Of a stretch of DNA of 64,000 nucleotides, positions 1 to 64,000 are shown one piece after another. Source of the DNA: Chloroflexota bacterium (lineage in GTDB: Bacteria; Chloroflexota; Anaerolineae; Aggregatilineales; Phototrophicaceae); the NCBI GenBank assembly GCA_028875245.1, contig JAPPEU010000025.1:62001-126000 (forward strand), in the 5' to 3' direction. A model generated the notes under the pieces. It saw nothing but the letters and a program-made list of their open reading frames with translations. It was not told the origin of the DNA and did no database searches. The position numbers were made by a program, and so were the translations under genes. Every line of letters begins with the position of its first letter. The stretch's first letter is position 1.

Positions 1-1053
1 ATGGCGCGGATCATCCGGCAGGTGGAAGCGGAAGCGCGGGAAACCGCCGATCAGCGGGCGCGCAGCCTCATCGCCATGGCCATCCAGCGCCTGGCCTCGG
101 AGCAGGTCAACGAGGTTTCAGTCAGTGTGGTTCACCTGCCGAGCGACGACATGAAAGGGCGCATCATCGGCCGCAATGGCCGCAACATTCGTTCCTTTGA
201 ATTGGCGACCGGCGTCGATGTCGTCGTGGATGACTCGCCGGAATCCGTCACCATCAGCAGCTTTGACCCCGTGCGGCGGGAAGTGGCCAAGCGGACGATG
301 GCGAAGCTGGTGGTCGATGGGCGCATTCATCCGGCGCGGATCGAAAAACTGGTCGAAGACACCCGTACCGAAGTCGAGCAGATCGTCCGTGAAGAAGGTG
401 AGCGGGCCGCCTACGAGACGGGCATCCATGGCTTGCACGTGGAGATACTCAAGCTCTTGGGCCAGTTGAAGTTCCGTACCAGTTACGGCCAAAATCAGCA
501 TGCGCATGCCATCGAAACGGCGCATATCGCCGGCATGATCGCGATGGAATTGGGCGCCGATGTCAATATCGCCAAGGCCGGTGGGCTGCTTCACGACCTC
601 GGCAAGGCGATAGACCACAATGTCGAGGGCACGCATGCGCTGATTGGCGCCGAGTTCGTCAAGCGCTATGGCGGCAAGGACGCGGTTGTGAATTGCATCG
701 CCGCGCATCATCACGAAGTGGAGAAAGAATGCGTCGAAGCCTTCATCGTCGAGGCGGCTGACGCCATTTCCGGCGCGCGGCCCGGCGCCCGGCGCGAGAG
801 CCTGGATTCATACATCCGCCGCGTCAAGCAGTTGGAAGAGATCGCCAATGGATTCGAAGGCGTCGAACAGAGCTATGCCCTGCAAGCGGGTCGTGAAGTG
901 CGCATCATCGTACGGCCGGAAGTCGTGGACGATTACGCTTCGATTCAACTGGCGCGCGATATCGCCCGGGAGATCGAAAACGACATGCAGTACCCGGGGC
1001 AAATCAAGGTGCACGTCATCCGCGAGACGCGGCGCGTGGAGTACGCGAAGTAG
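1..1053 (+). CDS. rny: Ribonuclease Y, 3' part (5' end outside window)
   Basis: Endoribonuclease that starts mRNA decay, normally anchored in the membrane. The visible 350 residues hold the end of the coiled coil, a KH RNA-binding domain with [12 protein letters not shown] at 53-64, and an HD metal-dependent phosphohydrolase domain with the HD pair at 197-198 in LLHDLGKA and a further His cluster near 228. Family members are about 510-520 residues, so the N-terminal membrane segment and most of the coiled coil lie upstream of the window. The first ATG is therefore most likely an internal Met. The 3' end overlaps nothing functional, but an antisense helicase remnant begins about ten bases beyond it. 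Confidence 0.96.
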
Positions 1054-1063
1054 GTTTAGCGCT

Positions 1064-1318
1064 CCATCTTTGCAATCGTTGCGGGACCCAAGTCGTAAAA
1101 AGGAAAGGGCAGCGATTGCGCTGGGGATGCAACAAGTACAGACGTTCAGCCGCGCGCGTCATGCTGAGGTAAAACAGCTTGCGCTCCTGAAGTTCGTCGC
1201 CAGGATAATATGGATCCTGCTCAATCAGTCTTAGGGTTTTCGGTACGCGTCCGCGAATTGAATTGTCAAGCCTGTCCAAGCCAGCTTTGAACAGGGCTGT
1301 CATCAGCATTTCGCGCAT
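1064..1318 (-). pseudogene. Remnant of a UvrD/PcrA-type helicase C-terminus
   Basis: The minus-strand reading contains DPYYPGDELQERKLFYLS followed by MTRAAERLYLL. This matches the motif near the end of superfamily I DNA helicases, where EERRLFYVAMTRA-type sequence lies in the 2B/2A region. Only about 85 residues are readable and no Walker A, DEAD-like or other helicase motif is found upstream. The frame starts at a Met that is unlikely to be a true start and runs out close to the rny stop codon. I read it as a decayed or transferred 3' fragment of a helicase gene. It could instead be a small expressed domain, which is less likely. Confidence 0.6.
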
Positions 1319-1372
1319 AAGATCCCCCAGACAGTCTTGTCATCCATGGCCGGCCACGCGAGCAGGCGAAAC

Positions 1373-1402
1373 AAAAAAGCCCCCGTCGCAAGACAGGGGC
1401 TT
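1373..1402 (-). terminator. Rho-independent terminator after the PDZ gene
   Basis: A 7-bp perfect stem (AAGCCCC at 1377-1383 with GGGGCTT at 1396-1402) encloses a 12-base loop. On the minus strand it runs into a T tract (the A run at 1373-1378). It lies 24 bases downstream of the PDZ-protein stop codon. Confidence 0.85.
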
Positions 1403-1425
1403 CTGTTTATCTAGCAGTCTGCGGC

Positions 1426-2748
1426 TTACTTGCTCGCCACCCGCAGCACCACGTCAATCTGCATCATCTCGCCCGCGCGCAGGATATCCAGCGTCACCCG
1501 GTCGCCCGGCTCGTGGAAGTAGATGCGATTGCGCAGGTCGATCTCCAGGGTGACCGGTTCACCGGCCACGGCAAAGATGATATCACCTTCCTGCACGCCG
1601 GCAGCGGCGGCGGGCAAGCCTTCGATCACTTCGGCGACGAGCGCGCCTTCATTCAGCTCGCTGCCTTCGAAGTAGGGGCTATCCTGCTCCAATTGCCAGT
1701 AGCGCACACCCAGGGTTACCTGCTTCTCATGCAAGCCAAGCCACTCTGAGCGATCCTGCTCTACCGGCTCGGCATCGCCAATCAGCAGAAGCGGCGCGGC
1801 CGATACGGGCACGTCAAAGCGCAGGGCGCTGTATTGGCGCTGCACGGTGAGCTCGATAGCGTCGCCGCTGAACAGATCGGCGCCTTCTTCCACCGGCCGG
1901 CCGTTCGCCTCGGTGATGAGGTCAAATTGACGCAGGCCAGCCGCGTACAAGTCATGCGCCGGGCGGATCTCGCTGACGACGATGAAGCCGTCGCCATAAC
2001 CCAGCTCGAGATTTTCGGACACGTAGGCGCGCTCAACCTCGAGCCGCGGATGTGGACGGCGCCGTGGCGGACGATGCCTGGGGTCCCGCCGGCGGTGATC
2101 TTCCGCGTTGACCTTGATCACCATTTCGCGCTCGCCGCGCAGCAGCTTGAAGCTGAGTTCATCGCCTACGCTGAGATCGGATACGGCAGCGTCAGCTTCG
2201 CCAATGGTATTGACCGGTTCGCCATCAATCTCGATGATCCGGTCGTAGATGTGGAAGCCCGCGGTCGCCACGGCTGAATCGGGCAGGGCGCCCATGACCA
2301 GCAGCTTGTCATCGCACTGGCCGACAAACAATCCCGCAGCGGAGAGATCAAGCGGCATCGCGTAATCCGGATTCTCGAAGAGATCGGCCGGGCGCGCCAT
2401 GAGCGTCAAATCTTGTTCAAACGCGCTGTCGCCGCGGTCGATGCTCAAGGCGACCGTCGTGCCGACATCGTGTTTCCACACGACTTCGCGAACCGTCTCA
2501 ACCTGGATCGGCTCGCCATTTACCGCCGTGACGATATCGCCCGCCTGCAGATTCACCTCCGCCGCCGGGGTATTGGGTATTATGCCGGTGAGAAACAGGC
2601 CCTCGTCGTGATACCAATAACGAATGCCCATGAACGGAGCAACCGCGCTTTCGGTTTCCGCTTCGTCCTGAGCGAAAAGGACCGCGGACGTTGCCAAGAG
2701 CGCCAACAAGACGAGTATGCGTACACTAATGCTCAACAAGCGTTTCAT
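1426..2748 (-). CDS. Exported protein with four PDZ domains
   Basis: A 440-residue protein with an N-terminal signal sequence (hydrophobic stretch at about 8-25, then AQDEAE), so it acts outside the membrane. Four PDZ-like units follow at about 40-117, 135-215, 235-320 and 345-438. They are recognised by repeated patterns such as NTPAAEVNLQAGDIVTAVNG and LPAAAAGVQEGDIIFAVAGE. No HtrA serine protease or carboxyl-terminal-protease domain accompanies them, so this is a peptide-binding scaffold rather than a protease. Units two and three are joined by an Arg/His/Pro-rich linker at about 218-238. A clear terminator follows the stop codon. The exact partner is unknown. Confidence 0.85.
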   Translation of the reverse strand: MKRLLSISVRILVLLALLATSAVLFAQDEAETESAVAPFMGIRYWYHDEGLFLTGIIPNTPAAEVNLQAGDIVTAVNGEPIQVETVREVVWKHDVGTTVALSIDRGDSAFEQDLTLMARPADLFENPDYAMPLDLSAAGLFVGQCDDKLLVMGALPDSAVATAGFHIYDRIIEIDGEPVNTIGEADAAVSDLSVGDELSFKLLRGEREMVIKVNAEDHRRRDPRHRPPRRRPHPRLEVERAYVSENLELGYGDGFIVVSEIRPAHDLYAAGLRQFDLITEANGRPVEEGADLFSGDAIELTVQRQYSALRFDVPVSAAPLLLIGDAEPVEQDRSEWLGLHEKQVTLGVRYWQLEQDSPYFEGSELNEGALVAEVIEGLPAAAAGVQEGDIIFAVAGEPVTLEIDLRNRIYFHEPGDRVTLDILRAGEMMQIDVVLRVASK

Positions 2749-2973
2749 TGTGGAATGCCCCCTCTTTTTTCGATATGTACCTGGACCGTGAATAGCGTTG
2801 TTCCGGTAGATGGATTATACCGCATACTGTATCCGATTTATCGCGAGCGGTCAAATATTCGCGCGTTCGTGTCTGTCAATCTTGCCTGACCGCCGGCGAA
2901 ATGAATCGACCATGCCCCCGATTCTGCCTTGCCTTCTCGCGAAGCTGTCGGATCGGCCGATGTAGAAATGCGC

Positions 2974-3990
2974 TCAGCTGTCCCGGTCGTTGTTGCCGCC
3001 GAAGAGACGCCGGCTGATGGCGCTGCCGAACAGCGCGCCGGTGACGGAATTGTCGAATTCCATGCGAGAAGCCGGCATGTCTTCCCAATCGCCCTTGTGG
3101 CGCCTGTTGATCCACTTCTGATAATCATCGGAGGCCTGGATCAGGAACGCTTCGACCGCGCTTTCGTCGCCATCGGCGAGGCATTCGCGCAGCTCGCGCA
3201 GGGTCCCGACTATATCGTCGATGGCGCGTGCCAGCGCGTCGCTGTTTGCCAGCCATTCGTCACGCAGCGCATCCGGGTGGTGCGTCAAGAGATAGCGCGT
3301 CAATACATTGAAGGGCGGGTTCGTCAGGCGTTGCGCGTCGCCCCAGGCATTGTGCTCCATGGCGGCCGAGTAGGCGGCGACGCTGAGCAATTGCGGGATT
3401 TCTTCCGTGATCGTTGTCAGGCTGTCGTGCTCGGCCGGGTCGAGAAAATGCGGTTTGCCATCCAGAATCAGGGCGAAGTTGACCGCCAGATCAATCGCTT
3501 CCCGGTTGCTCGCCGCCGTTGGTGAGAGATAAATCGTGCCGCCGCGGAAGTAATCCTCAGTGGCGTACTCCGCGCCAAGCTGATGGTCCAGCATGTAATC
3601 GGCATTTACGACAGCGGTAAAGCCGATCATGTGCTGCGCATCCGTCAGAAACTCCGCCGCCCACTGCGCGGAGGGCAGCTTGATCACGGCGGTATCGAGG
3701 ATGACCACGCCCTCGCGCAAGAATGGCGCCACCAGTTCATAGCCCGCCCGCAAGTCTTCGTAGGGCAAGTTCATGATCACCAGGTCGGCAGAGCGAACGG
3801 CGGCCCCGGGTTGGCGCTCCACTTTATCAAGCACCTTGAGCTTGCGCGCCGGCTTTTCGTAATCTTCGCGGCTTTCATAACCCGCAAGCTGGAAACGCTG
3901 CTTCCCGTTCTTTTCGTATTCTCGCAGGCGCAAGGCAATCGAAGCGCCCAGACGATCCAAGCCAAGAATGGAGACCTTCAGTGTTGCCAT
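2974..3990 (-). CDS. Prephenate dehydrogenase-like (TyrA family) NAD-binding protein
   Basis: A 338-residue protein beginning with a Rossmann beta-alpha-beta unit (VSILGLDRLGASIALRL at 5-21). It goes on with LVIMNLPYEDL and VVILDTAVIKLP, in the pattern of TyrA enzymes, and a helical dimerisation domain occupies the second half. TyrA enzymes oxidise prephenate or arogenate with NAD(P) towards tyrosine. There is no neighbouring aromatic-pathway gene, and the segment where TyrA carries its catalytic His is weakly conserved, so the substrate is uncertain. A related 6-phosphogluconate- or imine-reductase-type dehydrogenase cannot be excluded. Confidence 0.72.
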   Translation of the reverse strand: MATLKVSILGLDRLGASIALRLREYEKNGKQRFQLAGYESREDYEKPARKLKVLDKVERQPGAAVRSADLVIMNLPYEDLRAGYELVAPFLREGVVILDTAVIKLPSAQWAAEFLTDAQHMIGFTAVVNADYMLDHQLGAEYATEDYFRGGTIYLSPTAASNREAIDLAVNFALILDGKPHFLDPAEHDSLTTITEEIPQLLSVAAYSAAMEHNAWGDAQRLTNPPFNVLTRYLLTHHPDALRDEWLANSDALARAIDDIVGTLRELRECLADGDESAVEAFLIQASDDYQKWINRRHKGDWEDMPASRMEFDNSVTGALFGSAISRRLFGGNNDRDS

Positions 3991-4094
3991 AGCCCGCTCC
4001 CGTCAATACCGATTCATGAACGCCCAACCAAATATAGCGCAGAAGTAAAGCCAAGTTAAGTTAATCATGCAAAGCTGATTGGAAATCTGAGGCA

Positions 4095-4145
4095 GGAGTG
4101 GGCGAGACAAGTCTCGCCCCTACAGATTTCGCTATGATTGCATAT
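4095..4145. repeat. Intergenic palindrome of the TGTAGGGGCG family
   Basis: A perfect 9-bp inverted repeat, GGGCGAGAC (4100-4108) and GTCTCGCCC (4111-4119), ends in CTACA. The flank at 4124-4142 (AGATTTCGCTATGATTGCA) recurs almost unchanged in inverted orientation at about 9272-9290. It therefore belongs to the same dispersed family as the elements at 9290, 22739, 56207 and 58326. It lies between the TyrA-like and HD genes and has no T tract. Confidence 0.7.
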
Positions 4146-4220
4146 AGATTCCAGCAAGCTCACAAGAAGAGAGGATGACCATCTTTCTCTAGATGGTTTG
4201 CTGCTGGCCGTCGATTGCGT

Positions 4221-4748
4221 TTAACTTTCGCCATCGGCTGCTTGCAGGCTCGCCAGCAGGCCATGGAGCGCATGGTCTTGGTGAAGCTCGGCATCGTCTT
4301 GATGATGCTCCACCAGCCAAATGACCGCCGCATCGCTGCCGCAATCGCGCAGTATCTCGCCGCCCCATGCGGCATGGCGCTGTCGCACGATGAATGGCGC
4401 CCGCCAGAATCTGATCTTTTCTTCATGCTTGATCTCGCGGCAGAACTTCGGCGCGAACGCTTCGACCAGTACGCCGATCGTCTTCTGCCACAGGGCCAGC
4501 TGATAACGTGACTTGCCGACATCATGCAGAAGGGCAGCCGCTCTGAGTTCCTGCCGCGCCGCCGCGTCAGCCCTGAGCACATGCTTCAGGACATTGAGAC
4601 TGTGCAATTGCTCGGGCAGCGACATTGAGCGGAAGGCGTCGAATTCGCAGGCGGTGAGATGCTGGCGGGCCGTATCGAGGTCGGCCGACCGGGTGAAGGC
4701 GAACAGGGCGCGCAACCCTTGGCTAAGCCGGTGAACAGCCGCCTTCAT
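4221..4748 (-). CDS. HD-domain phosphohydrolase
   Basis: A 175-residue protein with an HD metal-binding domain: His49 in EQLHSLNVL, the HD pair at 75-76 in LLHDVGKS, and a later His in RQRHAAWGGE. Such proteins hydrolyse phosphate esters of nucleotides or related molecules, but the substrate cannot be read from the sequence. The start chosen is the ATG at 4748 (MKAAVHRL). A longer frame exists, but its extra residues would cover the end of the upstream protease gene. It begins 4 bases after the site-2 protease stop, so the two are probably co-transcribed. Confidence 0.78.
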   Translation of the reverse strand: MKAAVHRLSQGLRALFAFTRSADLDTARQHLTACEFDAFRSMSLPEQLHSLNVLKHVLRADAAARQELRAAALLHDVGKSRYQLALWQKTIGVLVEAFAPKFCREIKHEEKIRFWRAPFIVRQRHAAWGGEILRDCGSDAAVIWLVEHHQDDAELHQDHALHGLLASLQAADGES

Positions 4749-4752
4749 CCCG

Positions 4753-5493
4753 CTAGAAGAGCAGGAGCCGCAGCAGCGCTCCCACCGGCTGGGCAATGAA
4801 CAGGCCGAACGGGCTGAATCCTCCGAAGGGCAGGAAGGAGATGAATATCAGCGCGATGAAGACGTAATAGCTCGCCATTTGCCAATCGCGCCACTTGAAG
4901 GCGGGGCGCATCAGAAACTCCGCCAGCGGACGCATGCTCTGTTGAATGACGACTGGGATCTGCATGCGCGTCAACCAACTGCCGGGCAGGGCGCTCAATA
5001 CGATATGCCAGCCGTCAATCGGGAAGAGCGGAATCAAGTTGAAGACAAATAGCAGGAGATTCCAAAATACCATGGCGTAGAGCAGCGCCGCCAGCATAGT
5101 CACCGGATCGGATAGTGGCTCCAGACCGCGGTATGCCAAAAAACCTTGCACGCTTAAGCCGCTGAACCGCAGCATAATGGCGAAGACCAGCGCCAGCCCC
5201 AGGTTGGACAGGGGCCCGGCCGCCACCGCCGCCAGGAAGCCCCGGCGCGGGTCACGCATGCGCTCGGCCGCTATCGGCGCGCTGCCCAGGATGCCGAAAC
5301 CGATGATGGCGAACATCAGCCAGCCGACCCAATTGATATGCACCAAGGGATTTAGCGTCAGGCGCCCCTGCAATTTCGGGACCTCGTCGCCCATCTTCCA
5401 GGCGACGAAATTGTGCGCGAATTCGTGCACCGTCATCGCGACGCCAAGGACGATCAGGTTGATGATAATGGTGATCGGGTTCAGGTCGAGCAA
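4753..5493 (-). CDS. Site-2 protease family membrane metalloprotease (M50)
   Basis: A 246-residue polytopic membrane protein. It carries the zinc-binding HExxH motif as HEFAH (23-27) within the first membrane segment. The second conserved motif, FNLIPLFPIDGWH (151-163), supplies the Asp ligand (Asp160). Family members cut transmembrane segments, often of anti-sigma factors or signal-peptide remnants. The protein is short, with no PDZ domain and no CBS domain, resembling the minimal group of the family. It is the first gene of a two-gene minus-strand unit with the HD protein and is transcribed divergently from the glycosyltransferase gene. Confidence 0.88.
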   Translation of the reverse strand: MLDLNPITIIINLIVLGVAMTVHEFAHNFVAWKMGDEVPKLQGRLTLNPLVHINWVGWLMFAIIGFGILGSAPIAAERMRDPRRGFLAAVAAGPLSNLGLALVFAIMLRFSGLSVQGFLAYRGLEPLSDPVTMLAALLYAMVFWNLLLFVFNLIPLFPIDGWHIVLSALPGSWLTRMQIPVVIQQSMRPLAEFLMRPAFKWRDWQMASYYVFIALIFISFLPFGGFSPFGLFIAQPVGALLRLLLF

Positions 5494-5753
5494 TGCTGCT
5501 TCCCCAAAATAATTTGACCCTGCCTCCTAAATATACACGATGACGCCGGATATTGAAACAACCTGCGCGGCGAGTTGGCGCCCGCGGGCTCAACGGCTCG
5601 CCATCGGACGCAAACAGTTGTCGCTACAAAATAGCGCATTCGGTGATAAAGTATGTTCTGGGATCACGCTGGACAAGCGTCTGGCGTCCCCCTCCGAATT
5701 GTCCATTTGGAGATGGCGCGCATGCAGATCCATCTCGCCTGGGAAACCCCCGC

Positions 5754-6914
5754 GTGACCAAAAGAGTGCTGTTCCTGTTCTCCGATACCGGCGGCGGTCA
5801 TCGATCGGCCTTTCAGGCGATACAAGATGCCATGAAGATTCGCTACGGCGATGCTGTGGACTTCGACGCGGTCGACGTCCTGCGCGAATGCAAGTGGCCG
5901 CTGAATAAACAGCCGGAGCTGTACCCGCGCGTCGTGAATACATCGAAACTCTTGTGGGCGCTGATGTACCACAGTTTCGATGGCAAGCGCCGCACCGGCC
6001 TCGCGCGTCGATTGATCTACCGCAACAATCGCAGAATCCTGCGCCGCATCGTCTCCGAACATCCGGCCGATGTCGTCGTGTGTACGCATTCCGTCATCGG
6101 CAACCCGACCTTTCGCGCCTTTCTCACGCTGGATGAACGCCCGCCGTTTCTGACTGTCGTGACGGATTTGGTGACGACGCCGTCATTTTGGTACGATCCG
6201 CGCGTCGATCATTGCTTTGTGCCGACCGAGACCGCCTACCGCCGCGGCCTGCGCCTGGGCATGTCGCCTTCCCAGATGCAAATCACGGGCTTGCCGGTCA
6301 ACCCGCATTTCATCAACTCGATAACATCAAAAGAGCGGGCGCGCAAAGAATTCGGCTTTGATCCGGTTTTGCCCGCCGTATTGATCGTTGCCGGCAGCGA
6401 GGGCATGGGGTCCATTCACAAGATGGTGGCCGCTCTGGACGCCCAGCCGCTGGCGGCGCAATTGATCGTCGTTTGCGGCCGCAACCAGGAGCTCAAATCG
6501 CGGCTGGAAGATCGCGTCTGGAACAACCGTCATTGCATCTTTGGTTATGTGACCAATCATCGTGAAATGCCGCGGATCATGGCGGCCTCCGATATCATCG
6601 TCACCAAAGCCGGTCCCTCAACCATTAGCGAAGCGGCGATTGCCGGGCTGCCGATGATCATCAGCGATCGCATCCCGGGCCAGGAGACCGGCAACGTGCG
6701 CCTGGTCACTGAAAACCAGGCGGGCATCTATTTGCCCAAGCCGGAGAAAGTAGCTGAGCGGATTGTGGAGTGGCTGGGGGAGGGGCCCGAAATGCTGGGG
6801 CGGCGCGCGGCAAACGCCCGGCGGATTGCCCGCCCCGATGCCGTCTGGGAAATCGCCGATGCGGTTTGGGAATGGGCCAATCGCCCTAAATTCGCCCGTT
6901 CGCGCGTCTCCTAG
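5754..6914 (+). CDS. Processive diacylglycerol/MGDG-type glycosyltransferase
   Basis: A 386-residue protein starting at a GTG at 5754 (MTKRVLFLFSDTGGGHRSA). The frame is open further upstream, but those residues are not protein-like and this start gives the canonical N-terminus. GGGHRSA at 13-19 is the signature of GT28-type enzymes related to MGDG synthase and MurG. Downstream FVPTETAYRRG and the donor-binding stretch ITKAGPSTISEAAIAGLPMI (V at the first position here) fit the same fold. The enzyme probably adds a sugar from a nucleotide sugar to diacylglycerol at the inner membrane face. Its 3' end overlaps the convergent gene by 4 bases. Confidence 0.85.
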   Translation: MTKRVLFLFSDTGGGHRSAFQAIQDAMKIRYGDAVDFDAVDVLRECKWPLNKQPELYPRVVNTSKLLWALMYHSFDGKRRTGLARRLIYRNNRRILRRIVSEHPADVVVCTHSVIGNPTFRAFLTLDERPPFLTVVTDLVTTPSFWYDPRVDHCFVPTETAYRRGLRLGMSPSQMQITGLPVNPHFINSITSKERARKEFGFDPVLPAVLIVAGSEGMGSIHKMVAALDAQPLAAQLIVVCGRNQELKSRLEDRVWNNRHCIFGYVTNHREMPRIMAASDIIVTKAGPSTISEAAIAGLPMIISDRIPGQETGNVRLVTENQAGIYLPKPEKVAERIVEWLGEGPEMLGRRAANARRIARPDAVWEIADAVWEWANRPKFARSRVS

Positions 6915-8008
6915 CGCTCCCCCAGACGCCCCAGGTAGGTCGCAGCCGCAACTTCTATCATTTGACCATCTTCCAGATCTATCTTCAGCGTGCCATCGCT
7001 TCGTTCCAATGCCACCAGCACGGCTCTGTTCTCGTCCGTAAAGCTTATGGGACGCGCTAGATCCGGCATGGGGCCGCTGGCAATTCGCTGCCGGCCGTTC
7101 TCCAGGTCAACAAGTACCAGCACAGTGCGAATTTCCTCCTGCTCGCTGGCGAAGTGGCGAACCTGCGACAAGGCATATACCGCCAGCGCCCCATCAGCGC
7201 TCACGAGAATGTTGCCGGCGTCGCGGTAATTCCCGCGGGAAAGCGCCGGAATCACCTGTGACTCGCCGTCATCCAGCCCGAAAACTTCGACATCAAGCCC
7301 GTTCAATTCCGGGCTTGGCGCCAGACGCAGCATCGAGCCCGCGCCGAAACCCACCGGGCAGAAACAAGTCTGGTCCCCCGGCAGGCTGCCGGTGACCACG
7401 CCGCCTTCGTCTATCCTGAGCGCGAAGAGACCGGCTCGCCGCGCATAGGGGCTGAGTCCCTCGCTGCCATCGGCATAAACTTCCATGAAGAGCTCGGCGT
7501 CATCCGCGCCAAATGCGACGGGCAGCAGTTGAATGCCGGCGCGCGGACCATAAACGAGCAATTCCCGTATCTCGGCGCCGGCGACATCGGCCAGCCACAG
7601 GGCTGTGATCAACTGCCCATCGCCGACTTTGCGGCTGATGGTCCAAGCGATTTGTCCTTTGTCCTTCGATGCAACCCAATCGACGCGGTGGGTCCCGCTG
7701 GTCACATTGATGAAGGGATGGTCGCGAATGATGCCATCGGCCTTCGCCAGCTTGACCTTCTCTTCGTCCAAGGCGTAGAAAATGACGCCGCTTTCCGTGA
7801 GGGTGAAGCGCTCGCCGAAAGCGCTGATGGTTGATTGATCGCCGGTGAGCAGGTGCAAAAAAATCAAGTCGGTCAGCAATGGACTGACGGTGTTGCGCCT
7901 GATGAAGACATCCCAGGATTGACGCTGCAACGCCGGCTGCGCGCTATCTTGCGCGAAGACCGCCGCGGCAGGCAGCAGGATCAAGATAAGAAGCAGAAGG
8001 CGTCGCAT
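6911..8008 (-). CDS. Secreted protein of unknown function
   Basis: A 365-residue protein with a clear Sec signal peptide (MRRLLLLILILLPAAAVFAQ, cleavage expected after AQ). The rest is rich in beta strands with recurring short segments (for example GRQRIASGPMPDLARP, VLVSADGALAVYAL-like), suggesting a beta-propeller similar to the TolB-type fold. One short Cys pair occurs (QTCFCPVG). I recognise no catalytic motif. It converges on the glycosyltransferase gene with a 4-base overlap, and the 52-residue gene lies upstream on the same strand. Confidence 0.75.
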   Translation of the reverse strand: MRRLLLLILILLPAAAVFAQDSAQPALQRQSWDVFIRRNTVSPLLTDLIFLHLLTGDQSTISAFGERFTLTESGVIFYALDEEKVKLAKADGIIRDHPFINVTSGTHRVDWVASKDKGQIAWTISRKVGDGQLITALWLADVAGAEIRELLVYGPRAGIQLLPVAFGADDAELFMEVYADGSEGLSPYARRAGLFALRIDEGGVVTGSLPGDQTCFCPVGFGAGSMLRLAPSPELNGLDVEVFGLDDGESQVIPALSRGNYRDAGNILVSADGALAVYALSQVRHFASEQEEIRTVLVLVDLENGRQRIASGPMPDLARPISFTDENRAVLVALERSDGTLKIDLEDGQMIEVAAATYLGRLGER

Positions 8009-8085
8009 GGCACTAGAATCGGTTTCATTGCGCTCACCCGATTATAGAGCCGAGTCCCTTATGGGGCAATTTAGCGCGCCCCAAT

Positions 8086-8119
8086 AAAATGAAAAGAGCC
8101 CCGCGTTCGCGAGGCCCTC
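8086..8119 (-). terminator. Probable terminator after the 52-residue gene
   Basis: On the minus strand an imperfect GC-rich stem is formed by GAG...CTC outside and CCTCGCG/CGCGGGG inside, with a two-base bulge. A TTTTCATTTTAT tail follows. It begins about 20 bases after the stop codon of the small gene. Confidence 0.6.
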
Positions 8120-8139
8120 CCGCTGTTGTGACGATTCGT

Positions 8140-8298
8140 TTAAGTCAACTTGCGCTGGCGCTGAAGCCGCCGATGCTGCCATTCGATGGCTTTGCGGTTC
8201 TTCTTGTCGTTCAAGAAGCGCTCAATCCTCGCTTCTTCCAGCAATTCGTGCATGCGCTGCTTGTGCAGGCTCGGAGCGATGATGCTCATGTTCTCCAT
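8140..8298 (-). CDS. Small basic protein, 52 residues
   Basis: A short gene starting at the ATG at 8298, preceded by a near-perfect Shine-Dalgarno sequence (AAGGAGG six bases before the ATG) and followed by a terminator-like hairpin. The product starts MENMSIIAPSLHKQRMHELL and ends in a strongly basic helix (EWQHRRLQRQRKLT). It is rich in Glu, Arg, Lys and Gln, has no signal peptide or membrane segment, and looks like a single long amphipathic helix or helical pair. I do not recognise the family. The ribosome binding site and downstream hairpin are the main evidence that it is real. Confidence 0.7.
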   Translation of the reverse strand: MENMSIIAPSLHKQRMHELLEEARIERFLNDKKNRKAIEWQHRRLQRQRKLT

Positions 8299-8477
8299 TA
8301 TTGTCCTCCTTACACGTGGTTATTTCACTTGTCAGACGACTAAGCCTAGGCAGATCTTACAGGGATACCGGCAATTCAATCATGCAAACTATACATGTTT
8401 GCCATCCCTTGACACCAGCCCTCATTGATGCTGTTCATCCGTCTGTGATTGCCCGCCCCGGAAAAGAATCGCCGCAG

Positions 8478-9095
8478 CTAATAAGGGCAAACATAAGAAA
8501 CCCGCGGAAGGGATTCGCGCGGCGAGCCTTCCAACTCGAATATCATAATGGACGCAGTGTTCGGATAATCAACGGGCAAGGCATAATCGACCAGCCTGTC
8601 CTTCATCAGCGCATCCGGCTCGACGCCTTGCGCATGCAGCCAGGGGAAGACCAGAATATCGCCATGAGCGACGGCGACCACGGCTTCGCCCGCCCGCGCG
8701 CAAACAATGTGCTCAAAGAAGTCCAGTACTCGCTCAAGCACCATCCCGGGCGATTCATAAGGCGGCTCGTTGCCCGTATACAGATCCCAGCCCAGCGCGG
8801 CCAGCTCAGCCGTCGGGCGGCCCTCGTGCGGCGTCAACACTTCGATAATCCGCTCGTCGATGAGCGGGGAGAGGCGCTTGTGATGCTCGGCTACGATGTT
8901 TGCCGTCTGCTGCGCGCGCTCCATCGGGCTGCTGTAGATCGCCTTTATGGGCTTGTCCGCCAGCCAGGCGCCCGCCGTACGCGCTTGCTTGATGCCCGGA
9001 TCGCTAAGATAAAATCCCGGCCGGCGGCCGTACAATATATTGCCCGGGTTCTTCACGTGTCCGTGCCGCATGAGGTATAGAGTCGTTTTCAGCAT
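8478..9095 (-). CDS. Histidine phosphatase (phosphoglycerate mutase-like)
   Basis: A 205-residue protein of the histidine phosphatase superfamily. The phospho-accepting His lies in LYLMRHGHVKNP (Arg10-His11-Gly12). The motif around SSPMERAQQTA and the second catalytic His in VAVAHGDIL follow in the usual order. The start is taken at the ATG at 9095, which places the RHG motif at the usual distance from the N-terminus. Family members range from sugar-phosphate phosphatases to cobalamin-pathway phosphatases, and nothing nearby narrows the substrate. Confidence 0.88.
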   Translation of the reverse strand: MLKTTLYLMRHGHVKNPGNILYGRRPGFYLSDPGIKQARTAGAWLADKPIKAIYSSPMERAQQTANIVAEHHKRLSPLIDERIIEVLTPHEGRPTAELAALGWDLYTGNEPPYESPGMVLERVLDFFEHIVCARAGEAVVAVAHGDILVFPWLHAQGVEPDALMKDRLVDYALPVDYPNTASIMIFELEGSPRESLPRVSYVCPY

Positions 9096-9289
9096 GCTGT
9101 CCAAATATCTCGTTTCAGCGCAATCGACCACTATTCTAACACCGTGTTCTGCCGGCTGTTGTCGATGACTTGACTGAATATTGGAATACTGAATTCTGTG
9201 GAGGCGCTAACTTGGCTTCAACGGCGAATGATCTCCGTGCCCTCTTTTTTATGAGCCTGTCAAATTCTGTTTGCAATCATAGCGAAATT

Positions 9290-9391
9290 TGTAGGGGCGA
9301 GAGACGGTTAGTGTCTACGCTACCCTTGTCTCGCATTAAAGCTCGCGCCATGAGACTGGTTGCGAGGGCGTCTCAGCGAGACGCCCCTACA
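9290..9391. repeat. 102-bp intergenic element with TGTAGGGGCG inverted ends
   Basis: The stretch begins TGTAGGGGCG (9290-9299) and ends CGCCCCTACA (9382-9391), a perfect 10-bp terminal inverted repeat. Its right end is itself a hairpin: GGGCGTCTC (9366-9374), loop AGC, GAGACGCCC (9378-9386). The outer left flank matches the flank of the copy at 4124. No coding frame is convincing in the whole gap from 9096 to 9473, which otherwise shows only AT-richer sequence before the transporter gene. Confidence 0.7.
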
Positions 9392-9473
9392 ATGTCGCTT
9401 GTTTTCCGCTTTACTCTGTTCGCTACTCCCTTGCATCATTATCACTAACGCTTGCGCCTACTTTGCAATATGA

Positions 9474-10763
9474 TTGAATGATGCGCTCTACCGGTTTTGC
9501 GCGGGTCTCAACTTCTTGAAATCAGAACGCGGAATCATCGATCGGCGTCTGCTGACCATTCTCTTGATTGTCTTTGTGCAGATGGTGGGCGCGTCAATGG
9601 CGAATCCCATCCTTCCGCTCTATGCGCAGTCCGAGTTCGCGCTGGACGCCGAGGTGATCACCTTGCTGCTGACGGTTTTTTACGCGGCGCAATTCATCGC
9701 CGGCCCCTTTGTCGGCCGACTGTCGGACCGGCGCGGCCGGCTACCCGTGCTGCTGCTCAGCCAGGTCGGCACCGCCGTGTCTTTCTTCATGATAGGATTC
9801 GCGCAGTCAGCCTGGATTCTCTTTTTGGCGCGCTTGCTCGATGGCATCACCGGCGGCAATTTCATTGTGGCGCAGGCTTACGTTACCGACATTATGCCCG
9901 AAGAAAAGCGCACGCTTGCGCTCGGCTACGTGATGGCCGCCTTCGGTTTGGGCATGATCGTTGGTCCGGCGGTTGGCGGCGTTTTGGCGAGCCAGTTCGG
10001 TCCCCAGATGCCCTTCGTCTTTGCCGCCGTCGCCGCCGCGGTCACCGTGCTGCTTACCTATATGACGCTGGAGGAAACTCTGAAGCCGGAAGACAGGGAG
10101 CGCAATCTGGCTGGAAAGCGCGCGCGCGTCAGCCTATTCGCGCAACTGAACAACGGACCGCTATTGGCGGTGCTGAGCGTCAGCTTCATTTCGCAATTTG
10201 GTTTCGGCTTGCTAATCGCGACCTTCGCCCTCTTTGCCGAGCAAGTTCTATTCGCCGGTTACGACTTCGGAACAGTGTCGCTGGGCGTTGGCATAATGCT
10301 TATGGTTGTGGGCATCGGGCAATTTGTCACGCAGATCCTGTTGCTGCCGGCCGCCTTGAAGCGCTTCAGCGATTCGGCGATCGTCATCCTGGGCGCGGCG
10401 CTGCGCGGGCTGTCGATGTTTCTCCTGGCAGTGGCTCTGGAACCGCGTTTCGCCACTGTTGCTGTGGCGCTCTTTGCGGTTGGCAACGGGCTGTTGCTGC
10501 CGCCCTTGCAATCTCTGGCGACCAAGACCGTCGCTCCTAGCTTTCGCGGAGGCATACTGGGCATTAACTCGTCGGTGATGAGCTTGGGCGTAATCATCTC
10601 CACCGCTGTTTCCGGCTCCATGTTCGCGCATGATCCTGCCATTCCGAACTGGGCTAGCGGCGCGCTGACTTGTCTGTCAATCTTGCCGGGCCTGTTTTTG
10701 TGGCGATGGATGGGCGGGGGTGTCTCGTTTCGAAGGCAAAAGCGGGAAGGGCTAACTCATTGA
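9474..10763 (+). CDS. MFS transporter, DHA1/TetA-like exporter
   Basis: A 429-residue major facilitator with about twelve membrane segments. The loop between segments 2 and 3 carries the motif A pattern GPFVGRLSDRRGRLPVLL. The segment 4-5 region (LARLLDGITGGNFIVAQAY, then GYVMAAFGLGMIVGPAVGG) resembles motif C of drug/H+ antiporters. It probably expels a small hydrophobic compound or drug using the proton gradient. The start at 9474 leaves a short cytoplasmic N-terminus of about 25 residues, and a start a few codons later is possible. The gene stands alone, with the tRNA downstream on the opposite strand. Confidence 0.88.
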   Translation: MNDALYRFCAGLNFLKSERGIIDRRLLTILLIVFVQMVGASMANPILPLYAQSEFALDAEVITLLLTVFYAAQFIAGPFVGRLSDRRGRLPVLLLSQVGTAVSFFMIGFAQSAWILFLARLLDGITGGNFIVAQAYVTDIMPEEKRTLALGYVMAAFGLGMIVGPAVGGVLASQFGPQMPFVFAAVAAAVTVLLTYMTLEETLKPEDRERNLAGKRARVSLFAQLNNGPLLAVLSVSFISQFGFGLLIATFALFAEQVLFAGYDFGTVSLGVGIMLMVVGIGQFVTQILLLPAALKRFSDSAIVILGAALRGLSMFLLAVALEPRFATVAVALFAVGNGLLLPPLQSLATKTVAPSFRGGILGINSSVMSLGVIISTAVSGSMFAHDPAIPNWASGALTCLSILPGLFLWRWMGGGVSFRRQKREGLTH

Positions 10764-10802
10764 GAAAGATCCGAATTTCGACCTTGAGCATCGCTATTGA
10801 TG

Positions 10803-10876
10803 TCGGGGCGGCGGGATTTGAACCCACGACCTCACCGACCCGAACGGTGCGCGCTACCGGGCTGCGCCACGCCCCG
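10803..10876 (-). tRNA. tRNA-Pro (anticodon CGG)
   Basis: On the minus strand a complete cloverleaf can be folded. The acceptor stem pairs CGGGGCG with CGCCCCG, the D arm is GCGC-AGCCCGGTA-GCGC, and the anticodon arm is CACCG-TTCGGGT-CGGTG with anticodon CGG. The T arm is GTGGG-TTCAAAT-CCCGC, with discriminator A. The CCA end is not encoded. The gene is 74 bases long and stands alone between a transporter gene and pgsA-like gene on the other strand. Confidence 0.96.
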
Positions 10877-10926
10877 ACATTTCGCATGCAGTGTAGCGAA
10901 GCCGGCTCGCGCTGGCAAGGTTGGAA

Positions 10927-11562
10927 ATGACTCACGAAGCGCCAAGGACGCGAACGGACCGCCTGCGGGCACTGACGCGCGCCCCCCTCGAACGCAGCGC
11001 CGTCATCGTCGCTCGGTTGGGCCTGCATCCCGACTGGATCACCGTTCTGGGTTTGATTCTGGTCGCCGTCGCCGCACTGTTTATCGCGCGGGGCGAATTC
11101 CTGACCGCCGGCCTCATCCTGCTTCTCAGCCTGCCGCTGGACGCCCTCGATGGCGCCGTCGCAAGAGCTTCGGGACGGACCGGCGCATTTGGCATGGTTC
11201 TCGATTCCACGCTTGACCGTTATGCTGACGGTTTCATTCTTGCCGCTTTCAGCTATTATTTCGCCGAGCAGGACCGCGCTGATCTGATGGTTCTGGCGCT
11301 GGCCTCATTGATCGGGGCATTCCTCGTCAGTTACGTCAAAGCCCGCGCAGAAGACGCCAAAGTCGCCGTCAGCGCCTCCGTCGGCTTGTTCACGCGGATG
11401 GAGCGCGTGCTTGCGCTGCTGATCATGACCATCGCCGCCGGTTTGCTCGAAAGCATCGCGCCGCTGGAAATCGGTCTGCTCATTCTGGCGGTCGGCGCCA
11501 ATCTGACAGCGCTGCAACGGCTGCGCTATGTGTATACCACGTTGAAAGACCGAGGTGACTAA
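10927..11562 (+). CDS. CDP-alcohol phosphatidyltransferase (PgsA-like)
   Basis: A 211-residue integral membrane enzyme that moves a phosphatidyl group from a CDP-linked lipid to an alcohol during phospholipid synthesis. The family signature is complete: Asp72, Asp75, Gly76, Arg80, Gly89, Asp93 and Asp97 in LDALDGAVARASGRTGAFGM plus VLDSTLD. Several hydrophobic segments surround it. The ATG at 10927 is preferred over a TTG two codons earlier because AAGG at 10917-10920 sits six bases before it. The stop codon directly abuts the lgt start, so both are likely one transcription unit. The acceptor (glycerol phosphate or inositol phosphate) is not clear. Confidence 0.88.
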   Translation: MTHEAPRTRTDRLRALTRAPLERSAVIVARLGLHPDWITVLGLILVAVAALFIARGEFLTAGLILLLSLPLDALDGAVARASGRTGAFGMVLDSTLDRYADGFILAAFSYYFAEQDRADLMVLALASLIGAFLVSYVKARAEDAKVAVSASVGLFTRMERVLALLIMTIAAGLLESIAPLEIGLLILAVGANLTALQRLRYVYTTLKDRGD

Positions 11563-12645
11563 ATGGAGTTTGAGGCTACGTATCTTGTGCTGGGCAACCT
11601 GCAGATCCGCTATTACGGCATCATCATTGTGCTTGCCTTGCTCGCCGGCGCCTATGTCGCTTCCTTGCTGGCTGCGCGCAGCGGGCGCGATTCCGATCAT
11701 ATCTGGGGCGGCTTGACCTGGGCCATCATCCCCGGCATCATCGGCGCGCGCTTGTGGTTTATCCTGTTTCCGCCGATATCGCTGGTGGCCGGCTGCGGCA
11801 TAGAGGGCGAAGTCTGCCAGGATACCGCCTGGTTTCTGGAGAATTTCTTCGACCGCGAAAATGGCGCTATCGCCATCTGGACCGGCGGCCTGGGCATTTT
11901 CGGCGGCATGCTTGGCGCGGCGCTCGGCGTCTATCTCTACTTGAGTCAGTGGCACAATCGCATCATTGGCCTGTTCACAACTATTTTGACACCGCTGCTG
12001 TGGCTGCTTCAGCTGCTGAACTGGCTGGTCGACAAGGTCATTGGCATTGCCCAAGGAAAAGATCTGCCATCATTCAGTTATCAGCGCCCGGCCAGCACCT
12101 TCCCCGATGGTGGCATGCGCATGGCGCCCTGGCTGGATATCGCTGCCGTCTCGATACCGCTGGGGCAGGCGATCGGCCGCTTCGCAAATTATGTCAATCA
12201 GGAGCTCTACGGCACGCCGACCAACTTGCCTTGGGGCATTCAGATCCCGCGTGAGGCGCGCGTCGCGCCGTTTGAGAGTTTAATCGACTATCCGGTCGAT
12301 ACGCTCTTCCATCCGATTTGGGCTTACGAGGCGATTTGGAGTCTGGTCGCCTTTTATGTTTTGTGGCGCATCTATCATCAATACCGCGACCGCTTGTTGA
12401 GCGGCGACATTCTCCTGTTGTATATCGCGCAGTATTCTTTCGTGCGCCTCTTGCTCGAATTTCTGCGCGTCGAGATCGCCGTCATCGGGGGCACCGGCAT
12501 CAACAGTTCGCAGGCGATCACGCTCATCGGCTTGGCGCTTTCCGTTGGCTTGCTGATTTATCGTCACCGCTCGGCCGATTTCGCTGCGGCCAAAGCCGCT
12601 GATGATGCCGCCGAACGCGAGGAAGCGCCGTCGACCGCAACGTAG
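11563..12645 (+). CDS. lgt: Prolipoprotein diacylglyceryl transferase
   Basis: Transfers diacylglycerol from phosphatidylglycerol to the lipobox Cys of prolipoproteins in the inner membrane. The Lgt signature appears as GQAIGRFANYVNQELYGTPT (201-220) with Arg206 and Asn209, and HPIWAYE follows further on. At 360 residues it is longer than the usual 260-300. The extra length lies mainly at about 130-190, a hydrophobic stretch (IILTPLL-like, LLQLLNWLVDKVIGIA) ahead of the signature. The conserved HGG motif reads IFGGM at 112-116, with Phe113 where many family members have His. The ATG follows the pgsA-like stop without a gap. LspA, which acts next on lipoproteins, is encoded at 28826-29356. Confidence 0.92.
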   Translation: MEFEATYLVLGNLQIRYYGIIIVLALLAGAYVASLLAARSGRDSDHIWGGLTWAIIPGIIGARLWFILFPPISLVAGCGIEGEVCQDTAWFLENFFDRENGAIAIWTGGLGIFGGMLGAALGVYLYLSQWHNRIIGLFTTILTPLLWLLQLLNWLVDKVIGIAQGKDLPSFSYQRPASTFPDGGMRMAPWLDIAAVSIPLGQAIGRFANYVNQELYGTPTNLPWGIQIPREARVAPFESLIDYPVDTLFHPIWAYEAIWSLVAFYVLWRIYHQYRDRLLSGDILLLYIAQYSFVRLLLEFLRVEIAVIGGTGINSSQAITLIGLALSVGLLIYRHRSADFAAAKAADDAAEREEAPSTAT

Positions 12646-12870
12646 CATAATAGCGGGCGTCAATTGTAGCGCTCCGCAAAATCTGACGCGACGGGAGCCA
12701 TCTGCGATCAGCCGCAGCGGATTGACATTCGCAGCCATTGCTGGCCCCGGTTTCGAGCTGCGTTACCGTGTTTATATCACGCAAGTTATGTTATTGTCCC
12801 TGCGGAGAACTTTTGGGTCGCCGGATTTGTTATACTAACAACGTTTCAGCCGGCGTTACCGAGGCGATAT

Positions 12871-13629
12871 ATGGTGCGCGTAATCATCCTGGGAACGGCA
12901 GGCGCAGTCAACAACGCCCAACATGACTACACGCATTTCCTGCTGCTTGGCGAAGAGGACAGCCCGGTATTGGTGGATGCCGGTTCCAATCCGCTGGACA
13001 AAATCAAAGACCTCGGCATCAACGATGACGAGCTGCAAGACATCATCCTGACGCACTTCCACTCGGATCATGTGGCCGGCGTGCCCAATATGCTGATGCA
13101 CATGTGGCAGATGGGACGCAAATCACCCATCCGCTTTTATGGCATCCCGCATTGCATCAATCGCATAGAAGAGACGATGGACATGTATGGCTGGGAATAT
13201 TGGCCCAACTTCTTCCCGGTCTCTTTTTCGCGCATCGGCTTGCACGACAATACCCTGCTTTTTGAGAATCGGGATTTTGCCATCCACTCCTTCCCCGTCG
13301 TTCACTTCATCCCGACGATTGGCATGCGCATCACCAACAAGCACAACGGCAAGGTCCTCGCTTACAGCTGCGATACGGAGCCCTGCCCCAACGCGCTGAA
13401 AATCGGCAGAGACGCCGATATCTTCATTCACGAAGCTGGCGGGCCCCCGCCCGGCCACAGCACCGCGCGCATGGCGGGCGAAGCGGCGACAAAAGCCGGC
13501 GCCAAGGAACTTCGCTTGATCCACTATCAAGTTTGGAATCAGGACCCTGAGCCGCTGGTGCAGGAAGCCGCCGAAGCTTACGACGGGCCGATTCACCTCT
13601 GCCGCGACTTTGACGAATTTGAATTCTAG
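12871..13629 (+). CDS. Metallo-beta-lactamase-fold hydrolase (RNase Z-like)
   Basis: A 252-residue metallo-hydrolase. The metal-binding motif is THFHSDHVAG (His62, His64, Asp66, His67). Further ligands are offered by PVVHFIPTIG, SCDTEPC, a His in IFIHEAGG, and a late His in LRLIHYQ. The arrangement of an early GTAGA glycine turn and a late SCDT strand is that of the RNase Z/ElaC-like group, though the RNase Z exosite is not evident. A TATACT -10 element at 12831-12836 lies 35 bases before the start. The substrate cannot be told. Confidence 0.82.
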   Translation: MVRVIILGTAGAVNNAQHDYTHFLLLGEEDSPVLVDAGSNPLDKIKDLGINDDELQDIILTHFHSDHVAGVPNMLMHMWQMGRKSPIRFYGIPHCINRIEETMDMYGWEYWPNFFPVSFSRIGLHDNTLLFENRDFAIHSFPVVHFIPTIGMRITNKHNGKVLAYSCDTEPCPNALKIGRDADIFIHEAGGPPPGHSTARMAGEAATKAGAKELRLIHYQVWNQDPEPLVQEAAEAYDGPIHLCRDFDEFEF

Positions 13630-13676
13630 TTCAGCCGCGCTGCCGGATCCCCCGCCAAAGCGCGAAAATGTCGGGC

Positions 13677-15161
13677 CTAGTCCTCAGCCCAATGGCGCGC
13701 GCGTTCGACGGCCCGCTGCCAGCCGCTGTAGAGCGACTCGCGCTGATCGGCCGACATCACGGGGTCGAAGCTGCGCTCCAGTTGCCACTGCCGCGCGATT
13801 TCTTCTTGTGAACCCCAGAAGCCCGTCGCCAGGCCCGCCAGATAAGCGGCGCCCAGGGCGGTCGTTTCGGTCACCGCCGGCCGCTGGACGGGCACACCCA
13901 GGATATCGGCCTGGAACTGCATCAAGAAATCGTTGACCACCGCTCCGCCGTCAACGCGCAATGTATCCAGCGCCAGGCCGCTATCGGCCGCCATCGCCAT
14001 GACGACATCGCGGGTTTGATAAGCGATGGATTCCAACGCCGCGCGTACGATCTGCGCTCGGCCGCTGCCGCGCGTCAAACCGACGATGGCGCCGCGCGCG
14101 TATTGATCCCAGTAAGGCGCGCCCAATCCCACGAAGGCGGGCACGAGGTAAACGCCGTCGGTGCTGTCAATCCCGGCCGCGATGGCTTCGCTTTCGCCCG
14201 CGTCATTCAGCAGCTTCATTTCATCACGCAGCCATTGCAGGGCCGCGCCCGCCACGAAAATGCTGCCTTCCAGCGCGTATTGCACGGGTTCTTCGCCGAT
14301 TTGCCAAGCGACGGTGCTGAGCAAGTTGTTTGCCGACGATTGCGGCGCGCCGCCCGTGTTCATCAGCATGAAGCAGCCGGTGCCATAGGTATTCTTCGCC
14401 ATGCCCGCTTGATAAGCCGCCTGGCCGAAGGTCGCCGCCTGCTGATCGCCCGCCATGCCGGCAATTGGAATCGCCGCGCCGAAGCGCTCGCTCAGGCTCT
14501 CGCCGTAGCGCTGGCTGCAAGGGCGGACCTCCGGCAAAATCGCGCGCGGGATATTGAGCCGTTCGAGAATCGCGCCCGACCATTCGCCGCGGTGAATATC
14601 GAAGAGCATGGTGCGCGCCGCGTTGCTGACATCAGTGATGTGCAGCTTCCCGCCGGTGAGCTGCCAGACGAGATAGCTGTCAATCGTGCCGAATGCCAGC
14701 TCGCCCGCCTCCGCCTTTTCGCGCGCCCCCGCCACATTGTCGAGCAGCCAGGCGACTTTCGTGGCGGAAAAATAAGCGTCGGTGACGAGGCCGGTGCGCT
14801 CCAGTATCGTCTGGTCGAAGCCTTCCGCCTTCAGTTCATCGCAGAATGCGGCGGTGCGGCGATCCTGCCAGACAATCGCGTTATGGATGGGCCGGCCGCT
14901 CTTGCGCTCCCAAATCACGGTCGTTTCGCGCTGATTGCTGATGCCGATGGCGGCGATCCTGGCGGGCCTGTCGACGATATCCCGCGCCACTTCAAGCTGC
15001 GTCGACCAGATCTCCTCGGCGTCATGCTCAACCCAGCCGGGCCGCGGGTAAATCTGCCGAAATTCCTTCTGCGAAACGCGGCGAATGTTGCCATCGCGGT
15101 CGAAGAGGATCGCGCGCGACGAGGTCGTTCCCTGGTCAAGCGAGAGGATGAAATCTGTCAT
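13677..15161 (-). CDS. glpK: Glycerol kinase
   Basis: Phosphorylates glycerol to sn-glycerol 3-phosphate with ATP in the cytoplasm. The 494-residue length matches the family. FGGY-kinase features are all present: the phosphate-binding N-terminus ([15 protein letters not shown] at 6-20), the glycerol-site region around [28 protein letters not shown], and [31 protein letters not shown] is the C-terminal adenosine-site signature. The allosteric phosphohistidine region typical of Firmicutes was not assessed. It is the last gene of a same-strand series that starts with lon, with 54 bases separating it from the membrane-protein gene. Confidence 0.96.
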
Positions 15162-15215
15162 GTCCTGTCAATCTCCGATTGTCTTTCCAAAGGCGGCTCG
15201 CCCATAACGCGATAT

Positions 15216-15662
15216 TTAGCAAAGCTTGCGCCGGCGAGATTGCGCCCAGCCCAAGCCCTGCTTCAGCAGGATGCCGATGCCAAAACCGGCCAACCCGCCC
15301 GCCAAGGCCCACCAGGGCAGCCGCTCCAAAGTCGCCAGCATCATGCCCGGCGGATAATCGGGAAAGGCGTGAGCATGCCGCAGGTCCTTGAAGAGCATTA
15401 GCATAGGCGTGGTCAAGCTGGCAAGGGCCCCAATCAGCGCGCCGGCGGCGGCCGTTCGCGCCGGCAGGCCCCCGCCCGGCAATTTGATGAAGCGCGCGCT
15501 GACGAGCCGCATGGCTGCCGCGGCTGCGCAGAGCGCCCCCAGTATGGTCACCGCCAGGGCGTCATTGTCTTCCAAGCCCGACCAGAGCAGGACGGCGATA
15601 CCTGTGATAACCAGCAGGTGCCGGCTGTATGGAGCGCTTCCCGTCGATCGCCGATTCATCAT
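15216..15662 (-). CDS. Small integral membrane protein, unknown
   Basis: A 148-residue hydrophobic protein with about four membrane segments (around 17-30, 35-50, 68-85 and 115-133). The segments are rich in Ala, Gly and Leu, and the C-terminus is basic (SRRRKLC). It has no recognised motif. Its position between the glycosidase gene and glpK, on the same strand with gaps near 60 bases, suggests co-transcription but does not give a function. Confidence 0.6.
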   Translation of the reverse strand: MMNRRSTGSAPYSRHLLVITGIAVLLWSGLEDNDALAVTILGALCAAAAAMRLVSARFIKLPGGGLPARTAAAGALIGALASLTTPMLMLFKDLRHAHAFPDYPPGMMLATLERLPWWALAGGLAGFGIGILLKQGLGWAQSRRRKLC

Positions 15663-15723
15663 ATCTCAGGAATTCCGCGTTGTTTTGCGCCGCAGCCCCA
15701 GGCCCATTCTACCCAGGCGCTCA

Positions 15724-17313
15724 TCAGCCGGCCTCCGGCTCAAAGCGGAAGAGGGATGCCCCAAATGGAGGCAGCTCCAATTCCAATCCGCGCTCCAGAA
15801 GACCCGCGCCATCATGAGGCGTGAAGGAAGCGCTGAGCGCGTCGTAAAGCAGCCAGCGGCGGCCGGACAGCTCCCGCCATTCAACAAGCTCGATGCGCGC
15901 CCGTGACCACTCGCAGCTTAAGTTGACCACGACCAAACGAAAGTCGCCGCCCGCACCCCAAGTGTAACTTATCAGATTGTCATGCGTGAAATCGTCCGGA
16001 TGCATCGCTTGCGGCTCAAGCATGCGCCAGGCGCCCTCGCGGTAAATCGAGTTTGTGATTTCGCCCAGAAGACGCCGGTAAAACCGTTCCAGCATTGGGT
16101 GAGCGGGTTCATCCGCCCATCGACCGACCTGCACCGGCAGCTTGATCCGCCGTCCTTCGATCTGCCCCTGATGCAGCAGGGCGGCGCCCGGAAGCGTACA
16201 GATGAGCGCTGCTGCCGCCCGCTGGCGATCGGCGCCAAAACTTTCCATGGCGCGCGGCTCGTCGTGATTTTCGATGAAGCGAATGTTCGAGCGCAGGTAC
16301 GACGTTTCCGCTCGCAGGTGCGCTTTGATGCCGCCGACATCCCCGCTGACAAGGCGGTCGTACATGCGTTTGTCATAAGTAAGGTCGAAACCCTGCGATT
16401 GCAGCTGGTGCTCCAGGTCCCAGTAGACCTCGGCCATGAACAGCATCTGCGGATGAGCCGCGCGTAGGGCCGGAATGACTTCAGTCCAGTAATCGAGCGG
16501 CGGCGCCTCGCCCGCTCGCGCATGCCAGGTCCGGGAGAAAACGGCGTTCGTCGTCAGCATCGCCATGTCGCAGCGCAGTCCGTCGCACTGGGCGCCGATG
16601 TCGATCAGCGTATCGATTGTCTTCCGCCGCAGCCCGGGATGAAAGGCGTTGAGTTGCGCTGTATCGATCCAGGCCGGGAAGTAGGGATCGCGTCCGCGGG
16701 CAATTATCAGCGTCTCGCCCATAGAGGACTGGGCGCGGAAGAACTGCGTCGGCTGCGCGTACAGGTCTTCGAGATCGCCTTGGACAAAATATTCGGGATG
16801 CTCGGCTATCCAGGGATGATCGCTGGCGACATGATTGGGTACGAAATCGAGAATCAGCTTGATGCCATGCGCCTTTAACCGTTCGCGAAAGACGGCCAGG
16901 CCTTCGCGGCCGCCCAGCCCTGCTTCGACCTGATAATCATGGATGGCGTAGGCGGAGCCGGGCACATCCGCTTCGCTGATATCGGGCAGCGCGTCTCGAT
17001 ACTCATGCAGGTAGTTGAGCGCGCTCTTTCGCGTCGCCGCGCCCCGCTGCCAGACGCCCATCAGCCAGATGGCGTCAAAGCGCCAGGCGGCCAGCGCCTC
17101 CAGCTCCGGCGGCGGCACATCCGCCAGGGTGATGCCCCGGCCATACTTGCGGCTCAGTTGATTCAACCAAACCCAGGTATTGATTTCATAGATAATTGGA
17201 TTGGCGCGCCAATCGGATGGCGCCGCCTTTTCGACCGCGGCAGGAGCGCTTGGCAGTGGTCGCATAAATCGCAGGAGAGAATCCGGTAATCGGGCCAATC
17301 GCCAGTTTAACAT
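15724..17313 (-). CDS. GH13 alpha-amylase-family glycosidase
   Basis: A 529-residue enzyme of the alpha-amylase clan with the four conserved regions in order. These are ILDFVPNH (154-161), GLRCDMAML with nucleophile Asp249, LFMAEVYW with acid/base Glu295, and FIENHDEPRA with His350 and Asp351. A C-terminal beta domain of the amylase C type follows. There is no signal peptide, so it acts in the cytoplasm on alpha-glucans or an alpha-linked sugar. The lack of calcium-site and extended B-domain features points away from a classical starch amylase. The ATG at 17313 is used, and Met17 is an alternative. It sits 41 bases after an alpha/beta hydrolase gene. Confidence 0.88.
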   Translation of the reverse strand: MLNWRLARLPDSLLRFMRPLPSAPAAVEKAAPSDWRANPIIYEINTWVWLNQLSRKYGRGITLADVPPPELEALAAWRFDAIWLMGVWQRGAATRKSALNYLHEYRDALPDISEADVPGSAYAIHDYQVEAGLGGREGLAVFRERLKAHGIKLILDFVPNHVASDHPWIAEHPEYFVQGDLEDLYAQPTQFFRAQSSMGETLIIARGRDPYFPAWIDTAQLNAFHPGLRRKTIDTLIDIGAQCDGLRCDMAMLTTNAVFSRTWHARAGEAPPLDYWTEVIPALRAAHPQMLFMAEVYWDLEHQLQSQGFDLTYDKRMYDRLVSGDVGGIKAHLRAETSYLRSNIRFIENHDEPRAMESFGADRQRAAAALICTLPGAALLHQGQIEGRRIKLPVQVGRWADEPAHPMLERFYRRLLGEITNSIYREGAWRMLEPQAMHPDDFTHDNLISYTWGAGGDFRLVVVNLSCEWSRARIELVEWRELSGRRWLLYDALSASFTPHDGAGLLERGLELELPPFGASLFRFEPEAG

Positions 17314-17354
17314 CGAAGGCGGTTCAAACCAGACGGAAGTAGCGCTAGCCCGCG

Positions 17355-18116
17355 TTAATCCCTCGAAGCGGCAAGCAGGTGGCGCAGCGTCAGCGCATAG
17401 AAGGCATTGCGCTGCTGATCATGCGCCGCGTGACCACAAGGGAAAACCTCCAGCCGGCCATTGGGCGCCGCAGCGACGAATCGCTCACCGTAGTGGAGCG
17501 GGTTGAGCTTGTCCTTGCGCCCCAGCACAATGATCAGCGGGCAGCTGATATGCTTCGCCAGGCTCAGGCTGATATCGCCGCCGGCGTCGATCATCCGCGT
17601 CATCGAGCGCAGCCACTCGCCGGTGAATTTGACGGCGTCGCTGAAACCGTGCAATGCCTTGTCTTCGTCAGTTATCCAGTCGCCGGGATACATGCGCTGA
17701 AAGGCCGGGCGCATTTCAGGCCCGAAGTTGCCGACCGCGCCAATAGCGATGCAGGAGGCGAAGCGCGTCGGGGCCGTTCCCGCGGCGATCAGCGCCACTT
17801 CGCCGCCATCCGAATAACCGATGAGATGGGCGCGCTCGATTGGCAGCGCCTCCATGAAGGCCAGCAGATCCTCCGCGTCCCGCCGGTAGAATTTATCCGG
17901 GAAGTCGCGCGGCTTCGGCCCGGACTCGCCATATCCGCGCAATGTCAAGCCGATGACCCGAAAGCCTCGCTCGTGCAGCCAGTCCATCACATGGCCCATG
18001 TGCAAGCGGGCCGTGCCCATCATGCCGTGAATCAGTATGACGGGAAGCTGTTCGCTCTCCGGCCGCATGTCCTCGTAATGCAGCGATGCGCCCGTAGGCA
18101 GGTCAGCGATGGGCAT
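17355..18116 (-). CDS. Alpha/beta hydrolase
   Basis: A 253-residue alpha/beta-hydrolase-fold protein. The nucleophile elbow is GYSDGG with Ser102, the oxyanion region is LIHGMMGT (28-35), an Asp follows the strand in LIIVLGRKDKLNP, and the catalytic His is in FPCGHAAHD. A longer frame reaches into lon, but the ATG at 18116 gives a normal N-terminus (MPIADLPTGASLHYED). It is separated from lon by 37 bases on the same strand. Substrates in this family range from esters to lactones and cannot be predicted here. Confidence 0.85.
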   Translation of the reverse strand: MPIADLPTGASLHYEDMRPESEQLPVILIHGMMGTARLHMGHVMDWLHERGFRVIGLTLRGYGESGPKPRDFPDKFYRRDAEDLLAFMEALPIERAHLIGYSDGGEVALIAAGTAPTRFASCIAIGAVGNFGPEMRPAFQRMYPGDWITDEDKALHGFSDAVKFTGEWLRSMTRMIDAGGDISLSLAKHISCPLIIVLGRKDKLNPLHYGERFVAAAPNGRLEVFPCGHAAHDQQRNAFYALTLRHLLAASRD

Positions 18117-18153
18117 AAGTGAGCTCAGCAGACACAGACCGCGCGCGCAAACA

Positions 18154-20661
18154 TCAGGGCGAGACCTGAAACTCAGGTTCGGCCAGCGCGAACTCGTCAA
18201 CCAGGGCGACATCCAGCACTTCGTCCAGGTGCTCAACGAGTATGAAGTGCAGCTCGCCCCGCACGTCCTCGGGCACATCGTCCAGGTCATTCTCATTCTT
18301 GCGCGGCAGAATCACCGTATCGGCGCCCAATCGATGCGCCGCCAGCACCTTGTCTTTGACGCCGCCAACCGGCAGGACTTGCCCGCTGAGCGTCAGCTCG
18401 CCGGTCATCGCGATATTGCTTTTGGCGCTGCGCCCCGTCAGCAGCGACGCCAGCGCGGTGGCCATCGTCACGCCAGCGCTCGGCCCATCCTTGGGCACGG
18501 CCCCGGCCGGCACATGCAAGTGGATGTCGTATTCGTCGTAAAACGCGGGATCGACGCCCAGCTCCTCAGCGCGCGAACGGGCGAAACTGTATGCGATCTT
18601 GGCGCTCTCCTGCATGATCTCGCCGAGCTGACCGGTGTATTGGAAACCTTTGCCGCCTTTCATCATGGTCGCTTCAATGAACAGGGCGTCGCCGCCCACC
18701 GGCGTCCAGGCGAGACCGGTAGCCACGCCCGGGATCTCCGTCCGGTCCTGCAATTCGCTGCGATGCCCATATTTCGCCTTGCCCAGCAAGTCAGCGATAT
18801 CGTCCTCGCCGACGGTCATCGACTCGACCACCCCTTCGGCGATCCGCGTAACGACCTTGCGCGCCGCTTTGCCGATCTCGCGTTCCAGATGGCGCACGCC
18901 GGCTTCGCGCGTGTAATCGCGAATGGTCTTCAGCAGCGCGTCTTCGCTGAAGTCAAGCTCCTCGCTGCGCAAGCCGTTTTCGCGCCGTTGACGCGGCACC
19001 AGATATTGGGCGGCGATGGCCTGCTTCTCCAATTCGGTATAACCGCTCAGCTGGATTACCTCCATGCGGTCGCGCAGGGGACCGGGGATCGTATCCAGCG
19101 AGTTGGCGGTCGTGATGAACATGACATCGCTCAAGTCAAAAGCGACATCGAGATAATGATCGCGAAACTCGGCATTCTGTTCCGGGTCGAGCACCTCAAG
19201 CAAGGCTGAGCCGGGGTCGCCGCGGAAGTCGCGGCCGAGTTTGTCGATTTCGTCGAGCATGATCAGCGGATTGCGCGATTTCGCACGGCGGATGGCCTGG
19301 ATGATCCGCCCGGGCATGGCGCCGATATAGGTGCGGCGGAAACCGCGAATCTCGGCTTCATCGCGGATGCCGCCCAGGCTCATGCGGATGAACTCGCGCC
19401 CCATCGCCCGCGCGATAGACGCTCCCAGGGATGTCTTGCCCACGCCGGGCGGCCCGACAAAAAGCAGGATCGCCCCCGATCGATCACGCCGAACCGGGTC
19501 GAAGCGATCGCGCGCAGCGAAGTCCTCAGCGCGTTCCGCCCGCAGCTTGCGCACCGCCAGGAACTCCAGGATGCGCTCCTTGACATCGGGCAGCCCGTAA
19601 TGATCTTCATCCAGGATTTCCCGCGCATGGGCGATGTCCAGCTTGTCCTCGGTGCGGAGGTCCCAAGGCATGCTGCAAATCCAGTCGAGATATGTGCGGA
19701 TGACGCCATATTCGGCCGCCGCCACCGATAGCTTGGAGAGACGATTCAGTTCGCGCTCGGCTTCTTTGCGCGCTTCCTCCGGCATATTGGCGTCTTCGAT
19801 CAGCTGGCGGAACTTCTCAACTTCCTGCTGATCTTCATCCTCTTCCAACTCGCGCTGAATCGCCTTCATCTGCTCGCGCAGGTAATAGTCGCGCTGCGAT
19901 TTCTCCATCTCGTGCTGGGCGTCTTCCTGGATCTTGCGCCCCAGCGAAAGCACCTCGAACTCTTTGGTGAGCAGCTTCAGCAAGTGGCGTATCTTATCGC
20001 CGACATGATCCATTTCCAGCAGCGCCTGCGCGTCGTCCAGTTCGATGCGCACATACGTCGCGATCGAATAAACCAGCTGCAAGGGGTCTTCCACATTCAA
20101 GGCGTTGTTCACCAACTCCTGGGGAATGCTCGGCACCAGCTCGGCCAGCGCGGTGAAGCGATCGACAATGCTGCGGACCAGCGCTTCCATCTCGATATCA
20201 TCGGCGAAGACCACTTCATCTTCAGGTATGCGGGTTACGCGCGCTTTGAGATAAGGGCTTGTCTCGATGAACTCGTCAATGCGGATGCGCTGCAAGCCCT
20301 GAATCAGCAAGCGAATCGTGCCGTCCGGCGTGCGGAAAAGGCGGTGAATGGTGGCGAGCGTGCCGATCGTCTGCACTTGGTCAGGACCGGGCGTGCCCAG
20401 GCTGGGATCTTTGGACGCGACCAAGCCCACCAGGCGGTTGCCGGCGACCACGTCATCCACCAGTTGGATGCTGCGCTCTTGCCCGACCGTCAGCGGAATC
20501 GCGGTCTGTGGATAAACAACCATGCCGCGCAAGGGCAAGATCGGCAGCACTTCCGGCAGATCAATCGCCGCGCCTTCTTCTTCGAGCTCTTCATTCAGCT
20601 CGATATCGATCTGCGTCTGCGCGGCTTCTGCCTCGCTCAAGAGTATTTCCAAATATGTCAT
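18154..20661 (-). CDS. lon: ATP-dependent protease Lon
   Basis: Cytoplasmic AAA+ serine protease for misfolded and regulatory proteins. The 835 residues show the LAN substrate-binding domain (about 36-230), a coiled coil (240-320), the ATPase module with Walker [10 protein letters not shown] (403-411), and the protease domain. The catalytic dyad is Ser728 in [10 protein letters not shown] and Lys771 in [11 protein letters not shown]. The N-terminus holds an acidic run ([10 protein letters not shown] at 21-30). Lon heads a minus-strand series and faces the L,D-transpeptidase gene across a gap with a perfect palindrome. Confidence 0.97.
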
Positions 20662-20733
20662 CGGCGTCGTTCCTTCGCGGCGCTGAGCCCTTCGCCTGAT
20701 GCAGGCGGACGCTTGATTATCACCCTTACTTTA

Positions 20734-20771
20734 CCGAATGACTCGTAATAAATGTATTAGAAGTCATTCGG
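20734..20771. promoter_or_regulatory. Perfect inverted repeat between lon and the L,D-transpeptidase gene
   Basis: CCGAATGACT (20734-20743) and AGTCATTCGG (20762-20771) form a perfect 10-bp inverted repeat around an AT-rich 18-base spacer. It lies 73 bases upstream of the lon start and 126 bases upstream of the transpeptidase start. There is no T tract, and the position between two divergent genes suits an operator better than a terminator. It does not match the CIRCE heat-shock sequence. Confidence 0.5.
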
Positions 20772-20896
20772 AGCGCCCAACGCGAAAGCGCGCGCATCCA
20801 CGATGTTTGCCATTCCCCAGTATCCGCTTTGCCTCATTCTTGAGTATGAATACAATGAATGTTGAGGGACGAGTCTGCTGTGGAGGACATGCTTCG

Positions 20897-22645
20897 ATGA
20901 ACCAAGGATTCGACAAACCCGCGAGACGAAAAGCCAAGCGCGCCCGCGAGCGCAATCTGGCGCGGCAGCAGCGGCGCCTGGCTATGATGGAAGGCAAGTT
21001 GACGGCGGGCAGCGAGCACGCGTTTCTGAGCCGGTATTTCCCATCTTACAACGAAGACAAGTTCAGCCATCGCGCCTTGGCCTGGCTCTTCTCCAGCCGG
21101 TCGCCGGTGGCAAAGCTGACGGCGCTTGTCGCCACAATGGTGCTGATCTTCTTTGTTTCGAATTTTCTGATGGCCGGGCGGATATTCCCCAATGTCTACG
21201 CCATGGGCGTCTCGGTCGGCGAGATGACGCCGGAAGAAGCCGAAACAGCGCTACGCCAGCGCTGGGAGTTCGATCTCTTCATAGACATTACTATAGATGG
21301 CGAAACAGTCAAACAAGCGCAGCCAAGCGACCTGGGGCTGTCGGTCGATTATTCCGCTATGGTGGAGGGCGCAAAGGGGGCCGGGCTGGCCGGCATCCCG
21401 CTGGGCATCAATATCGAGCCTCAGTTGACCGTGTCGCACAGCAAGGCGCAGTCCCTGCTGCTTGATCTGACGGAGTCGGTCTACATACAGCAGTATGAGG
21501 CTGGCTACAAATGGTCGGGCGGCCGTTTGATTACCGTGCCCGGTCGGCGCGGGCGGCACCTGGACATCACCGAGAGCTTGCGCCGGCTGAAACAAGACGC
21601 CGGCGCCATCGTCAGCTACAGACGCTTCGAGCTGCCGACAATCCCGCTGAATCCCATAGTAATGGATAGTTCGCCCTTTCTCGATCAAGCGATAGTTTTC
21701 TTGCAGGATGGCGTGCAGGTTCGCGGTTACGATCCCTTCAGGGATGAAATGCTGGAATTCACCGTCGATCAGATGACGGCGGCCGAATGGCTGACGGCCG
21801 GGGAAAACGGCTTGGCCGTGCGCCAAAGCGCCTTTCGCGAATTCGTCGACAGCGCGAACCAGACCTTGCTCAGTGACGGGCGCTATGTCGATGAACTGCT
21901 GGCGATCGGCAAGTTGCAGGAAGCGCTCAACACGGGGGGGCCGGATGTGGTTTTGCGGCTCAATTACCTGCCCGAGCCCTATTCGGTGGTGCGGCAAGAC
22001 ACAGGATTCCGCATCGGGCGCAAGGAGGGGATCCCCTATGAGTTGATACGCGATGCCAATCCCACCGTGAATTGGAGCGCATTGGTCGTTGGGCAGAAGA
22101 TTCAGATACCGTCGCGCGATGTCTTGCTGCCGCAAGATCCGGTGCCGCACAAGCGCATCATCGTCGACTTGCAATCGCAATGGCTTGTCGCCTTCGAGAA
22201 TCGACAAGTGCGCTTCAGCTGGGGCATCTCATCGGGCCGCGAAAACGCGCCAACTTACCCCGGCATCTTTCAGATCTTGACGCATAATCCCAAATCATTC
22301 GGCAGCAGCTACGCCTTATGCAGTGATTTAGGCACAAATTGCAATCAATGGGAGATGTTCTGGTTCATGGGCATTTACGAGGTTGTGCCGGGCTTGATGA
22401 ATGGATTCCATGGCGCTGTCAAATTGCCGAACGGCAACTTGCTCGGTGGCGGCTATACTTATGAACCGACTACATTCGGCTGCATCATGTCACTGAACAG
22501 CCGCGCGAAAGAGCTGTACGACTGGGCGGAAACGGGCACGGTCGTCGAGATTGTCTCCGATGAGTTCGCCCCCGAAAGCGACCTTGGGCAGTTCGCGCTG
22601 GAATACATCGCCACGATAGACACCTATTACCGCCCCGCCGAATGA
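20897..22645 (+). CDS. L,D-transpeptidase (YkuD) with YoaR-like and LysM-like domains
   Basis: A 582-residue membrane-anchored cell-wall enzyme. The start is the ATG at 20897, which has TGGAGGA at 20881-20887. A basic cytoplasmic N-terminus (KPARRKAKRARERN) is followed by one membrane segment near 72-92. Next come YoaR/PG-binding-4-type repeats (VYAMGVSVGEMTPEEAETAL), a LysM-like unit with IPYELIRDANP, and a C-terminal YkuD domain with His505 and Cys529 in TTFGCIMS. The YkuD fold cross-links peptidoglycan stems through a Cys acyl-enzyme or attaches proteins to the wall. Confidence 0.9.
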   Translation: MNQGFDKPARRKAKRARERNLARQQRRLAMMEGKLTAGSEHAFLSRYFPSYNEDKFSHRALAWLFSSRSPVAKLTALVATMVLIFFVSNFLMAGRIFPNVYAMGVSVGEMTPEEAETALRQRWEFDLFIDITIDGETVKQAQPSDLGLSVDYSAMVEGAKGAGLAGIPLGINIEPQLTVSHSKAQSLLLDLTESVYIQQYEAGYKWSGGRLITVPGRRGRHLDITESLRRLKQDAGAIVSYRRFELPTIPLNPIVMDSSPFLDQAIVFLQDGVQVRGYDPFRDEMLEFTVDQMTAAEWLTAGENGLAVRQSAFREFVDSANQTLLSDGRYVDELLAIGKLQEALNTGGPDVVLRLNYLPEPYSVVRQDTGFRIGRKEGIPYELIRDANPTVNWSALVVGQKIQIPSRDVLLPQDPVPHKRIIVDLQSQWLVAFENRQVRFSWGISSGRENAPTYPGIFQILTHNPKSFGSSYALCSDLGTNCNQWEMFWFMGIYEVVPGLMNGFHGAVKLPNGNLLGGGYTYEPTTFGCIMSLNSRAKELYDWAETGTVVEIVSDEFAPESDLGQFALEYIATIDTYYRPAE

Positions 22646-22738
22646 TGGCGCGCCACAAAAGCGCAAATGAACACAGGGCGGGCCTATTTGCTAATGCGGC
22701 AGTAACTCCACTTAAGTGATGCAGCAAATGAGGGGCAT

Positions 22739-22812
22739 TGTAGGGGCGTCTCGCTTAGACGACCGCTTTTCCCGGTAACATGTGACGGCCGTTTCGGCTT
22801 GACGCCCCATCT
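22739..22812. repeat. 74-bp intergenic element, TGTAGGGGCG family
   Basis: It begins TGTAGGGGCGTC (22739-22750). The right end GACGCCCC (22801-22808) is the perfect reverse complement of GGGGCGTC, after which the match decays. The left end also folds on itself (CGTCT-CGCT-TAGACG). Taken to 74 bases, it equals in length the copies at 56207 and 58326. The sequence CATTGTAGGGGCGTCTCGCT is shared with the reverse complement of 9376-9394. It fills much of the gap between the transpeptidase and peptidase genes. Confidence 0.65.
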
Positions 22813-22915
22813 AGTGGTAAAACTTGTTTCAAGCGAAACGGATACGTTGCCTTCTGTTTTGTGCCGCCTCAGGTAAAATCCGAAGACGCGGTTTTCGACA
22901 TTGAGGCGGCGGATT

Positions 22916-24793
22916 ATGAGCAAACCTTTTGGCACCTGGGACAGTCCAATCAGCGCGGCGTCGATCGCCAGCGGCGTCAGCCTGCGCGATGTGCAATGGA
23001 ATCGCAGCGGGGATACCCTCGTCTGGTGGGAAAACCGCGGCAAAACGGGTGTTCTGCAGGCGCAGTCCGGTACGCAGGCGCCGCGCGATCTGACGGATTC
23101 GACGTTGAATGTGGCCGGGCGCGTCGGTTATGGCGGCGCCGCCTTCACGCTGGGCGCGGGCAAAGCCTTCTTCGTCGCCAATGGCAGGCTCTATAGTCAA
23201 GCGCTGGCCGGCGGTCTTGCCCGGCCGATTACCCCGAAGTTCGGCAGCTATGCCGCGCCCGCCGTCTCGCCGGATGGCGATTGGCTGGCCTTCGTCCACA
23301 GTTATGAGCATGTCGATGGACTCGCAATCGTGGACGCGGATGGCGAAGATTTTCCGCGCAAACTCGCCTATGGAACCGACTTCGTCATGCAGCCGACCTG
23401 GCATCCGGCCGGAAAGCATATTGCCTTCATCGCCTGGAATCATCCGCAGATGCCCTGGAATGGCAGCGAACTTCGACTGCTCTCGCTGGCGAAAGACGGC
23501 AGCGGGACGCCAACCGCCGGGGATATTGTGACGCTGGCGGGGGACCGCGATACGGCTATCTTCCAGCCCGAGTTCTCGCCGGACGGGCGCTATTTGGCTT
23601 ACGTCAGCGATGCCAGCGGCTGGGGCCAAATCTGCCTGTATGATCTGGTGGAAAAGGAACACATTCAGCTTACCGTCGATGAGGCGGAACACGGGACGCC
23701 GGCTTGGGCGCAGGGGCTGCGCGCTTATGGCTGGGCGGGTGACAGCCGTTCGATCATCTATCTGGAAAACAGCGGCGGCTTTTTCCGCCTGAAGCGCTAT
23801 GACCTGGATGCCTCCGCCACGAAAGCGCTTCCCGGCGTGGACGCTTACACGCAGATGGAGCAGATCTCGGTAGCGGGCAAAGGCGGTTCTGTCGCTTTGA
23901 TCGCGTCGTCAGCGTTGACGCCGCCGCGCGTGATATCGCTGGCTGCGAGCGGAGGCCTGACGATTCATCGGCGAGCGGCCGCCGAGAATTTGCGCGAAGA
24001 TCAGCTTTCGGTCGGCCGGGCGATCAGCTGGCCGGGCGACGATGGCGGCGATGTGCACGGGCTGTATTATCCGCCTGTGCTGCAGGAGGACATGCCCCCG
24101 GGCGCGCCGCCGCTTATTGTCAATGTGCATGGGGGGCCAACCTCTCAGCGCAGCGCCGGTTATTACAGCGAGGCGCAGTTCTTCACTACGCGCGGATACG
24201 CCGTCCTGTTGGTGAACCACCGCGGCAGCACCGGTTACGGCAAAGCCTACATGAATATGCACCGCGGCAATTGGGGACTTTACGATGTGATTGACTCGAT
24301 GGCCGGCGTGAAGCATCTGACGAGCCAAGGCCTGGCCGATGAGAGCAAAGCGGTGATCATGGGCGGCAGCGCCGGCGGCTTCACGGTCTTGCAATCGCTG
24401 GTCGATTTTCCCGGCTTTTACCGCGCCGGGGTCTGCTCTTATGGCGTCTCGAACCAATTCGGCTTGCTGATGGACACGCATAAATTCGAAGAACGTTATA
24501 CATTCTGGCTGCTGGGCGAGCTGCCGGAGGCGGCCGAGCTCTATCGACGCCGCTCGCCGGTTTTCCATGCCGACAGGATCGTCGACCCGATCATCGTTTT
24601 CCAGGGCACAGAGGACGTCGTCGTGCCGCAAGATCAATCGGAGGGGATCGTCGCCTCGCTGAAGCGCCGCGGCGTCCCGCACGAGTACCATCTCTTTGAC
24701 GGGGAGGGGCACGGCTGGAGGAAGCCTGAGACGATCGAATCCTATTACCGGGCGATCGACAGGTTCTTGCTCCAACATGTCATCTACGCCTGA
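22916..24793 (+). CDS. S9-family serine peptidase (acylaminoacyl-peptidase type)
   Basis: A 625-residue cytoplasmic peptidase with two domains. The first 350 residues are a beta-propeller with TolB-like repeats (FSPDGRYLAYVSDASG, VSPDGDWLAFVHSY). The C-terminal alpha/beta-hydrolase domain has Ser485 in GGSAGGF, Asp567 in FQGTEDVVVP and His599 in GEGHGW. HGGPTSQRSAGY provides the oxyanion region. The family releases acylated or ordinary N-terminal residues from short peptides, with the propeller screening out folded proteins. The ATG at 22916 is chosen (MSKPFGTWDSP), with a purine-rich GAGGCGGCGG just upstream. No signal peptide is seen. Confidence 0.92.
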   Translation: MSKPFGTWDSPISAASIASGVSLRDVQWNRSGDTLVWWENRGKTGVLQAQSGTQAPRDLTDSTLNVAGRVGYGGAAFTLGAGKAFFVANGRLYSQALAGGLARPITPKFGSYAAPAVSPDGDWLAFVHSYEHVDGLAIVDADGEDFPRKLAYGTDFVMQPTWHPAGKHIAFIAWNHPQMPWNGSELRLLSLAKDGSGTPTAGDIVTLAGDRDTAIFQPEFSPDGRYLAYVSDASGWGQICLYDLVEKEHIQLTVDEAEHGTPAWAQGLRAYGWAGDSRSIIYLENSGGFFRLKRYDLDASATKALPGVDAYTQMEQISVAGKGGSVALIASSALTPPRVISLAASGGLTIHRRAAAENLREDQLSVGRAISWPGDDGGDVHGLYYPPVLQEDMPPGAPPLIVNVHGGPTSQRSAGYYSEAQFFTTRGYAVLLVNHRGSTGYGKAYMNMHRGNWGLYDVIDSMAGVKHLTSQGLADESKAVIMGGSAGGFTVLQSLVDFPGFYRAGVCSYGVSNQFGLLMDTHKFEERYTFWLLGELPEAAELYRRRSPVFHADRIVDPIIVFQGTEDVVVPQDQSEGIVASLKRRGVPHEYHLFDGEGHGWRKPETIESYYRAIDRFLLQHVIYA

Positions 24794-24845
24794 TTGAAGA
24801 GTAGGCGCGCCGCCTGAAATCGCAAAAGAAACGGGACAGCTGTCG

Positions 24846-25820
24846 ATGCTCTACAATGTCGCCTTGCTCCTATTTGGACTGATTTGCCTGTTCTATGGCG
24901 GAAACTGGCTGGTTCGCGGCGCATCAAACCTGGCGCTGTCCTTCGGCGTCTCCGTTCTCATCATCGCGCTCACCCTCGTCGCCATCGGCACATCCATGCC
25001 CGAGCTTCTCGTCAGCGTGCAGGCGGCCCTGGTTGGCAAAAGCGAACTGGCAATCGGCAATGTCATCGGGTCCAACATCGCGAACATTGGTCTCATTCTG
25101 GGCGCGACTGGCTTGATCACGCCGCTGAGCGTAAAGGCGACCTTGCTGCGGCGTGAGATTCCCATCATGATTGTCTTCACCGCCGTCGCCATCGCCCTCA
25201 CGCTGGACGGCAGCTTAAGTCGCATAGACGGGGCGCTGCTGCTGCTTTCCTTTGTCGGCTTTAACGCCCTTTTCTATCGCCTGGCGAAGCGAGAGCGGGC
25301 GGAACGCGAGCGGCTCCTGGCGGACCTGGATGAGCCACCTCGCGGCGACCTCGACCGCAGGCGAGAACTCATGCTGCTGCTGCTGGGCATCCTGGCTCTG
25401 GTGCTCGGCTCGCGCTTGATGGTGGAGGGCGCTGTCAATCTGGCGCGCCTCCTCGGCATCAGCGAGCTTGTGATCGCCGTCACCCTGGTGGCCTTCGGAA
25501 CATCGCTGCCCGAGCTGGCCGCGTCGCTATCGGCCGCTTATCACCGGCAGACAGATTTGGCGATTGGCAACGTCGTGGGCTCGAACATCGCCAATCTCTT
25601 GCTGATCCTGGGGATGACGGCTTTGTTGCGCCCGATAGCGGTCCGCAGCGAAGAGCTGAAATTCGAATTCATGGTGATGATCGCCTTCGCTCTCTTGCTG
25701 ATTCCCTTCCTCCGCCACCAGGGCTTGGGACGCCCGCAGTCGGCGCTGCTCCTGGGCGCTTATATCGCCTTTATCATCTACAGCGTGGCGGCCGGCGGCG
25801 CTGCGGTGCTTCCAGGCTGA
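24846..25820 (+). CDS. Calcium/sodium antiporter (CaCA family)
   Basis: A 324-residue membrane protein of about ten segments made of two homologous halves in opposite orientation. Each half has the alpha-repeat motif: GSNIANIGLILGATGLI in the first and GSNIANLLLILGMTALL in the second, each preceded by VAIGTSMPEL or VAFGTSLPEL. The polar residues of these repeats bind the ions. A charged cytoplasmic loop (RERAERERLLADLDEPPRGD) joins the halves. It probably exchanges Ca2+ for Na+ or H+. The start lies 52 bases after the peptidase stop. Confidence 0.93.
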   Translation: MLYNVALLLFGLICLFYGGNWLVRGASNLALSFGVSVLIIALTLVAIGTSMPELLVSVQAALVGKSELAIGNVIGSNIANIGLILGATGLITPLSVKATLLRREIPIMIVFTAVAIALTLDGSLSRIDGALLLLSFVGFNALFYRLAKRERAERERLLADLDEPPRGDLDRRRELMLLLLGILALVLGSRLMVEGAVNLARLLGISELVIAVTLVAFGTSLPELAASLSAAYHRQTDLAIGNVVGSNIANLLLILGMTALLRPIAVRSEELKFEFMVMIAFALLLIPFLRHQGLGRPQSALLLGAYIAFIIYSVAAGGAAVLPG

Positions 25821-25886
25821 GCTGATGCGCCTCGCCGTCTTATTCATCCTTTGGCATCATTCCCGCGGAATCCGGAAGGCGCGCTT

Positions 25887-26912
25887 ATGAATCTCCTCCC
25901 GCCTGTCGAGCAATTCACCAGCAGCAGCGGCGTCGACATATACCGCTTGCCGTTGGTCCTGTTCCCGAACAATTTCACCGGCCACGCTTTCCTGCTGGAA
26001 GGGGCCGGCGCGCTCACGCTTGTCGATACCGGTTCCGGCATTGGGCGCAGCAATGATGATCTGCTGCATGGCTTCCGTCAAATCGGGGAACGCTTTGGCA
26101 GGACATTCGCCCTGGCGGATATTGAGCGCGTCATCATCACACATGGGCATATCGACCATTTCGGCGGTCTGGCTTTTGTCAAGAGCCAGACGAATGCCGA
26201 GGTCGGCATCCACGAGTTGGACCGGCGCGTGCTGACGAATTATGAAGAGCGCGTGATTGTGGCGACGAAGTCCCTCGGCATCTACTTCGAGCGCGCTGGC
26301 ATCAGCCCGGCCCTGCGTGAAACGCTGTTTGAGATGTATGGCTTCGCCAAGAAACATGTGACATCCATCGACGTCGATTTCAGCCTTGAAGACGAAGGCA
26401 TCATTGACGGCATGGAATTCATCCACACGCCGGGTCACTGCCCGGGCCAGGTCTGCATTCGCCTCGGTGATGTGCTGCTCAGCGCCGATCATGTGCTCTC
26501 GCGGACGACGCCGCACCAGTCGCCGGAGAGCATCACGCATTACATGGGCTTGGACCATTATGCCGATTCATTGCGCAAGCTGCTGCGCTATGAAGGGATT
26601 CGTCTCGCGCTCGGCGGCCATGAGGATACGATCCACGATCTTTACGGACGCATCCAGGCGATCCGGGCGAGCCACAATCGAAAGCTGGACCGGATTCGCA
26701 AGATCATGCGCGATAATGGCGCGCCGATGACCATCAGCCAGATATCGAAGGCGATGTATCCCGATGTCGCGGGCTATCATATCTTGCTGGCGATCGAGGA
26801 AGCCGGCGCTCATATCGAATACCTCTATCAGCATGGCCGCTTGACCATCGCCAACCTGAAGGAATTCGAAGCGGAGCCCAACCCGGCGATTCTATATGAA
26901 TTGCATGATTGA
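25887..26912 (+). CDS. MBL-fold hydrolase with C-terminal winged-helix-like domain
   Basis: A 341-residue metallo-hydrolase. The ligand motif is ITHGHIDHFGG (His86, His88, Asp90, His91). FIHTPGHCPGQ and LLSADHVL supply the other metal ligands. After the catalytic domain comes a helical domain (RASHNRKLDRIRKIMRDN, then SKAMYPDV), as in LACTB2/glyoxalase-II-like hydrolases. The ATG at 25887 follows GGAAGG at a good distance. Glyoxalase-type thioester, lactone or nucleic acid substrates are all possible. Confidence 0.85.
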   Translation: MNLLPPVEQFTSSSGVDIYRLPLVLFPNNFTGHAFLLEGAGALTLVDTGSGIGRSNDDLLHGFRQIGERFGRTFALADIERVIITHGHIDHFGGLAFVKSQTNAEVGIHELDRRVLTNYEERVIVATKSLGIYFERAGISPALRETLFEMYGFAKKHVTSIDVDFSLEDEGIIDGMEFIHTPGHCPGQVCIRLGDVLLSADHVLSRTTPHQSPESITHYMGLDHYADSLRKLLRYEGIRLALGGHEDTIHDLYGRIQAIRASHNRKLDRIRKIMRDNGAPMTISQISKAMYPDVAGYHILLAIEEAGAHIEYLYQHGRLTIANLKEFEAEPNPAILYELHD

Positions 26913-26931
26913 TGGCGGAAGCGGCGCGCAT

Positions 26932-26961
26932 TTGACCGCGGGCGCGTCCCGCTAGTACACT
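26932..26961 (+). promoter_or_regulatory. Sigma-70-type promoter before the RDD gene
   Basis: TTGACC (26932-26937) and TACACT (26956-26961) are separated by 18 bases. The RDD gene starts 66 bases downstream. Confidence 0.55.
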
Positions 26962-27026
26962 GAAGCGCAGGCAACGGCGATTGTAAGCAAACATGCGCCG
27001 AAAATGTTCCGGGAGAGAAAATTGAA

Positions 27027-27467
27027 ATGGTTGAGAAAACCAAGGTCGGCTCGAGCGCCGCAATCGAATCATTTGAGTTGGCTGGCATCGCAGCGCGTTT
27101 CGTGGCCAGCATCATTGACAGCATATTGATTGCCCTGATAGCGGCTGTGTTGATTGGGGTCGTTCTTTCGCTGTCGGGCGCAAGGTTGGTTGAGGTTGCT
27201 GGCCTTGCGCTTCCCTTACTTTACCACTGGTATTTCTGGACGCGCCTCGATGGCCAGACGCCCGGCAAATCCGCGCTCGGGATCAGGGTGATAAAGGTCG
27301 ATGGTTCAGAGATTTCCGGCACGGACGCGCTGATCCGCGCCATCGGCTATCATGTCAGCGCGGCGATCTGCGGCTTGGGCTATATCTGGGCGATATTCGA
27401 CCGCAACAACCAGACCTGGCATGACAAATTGGCGGGCACCTATGTCGTGACGGCAAAGGGTGCGTGA
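27027..27467 (+). CDS. RDD-family membrane protein
   Basis: A 146-residue protein with three hydrophobic segments. The RDD signature is present but drifted: the first helix begins AGIAARFVASIIDSIL, where the Arg and Asp of the name correspond to Arg23 and Asp29. The second part carries LDGQTPGKSALGIRVIKVDG, and the end is NNQTWHDKLAGTYVV, both typical of the family. Some members transport ions, but for most the role is unknown. The purine-rich GAGAGA lies 11 bases before the ATG. Confidence 0.85.
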   Translation: MVEKTKVGSSAAIESFELAGIAARFVASIIDSILIALIAAVLIGVVLSLSGARLVEVAGLALPLLYHWYFWTRLDGQTPGKSALGIRVIKVDGSEISGTDALIRAIGYHVSAAICGLGYIWAIFDRNNQTWHDKLAGTYVVTAKGA

Positions 27468-27569
27468 AATGCCGTCGAGAGCCTCCGATAGACGTCCATG
27501 CACAGTCGCTGCCGTTCTGCCGCAACGTTACCGGCTGGGAGCGCAAGAAATGGTTCTGATGGCTGACAA

Positions 27570-28079
27570 ATGACGAAACTGGCGACGCGTTTGGGTCTTG
27601 CCCGCTACCAGGCCGATGAGCGCTACCATGCCTCCCTGAAGGCTTACGCCGCGCGAGACCTGGAGAGCGCGAAGGAGGCGATCGAAGCGTCAATAGGGCT
27701 GCTTCCCAAACATGCCGAATATCACGCGGCGCTGGGTTATTTCCTCCTGGAAGCGAAAGATCCAAGGCTGGCCAAAGAAGCGTTTGAGCGAGCGCTTGCC
27801 TTGAACCCCTTTGAAATGCTGGCGAATTACGGCCAGGGGCTGCTCGCTTATCGCAACAAGGATTGGAAACTGGCCGCGGGCTATTTTACAAATGCGCTCG
27901 CCGCGCAGCCGGAGCGGGCGGAAACGCAGTATTACCTGGCGATGATCTGTCATCGGCTCGGCCGAAATATGGCTGCGCTTGAGTGGATGCAATCCGCTGC
28001 CGGGTTATTCCTCAAAGCGGCCGACCGGCGCGAACGCCATTGTCATGCCTGGATTAGAGAGTTTGAGCGACTCATCTGA
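27570..28079 (+). CDS. Tetratricopeptide repeat protein
   Basis: A 169-residue protein built of about four helix-turn-helix repeats of 34 residues. The repeats are visible as YHASLKAYAARDLESAKEAI, HAEYHAALGYFLLEAKDPRL, EMLANYGQGLLAYRNKDWKL and AETQYYLAMICHRLGRNMAA. Such proteins mediate protein contacts. It has no signal peptide. It follows the RDD gene by 102 bases on the same strand, but no functional tie is evident. Confidence 0.8.
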   Translation: MTKLATRLGLARYQADERYHASLKAYAARDLESAKEAIEASIGLLPKHAEYHAALGYFLLEAKDPRLAKEAFERALALNPFEMLANYGQGLLAYRNKDWKLAAGYFTNALAAQPERAETQYYLAMICHRLGRNMAALEWMQSAAGLFLKAADRRERHCHAWIREFERLI

Positions 28080-28225
28080 CCCGGGCGCGGAGGAGGCTGG
28101 CGATCAATGTCGGCGCATCCGGCAGATCCTTTGGAGTCGCGCGGCGAAACGATACCGATCCAGGCTTTCAGGGGGAGCGCGGAGCGACTCGCCGACGCCA
28201 AAAGCTCGCCGCATGTCTTCTTAGT

Positions 28226-28254
28226 TTTTCAACTCCGTCAAGACAGGCTATAAT
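28226..28254 (+). promoter_or_regulatory. Promoter before the GNAT gene
   Basis: A perfect TATAAT (28249-28254) is preceded at 17 bases by TTTTCA (28226-28231). The acetyltransferase ATG is 39 bases downstream. The remainder of the gap from 28080 shows no gene. Confidence 0.6.
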
Positions 28255-28292
28255 TGCTGCTGTTTGCGATACTCAGGTCAGAGGTCTTGACG

Positions 28293-28820
28293 ATGACCAC
28301 ATTCACAATTCGCCCACTGGAACGCTCCGATCGCGAGTGGGTCGCCCATTTTCTGGATGAACGCTGGGGCACGACGCAAATTGTTTCGCGCGGAAAAGCG
28401 GTTTATGGCCACCTGCTGCCGGGCTTCATGGCCGAGCGGCGCTTTGCCGACCCGGCGGAGGATCCGCCCGAAGATGGAGCCGCCGCGGCGGAAAATGTCG
28501 GCTTAATCACTGTGCATATCGGCGATAGTGAATGCGAGATCACCACTTTGGACAGTTTGGATGAATCGATCGGCGTGGGGACTGCGCTCGTGGAAGCGGT
28601 TGAGAATTGGGCGCGCGAGGCCGGTATCGAACGGCTCTGGCTAGTTACCACGAACGACAATCTTGAAGCGCTGAAATTTTGGCAAAAGCGCGGTTATGAG
28701 CTGGTATCGGTACACCGCAACGCCATCGCCGATGCCCGGCGCATCAAACCGCAAATCCCGATCACCGGGCTCAACGGCATTACCATACGCGACGAAATCG
28801 AGCTGGAAAAAATCGTTTAG
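28293..28820 (+). CDS. GNAT-family N-acetyltransferase
   Basis: A 175-residue acetyltransferase with the GNAT core. There is an N-terminal strand-helix (FTIRPLERSDREWVAHFL), the central strands (CEITTLDSLDESIGVGTALV) with an acetyl-CoA loop of the form GxGxA, and the C-terminal WLVTTNDNLEALKFWQKRGYELV. The ATG at 28293 is the sensible start, with a strong promoter close by. The acceptor substrate cannot be inferred. It converges on lspA. Confidence 0.85.
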   Translation: MTTFTIRPLERSDREWVAHFLDERWGTTQIVSRGKAVYGHLLPGFMAERRFADPAEDPPEDGAAAAENVGLITVHIGDSECEITTLDSLDESIGVGTALVEAVENWAREAGIERLWLVTTNDNLEALKFWQKRGYELVSVHRNAIADARRIKPQIPITGLNGITIRDEIELEKIV

Positions 28821-28825
28821 CATTG

Positions 28826-29356
28826 TCACGGGTCGGCGCGCAATCCAGCGCCGATGGACGCGTCGCCCGCCTTTCGGCTTGCCGTGGCGCGGCGTTCACG
28901 CCAAAAGCTCGCCGCGATGATGAGCAGGACGCCCAATACAATCGCGTGGTCAGCCAGGTTGGACACATTTGAGATCAGATTCGGAATCTGATAGTGGATG
29001 AAATCAATGACGTGGCCGTGCTGAATGCGATCGGCGATATTGCCGACCGCGCCGCCGATGACCAAGCCAATGGCGACGGAATCCAGGCGCGCGTCCGCCG
29101 CCACCGAGCGAAAGTGCCAGAGCAGCCCGGCGATGATGAGCAGCGCGACGACGAGGAAGACATCGCCCGCCATTGGCAGGATGCCGAAAGCGGCGCCGGT
29201 GTTGCTGCTGCGCGTCAGCTGAAAAAGCGGGGCGAGCGCCGGAACAGGCTGAAAACTCTCATACAGCGCCAGATTCGATATCACCCAGCCCTTGGCGGCC
29301 TGGTCGGCGAGCGCCGTCAAACATAATGAGCAAACCAGAATGATCCATTTTCGCAT
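28826..29356 (-). CDS. lspA: Lipoprotein signal peptidase
   Basis: Signal peptidase II, the membrane aspartic protease that cuts the signal peptide of diacylglyceryl-modified prolipoproteins. The 176-residue protein has four membrane segments and the conserved blocks RSSNTGAAFGI (49-59), GNIADRIQHGHVIDFI (105-120) and NLADHAIV (133-140). Asp118 and Asp136 are the expected catalytic pair. The ATG at 29356 has GGAG six bases ahead, and a TTG eight codons upstream is less likely. It works after Lgt. Confidence 0.93.
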   Translation of the reverse strand: MRKWIILVCSLCLTALADQAAKGWVISNLALYESFQPVPALAPLFQLTRSSNTGAAFGILPMAGDVFLVVALLIIAGLLWHFRSVAADARLDSVAIGLVIGGAVGNIADRIQHGHVIDFIHYQIPNLISNVSNLADHAIVLGVLLIIAASFWRERRATASRKAGDASIGAGLRADP

Positions 29357-29488
29357 GAAGCGCTCCGGCCGAATCGGCAAACTGACCCATCACAAGTCTA
29401 GCAGATATCGCCAATCCGGGAGTTCATACATAGATATTGCCGTCGGGGGGCTGCATAGTGGTCGCGGTCTTCAAGCGAGGGCGCTTTG

Positions 29489-30520
29489 ATGGCCGAGGGC
29501 AAGCGTGAGAAAAGAGAGCGGCAGAAGCGGCTGTGGCATGAAATCGTCCACCGGGCTCTGCGCCGCTGGAATTTGCCGCCGGGAGAATTGCGCTGGCTCA
29601 AATTCAATGGCAAGGCGGTTGCGAAGGTGCAGACAGCCGCCGGCGCCTTCGTGCTGCGCTTGTATCCGCCGGGCAGCGTCAACAAGGCGGCGCTGCGGTC
29701 TGAGTTGCGCTGGCTGTCGTTCATCCGCCGGAAGACGGATCTCCTGGCGCCGTTTCCCCTCGCTGCGCCGGTTGATGGGCATGAGCAGTTCTGCCAGGAT
29801 GTCATTTGCGGAGCGCAAACGGTCATCGCGGCTGTCTTCCAATTCATCGAGGGCGACATGAAATTAGCCTGCGATTTGACGGCGAAAGATGTCTTCGCCA
29901 TTGGCGAATACCTGGGCAAGCTGCGCCGGGATGCGCAGTTCGACCCGCCGTCGGATTTCGAGCGACCGCGGTTGGATTGGGAAGGCCTGTTCGGCGACAG
30001 CTCTCCTTACGCTTCGCCTGGCGAGACAGAGTTGTTGAGCGCTGAGCAGCGCGCGATCTTCGCCGATGTCGCCGATCACATGCGCGGGCCGCTGGCCGCT
30101 TTGTCCGCCAAACCCGAGGCGATGGGTCTGATTCATGCCGATCTGCTGGCGAAAAACATCATCTATCGCGACGATTCGCCCGCCGCGCTGGATTTCGAAT
30201 TTTGCGGTACGGGATTTTTCCTCTATGACCTGGCGCCGCTGCTATGGCAGCTTAAGGGCGAGAGAGCGGAAGATTATGTCGACCTTGAGGAGGCGCTGTG
30301 GCGAGGATACTGCTCGATTCGCCCGGTCGCCGAAAGCGAACGCGACCTGCTTGAAACTTTCATAGCGGCCCGTCAATTGGCCTCTTGTCGCTGGCTTCTG
30401 GCCAACATGCAGAATCAGTCCCTGCGCGAGATTGCGCCGCCGCTGATCAGGCAGCGCTGCGACGAACTGAAGTCCTATCTCGACAGCGGCATCTTGCGCC
30501 GCAGCTCGCCGACCCTGTGA
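29489..30520 (+). CDS. Aminoglycoside phosphotransferase-like kinase
   Basis: A 343-residue protein of the APH/choline kinase fold. Key signs are an N-lobe strand pair with VAKVQTAAGAFVLRLYPPG (the ATP-binding Lys probably in the FVLRLY strand region is replaced by Arg), the catalytic loop GLIHADLLAKNIIY with HxD and Asn, and the metal-binding ALDFEFCG. Family members phosphorylate small alcohols, amines or sugars, such as homoserine, choline or fructosamine. The ATG at 29489 is used, with GAGGG about nine bases before it. The MFS transporter gene follows after 13 bases, so the two are likely co-transcribed. Confidence 0.82.
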   Translation: MAEGKREKRERQKRLWHEIVHRALRRWNLPPGELRWLKFNGKAVAKVQTAAGAFVLRLYPPGSVNKAALRSELRWLSFIRRKTDLLAPFPLAAPVDGHEQFCQDVICGAQTVIAAVFQFIEGDMKLACDLTAKDVFAIGEYLGKLRRDAQFDPPSDFERPRLDWEGLFGDSSPYASPGETELLSAEQRAIFADVADHMRGPLAALSAKPEAMGLIHADLLAKNIIYRDDSPAALDFEFCGTGFFLYDLAPLLWQLKGERAEDYVDLEEALWRGYCSIRPVAESERDLLETFIAARQLASCRWLLANMQNQSLREIAPPLIRQRCDELKSYLDSGILRRSSPTL

Positions 30521-30533
30521 CTCGCCGCGGCCA

Positions 30534-31796
30534 ATGGGATTACAGATGCTGACTAAAGTCAGACTGCGCAAAGCGGACGCCCACAATATGTACCTGCTGA
30601 TGATGGGTATGTCCGCCTTCGCAACCTCGCTCGCATACACCATTCATTTGGTGTATCAGGTCAGAGAGGTCGGCTTGAATCCGCTGCAGCTGGTCCTGGT
30701 GGGAACGACCTTGGAGCTGACGGCCTTTCTTACCGAGATTCCAACCGGTGTGGTGGCCGACATTTACAGCCGGCGGCTATCAGTCATTATCGGGTTTGCG
30801 CTCTTGGGTTTGAGTCTCATCATCGAAGGCGCCGTTCCCGTCTTTGAAGTATTGCTGTTAGGGCAGGTTGTCGCCGGCCTGGGTTATACATTTCTCAGCG
30901 GCGCGACCTCCGCCTGGATCGTCGATGAGATCGGGCTGGAGCGAGCCGGAAGCGCCTTTTTGCGCGGTGCGCAAGCGGAGCAGGTATGCGCTTTCGTCGG
31001 GATTTTTGCAAGCGTCGCGCTGGCGAGCATCAGCCTGCAGCTGGCGATTATAAGCGGTGGCATTCTGCTTGTTCTGCTGGCCGCCTTTCTAGCGTTCGTG
31101 ATGCCGGAAACGGGCTTCCAGCGGGCGGTAGCGAGCGACCGAGAAACCTGGCGCGTGTTTCTCGCTACCTTCCGCGGCGGAGTCGCTTTGGTGCGCGCGC
31201 GCCGGATCTTGCTCTTGATCACGCTTGCCGCCATCATTTATGGCGCCTTCAGCGAGGGCTTTGATCGGCTTTGGATCACGCATCTGCTGCGGAATTTCAG
31301 CTTGCCGTCCCTGGGCCAATTCGATGAGATCGTTTGGTTTGGCATTATCAGCGCCGTATCGATGCCCCTTACATTGGCGGCTACTGAAGCTTTGCGGCGG
31401 CGTCTCGATCTGGCCGACGACAGGAAAGTCGCGCTGACACTGATCATCGTTTATGCGGCGCTGATTTGCAGTGTGCTTCTTTTCATCCTGGGAGGAACTT
31501 TCGCCCTGGCGCTGTTTGGTTTGTGGCTGACGGGCGCGGCGCGGGCGATACGCAACCCCTTGATGGAGGCCTGGATCAATCAGCACACGGATTCCGCCGT
31601 GCGCGCCACCGTGCTCTCCATCCAGGGCCAGGCCGACGCCTTGGGGCAGATCGCCGGCGGTCCCGCTGTCGGGGCTGTGGGTCTATTGACATCGGTGCGC
31701 CTGGCGATTTCGCTGTCCGCTGTGTTGCTGCTGCCAATCCTGCCGGTCATCCGCGGAACGGCGCAAGCCGGCTCAGGGCAAAATGTCCAGTCATAA
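30534..31796 (+). CDS. MFS transporter
   Basis: A 420-residue major facilitator with about twelve membrane segments. Loop 2-3 has EIPTGVVADIYSRRLSVIIG, a motif A variant. The mid-protein loop includes DRETWRVFLATFRGG, and late segments include GAARAIRNPLMEAWINQHT. The last is common in transporters resembling the tetracycline/macrolide group of uncharacterised MFS proteins. The substrate is unknown. It directly follows the kinase-like gene. Confidence 0.85.
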   Translation: MGLQMLTKVRLRKADAHNMYLLMMGMSAFATSLAYTIHLVYQVREVGLNPLQLVLVGTTLELTAFLTEIPTGVVADIYSRRLSVIIGFALLGLSLIIEGAVPVFEVLLLGQVVAGLGYTFLSGATSAWIVDEIGLERAGSAFLRGAQAEQVCAFVGIFASVALASISLQLAIISGGILLVLLAAFLAFVMPETGFQRAVASDRETWRVFLATFRGGVALVRARRILLLITLAAIIYGAFSEGFDRLWITHLLRNFSLPSLGQFDEIVWFGIISAVSMPLTLAATEALRRRLDLADDRKVALTLIIVYAALICSVLLFILGGTFALALFGLWLTGAARAIRNPLMEAWINQHTDSAVRATVLSIQGQADALGQIAGGPAVGAVGLLTSVRLAISLSAVLLLPILPVIRGTAQAGSGQNVQS

Positions 31797-31883
31797 ATCA
31801 GCCGACGGCGACGGCGTCATCGTCAGCCGCGTATTAAGACTGTACACTGTGTGCATATTGATTGAAGGAGAGACAGGCATTCC

Positions 31884-32606
31884 ATGAATCAAAAAGAGAT
31901 GCTGGCAGAATTGAAAAACTTTGACACGCCGTCCATCACTAATGTGGTCGCCACCTATCCCGAGTCGGCGTTGTGCCTGGGTCTATACAATCCCTGGAGC
32001 GAGAATTGGTACACGGACACGTCGATCCGCTGCATGTACCCTGAATTGGGACGCCGCGTTGGTTATGCGGTGACCTGCGTCTATGGCTTGCCAGATCCGA
32101 ATTATTCGCGCCTCAGTTTCATGGATGTGCTGGAGGCGATGGAAGCGTCGCCGCAGCCGACGGTGCTGGTCATCGAGCAGAAATTCCCGCGGGAAATCGC
32201 CAGCAAAGTCGGGTTGGCGGGCGGCAATATGGTCTCGGCGATGAAAGCCCTCGGTTGCGTCGGCTTACTGTCGAACGGCCCCTCGCGCGATCTGGACGAG
32301 ATCCGCGAAATGGATTTCCAATACATGTTGAGCGGGGTGACGGCGGGCCACGGGGCCATGGCCGTTCACGCGGTCAATGTGCCGGTATCGGTCGGCGGCA
32401 TGGATGTCGCGCCCGGCGAACTCATTCACATGGACGAAAACGGCGCTTGCAAATTTCCCGCTGATCAGCTGGAGGCGGTGCTGAGGAATGCGCGCGCCTT
32501 GCAAAAAGAAGAAGCCGCGCGCATGAGCGCCTTGCAGGGGGCCAAATCGGCGGCCGAGATCAGGGCGATCTTCGGCGGGCACAGCTACGGAGACGACGAG
32601 GAATAG
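31884..32606 (+). CDS. RraA-like / HMG aldolase-family protein
   Basis: A 240-residue protein of the RraA fold, which includes 4-hydroxy-4-methyl-2-oxoglutarate/oxaloacetate-cleaving aldolases and the regulator of RNase E activity. The metal/substrate region is GNMVSAMKALGCVGLLSNG followed by SRDLDEIREM, in which the conserved Arg-Asp pair is kept. VNVPVSVGGMDVAPGELIHM matches the later conserved PVxxGG...PGD block. GGAGAGA precedes the ATG. A carboxylate lyase role is more likely than an RNase role, since no RNase E gene is in view. Confidence 0.82.
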   Translation: MNQKEMLAELKNFDTPSITNVVATYPESALCLGLYNPWSENWYTDTSIRCMYPELGRRVGYAVTCVYGLPDPNYSRLSFMDVLEAMEASPQPTVLVIEQKFPREIASKVGLAGGNMVSAMKALGCVGLLSNGPSRDLDEIREMDFQYMLSGVTAGHGAMAVHAVNVPVSVGGMDVAPGELIHMDENGACKFPADQLEAVLRNARALQKEEAARMSALQGAKSAAEIRAIFGGHSYGDDEE

Positions 32607-32630
32607 CTCTCCTAAACACTGCACAAGGAT

Positions 32631-33500
32631 ATGGGCAACTCGATTATGAATGGCAAACGCATCCTCATCACTGGCGCGACCAACGGAATCGGAAAGCAAG
32701 CGGCGGGCGAATTGGCCAAAATGGGCGCGGATGTTGTCATCGCCGGGCGCGATGAGATCAAGACGCGCAAGGTCTGCGTCGACATCAAGACGCTCAGCGG
32801 CAACTCAAATGTCGACATATTAGTTGCCGACCTTTCAACGATGGACGAAGTTCGGCGCATGGCCGCTGAATATCGGGCGAAATATGGCCGGCTGGATGTT
32901 CTGCTGAATAATGCCGGCGCCGTCTTTTCCAGTTTTCAAGCCTCGGCTGACGGCTACGAAATGACCTTCGCGCTCAACCACCTCAGCTATTATTTGCTGA
33001 CCAATCTGCTGCTCGACATGCTGAAGCAGACGGCGCAGGAGCAGGGCGAGGCGCGCATCATCAATGTTTCGTCGAGCGCCCATCAAAACGCGACGATGCG
33101 CCTGGATAACCTGCGCGACGATAGCGGCTACAGTTTCATGAACAGTTACGGCGCAAGCAAGCTGATGAATGTGCTATTCACCTATGAATTGGCGCGGCGG
33201 CTGGCGGACGAGGCTGTAACGGTTAATGCGGTTCATCCCGGATTGGTTGCTACTGGCTTCGGGCACAACACCGGGCGGGTCTGGTCTGTCTTGATCAAGA
33301 TAGCGCAGAGACTGTTCGCCATATCGCCAGAAAGAGGCGCCGCGACGCTCGTCTATCTCGCTTCGTCGCCAGAGGTCGCGGGTATTAGCGGCAAATATTG
33401 GACTGAGAAACAGCAGAAGCGCTCAAGCGACATTTCTTACGATCGCGATCAGCAGCGACAACTGTGGGACTTCAGCGCCGAGGTGACCGGCGTCGGCTAG
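32631..33500 (+). CDS. Short-chain dehydrogenase/reductase (retinol dehydrogenase-like)
   Basis: A 289-residue NAD(P)-dependent oxidoreductase. The cofactor loop is LITGATNGIGK. LLNNAGA marks the conserved Asn, INVSSSAH holds the catalytic Ser, and YGASK gives the Tyr and Lys. The arrangement resembles the WW-oxidoreductase/retinol-dehydrogenase group. The first ATG gives MGNSIMNGKRIL, and the ATG at 32646 is an equally good start. It follows the RraA-like gene by 24 bases. Confidence 0.88.
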   Translation: MGNSIMNGKRILITGATNGIGKQAAGELAKMGADVVIAGRDEIKTRKVCVDIKTLSGNSNVDILVADLSTMDEVRRMAAEYRAKYGRLDVLLNNAGAVFSSFQASADGYEMTFALNHLSYYLLTNLLLDMLKQTAQEQGEARIINVSSSAHQNATMRLDNLRDDSGYSFMNSYGASKLMNVLFTYELARRLADEAVTVNAVHPGLVATGFGHNTGRVWSVLIKIAQRLFAISPERGAATLVYLASSPEVAGISGKYWTEKQQKRSSDISYDRDQQRQLWDFSAEVTGVG

Positions 33501-33517
33501 CCAAGGACGCATGCAGA

Positions 33518-33884
33518 TCAGGGCAGTTCATCAGGCAGCGCAAAGCCGGACCGGTCCGCGCGGAAATCGCAAACGGCGACCACGGCATCGAGGTTTAGAA
33601 CACCGTAAATGTGCGGAAAAGGCGCGTCGTTTTCACGGCTGTCCGCCGTTTCCGGAGTCGGATGCGCAGGCGCTTCCCAACGCAGTTCGGCGCGGAGCTT
33701 TGGTTTGGTCAATGCAGAGCAGAGCGAGATCTTCCCGCCCACGATAGAAGGCATTGGCGACGCCGAGCAACTGATCTCTCGTCGAGCAGTGAATGAAGCC
33801 CTCGTTCTCCAGCGAAGGCGCGCGGTAAGTTCCGCGTCTTTTGGCGTCGTCCCAGGCGCTCCCGCTTGTGATGTGATAGATCAT
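33518..33884 (-). pseudogene. DUF952 protein gene, frameshifted
   Basis: The first part (from the ATG at 33884) reads MIYHITSGSAWDDAKRRGTY and continues with SLENEGFIHCSTRDQLLGVANAF, ending in LLCIDQT; this is the DUF952 N-terminus. The second half continues one base over, in another frame: KLRAELRWEAPAHPTPE, then PFPHIYGVLNLDAVVAV, to a stop at 33518. Joining the two needs skipping one base near 33705-33715, by an AAA run. Either the gene is broken, or the base is a sequencing or assembly error. Its ATG overlaps the stop of the trans-sulfuration gene (ATGA). Confidence 0.8.
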
Positions 33885-35005
33885 GCCAGCGCTTGTCGCA
33901 GGTCGGCAATCAGATCGGCCGGATGCTCCAAACCAATGGAGACGCGTAAAAGATTCGCCGGCGTGGACGAGCCTTCTTCAATCGATTCACGATGCTCGAT
34001 CAAGCTGTGGGTGCCGCCGAAGCTGGTGGCGCTGGTGAATAGCTGCAGTCGATTCACCAATTGGATGGCGGCATCCCGCCCGTCTTTGAGCAGAATCGAC
34101 ATCAAGCCGCTGCCAAATTCCATTTGTCGCAGCGCCAGATCGTATTGCGGGTGACTCGGATGGCGCGGGTAGAGCACGCGCTCAATCTTGGGGTGCTCCG
34201 CCAGAAAACATGCGACTTGCAGCGCGCTCTCGCTGTGGGCGCGCAGGCGATAGGACAGGCTCTGCAAGCCACGCAGCGCCAGCCAGCAATTGAAGGGCGA
34301 CAGGACGGCGCCCCCAATCCTGGCCAGCCGATTGATGCGCTCGGCGAATTCGTCAACCTCCGCGAAGATGATGACGCCGCCAAGCACGTCATGATGGCCG
34401 GCGATGTATTTGGTCAGGGATATCACCACGATATCAGCGCCCAGTTGAATCGGATTTTGCGCGACGGGCGTGGCGACCGTGTTGTCCACCAAGAGCATCG
34501 CATCATAATCATGAGCGATTTCCGCGGCGCCGGCGATATCCGCCAGTCGAATCATGGGATTCGTCGGCGTTTCCAGGATGACGAGTTTGGTCTCCGGGCG
34601 CATGGCCGCGCGCAGGGCATCCAGGTCGCTCATATCGACATAGGTAGTTTCCAGCCCCCAAGGCGCGAGGAATTCATTCAACTGAACGCGGATGCCGAAG
34701 TACATGTCATCGCTGGAAACGATGTGATCGCCCGGCCGCAGCGCCTGAAAAACAGTCAGCATCGCTGCCGAACCGCTCGAAATGGCATGAGCGACGGCGC
34801 CGCCCTCCAGGTTGGCCATCGCGCTCTCCAGCGCCGCGCGGTTGGGGTTCTGCCAGCGTGTGTAGATTAATTGCTCAGGATCCTGCTCCATGCCGGTCGT
34901 CTCATACTCGAATGTGGTGCTGAGCGTGATCGGCGGCACGATGGCGCCGCTGGCGGGATCTATCTTTGAATTGTGGACGGCTCTGGTTTCAGGTCGAAGG
35001 CTCAT
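33881..35005 (-). CDS. Trans-sulfuration PLP enzyme (cystathionine synthase/lyase family)
   Basis: A 374-residue Cys/Met-metabolism PLP enzyme. The cofactor Lys is Lys199 in ISLTKYIAGHHDVLGG. The phosphate-binding stretch is HAISSGSAAMLTVFQAL, and the Tyr/Arg pair of the family is seen in LIYTRWQNPN. Related enzymes are cystathionine gamma-synthase, cystathionine gamma-lyase, methionine gamma-lyase and O-acetylhomoserine sulfhydrylase, and the sequence alone does not choose between them. The ATG at 35005 is used. It is followed without gap by the DUF952 gene, and sulfur genes lie nearby at 35720-37093. Confidence 0.9.
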   Translation of the reverse strand: MSLRPETRAVHNSKIDPASGAIVPPITLSTTFEYETTGMEQDPEQLIYTRWQNPNRAALESAMANLEGGAVAHAISSGSAAMLTVFQALRPGDHIVSSDDMYFGIRVQLNEFLAPWGLETTYVDMSDLDALRAAMRPETKLVILETPTNPMIRLADIAGAAEIAHDYDAMLLVDNTVATPVAQNPIQLGADIVVISLTKYIAGHHDVLGGVIIFAEVDEFAERINRLARIGGAVLSPFNCWLALRGLQSLSYRLRAHSESALQVACFLAEHPKIERVLYPRHPSHPQYDLALRQMEFGSGLMSILLKDGRDAAIQLVNRLQLFTSATSFGGTHSLIEHRESIEEGSSTPANLLRVSIGLEHPADLIADLRQALA

Positions 35006-35193
35006 GGTTTCATTCGTTCTCAGCTTGCCACACTGCGCCAATCATACTGCTTCAAGAGACCGTCTGCCATGCCAAGCCGAGAGTTTTGCGAGATAAGCAA
35101 GCGAAATCGACAAATCCGCGTACAATGAAGGCGTAGGTCAGCACCGAAGGATAGTTAGTCGTTGTCAGCGCTGCTTGATTGGAGGCATCTGCC

Positions 35194-35745
35194 ATGCCAG
35201 ATATGCTTGTCAAGTTATACGATCTGCCGGCGCTCGAACCCGCGATCGCCAATCAGTGCGCCTTGGGCGTGTCCATCAGACGGTGCATGCCGCCTGAAAA
35301 GCACCTGGTGCTGGCCTGGATTCGCGAGCACTTCAGCGAGTATTGGGTCAGCGAAGCGGATGTGGGTTTCTCCGTCCATCCGACGACGGTGCTCTTGGCG
35401 CATCGGGGCGACCAATTGCTAGGCTTCGCCTGTTACGATACGACGCACAAGAACTTCTTCGGCCCGACCGGCGTTGACGCGGCCGAGCGCGGGCGGGGCG
35501 TCGGTACTGCGCTGCTCTTGGCGACGCTGCATGCCATGCGGGACGCGGGTTATATGTACGCCATTATCGGCGGCGCCGGCCCGGTCGGCTACTATGAGAA
35601 AGTTGGCGCGGCCGTCATCCCGGGTACGGAGCCGTCGCGCGCCTACTTTGGCATGTTGGGCACGGAGGCGGTCTATGCCGACGGCGCGCCCAGCGATTCA
35701 TTCTTGGGCATGGAATCGATCAACCAGAATGGAGACGCCGCTTAG
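35194..35745 (+). CDS. GNAT-family N-acetyltransferase
   Basis: A 183-residue acetyltransferase. The acetyl-CoA pyrophosphate loop is seen in ERGRGVGTALLLATLHAM, preceded by the beta-4 strand FFGPTGVDAA. It ends with YAIIGGAGPVGYYEKVGAAV. TTGGAGG at 35179-35185 is the ribosome binding site for the ATG at 35194. The acceptor is unknown. Its last 26 bases overlap the convergent SufE-like gene. Confidence 0.83.
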   Translation: MPDMLVKLYDLPALEPAIANQCALGVSIRRCMPPEKHLVLAWIREHFSEYWVSEADVGFSVHPTTVLLAHRGDQLLGFACYDTTHKNFFGPTGVDAAERGRGVGTALLLATLHAMRDAGYMYAIIGGAGPVGYYEKVGAAVIPGTEPSRAYFGMLGTEAVYADGAPSDSFLGMESINQNGDAA

Positions 35746-36163
35746 CCTGATAGACGACGGCGTTGATCAGCTCGGTTAATCCGCGTCCCTTGCCCATGGA
35801 GATATCCCGGCCGAAGAAGGTGAAGACAACTTCGCCATTGACCGCCGCGACCTGGTCGAGCGGCGCGCCGGAACAAGCTTGATCGAGGATGGCGCTCAGG
35901 GCCATCGCGGAAAGCCCTTGCGGATTCAGCACATCAAAGTAAAAGTCGAGCGTCCCGTCCGGACGGTCGATCGCCCAGACGAATGCCTCCGATTCACAGC
36001 CGATAACGCGGTGCGCCTCATCGTATGGCTGAGTTGCGATGGACGCCGGCACCGCCTTGAACTCATCGGAGATATCGATCAGGTAATCAATGCGCTCCTC
36101 ACGGGAGGAAATGAAACCGAAGTCGTCAAGGTATTCCCGCAGCTTTGGAGGAAGTTCTGCCAT
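35720..36163 (-). CDS. SufE-like cysteine desulfurase sulfur acceptor
   Basis: A 147-residue SufE-family protein. The sulfur-accepting Cys is Cys56 in HRVIGCESEAFVWA, the counterpart of the VxGCQSxVW motif. The fold is continued by GLSAMALSAILDQACSG and GRGLTELINAV. SufE takes persulfide sulfur from a SufS-type desulfurase and passes it to Fe-S cluster assembly. No suf operon is present here. Instead the gene lies 69 bases behind a sulfurtransferase gene on the same strand, which suggests a sulfur-relay pair. Confidence 0.85.
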   Translation of the reverse strand: MAELPPKLREYLDDFGFISSREERIDYLIDISDEFKAVPASIATQPYDEAHRVIGCESEAFVWAIDRPDGTLDFYFDVLNPQGLSAMALSAILDQACSGAPLDQVAAVNGEVVFTFFGRDISMGKGRGLTELINAVVYQAKRRLHSG

Positions 36164-36232
36164 CAGGGTCTCATGCAGAAGGCGAGCGGAGGGCAGGCGC
36201 AGGTGCCATGCCCCGCCTCGCGTGGATGAAAC

Positions 36233-37093
36233 TTACTTCTCGATGGGCAAGCCGACGCTGTTGCCCCATTCGGTCCAGGAACCGTCATAATTGCGCACAT
36301 CGCCGAAGCCCAGCAGGTTCGTCAAGACAAACCAGGTATGGCTGCTGCGCTCGCCAATGCGGCAGTAAGCGATAGTTGGCGCGCCCGGGTCCAAGCCCAA
36401 TTCTTCCTGATAAATGGCGCGCAGGTCGGCAGCGCTCTTGAAGGTGCCATCCTCGTTGGCCGCCCTCGACCAAGGGCAACTGCTCGCCCCGGGGATATGG
36501 CCGCCGCGCACCGCGCCTTCCTGCGGGTAGCCTTCCATGTGCAGCTTTTCGCCACTGAACTCGGCCGGGCTGCGCACGTCGACCAACTGACCGCCCTCGC
36601 CGATATGCTGCAGCACGCCATCACGGAAAGCGCGGATCTGGCTGTCGTCTCGCTCGGGCGCGCTATAAGTCGTTGGGCTGACGCTCGGTTTTTCCCGTGT
36701 CAGTTCGCGGCCTTCTTCCACCCATTTCAAGCGCCCGCCATCCATGATTTTGGCCTTCTTGTGATTGAAGAGTTCGAAAACCCAGAGGGCGTAGGTCGCC
36801 CACCAATTGCTCTTGTCTCCGTAGAAGACGACCGTCGTCTCCGGCGTGATGCCGATGCGGCTGGCCAGCGCTTCAAAGCCCGCCCGGCCCAAATAGTCGC
36901 GGCGCAGCGGATCGTTAAGATCTTTCACCCAATCCACTTCGACTGCGCCCGGAATATGGCCGCTGGGATAGAGCAGGGGATCTTCATTGGATTCTATGAT
37001 GCGAACATCGCTGTCGTTCAGGTGTTGGGCTACCCAGGCGGTCGAGACAAGTTTATCGGCATTGGCATAGCCGCGGCTGCTTATATCACTCAT
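36233..37093 (-). CDS. Two-domain rhodanese-type sulfurtransferase
   Basis: A 286-residue protein with two rhodanese domains. The first (about 14-130) is inactive. The second carries the catalytic Cys244 in the loop [15 protein letters not shown]. That loop is characteristic of thiosulfate sulfurtransferases of the CysA/SseA type, which move sulfane sulfur from thiosulfate to cyanide or thiols. The ATG at 37093 follows AAGGAG at a good distance. The upstream leader contains a promoter and an intrinsic terminator (37161-37250), so premature termination may control expression. Confidence 0.9.
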
Positions 37094-37160
37094 TCGCTTT
37101 GCTCCTTCTGTGCTAGTCTGCGAATCATTTCCCTCGGCCATTCACCGCAATTGCGCAATC

Positions 37161-37187
37161 AAAAAAGCCAACCGCTGCGGGTTGACT
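37161..37187 (-). terminator. Intrinsic terminator within the sulfurtransferase leader
   Basis: On the minus strand AGTCAACC pairs with GGTTGGCT (8 bp with one G-T pair) around the loop CGCAGC and leads straight into six T residues. It lies about 30 bases after the predicted transcription start and 68 bases before the sulfurtransferase ATG. It would therefore end most transcripts from that promoter unless the hairpin is prevented. It could also terminate the gene at 37399-37794, but that stop codon is 212 bases away. Confidence 0.7.
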
Positions 37188-37222
37188 CCTTGGTGGCGAA
37201 TAACCAAAATCGTTGCGCACCA

Positions 37223-37250
37223 ATCATACCCGCCTAGCGGTCGGTGTGAA
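37223..37250 (-). promoter_or_regulatory. Promoter for the sulfurtransferase leader
   Basis: On the minus strand TTCACA (37250-37245) and TATGAT (37228-37223) are spaced by 16 bases. Transcription would begin near 37216. The rest of the gap to 37398 shows no gene. Confidence 0.55.
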
Positions 37251-37398
37251 TACAACAAGGGTTCGCGGCGGGGCCGCGCTTGATTGATTTGCGCATATCT
37301 GTACGCTACCACAGCAGGCGCGGGATTTCAAGTAGCTTTGGGCGCTATGAAGTTGTGAATTCTGTGCAGGCGGCAGCTTTGCCTTACCCGCAAAAAAC

Positions 37399-37794
37399 TC
37401 AGGGGAAATTGGGAAAATCCAGCGATGCGCTGAGATCGTCAAGGCAGAGCAGACAGTGTTCCAGCTTCAGGGAAATATGCACATCCGCCGGAAGAGAAAT
37501 ATCAAATTTGCCGCGGCCGATGCTGCCGACCAGGGGCTTGCGCCGGGCGATGACGTAAACGCCCGCTTCGTCCTGTTCGGTTGCCAACTGCCAGCCGAAG
37601 CCCGCAACCAGCTCGATCTTCGCGGATATTTCTTGGCCGTCCTGCCGGGCGAGGCGGATATCAGCGTATTCCGCCTGGAGATAGAAGGTCGCGCCGCTGG
37701 CAACCTCCCAGTTGTAGCGCCGGGCGTCAATCGCCAGTTCGCGCGCGGCGCCGGCGAGCTTGAGCGCTTTCCGCAGGTTGTCCCGCAGTCGCAT
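37399..37794 (-). CDS. Unknown 131-residue protein
   Basis: It starts at the ATG at 37794, which overlaps the stop codon of the aminotransferase gene (ATGA), so the two are translationally coupled. The N-terminal 25 residues are basic and helical (MRLRDNLRKALKLAGAAREL). The rest looks like a beta-sandwich (ATFYLQAEYADIRLARQDGQ, FDISLPADVHISLKLEHCLL). That pattern resembles adhesin-like or DUF4097-type domains, but the match is too weak to name. It has no signal peptide. Confidence 0.6.
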   Translation of the reverse strand: MRLRDNLRKALKLAGAARELAIDARRYNWEVASGATFYLQAEYADIRLARQDGQEISAKIELVAGFGWQLATEQDEAGVYVIARRKPLVGSIGRGKFDISLPADVHISLKLEHCLLCLDDLSASLDFPNFP

Positions 37795-38621
37795 CACAAT
37801 TCTTCCAGATGCGCTTCGACCCACTGTTGATAGGCTTCGCGAAGGGCAAAAGTTTTGGATCCAACGCGCCCATCGCCGATCGCGATCCTGTCAAGCTCGA
37901 CGACCGGGATGATGCCGCGGCTGCTGCTGCTCAGGAACATCTCACTGAAATGGTCGGCGTCGGCCATGTTTGCCGCTTCCATCCGCAGCGGCACGATTCC
38001 GGCGCAGACTTCACGCAAGATCAGCCGCGAGATGCCGGCCAGGACGCCGCTTCCCGCGGTGTGGAGCGCGCCGTCAAGCAGGACGTAGACATTGCTCGAC
38101 GCGCCCTCGAGCAGGTTTCCCTGCGAATCCAGCAGAAAAACTTCGTAGATCCCGGCCGGTTTCGCCGCTTCAAGCGCCCGGCGCCGGTGCATCCAGCCGC
38201 TGGATTTCGAGGCCGGGTTCTTGCGAATGGCGGTTGAGGTCTGGCAGCGCGCGCCATTCGCGATCAGGCTGGGGCTGGGCGGCTGGTACGGTTCGATCGA
38301 CAAGATCAATTCTTCCGGCGCCTTGGCCGCGGCTGAGATTCGAAACCGGACATCGCCATAATCGGCTTCAAGAATCAGCGCGCGCAGGGCGGCTTTCAAT
38401 TGAGACCGGTCGTATGCGAGCGGGATGCGCTCGCGCCGCGCTGAATCTTCGAGACGGTCCAAATGCGCGTCCAGCAGCAAGGTCTGCGTGAGTTTGTAAG
38501 TATTGCTTACGGTGTAGACACCTTCGCGGGGTTCATGCCTGGCCGCGTCCTGCAAGCTGTTCGCATTTATTTCAAGGTCAAACAGACCTTGCCCGGTGAG
38601 CCGCTTAATTGTTGCGGGCAT
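37794..38621 (-). CDS. Class IV aminotransferase / aminodeoxychorismate lyase-like
   Basis: A 275-residue PLP enzyme of fold type IV. Features are the N-terminal block (DARHEPREG-like, GVYTVSNTYKLTQTLLLDAHLDRLEDSAR), the presumed cofactor Lys in PASKSSGWMHRR, GNLLEGASSNVYVLLDG, and LAGISRLILREVC. ASSNVYV with its preceding Glu is the usual phosphate-binding region. Branched-chain or D-amino-acid transamination and 4-amino-4-deoxychorismate lysis are the main options. It begins 12 bases from the TIM-barrel gene stop and couples to the downstream gene by ATGA. Confidence 0.82.
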   Translation of the reverse strand: MPATIKRLTGQGLFDLEINANSLQDAARHEPREGVYTVSNTYKLTQTLLLDAHLDRLEDSARRERIPLAYDRSQLKAALRALILEADYGDVRFRISAAAKAPEELILSIEPYQPPSPSLIANGARCQTSTAIRKNPASKSSGWMHRRRALEAAKPAGIYEVFLLDSQGNLLEGASSNVYVLLDGALHTAGSGVLAGISRLILREVCAGIVPLRMEAANMADADHFSEMFLSSSSRGIIPVVELDRIAIGDGRVGSKTFALREAYQQWVEAHLEEL

Positions 38622-38633
38622 ATTCGGCTTCGG

Positions 38634-39824
38634 CTACCGCTGCAGCCACATGTCGCGGAAGGTATTCCACTCGGATTGGCTGAGCTGATCATCGGAATAA
38701 ATGGCGATGCCCGTCAACTGCTTGTGCTGTTCTTCGTCCAGCCGGCGCAAGCCCTCGCGGACGCCATCAAGGGCGTTGGCCATCGTTTCGATTGTCGGGT
38801 TGTGCGCCGAGCTGGCGCCGCCGTAATTGGGAATGCTGACCAGCACACCTGTTGATGAGTCCGATTCCTCAATATAAGTTTCAACGTGGTAGGCCACCCA
38901 ATTGATGTAGTCGAGCGGCTTCTGTCGATAACTTTGGTACATGAGCAGGACGACCTCATCGACGGAAACCAAAAGGCGTCGCTTGAAGCTGGCCGACCAC
39001 ATCGTTCCCGGCGCGATTGATTCGAGATTCTGGAGTCGACGATCCGGCGGCGTTAAATCCGCGGTGACGGCGACGGCAAGCGGGACATCCCGGCCCACCG
39101 CGGCGCGCACTTGCTGAATCAAGCGTATGAGATCGCTGTTGTCGCTGAACAGCGGCTTTACATCAAGCAGCAGGCCATCGAATCCAAGCTGTGTAACCAA
39201 GAGTCGGCAGAAATCGGCGATATTGCTGTGAAGATCGCTGTCGTCAAGGCGATAGCTGTCGACATTGTCCAGGTGCGCCCAGATCTCGATCCAGGCGAAG
39301 ACTCTCATGTCGCTGTGCTTGCTCTTGAATGCCGTCACGAAGTCCGCGACTTCCGATCTGGACTCCATGAAGCTCAGATTGCCCTGAGGAGCGCCCGACC
39401 AGCGATTGTCTATACTCAGAGAACTGGCATAGGCGTAGGCTTTTCCAATCTGATGTTCCGCCAGCCGATCGGTGAAGTCGCGTATCTGGCTGTCTTCAAG
39501 GTCGCCATAGGTCCAGGCCTGATCCAGCCAGATCGCGTTGTTGAGGGGCAGGGATTCCGGACTGCGAAGGGCGAGCGCAGCGGCGACCGCGCCCACAATT
39601 ATCAAGACGCCGGCGCCCGCGCCCACTCGCCGGCGGTTCCGCGGCGCCAGCAGGGCCGAGAGCCGAATCGCCCGGCGCTGGCCGAGATGGCCGCCTTTGC
39701 CTTTGCCAACTTGCTGCTCGCTGAACGATGCGCGGAATCGCGCCAGTACAAGCGCGATTCTTGAAAGAATCGAAAGCCGTCCGCTAGTCGCATTCTTTGG
39801 GGCTGAATCGTCGGATAATGACAT
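38634..39824 (-). CDS. Membrane-anchored TIM-barrel glycosidase-like protein
   Basis: A 396-residue protein starting at the ATG at 39824 (MSLSDDSAPK). A basic cytoplasmic tail of about 75 residues is followed by one membrane segment (GAGAGVLIIVGAVAAALAL), placing the rest outside. The outer part resembles a (beta/alpha)8 barrel of the glycosyl-hydrolase type. Strands include MRVFAWIEIWAHLD, LGFDGLLLDVKPL (the position of a catalytic acid), VPLAVAVTADLTP, and VDEVVLLMYQSYR. I do not assign a family number. It is adjacent to the aminotransferase gene on the same strand. Confidence 0.7.
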   Translation of the reverse strand: MSLSDDSAPKNATSGRLSILSRIALVLARFRASFSEQQVGKGKGGHLGQRRAIRLSALLAPRNRRRVGAGAGVLIIVGAVAAALALRSPESLPLNNAIWLDQAWTYGDLEDSQIRDFTDRLAEHQIGKAYAYASSLSIDNRWSGAPQGNLSFMESRSEVADFVTAFKSKHSDMRVFAWIEIWAHLDNVDSYRLDDSDLHSNIADFCRLLVTQLGFDGLLLDVKPLFSDNSDLIRLIQQVRAAVGRDVPLAVAVTADLTPPDRRLQNLESIAPGTMWSASFKRRLLVSVDEVVLLMYQSYRQKPLDYINWVAYHVETYIEESDSSTGVLVSIPNYGGASSAHNPTIETMANALDGVREGLRRLDEEQHKQLTGIAIYSDDQLSQSEWNTFRDMWLQR

Positions 39825-39944
39825 AGATATGCGCACAGGATAATTGAACGTATGACGCGACTCTATCTTAGCACAAGACTGTTCGCAGGGATGCTCAAGT
39901 CGCTTCAGTTGGAAGTGTATCCCTTTCGGTGGAAACAAAAAAAC

Positions 39945-40036
39945 TTTACCACCGAGGACACCGAGAAAATCGAGGACACTGAGAAACGTAGACTATATGC
40001 AATTTCTTTGTGTCCTTCTTTCCTTTGTGGTGAAAA
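39945..40036. repeat. 92-bp element with TTTACCACCGAGGACAC-type inverted ends
   Basis: The left end, TTTACCACCGAGGACAC from 39945, and the reverse complement of the right end, TTTTCACCACAAAGGAAAG at 40018-40036, are imperfect terminal inverted repeats. The unit GAGGACAC recurs inside. A related half element, TCACCACAGAGGAAACGAGG read on the minus strand, lies at 56401-56440. It occupies the gap between the TIM-barrel and dgkA genes. Confidence 0.6.
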
Positions 40037-40067
40037 TCAATTTCCACCGACTTCGATACACTACCCT

Positions 40068-40517
40068 TCAGTTGCTTGCGGCGCTCGCGAGCAGCTTGGC
40101 CGCCAGGGGCGGTCCCAGCATCAGCGCGCCGACCAGGAGGGCGACAACTGCCGCGATGAGCACCGCCGCCGCCGCCACGTCCTTGGCCACTTTCGCCATC
40201 GGATGAAGCTCGTTCACTTGCAAATTGACGGTCGCTTCAATAGCCGCGTTTATGAACTCCGCCACCCAGACGCCGCCCATCGTGAGAATCAAAATCGCCC
40301 AGTCTCCCGCGTCGATGTCCAGCCATAAGCCAGCCGCTACCACAGCCGAGGACGCCAGCAACTGAATTCGCGTGTTTTTCTGGCGCCGCAGCATGTATAG
40401 GCAGCCGGATAATGCGTAAGCGAAACTGTGGAGGCGATCGGGACTGGTGATCGGGCTGTGTCGAGCAGGGTCGATTTTCGCGGTGCTGCGAATCTGGCGC
40501 CAAACACCCTTAATCAT
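40068..40517 (-). CDS. dgkA: Diacylglycerol/undecaprenol kinase
   Basis: A 149-residue small membrane kinase of the DgkA/UndK group that phosphorylates undecaprenol or diacylglycerol with ATP. Three membrane segments are present. The conserved block is EFINAAIEATVNLQVNELHP followed by MAKVAKDVAAAAVL, corresponding to the ExNTAIE...HxxAKxAKDxAAGAV pattern with Ala in place of Gly. The ATG at 40517 overlaps the end of ybeY by 8 bases. The order PgpH-like, ybeY, dgkA is also known from Firmicutes. Confidence 0.88.
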   Translation of the reverse strand: MIKGVWRQIRSTAKIDPARHSPITSPDRLHSFAYALSGCLYMLRRQKNTRIQLLASSAVVAAGLWLDIDAGDWAILILTMGGVWVAEFINAAIEATVNLQVNELHPMAKVAKDVAAAAVLIAAVVALLVGALMLGPPLAAKLLASAASN

Positions 40518-40995
40518 GTTTGATGTTCCCGTAGACATCGACAACCGAGGCGCTAATGCCGGCGGCATGCAGCGCGCGTTCCTGCGCCGACCACATTTTG
40601 CTCATGGCCGTTGACGAGTCGTGTTCATAGCCCAGGAGATGCAATGTACCATGAATGACCAGCAGGCAAAGCACGTCGCTGAGGGCGGCGCCCAAGCCCT
40701 CAACCTGGGCCGACACATAATCATGCGCGACAATTATGTCGCCAAGATATGGCCTGTTCTCTGCGATCGTGGCCGGCGCCGTCGCCGCTGGAAACGCGAG
40801 AACATCAGTTGGGCCAGCCGCCTGGCGGTATTCCGCGTTCAGCGAGGCCACGGTCCTTGAATCGGTGAGCACGATGGACAGGCTGCCGTCTCGATGCTCA
40901 GGATGCGCGGCCAATACGGCGGCGGCGGCCCGCGCGAGGCGCGCCGAATCTACGGGATAGCGGCCGGGATTCTGCAGAATGACGCCATCGCTCAA
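40510..40995 (-). CDS. ybeY: Endoribonuclease YbeY
   Basis: A 161-residue zinc endoribonuclease needed for 16S rRNA 3'-end maturation and ribosome quality control. The metal-binding motif is HGTLHLLGYEHD (HxxxHxxGYxH). LGDIIVAHDYV and TDVLAFP are further family blocks. The start overlaps the PgpH-like stop (ATGA) and the end overlaps dgkA by 8 bases, so translation is coupled across all three. Confidence 0.94.
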   Translation of the reverse strand: MSDGVILQNPGRYPVDSARLARAAAAVLAAHPEHRDGSLSIVLTDSRTVASLNAEYRQAAGPTDVLAFPAATAPATIAENRPYLGDIIVAHDYVSAQVEGLGAALSDVLCLLVIHGTLHLLGYEHDSSTAMSKMWSAQERALHAAGISASVVDVYGNIKHD

Positions 40996-43454
40996 GAGCT
41001 CGTATCCGCTTCTGTGGGATTTGCGCCTTTATCGGCGGGCTTGGCTGTTCTGTTGCCGTTGCGTTTGGGCAGCGGCGGGACCTCAAACAGAGGTTCGTCG
41101 TCCTCCATTATCATGGAAACGCTGTCGTCTTCCGTTTGCCGAGCGGGCTCTGCCGGAGATGCCGCGTCAACCGAATCGGCGGCGCTTGCGGTCGGCCTGC
41201 CGTCGTCATGCGGAATGATGGCGCCCGCTATTCGCGCGCCGTCAAGTTTGGCGTCGTTGTTTCCGGAGTTGGCGCCCGGTTCCAAGTCTAAACGCAGCGT
41301 GCGCGTTCCATTGCTGGGCTGGGCTTCAGGCTCCGGCGCGCGCACCGCCTTGGCATAATCGATGCGTGGATGAAACAGGCCGCGGAAGATATCGATAAAG
41401 GTCGCCTCGATTTTCCGCAGATCGTTCAGCGTCAGCATGGAGGCGTCCAACTGCCCTTTGTTTCGCTTGTCTTCAATGATCCCGTGCACGAGTTTGGCGA
41501 TATCCGTGTTGCTCTTTGGCATGACCGCGCGTATGGCCGATTCACAGCTGTCCGCCATCATCAGAATCGCGGTTTCACGGCTTTGCGGCACGGGCCCGGG
41601 ATAAGAGAAATCGGCTGGGTCAACAGCATCTTCATCGCCCGATTCGGCCAGGGCCCGTTGGTAAAAGACGAAGACCTGCGTCGTGCCATGGTGCTCTCGA
41701 ATGAACTCCCTGATGCGATTGGGCAAATTATATTTCTTGGCGATCTGATCGCCAGCGATCACGTGGTTGATGATGATATCCGCGCTGCGGTAGGGATCCC
41801 CCAGCGCATCATGCGGGTTATGGATATGCTGTTGGTTTTCCGTGAAGAAATAGGGATTGGTCATTTTTCCGATGTCGTGATAAAGCGCGGCGACGTGTGT
41901 CATCTGCGCATCGGCGCCGATCGCGTCCGCCGCCTGTTCCGCCAGGTTCGCCACTTGCAGCGAATGCTGGTAAGTGCCGGGCGCCTCGCGCAGCAGGCGT
42001 TGCAGCAGCGGTTTGCTCGGCTGGCTCAAGTCCATCAATTTGAATGGCGTCGCCAGGTTAAAGAGCACGGTGAGCGCATACATGACGCCGAAGGAAGTGG
42101 TCGGGGCGATCAAGACGCCGCTGAAGAAGGCCTGCGCCACGCTCGTCGCGTCGCGGCCGTCAAAGCCGACCTGAAGCGCAAAGATCGCCACCACGGCGGC
42201 GTTCGCCAGGCCGACGAATAGACCGGCGATGAAGTAATTGTTCAAGCGGCCGGCATTGCGCAGCGTCAAGATGGCGCCGATGTTGCCAGCTGCGATCAAA
42301 CTTGCGATTTCGAGCGACGGTCCCCGGCTGAGCAGCCCGCCCAGAAAAGCGAAACCGATTGCCCCTATCATTGCAAGATTCGGTGAGCTGATGGCGACAT
42401 ACACGATGCCAAGCGCGGCCGCCGGCATCAGATAGATATTGGCGATCCCAAACATGCGCATGGCCGCCAGCGCGACAAGAAACAGGACGGCGATCAGGAT
42501 CAGGTCCCGCTGCCCGTTATGAATGAGCTGGGCTTCAAAACGGCTTATGTACAAGCCAAGAAGCACGACGACCAAGGCGCTTGCCAGCAGGGCGCGCGCG
42601 ATATGAGCGCCGCGGTCGCCGGTGCGGGCGAGCAGGCCCAGTTCTTGCAGCGCTTCCAGCGACAGGCTGTCGATTGGCTGATTGGCCGGCGCGACCGTCT
42701 GCCCGGCGATGAACTGCCTTTGCTGCGCTTCAACATTATCGAGCGCCTCAGCGCGGTCAATGGCCGTTTGTTCCGGATTTTCAAAGGTGTTCGCTCGGAT
42801 GACATCGGCGGTGATCAGCGTGACGATTTGGCCCTCTTGCGGGGTCAAGCGCAGGCTGACCTGGGTCGGAAGCTGCTCGCGGGCTTTTTTGAGGTCGGCG
42901 GCGCGGATTTCCTCGCGCATGACCCGCTCCAGAACCGAGATTATCTCGCTGCGCACTTGCAGCCAACTTTCCTCCGGCAATTGCAGGATGGCGACGATGG
43001 CATCGTCGTTTTCATGCAGCTGCAAGGATGTTATCGCTTTGATATCGGCAATCTGGCGTTCCAGGGAGGCGTATGAGTCTCCACGCACATTGTCAATGTA
43101 TTCGAGAATTTTTTCGGTCAATTCGCGCTGCTGCCTGGCGACGTTGGGGTCGGGCGGGTAAAAGACCGGCGGCGCCTGGCTCAAGACATTGGCCCGTTCC
43201 TGTTCGGTGAGAATTTCACTGACGAAGGATCGTTCCTCGCGCGCGATGATGTCTTCTGTCGGCACCGAGCCCATCTTCAGATTGGCTACACTGTTGAAGT
43301 CTAGGAATATGTCATCAAAGGCCACGATCAAGGTGCAGCAGAGGGCAAAGCTGACAGCGGCGAGCAGCATAAGCGTGAAGCGCAGAGCCGCCTGCGTCCA
43401 ACCGGGCTCGATATTGAAACGCTCATCGAGCATGTCTGAGAATTGGAGGATCAC
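40992..43454 (-). CDS. 7TM-HD phosphohydrolase (PgpH-like c-di-AMP phosphodiesterase)
   Basis: An 820-residue membrane protein with the architecture of PgpH. One N-terminal membrane segment is followed by an extracytoplasmic 7TMR-HDED domain (about 70-265). A seven-helix membrane block then runs from about 290 to 480, followed by a cytoplasmic HD domain. The HD domain has LPHSLQVANLAEQ-type His (here TYQHSLQVANLAEQ) and LYHDIGKMTNPYFF. A disordered tail of over 120 residues rich in Asp, Pro and Glu ends the protein and is longer than usual. PgpH breaks down cyclic di-AMP. The GTG at 43454 lies 4 bases after the yqeY-like stop. An ATG seven codons downstream is possible. Confidence 0.9.
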   Translation of the reverse strand: MILQFSDMLDERFNIEPGWTQAALRFTLMLLAAVSFALCCTLIVAFDDIFLDFNSVANLKMGSVPTEDIIAREERSFVSEILTEQERANVLSQAPPVFYPPDPNVARQQRELTEKILEYIDNVRGDSYASLERQIADIKAITSLQLHENDDAIVAILQLPEESWLQVRSEIISVLERVMREEIRAADLKKAREQLPTQVSLRLTPQEGQIVTLITADVIRANTFENPEQTAIDRAEALDNVEAQQRQFIAGQTVAPANQPIDSLSLEALQELGLLARTGDRGAHIARALLASALVVVLLGLYISRFEAQLIHNGQRDLILIAVLFLVALAAMRMFGIANIYLMPAAALGIVYVAISSPNLAMIGAIGFAFLGGLLSRGPSLEIASLIAAGNIGAILTLRNAGRLNNYFIAGLFVGLANAAVVAIFALQVGFDGRDATSVAQAFFSGVLIAPTTSFGVMYALTVLFNLATPFKLMDLSQPSKPLLQRLLREAPGTYQHSLQVANLAEQAADAIGADAQMTHVAALYHDIGKMTNPYFFTENQQHIHNPHDALGDPYRSADIIINHVIAGDQIAKKYNLPNRIREFIREHHGTTQVFVFYQRALAESGDEDAVDPADFSYPGPVPQSRETAILMMADSCESAIRAVMPKSNTDIAKLVHGIIEDKRNKGQLDASMLTLNDLRKIEATFIDIFRGLFHPRIDYAKAVRAPEPEAQPSNGTRTLRLDLEPGANSGNNDAKLDGARIAGAIIPHDDGRPTASAADSVDAASPAEPARQTEDDSVSMIMEDDEPLFEVPPLPKRNGNRTAKPADKGANPTEADTSS

Positions 43455-43458
43455 CGCG

Positions 43459-43905
43459 CTAGCTCAGCATCTCTCTCACAATTGCGTTCACGATGTTGCC
43501 ATCGGCCAATCCCTGGACTTTGGGCATCACCGCTCGCATGACCTGTCCGATATCTTTCATCGAAGCGGCGCCAACTTCGGATATGGCGGCTTGTATGATG
43601 GGCTTCAATTCTTCTCGGGTCAGCTGCCGCGGCAGGAACTCCTCAGTAAGCGCCAGTTCAAATCGCTCGGGGGCGGCATCGTCGCTGCGCCCAGCCGCTT
43701 CAAGCTCGCTGATCGTTTCTCGGCGTTTCTTCGCCTCCTTGCGCAGGATATCCAGGATGGCGTCGTCATCGAGTTCCGTTCGCCGGTCGACTTCCGCTTG
43801 CTTGATAGCGCTCTGCAAGAGGCGAATGGCGTTCCGCCGATCGCTGTCTTTCGCTTTCATCGCTTGCTTGAGCGCTGTCTGCAATTCGTATTTCAGATTC
43901 TTCAT
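43459..43905 (-). CDS. GatB/YqeY domain protein
   Basis: A 148-residue YqeY-like protein. The block MKNLKYELQTALKQAMKAKD at the start and the pattern LTREELKPIIQAAISEVGAA, then MKDIGQVMRAVMPKVQGLAD, match the family. That family shares the tail domain of the GatB amidotransferase subunit, which binds tRNA. The start is the ATG at 43905, since earlier codons in the frame are not protein-like. In Firmicutes yqeY follows mtaB and rpsU. Here mtaB precedes it directly, with a 92-base gap and no rpsU. Confidence 0.9.
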   Translation of the reverse strand: MKNLKYELQTALKQAMKAKDSDRRNAIRLLQSAIKQAEVDRRTELDDDAILDILRKEAKKRRETISELEAAGRSDDAAPERFELALTEEFLPRQLTREELKPIIQAAISEVGAASMKDIGQVMRAVMPKVQGLADGNIVNAIVREMLS

Positions 43906-43997
43906 ATCAGGATGCTCGTGAATCAGGCCATTGATGCAGGTGTCGGCACAGCGCCTTGCCAGCAAGCGTCGCTCGCCCCAGCGCATGATACGGCCGC

Positions 43998-45281
43998 TCA
44001 GCGCGGTAAAACCTCTTTCACTGTACCATGAATCGCGCCGTCGGTATACGCGCCGAGTTGAGTTGCGGTGATGGTGTTCGTCAAGTTGCGCGGATGAACG
44101 CAGCGAACGCGCATATAGTTGTCTGTGTAGCCGCTGATGGTGAAGCCGCGCGGCGTCGCGCCATCCACCTGTTCCCAAAGCACCTCGCCCTCCGTGCCGC
44201 AGAGATCGGCCGCAAAGCGCGCTTCCATACGCCGGGACAAAGCGCGCAGCCGCCCGCTGCGGGCTTTCTTGTCGCCGTCGCTCACCTGGTTTCTCATGCG
44301 GCTGGCCGGCGTGCCCGGCCGACTGCTGTAGCGGAAGACATGCAATCCCGCGAAGTCCATTTCGCGAATGAACCTTTCGGACTCATCGAATTCCTCGTCC
44401 GTTTCCCCGGGGAAGCCGACGATGACATCGGTAGTCAGGCGCAAGGCGGGAATGCTGGCGCGGGCCGACGCGAGCAGATCGCGGAATTGCCGCTGGCTTG
44501 TGTGACGCCGCATCCGTTTCAGGGTACGGTCGCAGCCGCTCTGCAAGGGCAAGTGCAAATGACGACACAGGCGACGATCCCCCCAAAGGCTGAAAAAGCC
44601 GGGCGCCAGGTCCCATGGCTCCAGGGATGACAGCCGAATGCGCGGCATGTCTGTGTCGCGGAGCAGCGCTCGCACGAGCTGGCTCAAGCCGGCTCGCTCG
44701 CCCAGGTCATGGCCATAACTGCCGAGATGGACGCCCGTCAGCACGATCTCCTGATAACCGGCTGCCTGTAGATAATTGACTTCGCGCAGGACCTCGCTGA
44801 TGGGGCGGCTGCGGCCGGCGCCGCGCGCAATCGTGGTGACGCAAAAGGTGCAGGCCTGGTCACAGCCATCTTGTACTTTGACGAAGGCGCGGGTCCTGCC
44901 AAATGGGGCCTCGCGTTCCAATGGCTCGCTGTCAAAGATATCGATTCCTTCGCCCGTTATCTGCGAAACCAGCTGTGATTTGCCGGCGTTATCCACCACG
45001 CGCCGCACACCCGGCAAGCGCCCGATTTCCTGAGGCGCAAGCTGCGCGTAACAGCCGGTGACGGTCGTTTCGCCCTTGGGGTTTGCCCGGTGGAAATCTC
45101 GAATCAACTTGCGGCTTGTTTTGGCCGCCTCGCTGGTCACCGCGCAGGTATTGATGATGAAATGATCGGCCTCGGCGGCTGAATCGACAATTTCGTGGCC
45201 GAGGGCGCTCAGCTGCCGCGCCATCGCGTCGATCTCACTTTGGTTTAGGCGGCAGCCCACCATGCGCAGCTGCGTTTTCAT
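43998..45281 (-). CDS. mtaB: tRNA t6A37 methylthiotransferase MtaB
   Basis: A 427-residue radical-SAM enzyme that adds a methylthio group to t6A37 of tRNAs decoding ANN codons. The N-terminal MTTase domain includes MVGCRLNQSEIDAM and INTCAVTSEA. The radical SAM cluster motif is CDQACTFCVTTIARG (CxxxCxxC). GVHLGSYG and LHLPLQSGCDRTLKRMRR are further conserved blocks, and a TRAM-type domain closes the protein. The ATG is joined to the stop codon of the upstream gene by ATGA. Confidence 0.95.
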   Translation of the reverse strand: MKTQLRMVGCRLNQSEIDAMARQLSALGHEIVDSAAEADHFIINTCAVTSEAAKTSRKLIRDFHRANPKGETTVTGCYAQLAPQEIGRLPGVRRVVDNAGKSQLVSQITGEGIDIFDSEPLEREAPFGRTRAFVKVQDGCDQACTFCVTTIARGAGRSRPISEVLREVNYLQAAGYQEIVLTGVHLGSYGHDLGERAGLSQLVRALLRDTDMPRIRLSSLEPWDLAPGFFSLWGDRRLCRHLHLPLQSGCDRTLKRMRRHTSQRQFRDLLASARASIPALRLTTDVIVGFPGETDEEFDESERFIREMDFAGLHVFRYSSRPGTPASRMRNQVSDGDKKARSGRLRALSRRMEARFAADLCGTEGEVLWEQVDGATPRGFTISGYTDNYMRVRCVHPRNLTNTITATQLGAYTDGAIHGTVKEVLPR

Positions 45282-46171
45282 GCTTTGGCATCCTCGCCGC
45301 CGGGGACGGCCGGGCTCAAGACGATGACATTGTCAAAGCGCAGGACGACCCCAGCGCCGCCGGTGCCGGTGGATTGCGCCATGACGCCGATTTTGCCGGT
45401 CCCGTTACTTTCGTCTTGATAAACATCAAGCATTCTCCCGTCAATGCACTCGCCGCCGACATAGGTGCTGGCGGCGTCTTCATCATCCGGCAGGCAGACT
45501 GAAACGGGAGCGCCGTTGATGGTGAAGCGGTAACGGGCATCGCGGGCGAGCACGCGAATCGTGTTTGCCGCGTCAAGCCCCTGACGAATATGCGGCGAGG
45601 GAATCCAGGCGCTTTTCTGCCTGGTCGTTCCCGCTTCGGTCTTCCACAACGAATAATAGCCATCGCTGCTTATCAAGAAGGCGTAATAACCGGCGGATTC
45701 GGTCACCGGGATGATTTGACGCAGGGCAGCGCCGACCAGTGGCAAGCGCCGATCAACCTCGCAGAGAATAATGGCGGGCAATCCGCAGGAATTATCCGGG
45801 CGTTCTTTTGCTTGAAAAACGACGCCAAATGCGTTATCGACGGGTCCTTGGATCGCTGTCGCCTTGACCGTCAGATCGAAGTCACGGAATTGAGGGCGCG
45901 CGGCCGACCAGGTCGCAGTTTGCGCGCTGGACACCGTCAGCTCAAGCTGCTCATCGACGATTGCCGCGCTCTGCTGCCCGGCGTACAGTTCCCATTCATC
46001 CTGGAAACCGGAAAAATCCGACACATAAAGCAGCGCGCCGGGGGGGGCTTCTAATACAGCGCCCTGCTTCGCCAGCCCGGCGTAGACGAGGTTGGCGGCG
46101 ATCACCGCGAGCGCAAGACAGACAGTCGCCAAGACCAGGATGCGTCTGACGGGAGGTCTCTTAAATCTCAT
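45278..46171 (-). CDS. Membrane-anchored protein with a concanavalin-like domain
   Basis: A 297-residue protein from the ATG at 46171 (MRFKRPPVRR). After a basic start there is one membrane segment (ILVLATVCLALAVIAANLVY), so the remainder is outside the cell. The outer domain reads as a beta-sandwich of the concanavalin/DUF1080 type: LLYVSDFSGFQDEWELYAGQ, then FDLTVKATAIQGPVDNAFGV and FRFDNVIV-like VVLRFDNVIVL near the end. Cys residues in NSCGLP, IILCEVD, VSVCLP and GGECIDG may form disulfides. No function is assigned. Its stop overlaps mtaB. Confidence 0.7.
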   Translation of the reverse strand: MRFKRPPVRRILVLATVCLALAVIAANLVYAGLAKQGAVLEAPPGALLYVSDFSGFQDEWELYAGQQSAAIVDEQLELTVSSAQTATWSAARPQFRDFDLTVKATAIQGPVDNAFGVVFQAKERPDNSCGLPAIILCEVDRRLPLVGAALRQIIPVTESAGYYAFLISSDGYYSLWKTEAGTTRQKSAWIPSPHIRQGLDAANTIRVLARDARYRFTINGAPVSVCLPDDEDAASTYVGGECIDGRMLDVYQDESNGTGKIGVMAQSTGTGGAGVVLRFDNVIVLSPAVPGGEDAKA

Positions 46172-46359
46172 AGTGGAAACTGACGTAGACTCAGACACTG
46201 TACCGGCCGTGCCAAATCTGAAGTGAACGCCGAGATTCTAGCACAGCGCGGCGATATCGTAAATGACGAGGAAAAGAGCCGTTGCGCCTGGCGTTGCGAT
46301 TATCGCTGCTGACATCTTTCCTTCTCAGTCACATGCGGCGACCGAGATGTTGACGGGTC

Positions 46360-46388
46360 TTGACAGGTCGAGTTTATGACAGTAGAGT
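46360..46388 (+). promoter_or_regulatory. Promoter of the lysC leader
   Basis: A perfect TTGACA (46360-46365) is followed at 17 bases by TAGAGT (46383-46388), giving a start near 46395. A second, weaker TTGACG lies at 46350-46355. Confidence 0.75.
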
Positions 46389-46419
46389 ATCGTCGAAGGC
46401 AAGCTGAAACTGATTTGCT

Positions 46420-46512
46420 ATGTTTGCAGCCGAGTCCATCAAGATCACAATGATGACCATGACGACTACGATGCGCCAAGGCGCGCGACGTGGAGGTTTC
46501 GCTTTGCTGTAG
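46420..46512 (+). CDS. lysC leader peptide rich in Ile/Lys/Thr/Met codons
   Basis: A 30-codon reading frame from the ATG at 46420 to the TAG at 46510-46512, or 20 codons from the ATG at 46450. Codons at 46438-46473 read IKITMMTMTTTM without interruption. All four amino acids are made from aspartate through aspartokinase, the enzyme encoded next. The remaining part is RQGARRGGFALL. This is the pattern of a regulatory leader peptide such as ThrL, extended to Lys and Met. Neither start has a strong Shine-Dalgarno sequence: AAGG at 46396-46399 is distant, and AAGA lies five bases before 46450. Confidence 0.75.
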   Translation: MFAAESIKITMMTMTTTMRQGARRGGFALL

Positions 46513-46556
46513 ACGCAATAGGACGAGCGGCAAACGGGCGTGTGGAAACCTCCACG
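46489..46556 (+). promoter_or_regulatory. Antiterminator pairing of the lysC leader
   Basis: CGTGGAGGTTTC (46489-46500), inside the leader ORF, is perfectly complementary over 12 bases to GAAACCTCCACG (46545-46556). That partner lies in the apex of the terminator, so both structures cannot exist together. A ribosome stalled on any codon of 46438-46473 would cover bases up to about 46485 and leave the first strand free. A ribosome at the stop codon (46510) would cover much of it. Confidence 0.7.
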
Positions 46557-46570
46557 CGCCCGTTTTATTT
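46532..46570 (+). terminator. Attenuator terminator before lysC
   Basis: A stem of 12 pairs (46535-46546 with 46551-46562, one G-T) around the loop AACC is extended by three A-T pairs, then TATTT. It ends 11 bases before the lysC ribosome binding site, so it acts on lysC and not on an upstream gene. Confidence 0.85.
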
Positions 46571-46592
46571 GTCTGAGAGCGAGGAGTTGTTG

Positions 46593-48038
46593 ATGGCCAG
46601 ATTCACGATGAAATTCGGCGGCACGTCGGTGGGGTCGCCCGCGGCAATTGAGCAGGTCGCCAAGATCGTTCGCGACTATTTGGCGCAGGGTCATGAGTTG
46701 GCGGTCGTGGTATCCGCCATGTCGGACATAACCGACATGCTGCTCGAATCGGCTGCGGCGGCCGCTGCCGGAGACAAAGACAGCTGCCTCGCCATCAATG
46801 CCGCCATCGGCGACAGGCATCTGGCCGTCATCGACGCCCTGATTGACGCGCGGACGCCGCGTGACGCAATCCGCCATACAGTCGCCGGATTGCTGCGGCA
46901 GCATCGGGAACTGTGCGAAGCCGTCAGCATTTTGGGCGAGGCAAGCCCACGCATATCGGACGCGCTTGTATCTTTCGGCGAACGCCTGAGCAGCCGCGTT
47001 CTCACCGCCGTCATGGCCGCCGAAGGGCTGCCGGTGAAGCAGTTCGACTCCAATCGCTATATCATAACGGACAACGACTTTCAGAATGCCGATCCACTCT
47101 GGGAAGAGACCGAGTCGCGAATCACTGGGGGACTGCTTCCGGAAACGAAGGCCGGCATTACACCCGTCATCACCGGCTTCATCGGCGCCACGCCGGACGG
47201 GACGCTCACGACCTTGGGGCGCGGCGGGAGCGACTTCAGCGCGGCCATCTTTGCCGCCTGCCTCGGCAGCGACGAGTTGATCATCTGGACCGATGTCGAC
47301 GGCGTGATGACGACCGACCCGCGACTGGATGAGCGGGCGCGGGTCTTGCCCTATGTGTCTTATCAAGAGATCGGCGAGCTCGCCTTTTATGGCGCGAAAG
47401 TCCTGCATCCCAAAACGGTGCAGCCGATCATCAGCCGCGATATCCCCCTGCGCGTCCGCAACACATTCAATCCCTCGGAGGCCGGCACTTTGGTCGGCTC
47501 GCGCCCCCAGACAAGCGAAACCGTGATCAAGGCCGTTACGGGCATAAGAGACGTCTCCATGCTGACTGTCGGCGGGCCCGGAATGCTGGGCGTGCCTGGT
47601 ATCGCCGGGCGGACGTTTCTGGCGACGGCCAGCGCGGGCGCCAACATCTTGATGATTTCACAGGCTTCCTCCGAGCAGAGCTTCTGTTTCACCGTTGTCG
47701 ACCCGCTGGCGCATCAAGTGAAAACCGCGGTGGAGCGAGAGCTGCAGCGAGAGATTCTGCACAAGGACATTGACAGCGTGGATGTGCTGAGCGAAATCGT
47801 CATCATCACGGTCGTTGGCTCGGGGATGCGCGGTACGCCCGGTGTGGCCGGCCGCGTGTTCTCGCTGTTAGGCGAGCACGGAATCAACGTCTTGGCGATC
47901 GCGCAGGGCTCATCCGAATGCAGCATTTCTTTCATCGTCGCCGAGGATGACCTGGAGCGGGCGGTCGGCGAGCTGCATACGCTGGCGCTTGAGACGGTGG
48001 AGAATGATTGTGTCAACGGCTTGGCCAGCCCTTATTGA
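46593..48038 (+). CDS. lysC: Aspartate kinase
   Basis: Phosphorylates aspartate, the first step towards lysine, threonine, methionine and isoleucine. The 481-residue protein has the kinase signature MKFGGTSVGS (6-15), the substrate/ATP blocks GFIGATPDGTLTTLGRGGSD and FSAAIFAA, and two ACT domains (about 320-390 and 405-475) that bind effectors. MLTVGGPGMLGVPGIAGR and VVGSGMRGTPGVAGRVF begin them. It is a stand-alone kinase with no homoserine dehydrogenase fused. The ATG at 46593 has GAGGAG six bases upstream. Expression is probably governed by the leader attenuator, with feedback on the protein through the ACT domains. Confidence 0.96.
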   Translation: MARFTMKFGGTSVGSPAAIEQVAKIVRDYLAQGHELAVVVSAMSDITDMLLESAAAAAAGDKDSCLAINAAIGDRHLAVIDALIDARTPRDAIRHTVAGLLRQHRELCEAVSILGEASPRISDALVSFGERLSSRVLTAVMAAEGLPVKQFDSNRYIITDNDFQNADPLWEETESRITGGLLPETKAGITPVITGFIGATPDGTLTTLGRGGSDFSAAIFAACLGSDELIIWTDVDGVMTTDPRLDERARVLPYVSYQEIGELAFYGAKVLHPKTVQPIISRDIPLRVRNTFNPSEAGTLVGSRPQTSETVIKAVTGIRDVSMLTVGGPGMLGVPGIAGRTFLATASAGANILMISQASSEQSFCFTVVDPLAHQVKTAVERELQREILHKDIDSVDVLSEIVIITVVGSGMRGTPGVAGRVFSLLGEHGINVLAIAQGSSECSISFIVAEDDLERAVGELHTLALETVENDCVNGLASPY

Positions 48039-48047
48039 GCATGATGC

Positions 48048-48935
48048 CTAGCTGGCCACAAGCTGCTGCAAGATGGCGCCCCAGTGCGAAAACAGCATGA
48101 AGTGCCCGGCTTGCTCTTCAAGGCGCAGCCGCGCGTTGGGGATCAGCCCCGCCATACGCTCGCCGACAACGGGCGAACAGAAGGCGTCGGCCTCTCCCCA
48201 CCAAATATCGACGGGAATCCGAATCGATTGCAGATGGAAACCCCAGGGCCTGATGAGCGTCGCCACTTCATCAACCAGCGCCTCGCTGCCGCTTCGCCGG
48301 ATCTCCTCCCAGATTTCACGCCGGCTGTTGAAGAGGTTGATGTTGCTCAGCACCTTTTGATCGGCGTATGACAGGGACCCGCCCAATTCTCTGATGTATT
48401 GTTCGGCGCCGCGCTGGGCGTCAAACCAGATGAATCCACGCATCAACAGGCGAAAGAACGATTGATTGCCGCTGGCCAACTGGAACAGCCGGCCATAAAA
48501 GGGATGCAGCGCGCGAAAACCCAGCGCGTGATCAAGCGGCGGCAGCGGCGCGATGACGGCGCAGCGCGATACGATCTGCGGAAAGCGGTAGGCGCAGGCC
48601 AAAGCATAAGGCCCGCCGGCGGAAAAACCCAGGATGGCAAAGCGCTCAAGCTTCAGCGCTTTGCTCAGCAGCATGATGTCATCAACGACATCCATCAGGC
48701 TGCGGCCGATTTTGCGCGTTGACATGCCATAACCGGGCCGATCCACGCCGATCAAGCGGATGCCCAAACGCAATAAAATGGAATCGTCCGGATGCCGAAT
48801 GCTGCGGTTGCCCCAGAGGTCGTGGAATACGATGACGGGGCTGCCTTCAGGGTCGCCATATTGGGCGAAACCAAGCCGGCGTCCGTCCTGAAGTTGCGCT
48901 TGCCGCGCTGTCGCGATTTGTGCCAGCCTTGCCAT
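48048..48935 (-). CDS. Alpha/beta hydrolase
   Basis: A 295-residue alpha/beta-fold hydrolase. The nucleophile is Ser105 in ILGFSAGGPYALA. VIVFHDLWGNRS (34-45) is the oxyanion region. The Asp is in WWGEADAFCSP and the catalytic His in EEQAGHFMLF. The N-terminal DGRRLGFAQYGDPEG is common in members with broad esterase-type activity. It converges on lysC with 9 bases between the stop codons. The substrate is unknown. Confidence 0.87.
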   Translation of the reverse strand: MARLAQIATARQAQLQDGRRLGFAQYGDPEGSPVIVFHDLWGNRSIRHPDDSILLRLGIRLIGVDRPGYGMSTRKIGRSLMDVVDDIMLLSKALKLERFAILGFSAGGPYALACAYRFPQIVSRCAVIAPLPPLDHALGFRALHPFYGRLFQLASGNQSFFRLLMRGFIWFDAQRGAEQYIRELGGSLSYADQKVLSNINLFNSRREIWEEIRRSGSEALVDEVATLIRPWGFHLQSIRIPVDIWWGEADAFCSPVVGERMAGLIPNARLRLEEQAGHFMLFSHWGAILQQLVAS

Positions 48936-49010
48936 CAGTTATCCAGCGAATTGCGGTCCGCGCGCAGAATAGCCGACTTTGCCCCAACATCATAGACCAA
49001 GTCGCGCATG

Positions 49011-49811
49011 TCAGCCGCCTGCGCCCGGATAAACCGCCAACACAGTCGGAACCTGATCGAGCGAGGGCTGGAAATAATCGGCGCCGGGGAGCGCGAGCAG
49101 GGTGCTGCCGCCGCCATCGAGGTTGAATGCGGTTTCGATATCAAGATCCGTCTCGGGCAGATAGGCGCTCAGATCCGCCAGCGACAAACCCAGAAACGGC
49201 GAGACGAGAATCAGAATGTCCCCGCGCTTGTCAATGCCGATCAGCGTCCGGCGCGTCCTTTCGCCGCGCGAGCGGGCGAAGTAAGCCTGCTTGCCATGGT
49301 CCACCAGCAGCGGGAATCCTTGCACAGCTTGCTCAGCGCCCTCAATTGACGATGCGATTTCCGGATGGTTGGCGCGGACAGCGGGGGCGCCATTCCGGAT
49401 GAAAAATGTCCCGCCGCGGTTTTGATAAGCGTCGCCATAAGCCAGCCCATCGCTGAGGACCAGGCCGAGGGCTTCGTACCGGCTGTCAAAGAAGTTGGCA
49501 TTGATGAGGACGCTGGCAGCGGGCGCCAGCGCTCTCCAGGCGGCCAGGCTCGCCGGCTGCCCGGGGCGATAGAGGGCGCGGAATCGATAGCGGCTTGGGT
49601 CGATGCGCACGACGACAAGCTGCGCCAGTTCATCGCCATTTGGCAGCAGCCTGCGCCACTCCAGGCCAGCGGCGATGCGCTGCCAACTCGACTCGGGGGC
49701 GCTCGTTGCCGTCGGCGTAAGCGCAAGCGCGGGCAGCCGATCAAGCGGCAGGCTGCAGGCGCTTGGCAGGCAGGCAACGGCAATGATGAATATCGAGAAC
49801 ATTGTAGACAT
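49011..49811 (-). CDS. Lipoprotein with phosphodiester glycosidase (NAGPA-like) domain
   Basis: A 266-residue protein starting at the ATG at 49811. Its signal ends in a lipobox (LPSAC, Cys near 18), so it should be lipid-anchored by Lgt and LspA. The domain is the NAGPA/DUF2233 type. Marks are SVLINANFFDSRYEALGLVL, GGTFFIRNGAP, LIGIDKRGDILILVSPFLGL and FNLDGGGSTLLAL. The mammalian relative removes GlcNAc from a phosphodiester, and bacterial members probably act on cell-wall or exopolymer phosphodiesters. Frame codons before 49811 cover a GC-rich intergenic segment and are not part of the protein. Confidence 0.85.
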   Translation of the reverse strand: MSTMFSIFIIAVACLPSACSLPLDRLPALALTPTATSAPESSWQRIAAGLEWRRLLPNGDELAQLVVVRIDPSRYRFRALYRPGQPASLAAWRALAPAASVLINANFFDSRYEALGLVLSDGLAYGDAYQNRGGTFFIRNGAPAVRANHPEIASSIEGAEQAVQGFPLLVDHGKQAYFARSRGERTRRTLIGIDKRGDILILVSPFLGLSLADLSAYLPETDLDIETAFNLDGGGSTLLALPGADYFQPSLDQVPTVLAVYPGAGG

Positions 49812-50016
49812 ACGCGCATTGCCGCCGCCCAGGCAAAATACCTTGCGACGCGCCGCGTCTTGCTCCCCCTCCTTGAAGCTTCGGGGAAGGGTCCAGGGGG
49901 TGGGGGCGGCCGTCCGCTTTTGCCGTCTGCAACTGATCACTTTATCGCATGTCAATCCTGGCCGCGCTGAGAATAATCATTCTCCCAAGCTGGCGGCTTC
50001 CGCCAATCGTTTAAGG

Positions 50017-51195
50017 CTAGGCCAGCTGCTGCGCCATCCCGCCGATGCGCTCGACAGCCTCGCGGAGTTTGTTCATGTCTTCAGCGAAGGAGAAACGGAT
50101 ATGCGCGTCTTTCGTGATGCCAAAGGCGCTGCCCGGAACGCCCACCACGACCGCTTCCTCCAGAATGGCGTTGGCCACTTCTTCGCTTGTCTTTGCAGTC
50201 GAATCCACTTTGGGAAAGGCGTAGAACGCGCCCTCGATATCAGGGCAGGACATATTTGGAATGCTGTTGAAAGACTGGACCATGAAGTCGCGCCGTTCCT
50301 GATAAGCAGCCCGCATCATCTCGACGCAGTCTTGCGGACCGTTCAGCGCGGCGACGGCGGCATGCTGTGTAAAGGTGGCGGCTGAGGTGGCCGTTTGCGA
50401 ATTGAACTTGCCGGCGACGGCGATTACTTCGCTGGGGCCCGCCAGCCAGCCCAGGCGCCAACCGGTCATGGCGTAGGCTTTGGACATGCCATTGATGATG
50501 ATTACGCGGTTGGCAATCTCCGGAATGGACGCGAGCGAAACGGCCGGCCGGCCGTCAAAGTTCAGCTTTTCATAGATCTCATCGGAAATAATATACAAGT
50601 CGGATTCCAGCGCCAAAGTCGCTACCGACTCGATCTCCTCCGACGACAGCATGTGCCCCGTCGGGTTGCAAGGCGAATTGATGATGATGGCCTTCGTCCG
50701 CTCGGTGACATGGGCGCGCAGATGCTCAAGGCGGAGGCGATAATTGTCGTCGCTGCCCGTCTCGATCGGCACGGGAACGCCGCCGACCATGACTGTGATG
50801 GATGGATAGCTCACCCAGTAGGGCGCCGGGATCAAGACCTCATCGCCGGGATCAAGCATCGCCTTCAGCGCGAGGAAGAGCGCCAGCTTGCCGCCCGGCG
50901 TCACGATGATATCGCTCATGGGGTCAACCCGCACCTTGCTGTCACGCTCGGTTTTGACGGCGATGGCTTCCAACAGCGGGCGGATCCCCTTCGAGGGCGC
51001 TGCGTAGCGCGTCTCGCCGTCCTTTATCGCCTTGACGGCGGCCTCGACGATGTGCGGCGGGGTGTCAAAATCGGGCTCTCCGCCAGCAAGGCCGATCACG
51101 GAACGTCCCTCCGCCGCCAACTGCTTTGCCTTGTCGTTCATCGCAATCGTCGGCGACGCGCTGATTTGTTTTGCCAATTGCGTCGGATTTGGCAT
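50017..51195 (-). CDS. Aspartate-type class I aminotransferase
   Basis: A 392-residue fold type I PLP aminotransferase. The cofactor Lys is Lys239 in IINGMSKAYAMTGWRLGW. NSPCNPTGHML (173-183), YIISDEIYEKL and the C-terminal IRFSFAED with its carboxylate-binding Arg follow the 1b/1-gamma aspartate aminotransferases. The ATG at 51195 follows GAGGA at six bases. The enzyme interconverts aspartate and oxaloacetate, which feeds the same pathway as LysC. It is not in one operon with lysC. Confidence 0.93.
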   Translation of the reverse strand: MPNPTQLAKQISASPTIAMNDKAKQLAAEGRSVIGLAGGEPDFDTPPHIVEAAVKAIKDGETRYAAPSKGIRPLLEAIAVKTERDSKVRVDPMSDIIVTPGGKLALFLALKAMLDPGDEVLIPAPYWVSYPSITVMVGGVPVPIETGSDDNYRLRLEHLRAHVTERTKAIIINSPCNPTGHMLSSEEIESVATLALESDLYIISDEIYEKLNFDGRPAVSLASIPEIANRVIIINGMSKAYAMTGWRLGWLAGPSEVIAVAGKFNSQTATSAATFTQHAAVAALNGPQDCVEMMRAAYQERRDFMVQSFNSIPNMSCPDIEGAFYAFPKVDSTAKTSEEVANAILEEAVVVGVPGSAFGITKDAHIRFSFAEDMNKLREAVERIGGMAQQLA

Positions 51196-51500
51196 TTGAA
51201 TCCTCAATTTATATCTCGATAGTCGCAGCAGATCGCAGGCAGTGTATACGTTTAGGCCAGCGCATAAAAGGGTGGGTCAGCGCTTGCGCGTCTGTTTCGA
51301 CCCTGGCGGCGCTGGGCGCGAAAGCCGACGCGGAAGAATCCAGGACGAAACTGTCGCTTACATTGTGTAGAATAGAACTTGGCGTCGCGCCGTCTGCGCT
51401 TGTGGCGATTGCGAAATGAGGGCTTATCAGAGCTAGACGATGTCCGATTTGATTCGATTCTTCATTGCCGGGGCGCCGGCCGCCCCGAGCACAATTGTCA
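51196..51500. other. Intergenic region between aminotransferase and methyltransferase genes
   Basis: A divergent gap of 305 bases. The only structure I see is a GC-rich hairpin, GGGGCG (51470-51475) with CGCCCC (51481-51486), just before the methyltransferase ATG. It has no T tract. No gene is supported here, and no promoter match is strong. Confidence 0.5.
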
Positions 51501-52229
51501 ATGACGCGCTCTGACCTGGCATCCCTGCGGGGCGAGCCCAGCTATGTTTGGCGCGCGGGCCAGGAACGCCGGCTGCGGATGATGGCGAAGTGGGCGCCGC
51601 TCGCCGGGGCGCATGTTCTCGTCGCCGGCTGCGGCGTCGGCATGTACGCCGGGCAGATTCGCGAGTGCTTTACCGACCGCGTGGAAGCCTTCGATATCGA
51701 ATTCAGCCGCGCGCGCGCCGCTCGCCAAGGCATCCCCAATGCCCTGGTTTCGGCCGGCGAAGACATCCCCTACGCCGCTTCGTCATTTGATGTTGTGCTC
51801 TCGCATGAAGTCATCGAGCATGTCCGCGATGACCGCCGCTGCCTGCGGGAGATGCTGCGCGTCACCACAAGCGGCGGGCGCATTCTGCTGTTTTGCCCCA
51901 ATCGCTGGTATCCCTTCGAGACCCATGGCCATTATTGGCGGGGCGAATATCATTTTGGCAATACGCCGCTGATCAATTATTTGCCCGAGCCCTGGCGCGG
52001 AAAGCTGGCGCCGCACGTGCGCGCCTACACAGCGGCTGAGCTGAAGCGCCTGTTGGCTATACCCGGCGCCGCCATCCTTCATCATTCGCGGATTTATGGC
52101 GGTTATGACAATATCATCGCGCGCTTCGGCGGGCCGGCCATTCTCCTGCGGGATTTGCTGCACCGGCTTGAAGGCAGCCTGCTGGATACCTGGGCGCTGT
52201 CTCACTTTGTGGTGATTGAAAAGCGCTGA
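51501..52229 (+). CDS. Class I SAM-dependent methyltransferase
   Basis: A 242-residue methyltransferase. Motif I is HVLVAGCGVGMYAG, the acidic residue after strand 2 is in EAFDIEFSRA, and motif IV is SSFDVVLSHEVIEHVRDDRR. SGGRILLFCPNRWYPFETHG follows as the post-IV strand. This Methyltransf_11 type acts on many small molecules and lipids. The ATG at 51501 is chosen because upstream codons encode nothing recognisable. It meets the transglutaminase gene end to end. Confidence 0.86.
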   Translation: MTRSDLASLRGEPSYVWRAGQERRLRMMAKWAPLAGAHVLVAGCGVGMYAGQIRECFTDRVEAFDIEFSRARAARQGIPNALVSAGEDIPYAASSFDVVLSHEVIEHVRDDRRCLREMLRVTTSGGRILLFCPNRWYPFETHGHYWRGEYHFGNTPLINYLPEPWRGKLAPHVRAYTAAELKRLLAIPGAAILHHSRIYGGYDNIIARFGGPAILLRDLLHRLEGSLLDTWALSHFVVIEKR

Positions 52230-54719
52230 TTATTCGCTGCGCAGGAAGGGCAGCCTGCGGCGCAGCCAACGGCGGAGGATATTGGCGCGCGTGCGATACC
52301 AGGCTTTCTCGGCCGTTTCGGCGACTGCCTTGTTCTCGCCGGGGACCTGACTGGCGGCGCCGTATCGCTCCCGCGTATACAAATCGCTGATTGTGCGGAT
52401 AGGTTCGCGGACGGCGGGAATGCGATGCTGCAATTCGCGGCGTTTTTCCAGCGTTGTCTGCGTCCTGCCAATGTTGATCCCGAGCAAGCCGATGTACCGT
52501 TCCAGCCGCGCGTAGGCGCGCGAGACCGGGCTGAGGCCGCCGAAGCCGCGCCACTCCCACCACCAGAACAGCAGCAGCGCGATGATCACCAGAATCAGGA
52601 GGAAGAGCATGGCGACAAGCGCCAGCAGAATAAGCGGCTGGAGCAGGCTGAGCGGGGGCGGGTCGTCCGGTGAGATCGGCGGCTCCACCGTCGGCAGGAT
52701 GACTGGCGTCGGCGTCGGCGAGTTCGCTGCCTCTGGCGTGGGCGTGGGCGTGGGCGGTTCAATAAGCTGTTCTTGCGCTTCCAGGCTTGGCAGCGCGGTG
52801 AGGCTGGCTTCCGGGCTTGGCGTCGGCGTCGAAGTCGGCGTTAGAGAAGGCGTTGGACTGGGGCTGGGGCTGACGGTTGGGTCGGGAAGCAGCGAATCCT
52901 GGTCTTCCTGCGCCAGCTCGTCCCCCTCGCGTTGAATGGGCGCTTCCGCCGAGGTGGGCTCGAATTCGATCCAGCCGTAGCCGGGGAAGTAGACCTCCAC
53001 CCAGGTATGCGCCTCGCGCTCGCGCACGATGTACTGCCCCAAGTCGCTGTCATAAGCGCCCTGAGAGAAACCCGCCGCCAGCCGCGCGGGAATGCCCAGG
53101 TGCCGCAGCATCACGATCATGGATGTGGCGTAATAGGTGCAGTAGCCTTCGCGCGCATCGAAAAGCACCCACTCAACCGTATCGACGCCGGGCGGCGGCG
53201 CGCTGATCGATTCATTGTATGTGATGTTCTCGCGCAGCCAGCTTTCGATCGCCTTGGCGCGGTCATAAGGATGGGTTGCCTTTGCTTCATTGACGATGTT
53301 GAGCGCCAGGTTCATTATGCGGGGATTTCTTGTGCCCACGTAAAGATTTGGGCCGCTCACCCAATCCGGGTAATCAGCCGTTGTGAGGCGCAGTTCATGC
53401 GCGCTGGCGGTGCTGATGAGGCTGCTCGCGCTGTAAGAATCGCCACGCCTCATGATTCTGAGGGGACGGATGACCGACACATTCATCGAGCTGTTAAAGG
53501 GCTTGTCCGTGTAGATGAGGTCAATGCGCCCGGTGCTGTCGATGAGCTGCGGTTGTGGCGCGGTGTAATAGATGCGCGTGCTTGACGCGCCGACGGTGAA
53601 TCGCTGCCGCAGCGTTTGCCGCCGCGCTCCGATGACCTCGCCGCTCATCGGCACTTCTACCGGCGCGCTGCGATCGGTGATGCGCAGGTCAGCCGATGGC
53701 GACCACTGGCCGTCGGCGTAGCGTTCATAAACGCGCGAACGCCAATAATAGCGATAGGGCGACGAGGGCGCTTCCACCGTGAAGACGACATCATCGCCCA
53801 GGCTGATTGCGCCGCCGAGATTGAGCAGGTCCGCGCCGTAATAATCGGTCGTGGCGGATCCTTCGCCTTCGATTGGGGCGAAGAGTCTATTCCAGACTTC
53901 CGCCATCTGCTCAATGGGGTCGGAGGCGAGGAATCTCTGAAAGGCGTTGAGGCGCTCCTGCAAATCCTTGCTTGGCACAGCCCAGGCGACAGCGAGGGCC
54001 AACAAGGAGAGAACAATGCCGATCACAGCGAATTGCCGCCTGACAATCGTGGGCACATGCACGCCGCGCAGAAACCAATCCCATTCATGCCGGTCCAGAT
54101 TTGAGCGAACGATCAAGACCAGAGACATCAGAAGGTAGCAGAACAGATAAACGTCCAGCGCTTCTTCGCCGGTGAAGAAGATGAGATTGACAAGCAGGAT
54201 GAGGCCGGGCGGCAAGATGACGCGCCAGACGCGATCGAGGCGAAAGATGTGCCAATCGGCATTGAATGCCAGGAACCAGAACAATATCGAAACGAGAATG
54301 GTCAACACCAGCTCGTCGGTGTTGATGCCGCCGCTGAAGACATCGACGAGCCATTCATAACAGCGGGTCAGGACAGCCCTCAGGGCGTCATTGAATGGGA
54401 GGTTTTGCTTAATGGCGGCGGCGAGAAGCACCGCCAGCAGGCCATATAGCGAGCTGATGACCAGCGCCGATACTTCGCCAAAGCGGCTGCGCGCCACGAT
54501 CCAGCCGAAGGCGACGCTGACAAGCGTGACGGGAAGCACGGTCTCCATGTCGACTGCCCAGCCGGCGATTTCAATCACGAGCAAGGGCATCAGCAGAAGC
54601 GTGGCGACTGCAATCAGCGCCGCCGCATCGTCCAGCGAAATTGGACTGCGCCAGCGCGATCTGGATATGTTGCTGCGGCGTCTCGGTCTTTGGCTTGCGA
54701 GATTGATGGCGGTGCTCAT
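52230..54719 (-). CDS. TgpA-like membrane transglutaminase-domain protein
   Basis: An 829-residue membrane protein. About six N-terminal membrane segments (35-255, DUF3488/TgpA type) precede an extracytoplasmic domain with a transglutaminase core. Cys527 lies in REGYCTYYATSMI and His571 in EAHTWVEVYFPGYGW. The third residue of the triad is Glu587 in the EFEPT variant of the usual DPT. A Pro/Ser/Thr-rich spacer (about 615-680), one more membrane segment and a cytoplasmic DUF4129-like tail follow. Partners often seen with TgpA (MoxR ATPase and DUF58 genes) are absent nearby. Confidence 0.9.
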   Translation of the reverse strand: MSTAINLASQRPRRRSNISRSRWRSPISLDDAAALIAVATLLLMPLLVIEIAGWAVDMETVLPVTLVSVAFGWIVARSRFGEVSALVISSLYGLLAVLLAAAIKQNLPFNDALRAVLTRCYEWLVDVFSGGINTDELVLTILVSILFWFLAFNADWHIFRLDRVWRVILPPGLILLVNLIFFTGEEALDVYLFCYLLMSLVLIVRSNLDRHEWDWFLRGVHVPTIVRRQFAVIGIVLSLLALAVAWAVPSKDLQERLNAFQRFLASDPIEQMAEVWNRLFAPIEGEGSATTDYYGADLLNLGGAISLGDDVVFTVEAPSSPYRYYWRSRVYERYADGQWSPSADLRITDRSAPVEVPMSGEVIGARRQTLRQRFTVGASSTRIYYTAPQPQLIDSTGRIDLIYTDKPFNSSMNVSVIRPLRIMRRGDSYSASSLISTASAHELRLTTADYPDWVSGPNLYVGTRNPRIMNLALNIVNEAKATHPYDRAKAIESWLRENITYNESISAPPPGVDTVEWVLFDAREGYCTYYATSMIVMLRHLGIPARLAAGFSQGAYDSDLGQYIVREREAHTWVEVYFPGYGWIEFEPTSAEAPIQREGDELAQEDQDSLLPDPTVSPSPSPTPSLTPTSTPTPSPEASLTALPSLEAQEQLIEPPTPTPTPEAANSPTPTPVILPTVEPPISPDDPPPLSLLQPLILLALVAMLFLLILVIIALLLFWWWEWRGFGGLSPVSRAYARLERYIGLLGINIGRTQTTLEKRRELQHRIPAVREPIRTISDLYTRERYGAASQVPGENKAVAETAEKAWYRTRANILRRWLRRRLPFLRSE

Positions 54720-54812
54720 GCGCGTCTGCTGTTCGGCGGGCGTCTTCGTGTAGCTTATGACAATATGTGCGGGCTGACAAGCATGACCGGCAATGGGCTG
54801 CGTCGGCGTAGT

Positions 54813-54841
54813 TTGACGCGGGAATTGACTTGGGATAATAT
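54813..54841 (+). promoter_or_regulatory. Promoter of the sugar ABC importer operon
   Basis: TTGACG (54813-54818) stands 15 bases before GATAAT (54834-54839), or 17 before TAATAT (54836-54841). The binding-protein ATG is about 55 bases downstream. Confidence 0.5.
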
Positions 54842-54895
54842 CTTCAAGTTGCAGTTTTGTTCTCTTGTTTGTTCTATTCCCAATAGGAGGTTGGA

Positions 54896-56194
54896 ATGAG
54901 AAGGCTACTTACAATTGTCTCACTGTTGCTGGCTTGCGCATTGCTCTTGGCGGCGCTGCCGGCGGCGGCGCAGGACGCGGGGGAAGTGACGCTGACGATG
55001 TGGACGCACGATGGCTTGTACGTGCAGTTCTTCAGCGCGCGCGCCGAAGAGTGGCAAGATCGCTACCCGGACATCGACTTCACATTCGAATTCGAGGTGG
55101 TGCCCAGTGTGTTCGACAAAGTGCTGGGCAATTTGGCGGCTGGCGAGGAGATTCCCGATTTGCTGGGCATCGAACAAGGTTCCTTCCCGCGCTTCATGCA
55201 GGGCGGCATCATCGAGAGCAAGTTCCTCGATTTGACCGATCTGCTGGCTGACGATTATGACTTGATCGTGGAAGGGCGGCACACGCCGTACAAGTATCAG
55301 GGCCGCGTCTATGGCGTGGACAGCTCGCTTTGCGCCGTTGTCTATTACTATCAGCCGTCGATATTCGAGGAGCGGGGACTGTCAGTGCCGACGACCTGGG
55401 ATGAGTACCTGGAGACGGGCGCGGCGCTTGCGGATGAAGGCATCGCCATGTCTTACATAACCGACCACGGCGGCATGTTTATGATGTATTTGCTGCAGCG
55501 AGGCGGCGCGATTTTCGACGAACACGGCGAGTTTGTACTGCCTGATGAGGAGAATCGGGCAATCGCGATTGAAGTGCTGAACTTGATGCGCGAAGGCCTG
55601 GACAGTGGCGCGATTCGCTACGTTCCCAGCGCCGAAGTGTGGGGGCCGGCGATCATCAATGCGTATCGCGAAGGCAATTTGGTCGGCGCGATCATGCCCG
55701 ACTGGTATTCCGACTACATCCTGAAACCGCAGGCGGAAGATATGGCTGAACAGTTTCGCATTGCTCGCATGCCGATTTGGGACGATGGCGACGGCCATAA
55801 GACGTCGGTTTGGGGCGGCACCGGTTTCGCCGTCGCCAAGGAAAGCGACAACGCGCAATATGCCTGGGAGCTGCTGCAATACACCTATGTGACGCTCGAG
55901 AATCAGATCAAACGTTACGAGGAGATCGCCTACTATCCGACGATGCCAGCCGCTTTCCACGATGATCGAATCGTAGGATTGTCCGATCAGTTTTATGCCG
56001 GTCAAAAAACGGGCGAGGTCTTCGCGGAGATCGTGGACGATGTGCCGATCTGGTATCAGAGCCTGTTCCGCCGGACCTTTGAGTTGCAGATGGCGGCTGA
56101 GCTTGCCGTGTTCTTTGATGGCGCCGTCACGGCTGAAGAAGCGATCGACAGCATCGTTCAGTACATGGAAGACGAAATCGCCTTCGCCGAGTAG
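54896..56194 (+). CDS. Sugar ABC transporter substrate-binding protein
   Basis: A 432-residue extracellular binding protein of the family that includes maltose-binding proteins. It has a signal peptide (LLTIVSLLLACALLLAALPA, cut near AAAQ). EVTLTMWTHDGLYVQF starts the first lobe, PDLLGIEQGSFPRFMQGG and GRVYGVDSSLCAVVYYYQPS line the presumed ligand cleft, and TSVWGGTGFAVAKESDN is the typical hinge block. AGGAGG is the ribosome binding site. No lipobox Cys is present at the cleavage site. Two permease genes follow, but no ATPase gene does. Confidence 0.92.
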   Translation: MRRLLTIVSLLLACALLLAALPAAAQDAGEVTLTMWTHDGLYVQFFSARAEEWQDRYPDIDFTFEFEVVPSVFDKVLGNLAAGEEIPDLLGIEQGSFPRFMQGGIIESKFLDLTDLLADDYDLIVEGRHTPYKYQGRVYGVDSSLCAVVYYYQPSIFEERGLSVPTTWDEYLETGAALADEGIAMSYITDHGGMFMMYLLQRGGAIFDEHGEFVLPDEENRAIAIEVLNLMREGLDSGAIRYVPSAEVWGPAIINAYREGNLVGAIMPDWYSDYILKPQAEDMAEQFRIARMPIWDDGDGHKTSVWGGTGFAVAKESDNAQYAWELLQYTYVTLENQIKRYEEIAYYPTMPAAFHDDRIVGLSDQFYAGQKTGEVFAEIVDDVPIWYQSLFRRTFELQMAAELAVFFDGAVTAEEAIDSIVQYMEDEIAFAE

Positions 56195-56206
56195 CGTTGA
56201 TTGTAA

Positions 56207-56280
56207 GTACGGGCGAGGCGGTGACTCGCCCATACGCGCTTGAAATCGCATTGTTGGGGCAGTCATCGGCTCGCCCGTAC
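56207..56280. repeat. 74-bp element with GTACGGGCGAG inverted ends
   Basis: GTACGGGCGAG (56207-56217) and CTCGCCCGTAC (56270-56280) form a perfect 11-bp terminal inverted repeat. A second inner copy, CTCGCCC at 56225-56231, lets the left end fold on itself. The length and layout equal those at 22739 and 58326. It begins 13 bases after the binding-protein stop codon. Confidence 0.75.
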
Positions 56281-56400
56281 GCTCATCAGATTTGATACAG
56301 GGCCTGCATGAATGCGACAGCGCGCGAGCCTCGCAGCGCCGTACGCAGACTCAGCGGGTCAATCGTCTCTGCAGGGTCCGATATGGTTAAGCAAAACATT

Positions 56401-56440
56401 CCTCTGCGCCCTCTGTGTTTCCTCGTTTCCTCTGTGGTGA
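56401..56440. repeat. Half element of the CACCACAGAGG family
   Basis: Read on the minus strand it gives TCACCACAGAGGAAACGAGG, then AAACACAGAGGGCGCAGAGG. It shares the CACCACAGAGG-type core with the element at 39945-40036 but has only one arm. Together with the 74-bp element it fills most of the 335-base gap inside the ABC operon. Confidence 0.5.
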
Positions 56441-56528
56441 AGCGTATGCAATCTGTTTCATTTCATAGAGACAGCAACGAGCCAATCAGTAGCGGACAAG
56501 CCCAGTAAACGCGCTCTAGGAGCAACGC

Positions 56529-57455
56529 ATGGTTCAGGCGGCAATGAGTCGTGGGCGCGAGGCGCGGGAGAGTGGCGGCTTCCAGCAGCACAAGCTGGCG
56601 CCCTATGCCTTCATCTCTCCCTTTTACATCCTGTTCGCTTTCTTCTTTATGGCGCCCAGCCTGATTGCGCTGGTGCTGAGCTTGTTTCGCTGGGATGGCA
56701 TCAACGACCCGCGCTTTGTGCTGGCGCGCAATTACGGGCGCCTGCTAAGCGACAAGGTCTTCGCGCAGGTGGCGACGAATACGGCGATCTACGCGATTGC
56801 CAGCCTGCTGATTGTCCTGCCCCTGGCGCTGGTGCTGGCGGTGCTGCTGAACGCCAAATCTTTGCGCTTCAGCAACGTCTGGCGGGCGATGTACTTCACG
56901 CCGGTGGTGACATCGACGGTGGCGATTACCCTGGTCTTTCAAATTCTCTACAGTCGCGACACCGGCCTGCTGAACGCGCCTTTGATTTATTTGGGACTGG
57001 AGCCAATATACTGGCTGGGCGATCGATCGTGGGTCAAGGTGGCGATTATCATTCTCATCGCCTGGCGCTCGACCGGCTTGCTGACCATCTATTTTCTGGC
57101 CGGGCTGCAAAGCATTCCCGAAGAATTATACGAAGCGGCCTCTATTGATGGCGCGAGTATGCTGCAGAAGTTCTTCCGCATCACAATTCCCATGCTGCGA
57201 CCGATCATCTTATTCGTCAGTATTATTGTGTTGTTAGGTTCAATTCAAATCTTCGACGAAATCCACATTTTGACCAGTGGCACCGGTGGACCCGCGAACG
57301 CTAGTATGAGCGTCGTGCAATATCTCTATGAGCGCGGTTATACGCGTTTGCGTCTTGGCTTCGCATCGGCGGTGGGAACAGTGCTATTCGCGACCGTATT
57401 CATCTTGTCGCTGCTTCAGCTGCAGTGGTACGGCGTCTTCCGGAATGCCGACTGA
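56529..57455 (+). CDS. Sugar ABC transporter permease, first subunit
   Basis: A 308-residue inner-membrane permease of the MalF type with about six segments. The EAA loop that docks on the ATPase reads EELYEAASIDGASMLQKFFR, followed by ITIPMLRP. AGGAG at 56518-56522 is the ribosome binding site. The stop overlaps the next gene by one base (TGATG), so the two permeases are made together. Confidence 0.92.
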   Translation: MVQAAMSRGREARESGGFQQHKLAPYAFISPFYILFAFFFMAPSLIALVLSLFRWDGINDPRFVLARNYGRLLSDKVFAQVATNTAIYAIASLLIVLPLALVLAVLLNAKSLRFSNVWRAMYFTPVVTSTVAITLVFQILYSRDTGLLNAPLIYLGLEPIYWLGDRSWVKVAIIILIAWRSTGLLTIYFLAGLQSIPEELYEAASIDGASMLQKFFRITIPMLRPIILFVSIIVLLGSIQIFDEIHILTSGTGGPANASMSVVQYLYERGYTRLRLGFASAVGTVLFATVFILSLLQLQWYGVFRNAD

Positions 57456-58297
57456 TGGACGAGCGAACCGGTCGGCGCCTTGGTGTGATTGCGCTGCATG
57501 TTGTGGTTATCAGCGGGGCTTTGCTGACGGTCGCGCCTATCGCCTTCATGATCTATTCGTCCTTCAAGACCACGACCGAGATATTCACGCTGCCTCCCTG
57601 GCTGCCGCCGGCTGAGTGGTCGTTCAAGAATTACGAAACCCTGCTGACCAGCTGGCACTTTCCCTATTGGTATGCCAACAGCATCATTTACGCTGCGGTG
57701 GTGACGATATTCGTGCTCTTCTTCTGTTCGCTGGCGGGTTTCGCCTTCGCCAAGTATTACTTTCGCGGCAAGAATCTGCTCTTCATCATTCTAATCGGCT
57801 CGACGATGATTCCCTTCCAGTTGATTCTGATTCCGCTTTTCATCTTGATGAGCCGAATCGACTGGGTCAATCATCCCGCTTCGATGATCATCCCCTGGAT
57901 GGCGCCGGCTTTTGGCATTTTCCTGATGCGGCAATACATACAGGCGGTGCCGTCGGAATTGATGGAGTCGGCGCGGATTGACGGCGCCTCTGAATTTAGG
58001 ATTTACGCTCAGGTCATCGTCCCCCTGGTGCGGCCCGGTTTGACGACGCTGGCGATATTGACCTTCCTCGGCTCGTGGAACAGTTTCATCTGGCCGCTGA
58101 TGGTGCTGCGCGGCAACGAGGTCATCACGCTGCCGGTTGGCATCGCGACCATGCGCAGCCAGGCGACGGCGGCGCAAATTCCTTATGGTGAAATGATGGC
58201 GGCGGCGACGCTGGTGTCGGTGCCGGTCATCGTGCTGTTCATCGCGCTGCAGCGTTATTTTATTTCCGGGCTGACAATCGGCGCGGTGAAGGGCTAG
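57455..58297 (+). CDS. Sugar ABC transporter permease, second subunit
   Basis: A 280-residue permease of the MalG type with about six membrane segments. The EAA loop is SELMESARIDGASEFRIYAQ, then VIVPLVRPGL. The C-terminal region ends in QRYFISGLTIGAVKG, the typical MalG-type ending. The ATG at 57455 shares one base with the previous stop. No ATP-binding gene follows, so the importer probably uses a shared MsmK-like ATPase encoded elsewhere. Sugar specificity cannot be read. Confidence 0.93.
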   Translation: MDERTGRRLGVIALHVVVISGALLTVAPIAFMIYSSFKTTTEIFTLPPWLPPAEWSFKNYETLLTSWHFPYWYANSIIYAAVVTIFVLFFCSLAGFAFAKYYFRGKNLLFIILIGSTMIPFQLILIPLFILMSRIDWVNHPASMIIPWMAPAFGIFLMRQYIQAVPSELMESARIDGASEFRIYAQVIVPLVRPGLTTLAILTFLGSWNSFIWPLMVLRGNEVITLPVGIATMRSQATAAQIPYGEMMAAATLVSVPVIVLFIALQRYFISGLTIGAVKG

Positions 58298-58325
58298 GGC
58301 GCTACCCACCCGCGACATGATCAAT

Positions 58326-58399
58326 TGTAGGGGCGCCTCGCCGAGACATCCTAAACCTAATTGGAAATGATGCGGGCTTTTCAGCGAGATGCCGCTACA
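58326..58399. repeat. 74-bp intergenic element, TGTAGGGGC family
   Basis: The left end TGTAGGGGC (58326-58334) and the right end GCCGCTACA (58391-58399) are inverted repeats with one mismatch. CTCGCCGAG lies inside the left end and AGCGAGAT inside the right. It is the same length as the copies at 22739 and 56207. It lies between the permease gene and the rpoC promoter. Confidence 0.7.
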
Positions 58400-58475
58400 G
58401 ATCACCGGACGATCGTGATCCAAGGACCGCTCATACATCAATTGGCAATGAAAGGGGCGACCTTTTAGTCGCGCC

Positions 58476-58505
58476 TTGACAAAGTATGCGGGGACGCGCT
58501 ACAAT
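58476..58505 (+). promoter_or_regulatory. Promoter of rpoC
   Basis: A perfect TTGACA (58476-58481) and TACAAT (58500-58505) are 18 bases apart. Transcription should begin near 58512, giving a leader of about 150 bases before the rpoC start. It shows that rpoC is transcribed on its own here. Confidence 0.8.
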
Positions 58506-58513
58506 CTCACGCA

Positions 58514-58594
58514 ATGAAAAAACGCGAATATATCACAGTTTGGGCGAGGCTCGGAAGCTGTGCCTTCTGTTGTCTTTTTGCTGTTCAAAGGTGA
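58514..58594 (+). CDS. Possible 26-residue upstream ORF of rpoC
   Basis: The first ATG after the rpoC promoter, within two or three bases of the expected transcription start, opens a 26-codon frame (MKKREYITVWARLGSCAFCC, then LFAVQR) ending at TGA 58592-58594. It would be leaderless. The product is short and hydrophobic with a Cys cluster. It might be chance, because no ribosome binding site or family supports it. Confidence 0.25.
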   Translation: MKKREYITVWARLGSCAFCCLFAVQR

Positions 58595-58663
58595 TGATGC
58601 GGCCGTTTCTTCAAGTCATTTTCATTCTATCAACTAAATCTATAGCGCAGAGGAGGTTCCGTC

Positions 58664-61600
58664 TTGGAGGCGAAAGACTTCAGTGCATTGCGTATTAGTC
58701 TGGCTTCGCCGGAGCAGGTGCGGTCCTGGTCTTATGGCGAAGTGACGAAACCCGAGACGATCAACTATCGGCGCCTGCGTCCGGAAATGGACGGGCTGTT
58801 TTGCGAGCGGACCTTCGGCCCCACGCGGGATTGGCAGTGTTATTGCGGCAAGTACAAGAACATACGTTATCGCGGCATCATCTGCGACAAATGCGGCGTC
58901 GAGGTGACGCGCTCTTCGGTTCGGCGCGAGCGCATGGGCCATATCGAGCTGGCGGCGCCGGTCGCCCATGTATGGTACACGCGGCGCGTGCCGAGCTATT
59001 TGGGCCTGCTGCTTGATGTCAGCCGGCGCAACCTGGATCGGGTGCTCTATTTCGCGCAATATGTGGTGACGCATGTCGATGAGGACGCGCGTGGCAAAGC
59101 GGTCGCGCGGATCGAGAAAGAACTTCAGGCCAAAGAGCAGGAGCTCGCCGGCGATATCGAAGAGCAAATGAGCGAGATCCGCGGCAATCGCGATCAGATC
59201 GCGGAGGAGTTCGAGGACAAGGTCGCCGCGATCCGCGCGCATTACGATACCGAGTTGGCCCGCCTCAGCGATGAGGTGATGAATGAGGCGCAAGTCGCGC
59301 AGACCCAGGTTGAGAATCTGCTGGGGCAGACGGCGACCGAAGAGATTGCCTTGGCGGCGGCCTCGTCGATTGTCGTATCCAAGGGCGAGACGATCGCCAA
59401 TGACCACATTTCGCGCATTCAAGAGCAGGTCAACGAATATCTCAGCGGGCTGCAGGGCGAGACCAACGCGCTCGTTCAGGAAGAGATTCAGAAGATAAGC
59501 GGTGAAATCGACAGTGCCAATGTCGATGTTGACAGCTCGATGGAAGAGCATCTGAAGGCGCTCGACGACAAGATGCAGAATCTTCGCGAGAGCGCGGAAA
59601 AGCAAATCAGCGAATTGGAAGAGCTCGCGGTTTTGCAATTTCTCTCGGAGGGCCGCTATCGTGAGTTGAAGGGCAAGTTTGGCAACGTCTTTCAGGCGAA
59701 TATGGGCGCCGAGGCCTTCTACGAGATTTTGAGCGCTTTGAACCTGCCCAGGTTATCGGAAGAATTGTGGCTGGAAGTGCGCACATCAAAGTCGAAACAG
59801 CGCCGCCGCAAGGCGACCAAACGCCTGCGCGTCGTTGAAAGCCTGCGCAGCAGCCGCAGCACTGTGATTGACACGGACGAAACCAAACAGGAAAACGAAC
59901 CGGACGGCAATCGCCCCGAATGGATGATCCTGACGGTGTTGCCGGTGATACCGCCGGACTTGCGGCCGATGGTGCAGCTGGATGGCGGGCGCTTCGCGAC
60001 CAGCGATCTGAATGACTTGTACCGGCGCGTCATCAACCGAAACAATCGCTTGAAGCATTTGCTGGATCTGGGCGCGCCTGATGTCATCGTGCGCAACGAA
60101 AAACGCATGCTGCAAGAGGCGGTCGACAGCTTGATAGACAACAGCCAGCGTGGCAAGGCGCTGAGCCGGCGCGGCCGGCGCGAATTGAAATCACTCAGTG
60201 ACATGCTCAAGGGCAAGAAGGGGCGTTTCCGGCGCAACCTGCTGGGCAAGCGCGTCGATTATTCCGGCCGCTCGGTCATCGTCATCGGTCCCAAGCTGAA
60301 GCTGCATCAATGCGGCCTGCCCAAGACGATGGCGCTGGAATTGTACCGGCCCTTCGTCATCAGCCGCCTGGTCTCCTACAACTACGCCAGCAATGTGAAA
60401 GGCGCCAAGCGCATCATCGAGCGCGAACGCCCGGAAGTGTGGGAGGTGCTGGAGGAGGTCATTAAGGAGCGGCCTGTGCTGCTGAATCGGGCGCCGACCT
60501 TGCACCGGCTGGGCATTCAGGCTTTCGAGCCCTTGCTGGTGGAAGGTAAAGCGATTCAGATTCACCCCTTGGTCTGCTCCGCCTTCAATGCCGATTTTGA
60601 TGGCGATCAGATGGCGGTGCATGTGCCGCTGAGCGAGGAGGCGGTCAAGGAAGCGCGCGACCTGATGTTGAGCACGAGGAATTTGCTGAAGCCATCGGAT
60701 GGCGCGCCGATTGTGGGGCCGGCGAAGGATATGGTCCTGGGCAATTATTACCTGACCATGGACCCGACGGTGGAAATCGTGGCTCTGCGGTCGCGGGCAG
60801 ACGAATTCCGCTCGATAGACGCTGTTTTGGGCGGCGACTTCAAGATCGGCATCGCCTTCCGCTCCAACGGTTACTATTACGCGCAATTCCGGCAAGTGCC
60901 GAACAGCGAGCTCTATCTTGACGCGACCGAGCTGGATGCAAACGGACGGCCGAGCGTCACGCGGTCGGCGGTTGATCGAACCGTTGACGCGCTCCTGGCC
61001 GGCGAGGTCGATTGCATGCTGGCCAACGCTTATGAGATGCGCAAGTACCTGCGCGCGCATGGCCTGGAGGATAAGCTCGAGATCACCAACTTGCACGAGC
61101 GGCGTGTGGTGGTCGATATGGACGAGGTGGAATACCTGTATCGCATCGGCCTGGTGAACCTGCATACGCCCATTCTGCTGGGCAATGTTTACGACAACGT
61201 CTACGACGAGCAGGAACCGCAGGTGGAACCGGAAATCTGCACCGTAGGGCGGGCGATATTCAATCGGATACTGCCGGACGAGATGCGCTTCGTGCAGGAG
61301 ACCCTGGGCAAAAAGGCCTTGCAGCAATTGGTGGCGCGCTGCTATCAGGTCATCGGCGGCGAAAGGACGACCGAGGTCGTCGACGCGATCAAGAATTACG
61401 GCTTTCATTATGCGACGATATCTGGCACGACTATCGCTGTCAGCGACTTGACGATTCCCGATGAGCGGGCGGATATCCTGAAGCAGGCGGAGGATGTGGT
61501 CACGCGAGCCGAGCGCGATTTCCGCCGCGGCTTGATGACCGAGGAAGAGCGCTATCAGGTCACCATTGACGAATGGAACCGGGCCAAAGACACCCTGCAA

Positions 61601-63292
61601 GAGCAGATACAGGACACGTTGAACCCCTACGGGCCGATCGCGATTATGGCGATCTCGGGCTCTACCAAGGGCGGTTTTGGGCCGATCACGCAGCTGGCGG
61701 GGATGCGCGGTTTGATGGCGGACCCCTCCGGGCGCATCATCGACTTGCCGATTCGCAGCCACTTCCGCGAGGGTTTGAACGCGCTGGAATACTTCATTTC
61801 GACGCATGGCGCGCGAAAAGGCTTGGCCGATACAGCGCTGCGAACGGCCGACGCCGGCTACCTCACAAGGCGGCTGGTGGATGTCGCGCAGGACATGATC
61901 GTCAATCGCTGGGATTGCAACACGACGCGCGGGCTCAAGATCCGGCGGGATGACGCTATCGCCGATCAAAGCATGGAAGAGCGGATTGTGGGGCGCTGCG
62001 CCGCGGAAGAGATTGTCGATCCTGAAAGCGGCGAGCTGATCGTGGCGCGCAACGAGATGATTGATGAAGAGATCGCCGCCAAGATCGAAAACTCCGCTCT
62101 GGAAGAAGTCGAGGCGCGCAGCCCGCTGACCTGTGATCTAATCAATGGCGTCTGCGCAATGTGTTACGGGCGCGACCTGGGCACGGGCGAAATGGTCAAT
62201 ATCGGCGCGGCGGTCGGCATTATCGCGGCGCAATCGATCGGCGAGCCGGGCACGCAGTTGACCCTGCGCACCTTCCACAGCGGCGGTACAGCCGAGGTGC
62301 GCGATATCACCAGCGGTTTGCCCCGCGTCGAGGAGCTTTTTGAAGCGCGGCGCAAGCCCAAGGGCGAGGCGCTCATCACACCGATTGGCGGCGTGCTGCG
62401 CTTGACCGAGCGCGAAGATGGCGCGCGCATCGCAACCGTCATCGACAGCTATGTTGAGAGCGATGTCCAGGTCGTGCCTGAAGATTGGGAGATCACTGTT
62501 GAGGATGGCAAAGAGGTAAAGGCCGGCGCCGTCATCGCGAAGAACGGCGAAGATGCCCTGCAGGCGGAAATCGCCGGTAAAGTGCATATTGAGGATCACA
62601 CCGTTTACATCCGCAACGAAGAGAGCGAAGAATGGGATGATGAAATCCCCGCCAACGCGCGCTTGCGCAAGACGATCCACGACGGCATGACCGTCGAGCC
62701 GGGCGAGCAGCTCACGGAAGGGTCCAAGAATCCGCATCAGATTTTGCGCGTACAAGGCGCCAAAGCCACGCAGCTTTACTTGCTTGGCGAAATCCAGGAT
62801 GTTTATCGCAGCCAGGGTGTGAACATCGCCGACAAGCATTTTGAGACGGTCATTCGCAAGATGATGTGCAAGGTGCAGATCACCCGCAGCGGCGACAGCG
62901 ATCTGCTGCCCGGTGAATTGATCGACCAGTTGAAGCTGCTGGAGATCAATGAGCGCTTAATCGCCGAGGAGCTGGAACCTTGCTCGGGGCAGCCGGTGCT
63001 GCTCGGCATCACCAAAGCGGCGTTAAGCACGGAGAGTTACCTGTCGGCGGCGAGCTTCCAGCATACGATCAAGGTATTGGCGGGCGCGGCGATCGAGGGT
63101 CAGGTGGATCCGCTACATGGACTGAAGGAGAATGTGATCATCGGCAAGCTGATTCCGGCCGGCACGGGCTTCCACGCTTATCAGGATCGGGAGGCGGTCG
63201 CGCCGCCGGTAACGCTTGAGGCGCAAGGGGCGCTGGATCTGGAAGAAGCCGGCGACCAGGATGACTTCGAGAACATGCTGAGCGAGCTATAG
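58664..63292 (+). CDS. rpoC: DNA-directed RNA polymerase subunit beta'
   Basis: The 1542-residue catalytic subunit of RNA polymerase. The N-terminal zinc site has Cys59, Cys61, Cys74 and Cys77. A long coiled-coil insertion with few hydrophobic breaks occupies about 135-330 (for example [20 protein letters not shown]). The clamp and rudder follow, then the catalytic loop NADFDGDQM at 642-650. The second zinc site uses Cys1085, Cys1157, Cys1164 and Cys1167, near the bridge/trigger region. Translation starts at a TTG with AGGAGG seven bases ahead. rpoB is not next to it; an ABC importer operon is upstream, and rpoC has its own promoter. Confidence 0.97.
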
Positions 63293-63355
63293 CGCGCAGA
63301 GCGACGAGTTACGGACGCGGGCCACCAGACGGGGTCCCGTGTTTGTTGGCAGCGC

Positions 63356-64000
63356 TTAGGGGCGGGCCGCCAAAGCCTGGAATAGCGGCCGTTCGCGTTG
63401 CTGACCGCTGCCGTCAAAGCTGGGAAAGACGAGGCTGTAGCTGGCCATTTCGCTGCGCTGGTTGACTGTGAATTCGTTGGCGAAGTTCAAATTCCACAGG
63501 ATCATCAGGCCGATATCATTTCGCGATTGGCCGATTTGGAAGGCGCGCAGCGTATAATCTCGTTGGTCGAGGGCGGAGTTGTAAGTCATCCAGACTTCAG
63601 GCGCCGCGGATGGGAAGTCTTCCCAGGTCGCCCAGCCGAACTCCGTCGCCCACATCTGCGCGTTGTGACCGTTTGCGGCGATGATGCTGCTGGTGTCGCG
63701 CAGGTTCTGCAAGAAGAAGAATTGTGGCCGGTCGTCCCAGCCTTGGCCGGGGACATTGTTGCAGCACAGGAAATCGGGCGGGTTGCCCCAACTGTAGGGG
63801 TGGATGCCGATCTTCACATCCGGGTAAGCCGCGAGCCCCGCTTGATACATTTGCCGCAGGAAAGTCCGATCATTGACCGTCACGCCGGCGCGGCTTCCCG
63901 TCGGCGCCAGGGCGGCGGTGACCACGATGGTGCTGGGGGAGAATTCGCGGATGGCATTGTAACCGACGCGGAAGAGCTCCATATAATTGCTGCCGCTGAT
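63356..64000 (-). CDS. Glycoside hydrolase-like protein, C-terminal part (open at window end)
   Basis: The readable 215 residues resemble the second half of a clan-A (beta/alpha)8 glycosidase of the GH39 or cellulase type. YNAIREFSPSTIVVTAALAP is the strand before the catalytic acid region. GIHPYSWGNPPDF follows, and QMWATEFGWATWEDF holds the likely nucleophile Glu. LMILWNLNFA matches strand 8. The frame is open to the window edge, so the N-terminus and signal peptide, if any, lie beyond. It converges on rpoC. Confidence 0.75.
   Translation of the reverse strand: MSGSNYMELFRVGYNAIREFSPSTIVVTAALAPTGSRAGVTVNDRTFLRQMYQAGLAAYPDVKIGIHPYSWGNPPDFLCCNNVPGQGWDDRPQFFFLQNLRDTSSIIAANGHNAQMWATEFGWATWEDFPSAAPEVWMTYNSALDQRDYTLRAFQIGQSRNDIGLMILWNLNFANEFTVNQRSEMASYSLVFPSFDGSGQQRERPLFQALAARP

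Follow-up and report, generated by a model that had tools for sequence, protein, structure and literature searches.

Within the Rfam collection of leaders, attenuators are represented by the His, Leu, Thr and Trp leaders, for which a survey of 2013 suggests a gammaproteobacterial origin with few transfers (PMC3766115). Attenuators have also been reported for trp and ilvB in Actinobacteria (PMC1262725) and for his in Firmicutes (PMC9413887). A broad survey of attenuation by Lopatovskaya et al. (2010, Mol Biol 44:128), as it is cited in PMC4833913, might overlap with the case described here. In the open literature we found no paper on an aspartokinase attenuator of Chloroflexota or on a leader combining Thr and Met codons, which is weak evidence as only open papers were covered.

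The analysed stretch of 64,000 nucleotides from an uncultured Chloroflexota bacterium, referred to as the window, contains a leader region which resembles these systems in layout but is not recognised by the Rfam models. It lies in front of the gene for aspartokinase, with which the pathway to threonine and methionine starts. At the gathering threshold Rfam reports only a tRNA in the window and no SAM-I riboswitch (RF00162), and relaxing the threshold adds no more than weak matches to tpke11 and Thr_leader. The Thr_leader model (RF00506) scores 13.7 bits (E 4.1) on the leader, below its gathering threshold of 55 bits. On the basis of the data presented below, the region 46420-46570 very probably constitutes a ribosome-dependent transcription attenuator which adjusts aspartokinase to the availability of charged threonyl- and methionyl-tRNA.

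The aspartokinase gene and its leader

The target gene named by the initial annotation is substantiated by the match of its product to the aspartokinase profile TIGR00657 (401 bits at a cut-off of 208.7). ThrA, the bifunctional aspartokinase/homoserine dehydrogenase I, gives the second-best NCBIfam score with 452 bits, which is under its own cut-off. Both flanking genes are located on the minus strand and aspartokinase therefore stands alone. Upstream of the leader promoter, a divergent gene (45278-46198, minus strand) encodes a protein of 306 residues whose N-terminal part includes a hydrophobic stretch and for which NCBIfam gives no match. Also nearby on the opposite strand is the gene for MtaB (43998-45281), the tRNA t6A methylthiotransferase whose targets are tRNAs reading ANN codons, a class including the Thr and Met codons; this vicinity is probably a coincidence.

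The promoter (Table 1) has a counterpart in the relatives, where TTGACA, a spacer of 17 nucleotides and a TA-rich hexamer are seen by eye at the corresponding site; a strict pattern matched only some of them. The leader open reading frame, its codon run, the three alternative helices with their conservation and the identity of the target gene are all read from the sequence and its comparison among relatives. An equivalent leader reading frame is present in 34/34 genomes of the same genus (in L026 by eye); the genomes of close relatives include metagenome-assembled ones recorded as "Chloroflexi bacterium" or "Anaerolineae bacterium". Between this reading frame and aspartokinase a strong intrinsic terminator is placed.

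Elsewhere in the same genome, neither inspection nor the covariance model search revealed such a leader at the second aspartokinase (L002, 36% identity), and no matching leader was found at homoserine dehydrogenase, again including the covariance model search. The SAM-I riboswitches of this genome precede, according to sequence reading, metK and a Cys/Met-type PLP enzyme on other contigs.

Table 1. Position of the leader elements and of the aspartokinase gene in the window
Feature	Position	Strand	Basis
Promoter, sigma-70-like, TTGACA-N17-TAGAGT	46360..46388	+	read directly
Leader peptide ORF, 30 codons, MFAAESIKITMMTMTTTMRQGARRGGFALL*; stop codon at 46510	46420..46512	+	ORF reading
Regulatory codon run ACA ATG ATG ACC ATG ACG ACT ACG ATG (T M M T M T T T M)	46447..46473	+	codon counts
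Protector hairpin (1:2): 46461-46463/46496-46498, 46466-46470/46489-46493, 46472-46476/46483-46487	46461..46498	+	ViennaRNA, alignment, shuffles
Antiterminator 5' strand (region 2): 46489-46500 and inner 46504-46510	46489..46510	+	folding, alignment
Antiterminator 3' strand (region 3): 46527-46533 and 46545-46556	46527..46556	+	folding, alignment
Intrinsic terminator hairpin (3:4), 15 bp	46532..46565	+	folding; 92% of cells paired, 34 genomes
T-rich tract of the terminator	46563-46570	+	read from sequence
AGGAG before aspartokinase	46582-46586	+	read from sequence
Aspartokinase, ThrA-like, 481 aa, monocistronic	46593..48038	+	ORF reading, NCBIfam profile

Three helices competing for the same strands

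The anatomy of the leader, as read from pairing and alignment, is of the classical 1:2, 2:3, 3:4 type, and all three helices are conserved with 85-92% of cells paired over the 34 genomes, slid controls being lower. The antiterminator is based on the segments 46489-46500 (CGTGGAGGTTTC) and 46545-46556 (GAAACCTCCACG), which are exact reverse complements over 12 nucleotides as previously annotated; dinucleotide-shuffling the upstream region 5000 times never produced a length of 12 (mean 5.7, maximum 11). The 5' segment lies in frame in the last part of the leader reading frame (CGT GGA GGT TTC, encoding RGGF), again in agreement with the initial annotation, and the 3' segment spans the terminator positions 46545-46546, the loop and positions 46551-46556 of the right arm. 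Since this segment is shared by both structures, antiterminator and terminator are mutually exclusive, and the earlier view of only one form at a time is thus retained. The proposed 12-bp pairing likewise stands but did not capture the full extent of the antiterminator, which continues into an inner helix (46504-46510/46527-46533) with 95% of cells paired in the 34 genomes. In the relatives 46491-46500/46545-46554 forms a well preserved core, and the two pairs farthest out are frequently missing. Covariation of the antiterminator gave no signal above shuffles (227/500 reach the score), and in distant leaders its longest contiguous helix is often short and within the shuffle range.

The initial annotation recognised no good upstream complement of 46489-46500 and hence no protector hairpin. 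This point has to be revised, as 46461-46476 pairs with 46483-46498. ViennaRNA folds 46461-46498 as GAC..CUACG.UGCGC......GCGCG.CGUGG..GUU, in which CUACG pairs with CGUGG and UGCGC with GCGCG. The left arm extends over the codons ATG ACG ACT ACG ATG CGC, i.e. the last Thr/Met codons, and the right arm over 46489-46493 and 46496-46498, which is most of the 12-nucleotide antiterminator strand. In the 34 leaders of the genus 89.4% of cells are paired, compared with 28-59% when the partners are slid by 1-3 bases, and most relatives fold independently to the same protector or, in the GCCC/GGGC group, to a register-shifted version. In most relatives its stability exceeds that of shuffles, with a mean z of -2.4 over 36 leaders; weak protectors are indicated by the shuffle z-scores of L007, L012, L026, L027, L029, L062 and L065. 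The observed exchanges fit pairing: 46469:46490 occurs as C-G, U-G or U-A, and 46470:46489 as G-C in the window and as C-G in one relative. Covariation is modest, with 7/500 shuffles reaching the score and changes on both sides in only one pair, so that the evidence for the protector consists in conserved pairing and stability rather than in strong covariation. The elements of an attenuator were found together: codons for end products of the pathway, a terminator, an antiterminator excluding it and a protector on the regulatory codons, the latter modest in covariation and marginal in the window.

The effect of ribosome position was analysed by equilibrium folding of the RNA emerged to set positions with a ribosome masked either as stalled or at the stop codon, which corresponds to the comparison of occupied and free leader codons suggested in the initial annotation. 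With the window RNA emerged to 46556 and a stall at 46456, 46462 or 46471, the antiterminator probability is 0.99; with the ribosome masked at the stop codon it is 0.00 throughout. The genus means are 0.74 for the stalled ribosome and 0.00 for the ribosome at the stop. A Kinwalker-like co-transcriptional heuristic, which is crude and too greedy, gave mixed outcomes depending on the barrier chosen, and the window in its stalled state did not yield the antiterminator. The alignment row of L026 is misaligned; it was omitted from this heuristic, and its values in the genus-wide folding are not meaningful.

Without a ribosome, the window forms the antiterminator with a probability of 0.99 at 46556, 0.54 at 46558 and 0.01 at 46560. 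The first of these values would suit a minimal two-state switch composed of antiterminator and terminator only, with readthrough by default whenever the leader is untranslated, and so would the antiterminator probability of at least 0.37 without ribosome in 12/33 leaders including the window; moreover, the inner helix might act as a toehold invading the protector. We nevertheless regard such a switch as improbable, because a conserved protector hairpin exists, the protected form is favoured in 21/33 leaders at the 46556 stage and the balance in the window is shifted to the terminator by 46560. Default readthrough, as postulated in the initial annotation, is accordingly disfavoured in those 21 relatives but may still occur in the window, where, at the decision stage, the protector is of marginal stability rather than absent as argued originally.

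Consistent with the equilibrium folding we propose the following scenario for the attenuator. When threonine or methionine is short, a ribosome would stall on the regulatory codon run and cover the left arm of the protector; judged from a downstream footprint of ca. 15 nucleotides, it should end before 46489. The 5' strand of the antiterminator would then be free to pair with its 3' strand, so that the terminator could not form and aspartokinase would be transcribed. When both amino acids are plentiful, the ribosome is expected to reach the stop codon and to cover the antiterminator strand, whereupon the terminator would halt transcription. With no ribosome on the leader, the protector would sequester region 2, so that termination is the probable outcome by default, even though the protector is marginal in the window sequence. 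The stalling, the co-transcriptional timing, the actual regulation and the sensing of methionine alongside threonine are what we infer from this arrangement.

Threonine and methionine codons as the signal

In the window, 9/11 of the leader codons -24 to -14 specify Thr or Met. Over the 34 leaders of the genus, the same positions contain 46.5% Thr and 33.4% Met (together 80%), 3.5% Ile and 0.3% Lys codons; for comparison, the corresponding values for the aspartokinase gene are 7.1% Thr and 2.1% Met. In 30 leaders belonging to other genera, the best 10-codon windows contain 51% Thr and 30% Met, in sum about 82%, of which only the split between Thr and Met is informative as the windows were picked for Thr+Met. 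The Thr codons of the leaders are mostly ACT (88/184), a codon rare in aspartokinase (3/34 Thr codons); it may have been selected because its isoacceptor responds most strongly to starvation.

A leader sensing threonine only, with Met codons that are fortuitous or dictated by RNA structure, would agree with the excess of Thr over Met, with the resemblance of the enzyme to the aspartokinase domain of ThrA and with the overlap between the ATG codon at 46471 and the protector. This reading appears unlikely, though deserving consideration, in view of the ca. 30% Met codons in the 30 other-genus leaders of unrelated sequence and of a SAM-I riboswitch at the orthologue in three of the four examined members of a sister family (see below). 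The persistence of Met in otherwise unrelated leader sequences suggests that Met is sensed as well as Thr. The similarity of the RGGFGLL-like C-termini within the genus appears to be dictated by the RNA; the leaders of other genera end in different peptides (e.g. MRGMIRLP in L030 and GWGYLRLV in L066), and a complementary strand is, upon inspection, still present.

Leaders responding to antibiotics are likewise built from a leader reading frame and a terminator, and on grounds of this shared layout the leader might report general translation arrest, e.g. stalling by an antibiotic, instead of amino acid supply. Such a function is very improbable in view of a codon bias that agrees with the end products of the controlled gene's own pathway and of the exclusive linkage of the leader to aspartokinase within the genus.

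Distribution and relation to known systems

A covariance model search gave one strong match per genome in 34/34 genomes of the genus (E<=7.3e-22), all upstream of aspartokinase; because these genomes also supplied the model, the search tests uniqueness and not discovery. The model also matches G036 with 3.4e-8. Beyond the genus the leader sequences differ, and cases were defined by a reading frame with at least 6/10 Thr/Met codons followed by a terminator, the observed scores being reached by 0/100 shuffles each. By this definition, a Thr/Met-rich leader and a terminator precede the orthologue in 20/26 sampled genomes from other genera of the same family and in 7/14 genomes of a second family (f3). 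L096, L099 and L109 represent weaker cases, no Thr/Met leader was detected in the fetched upstream regions of L067, L106 and L107, and none was seen upstream of the orthologue in the families f2, f7 and f8. The f3 leaders (L076, L077, L079, L113, L119, L124 and L125) carry an unrelated, GCCGGYTGCTT-like antiterminator core, and their relation to the leaders of the first family might reflect either common origin or convergence. In the sister family f4 of the same order, a SAM-I riboswitch is located upstream of the orthologue in 3/4 genomes (L069, L071 and L072; 88-95 bits), and its position in place of the leader supports Met as an input.

Taken together, we consider it reasonably probable that the leader represents an undescribed class of attenuators which reads Thr and Met codons together and controls aspartokinase in no fewer than two families within a single order of Chloroflexota, a SAM-I riboswitch taking its place in a sister family. 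If so, a single gene would document turnover between the sensing of tRNA charging and that of a metabolite, and how one RNA sensor came to replace another could be followed directly there. An order-wide Thr/Met attenuator in Chloroflexota would argue for a greater age or a repeated origin of the mechanism, and the leader would be a candidate for a Met-responsive leader peptide.

The mechanism as such is classical, while the phylum, the Thr+Met codon pair and the spread over two families are apparently undescribed. The trp/ilvB attenuators of Actinobacteria and the his attenuators of Firmicutes share the combination of leader peptide, terminator and antiterminator outside the Proteobacteria but concern other amino acids, genes and phyla. 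The gammaproteobacterial Thr_leader, exemplified by E. coli thrL, corresponds in its leader peptide with Thr codons, its alternative hairpins, its intrinsic terminator and the ThrA-type aspartokinase downstream. The Chloroflexota leader differs from thrL in its host, in the second residue, which is Met instead of Ile, and in the controlled unit, which is thrABC in the one case and a monocistronic gene for a monofunctional aspartokinase in the other. In contrast, the SAM-I riboswitch of f4 senses SAM directly and without a leader peptide, but it occupies the same position at the same aspartokinase and also couples this enzyme to the Met branch.
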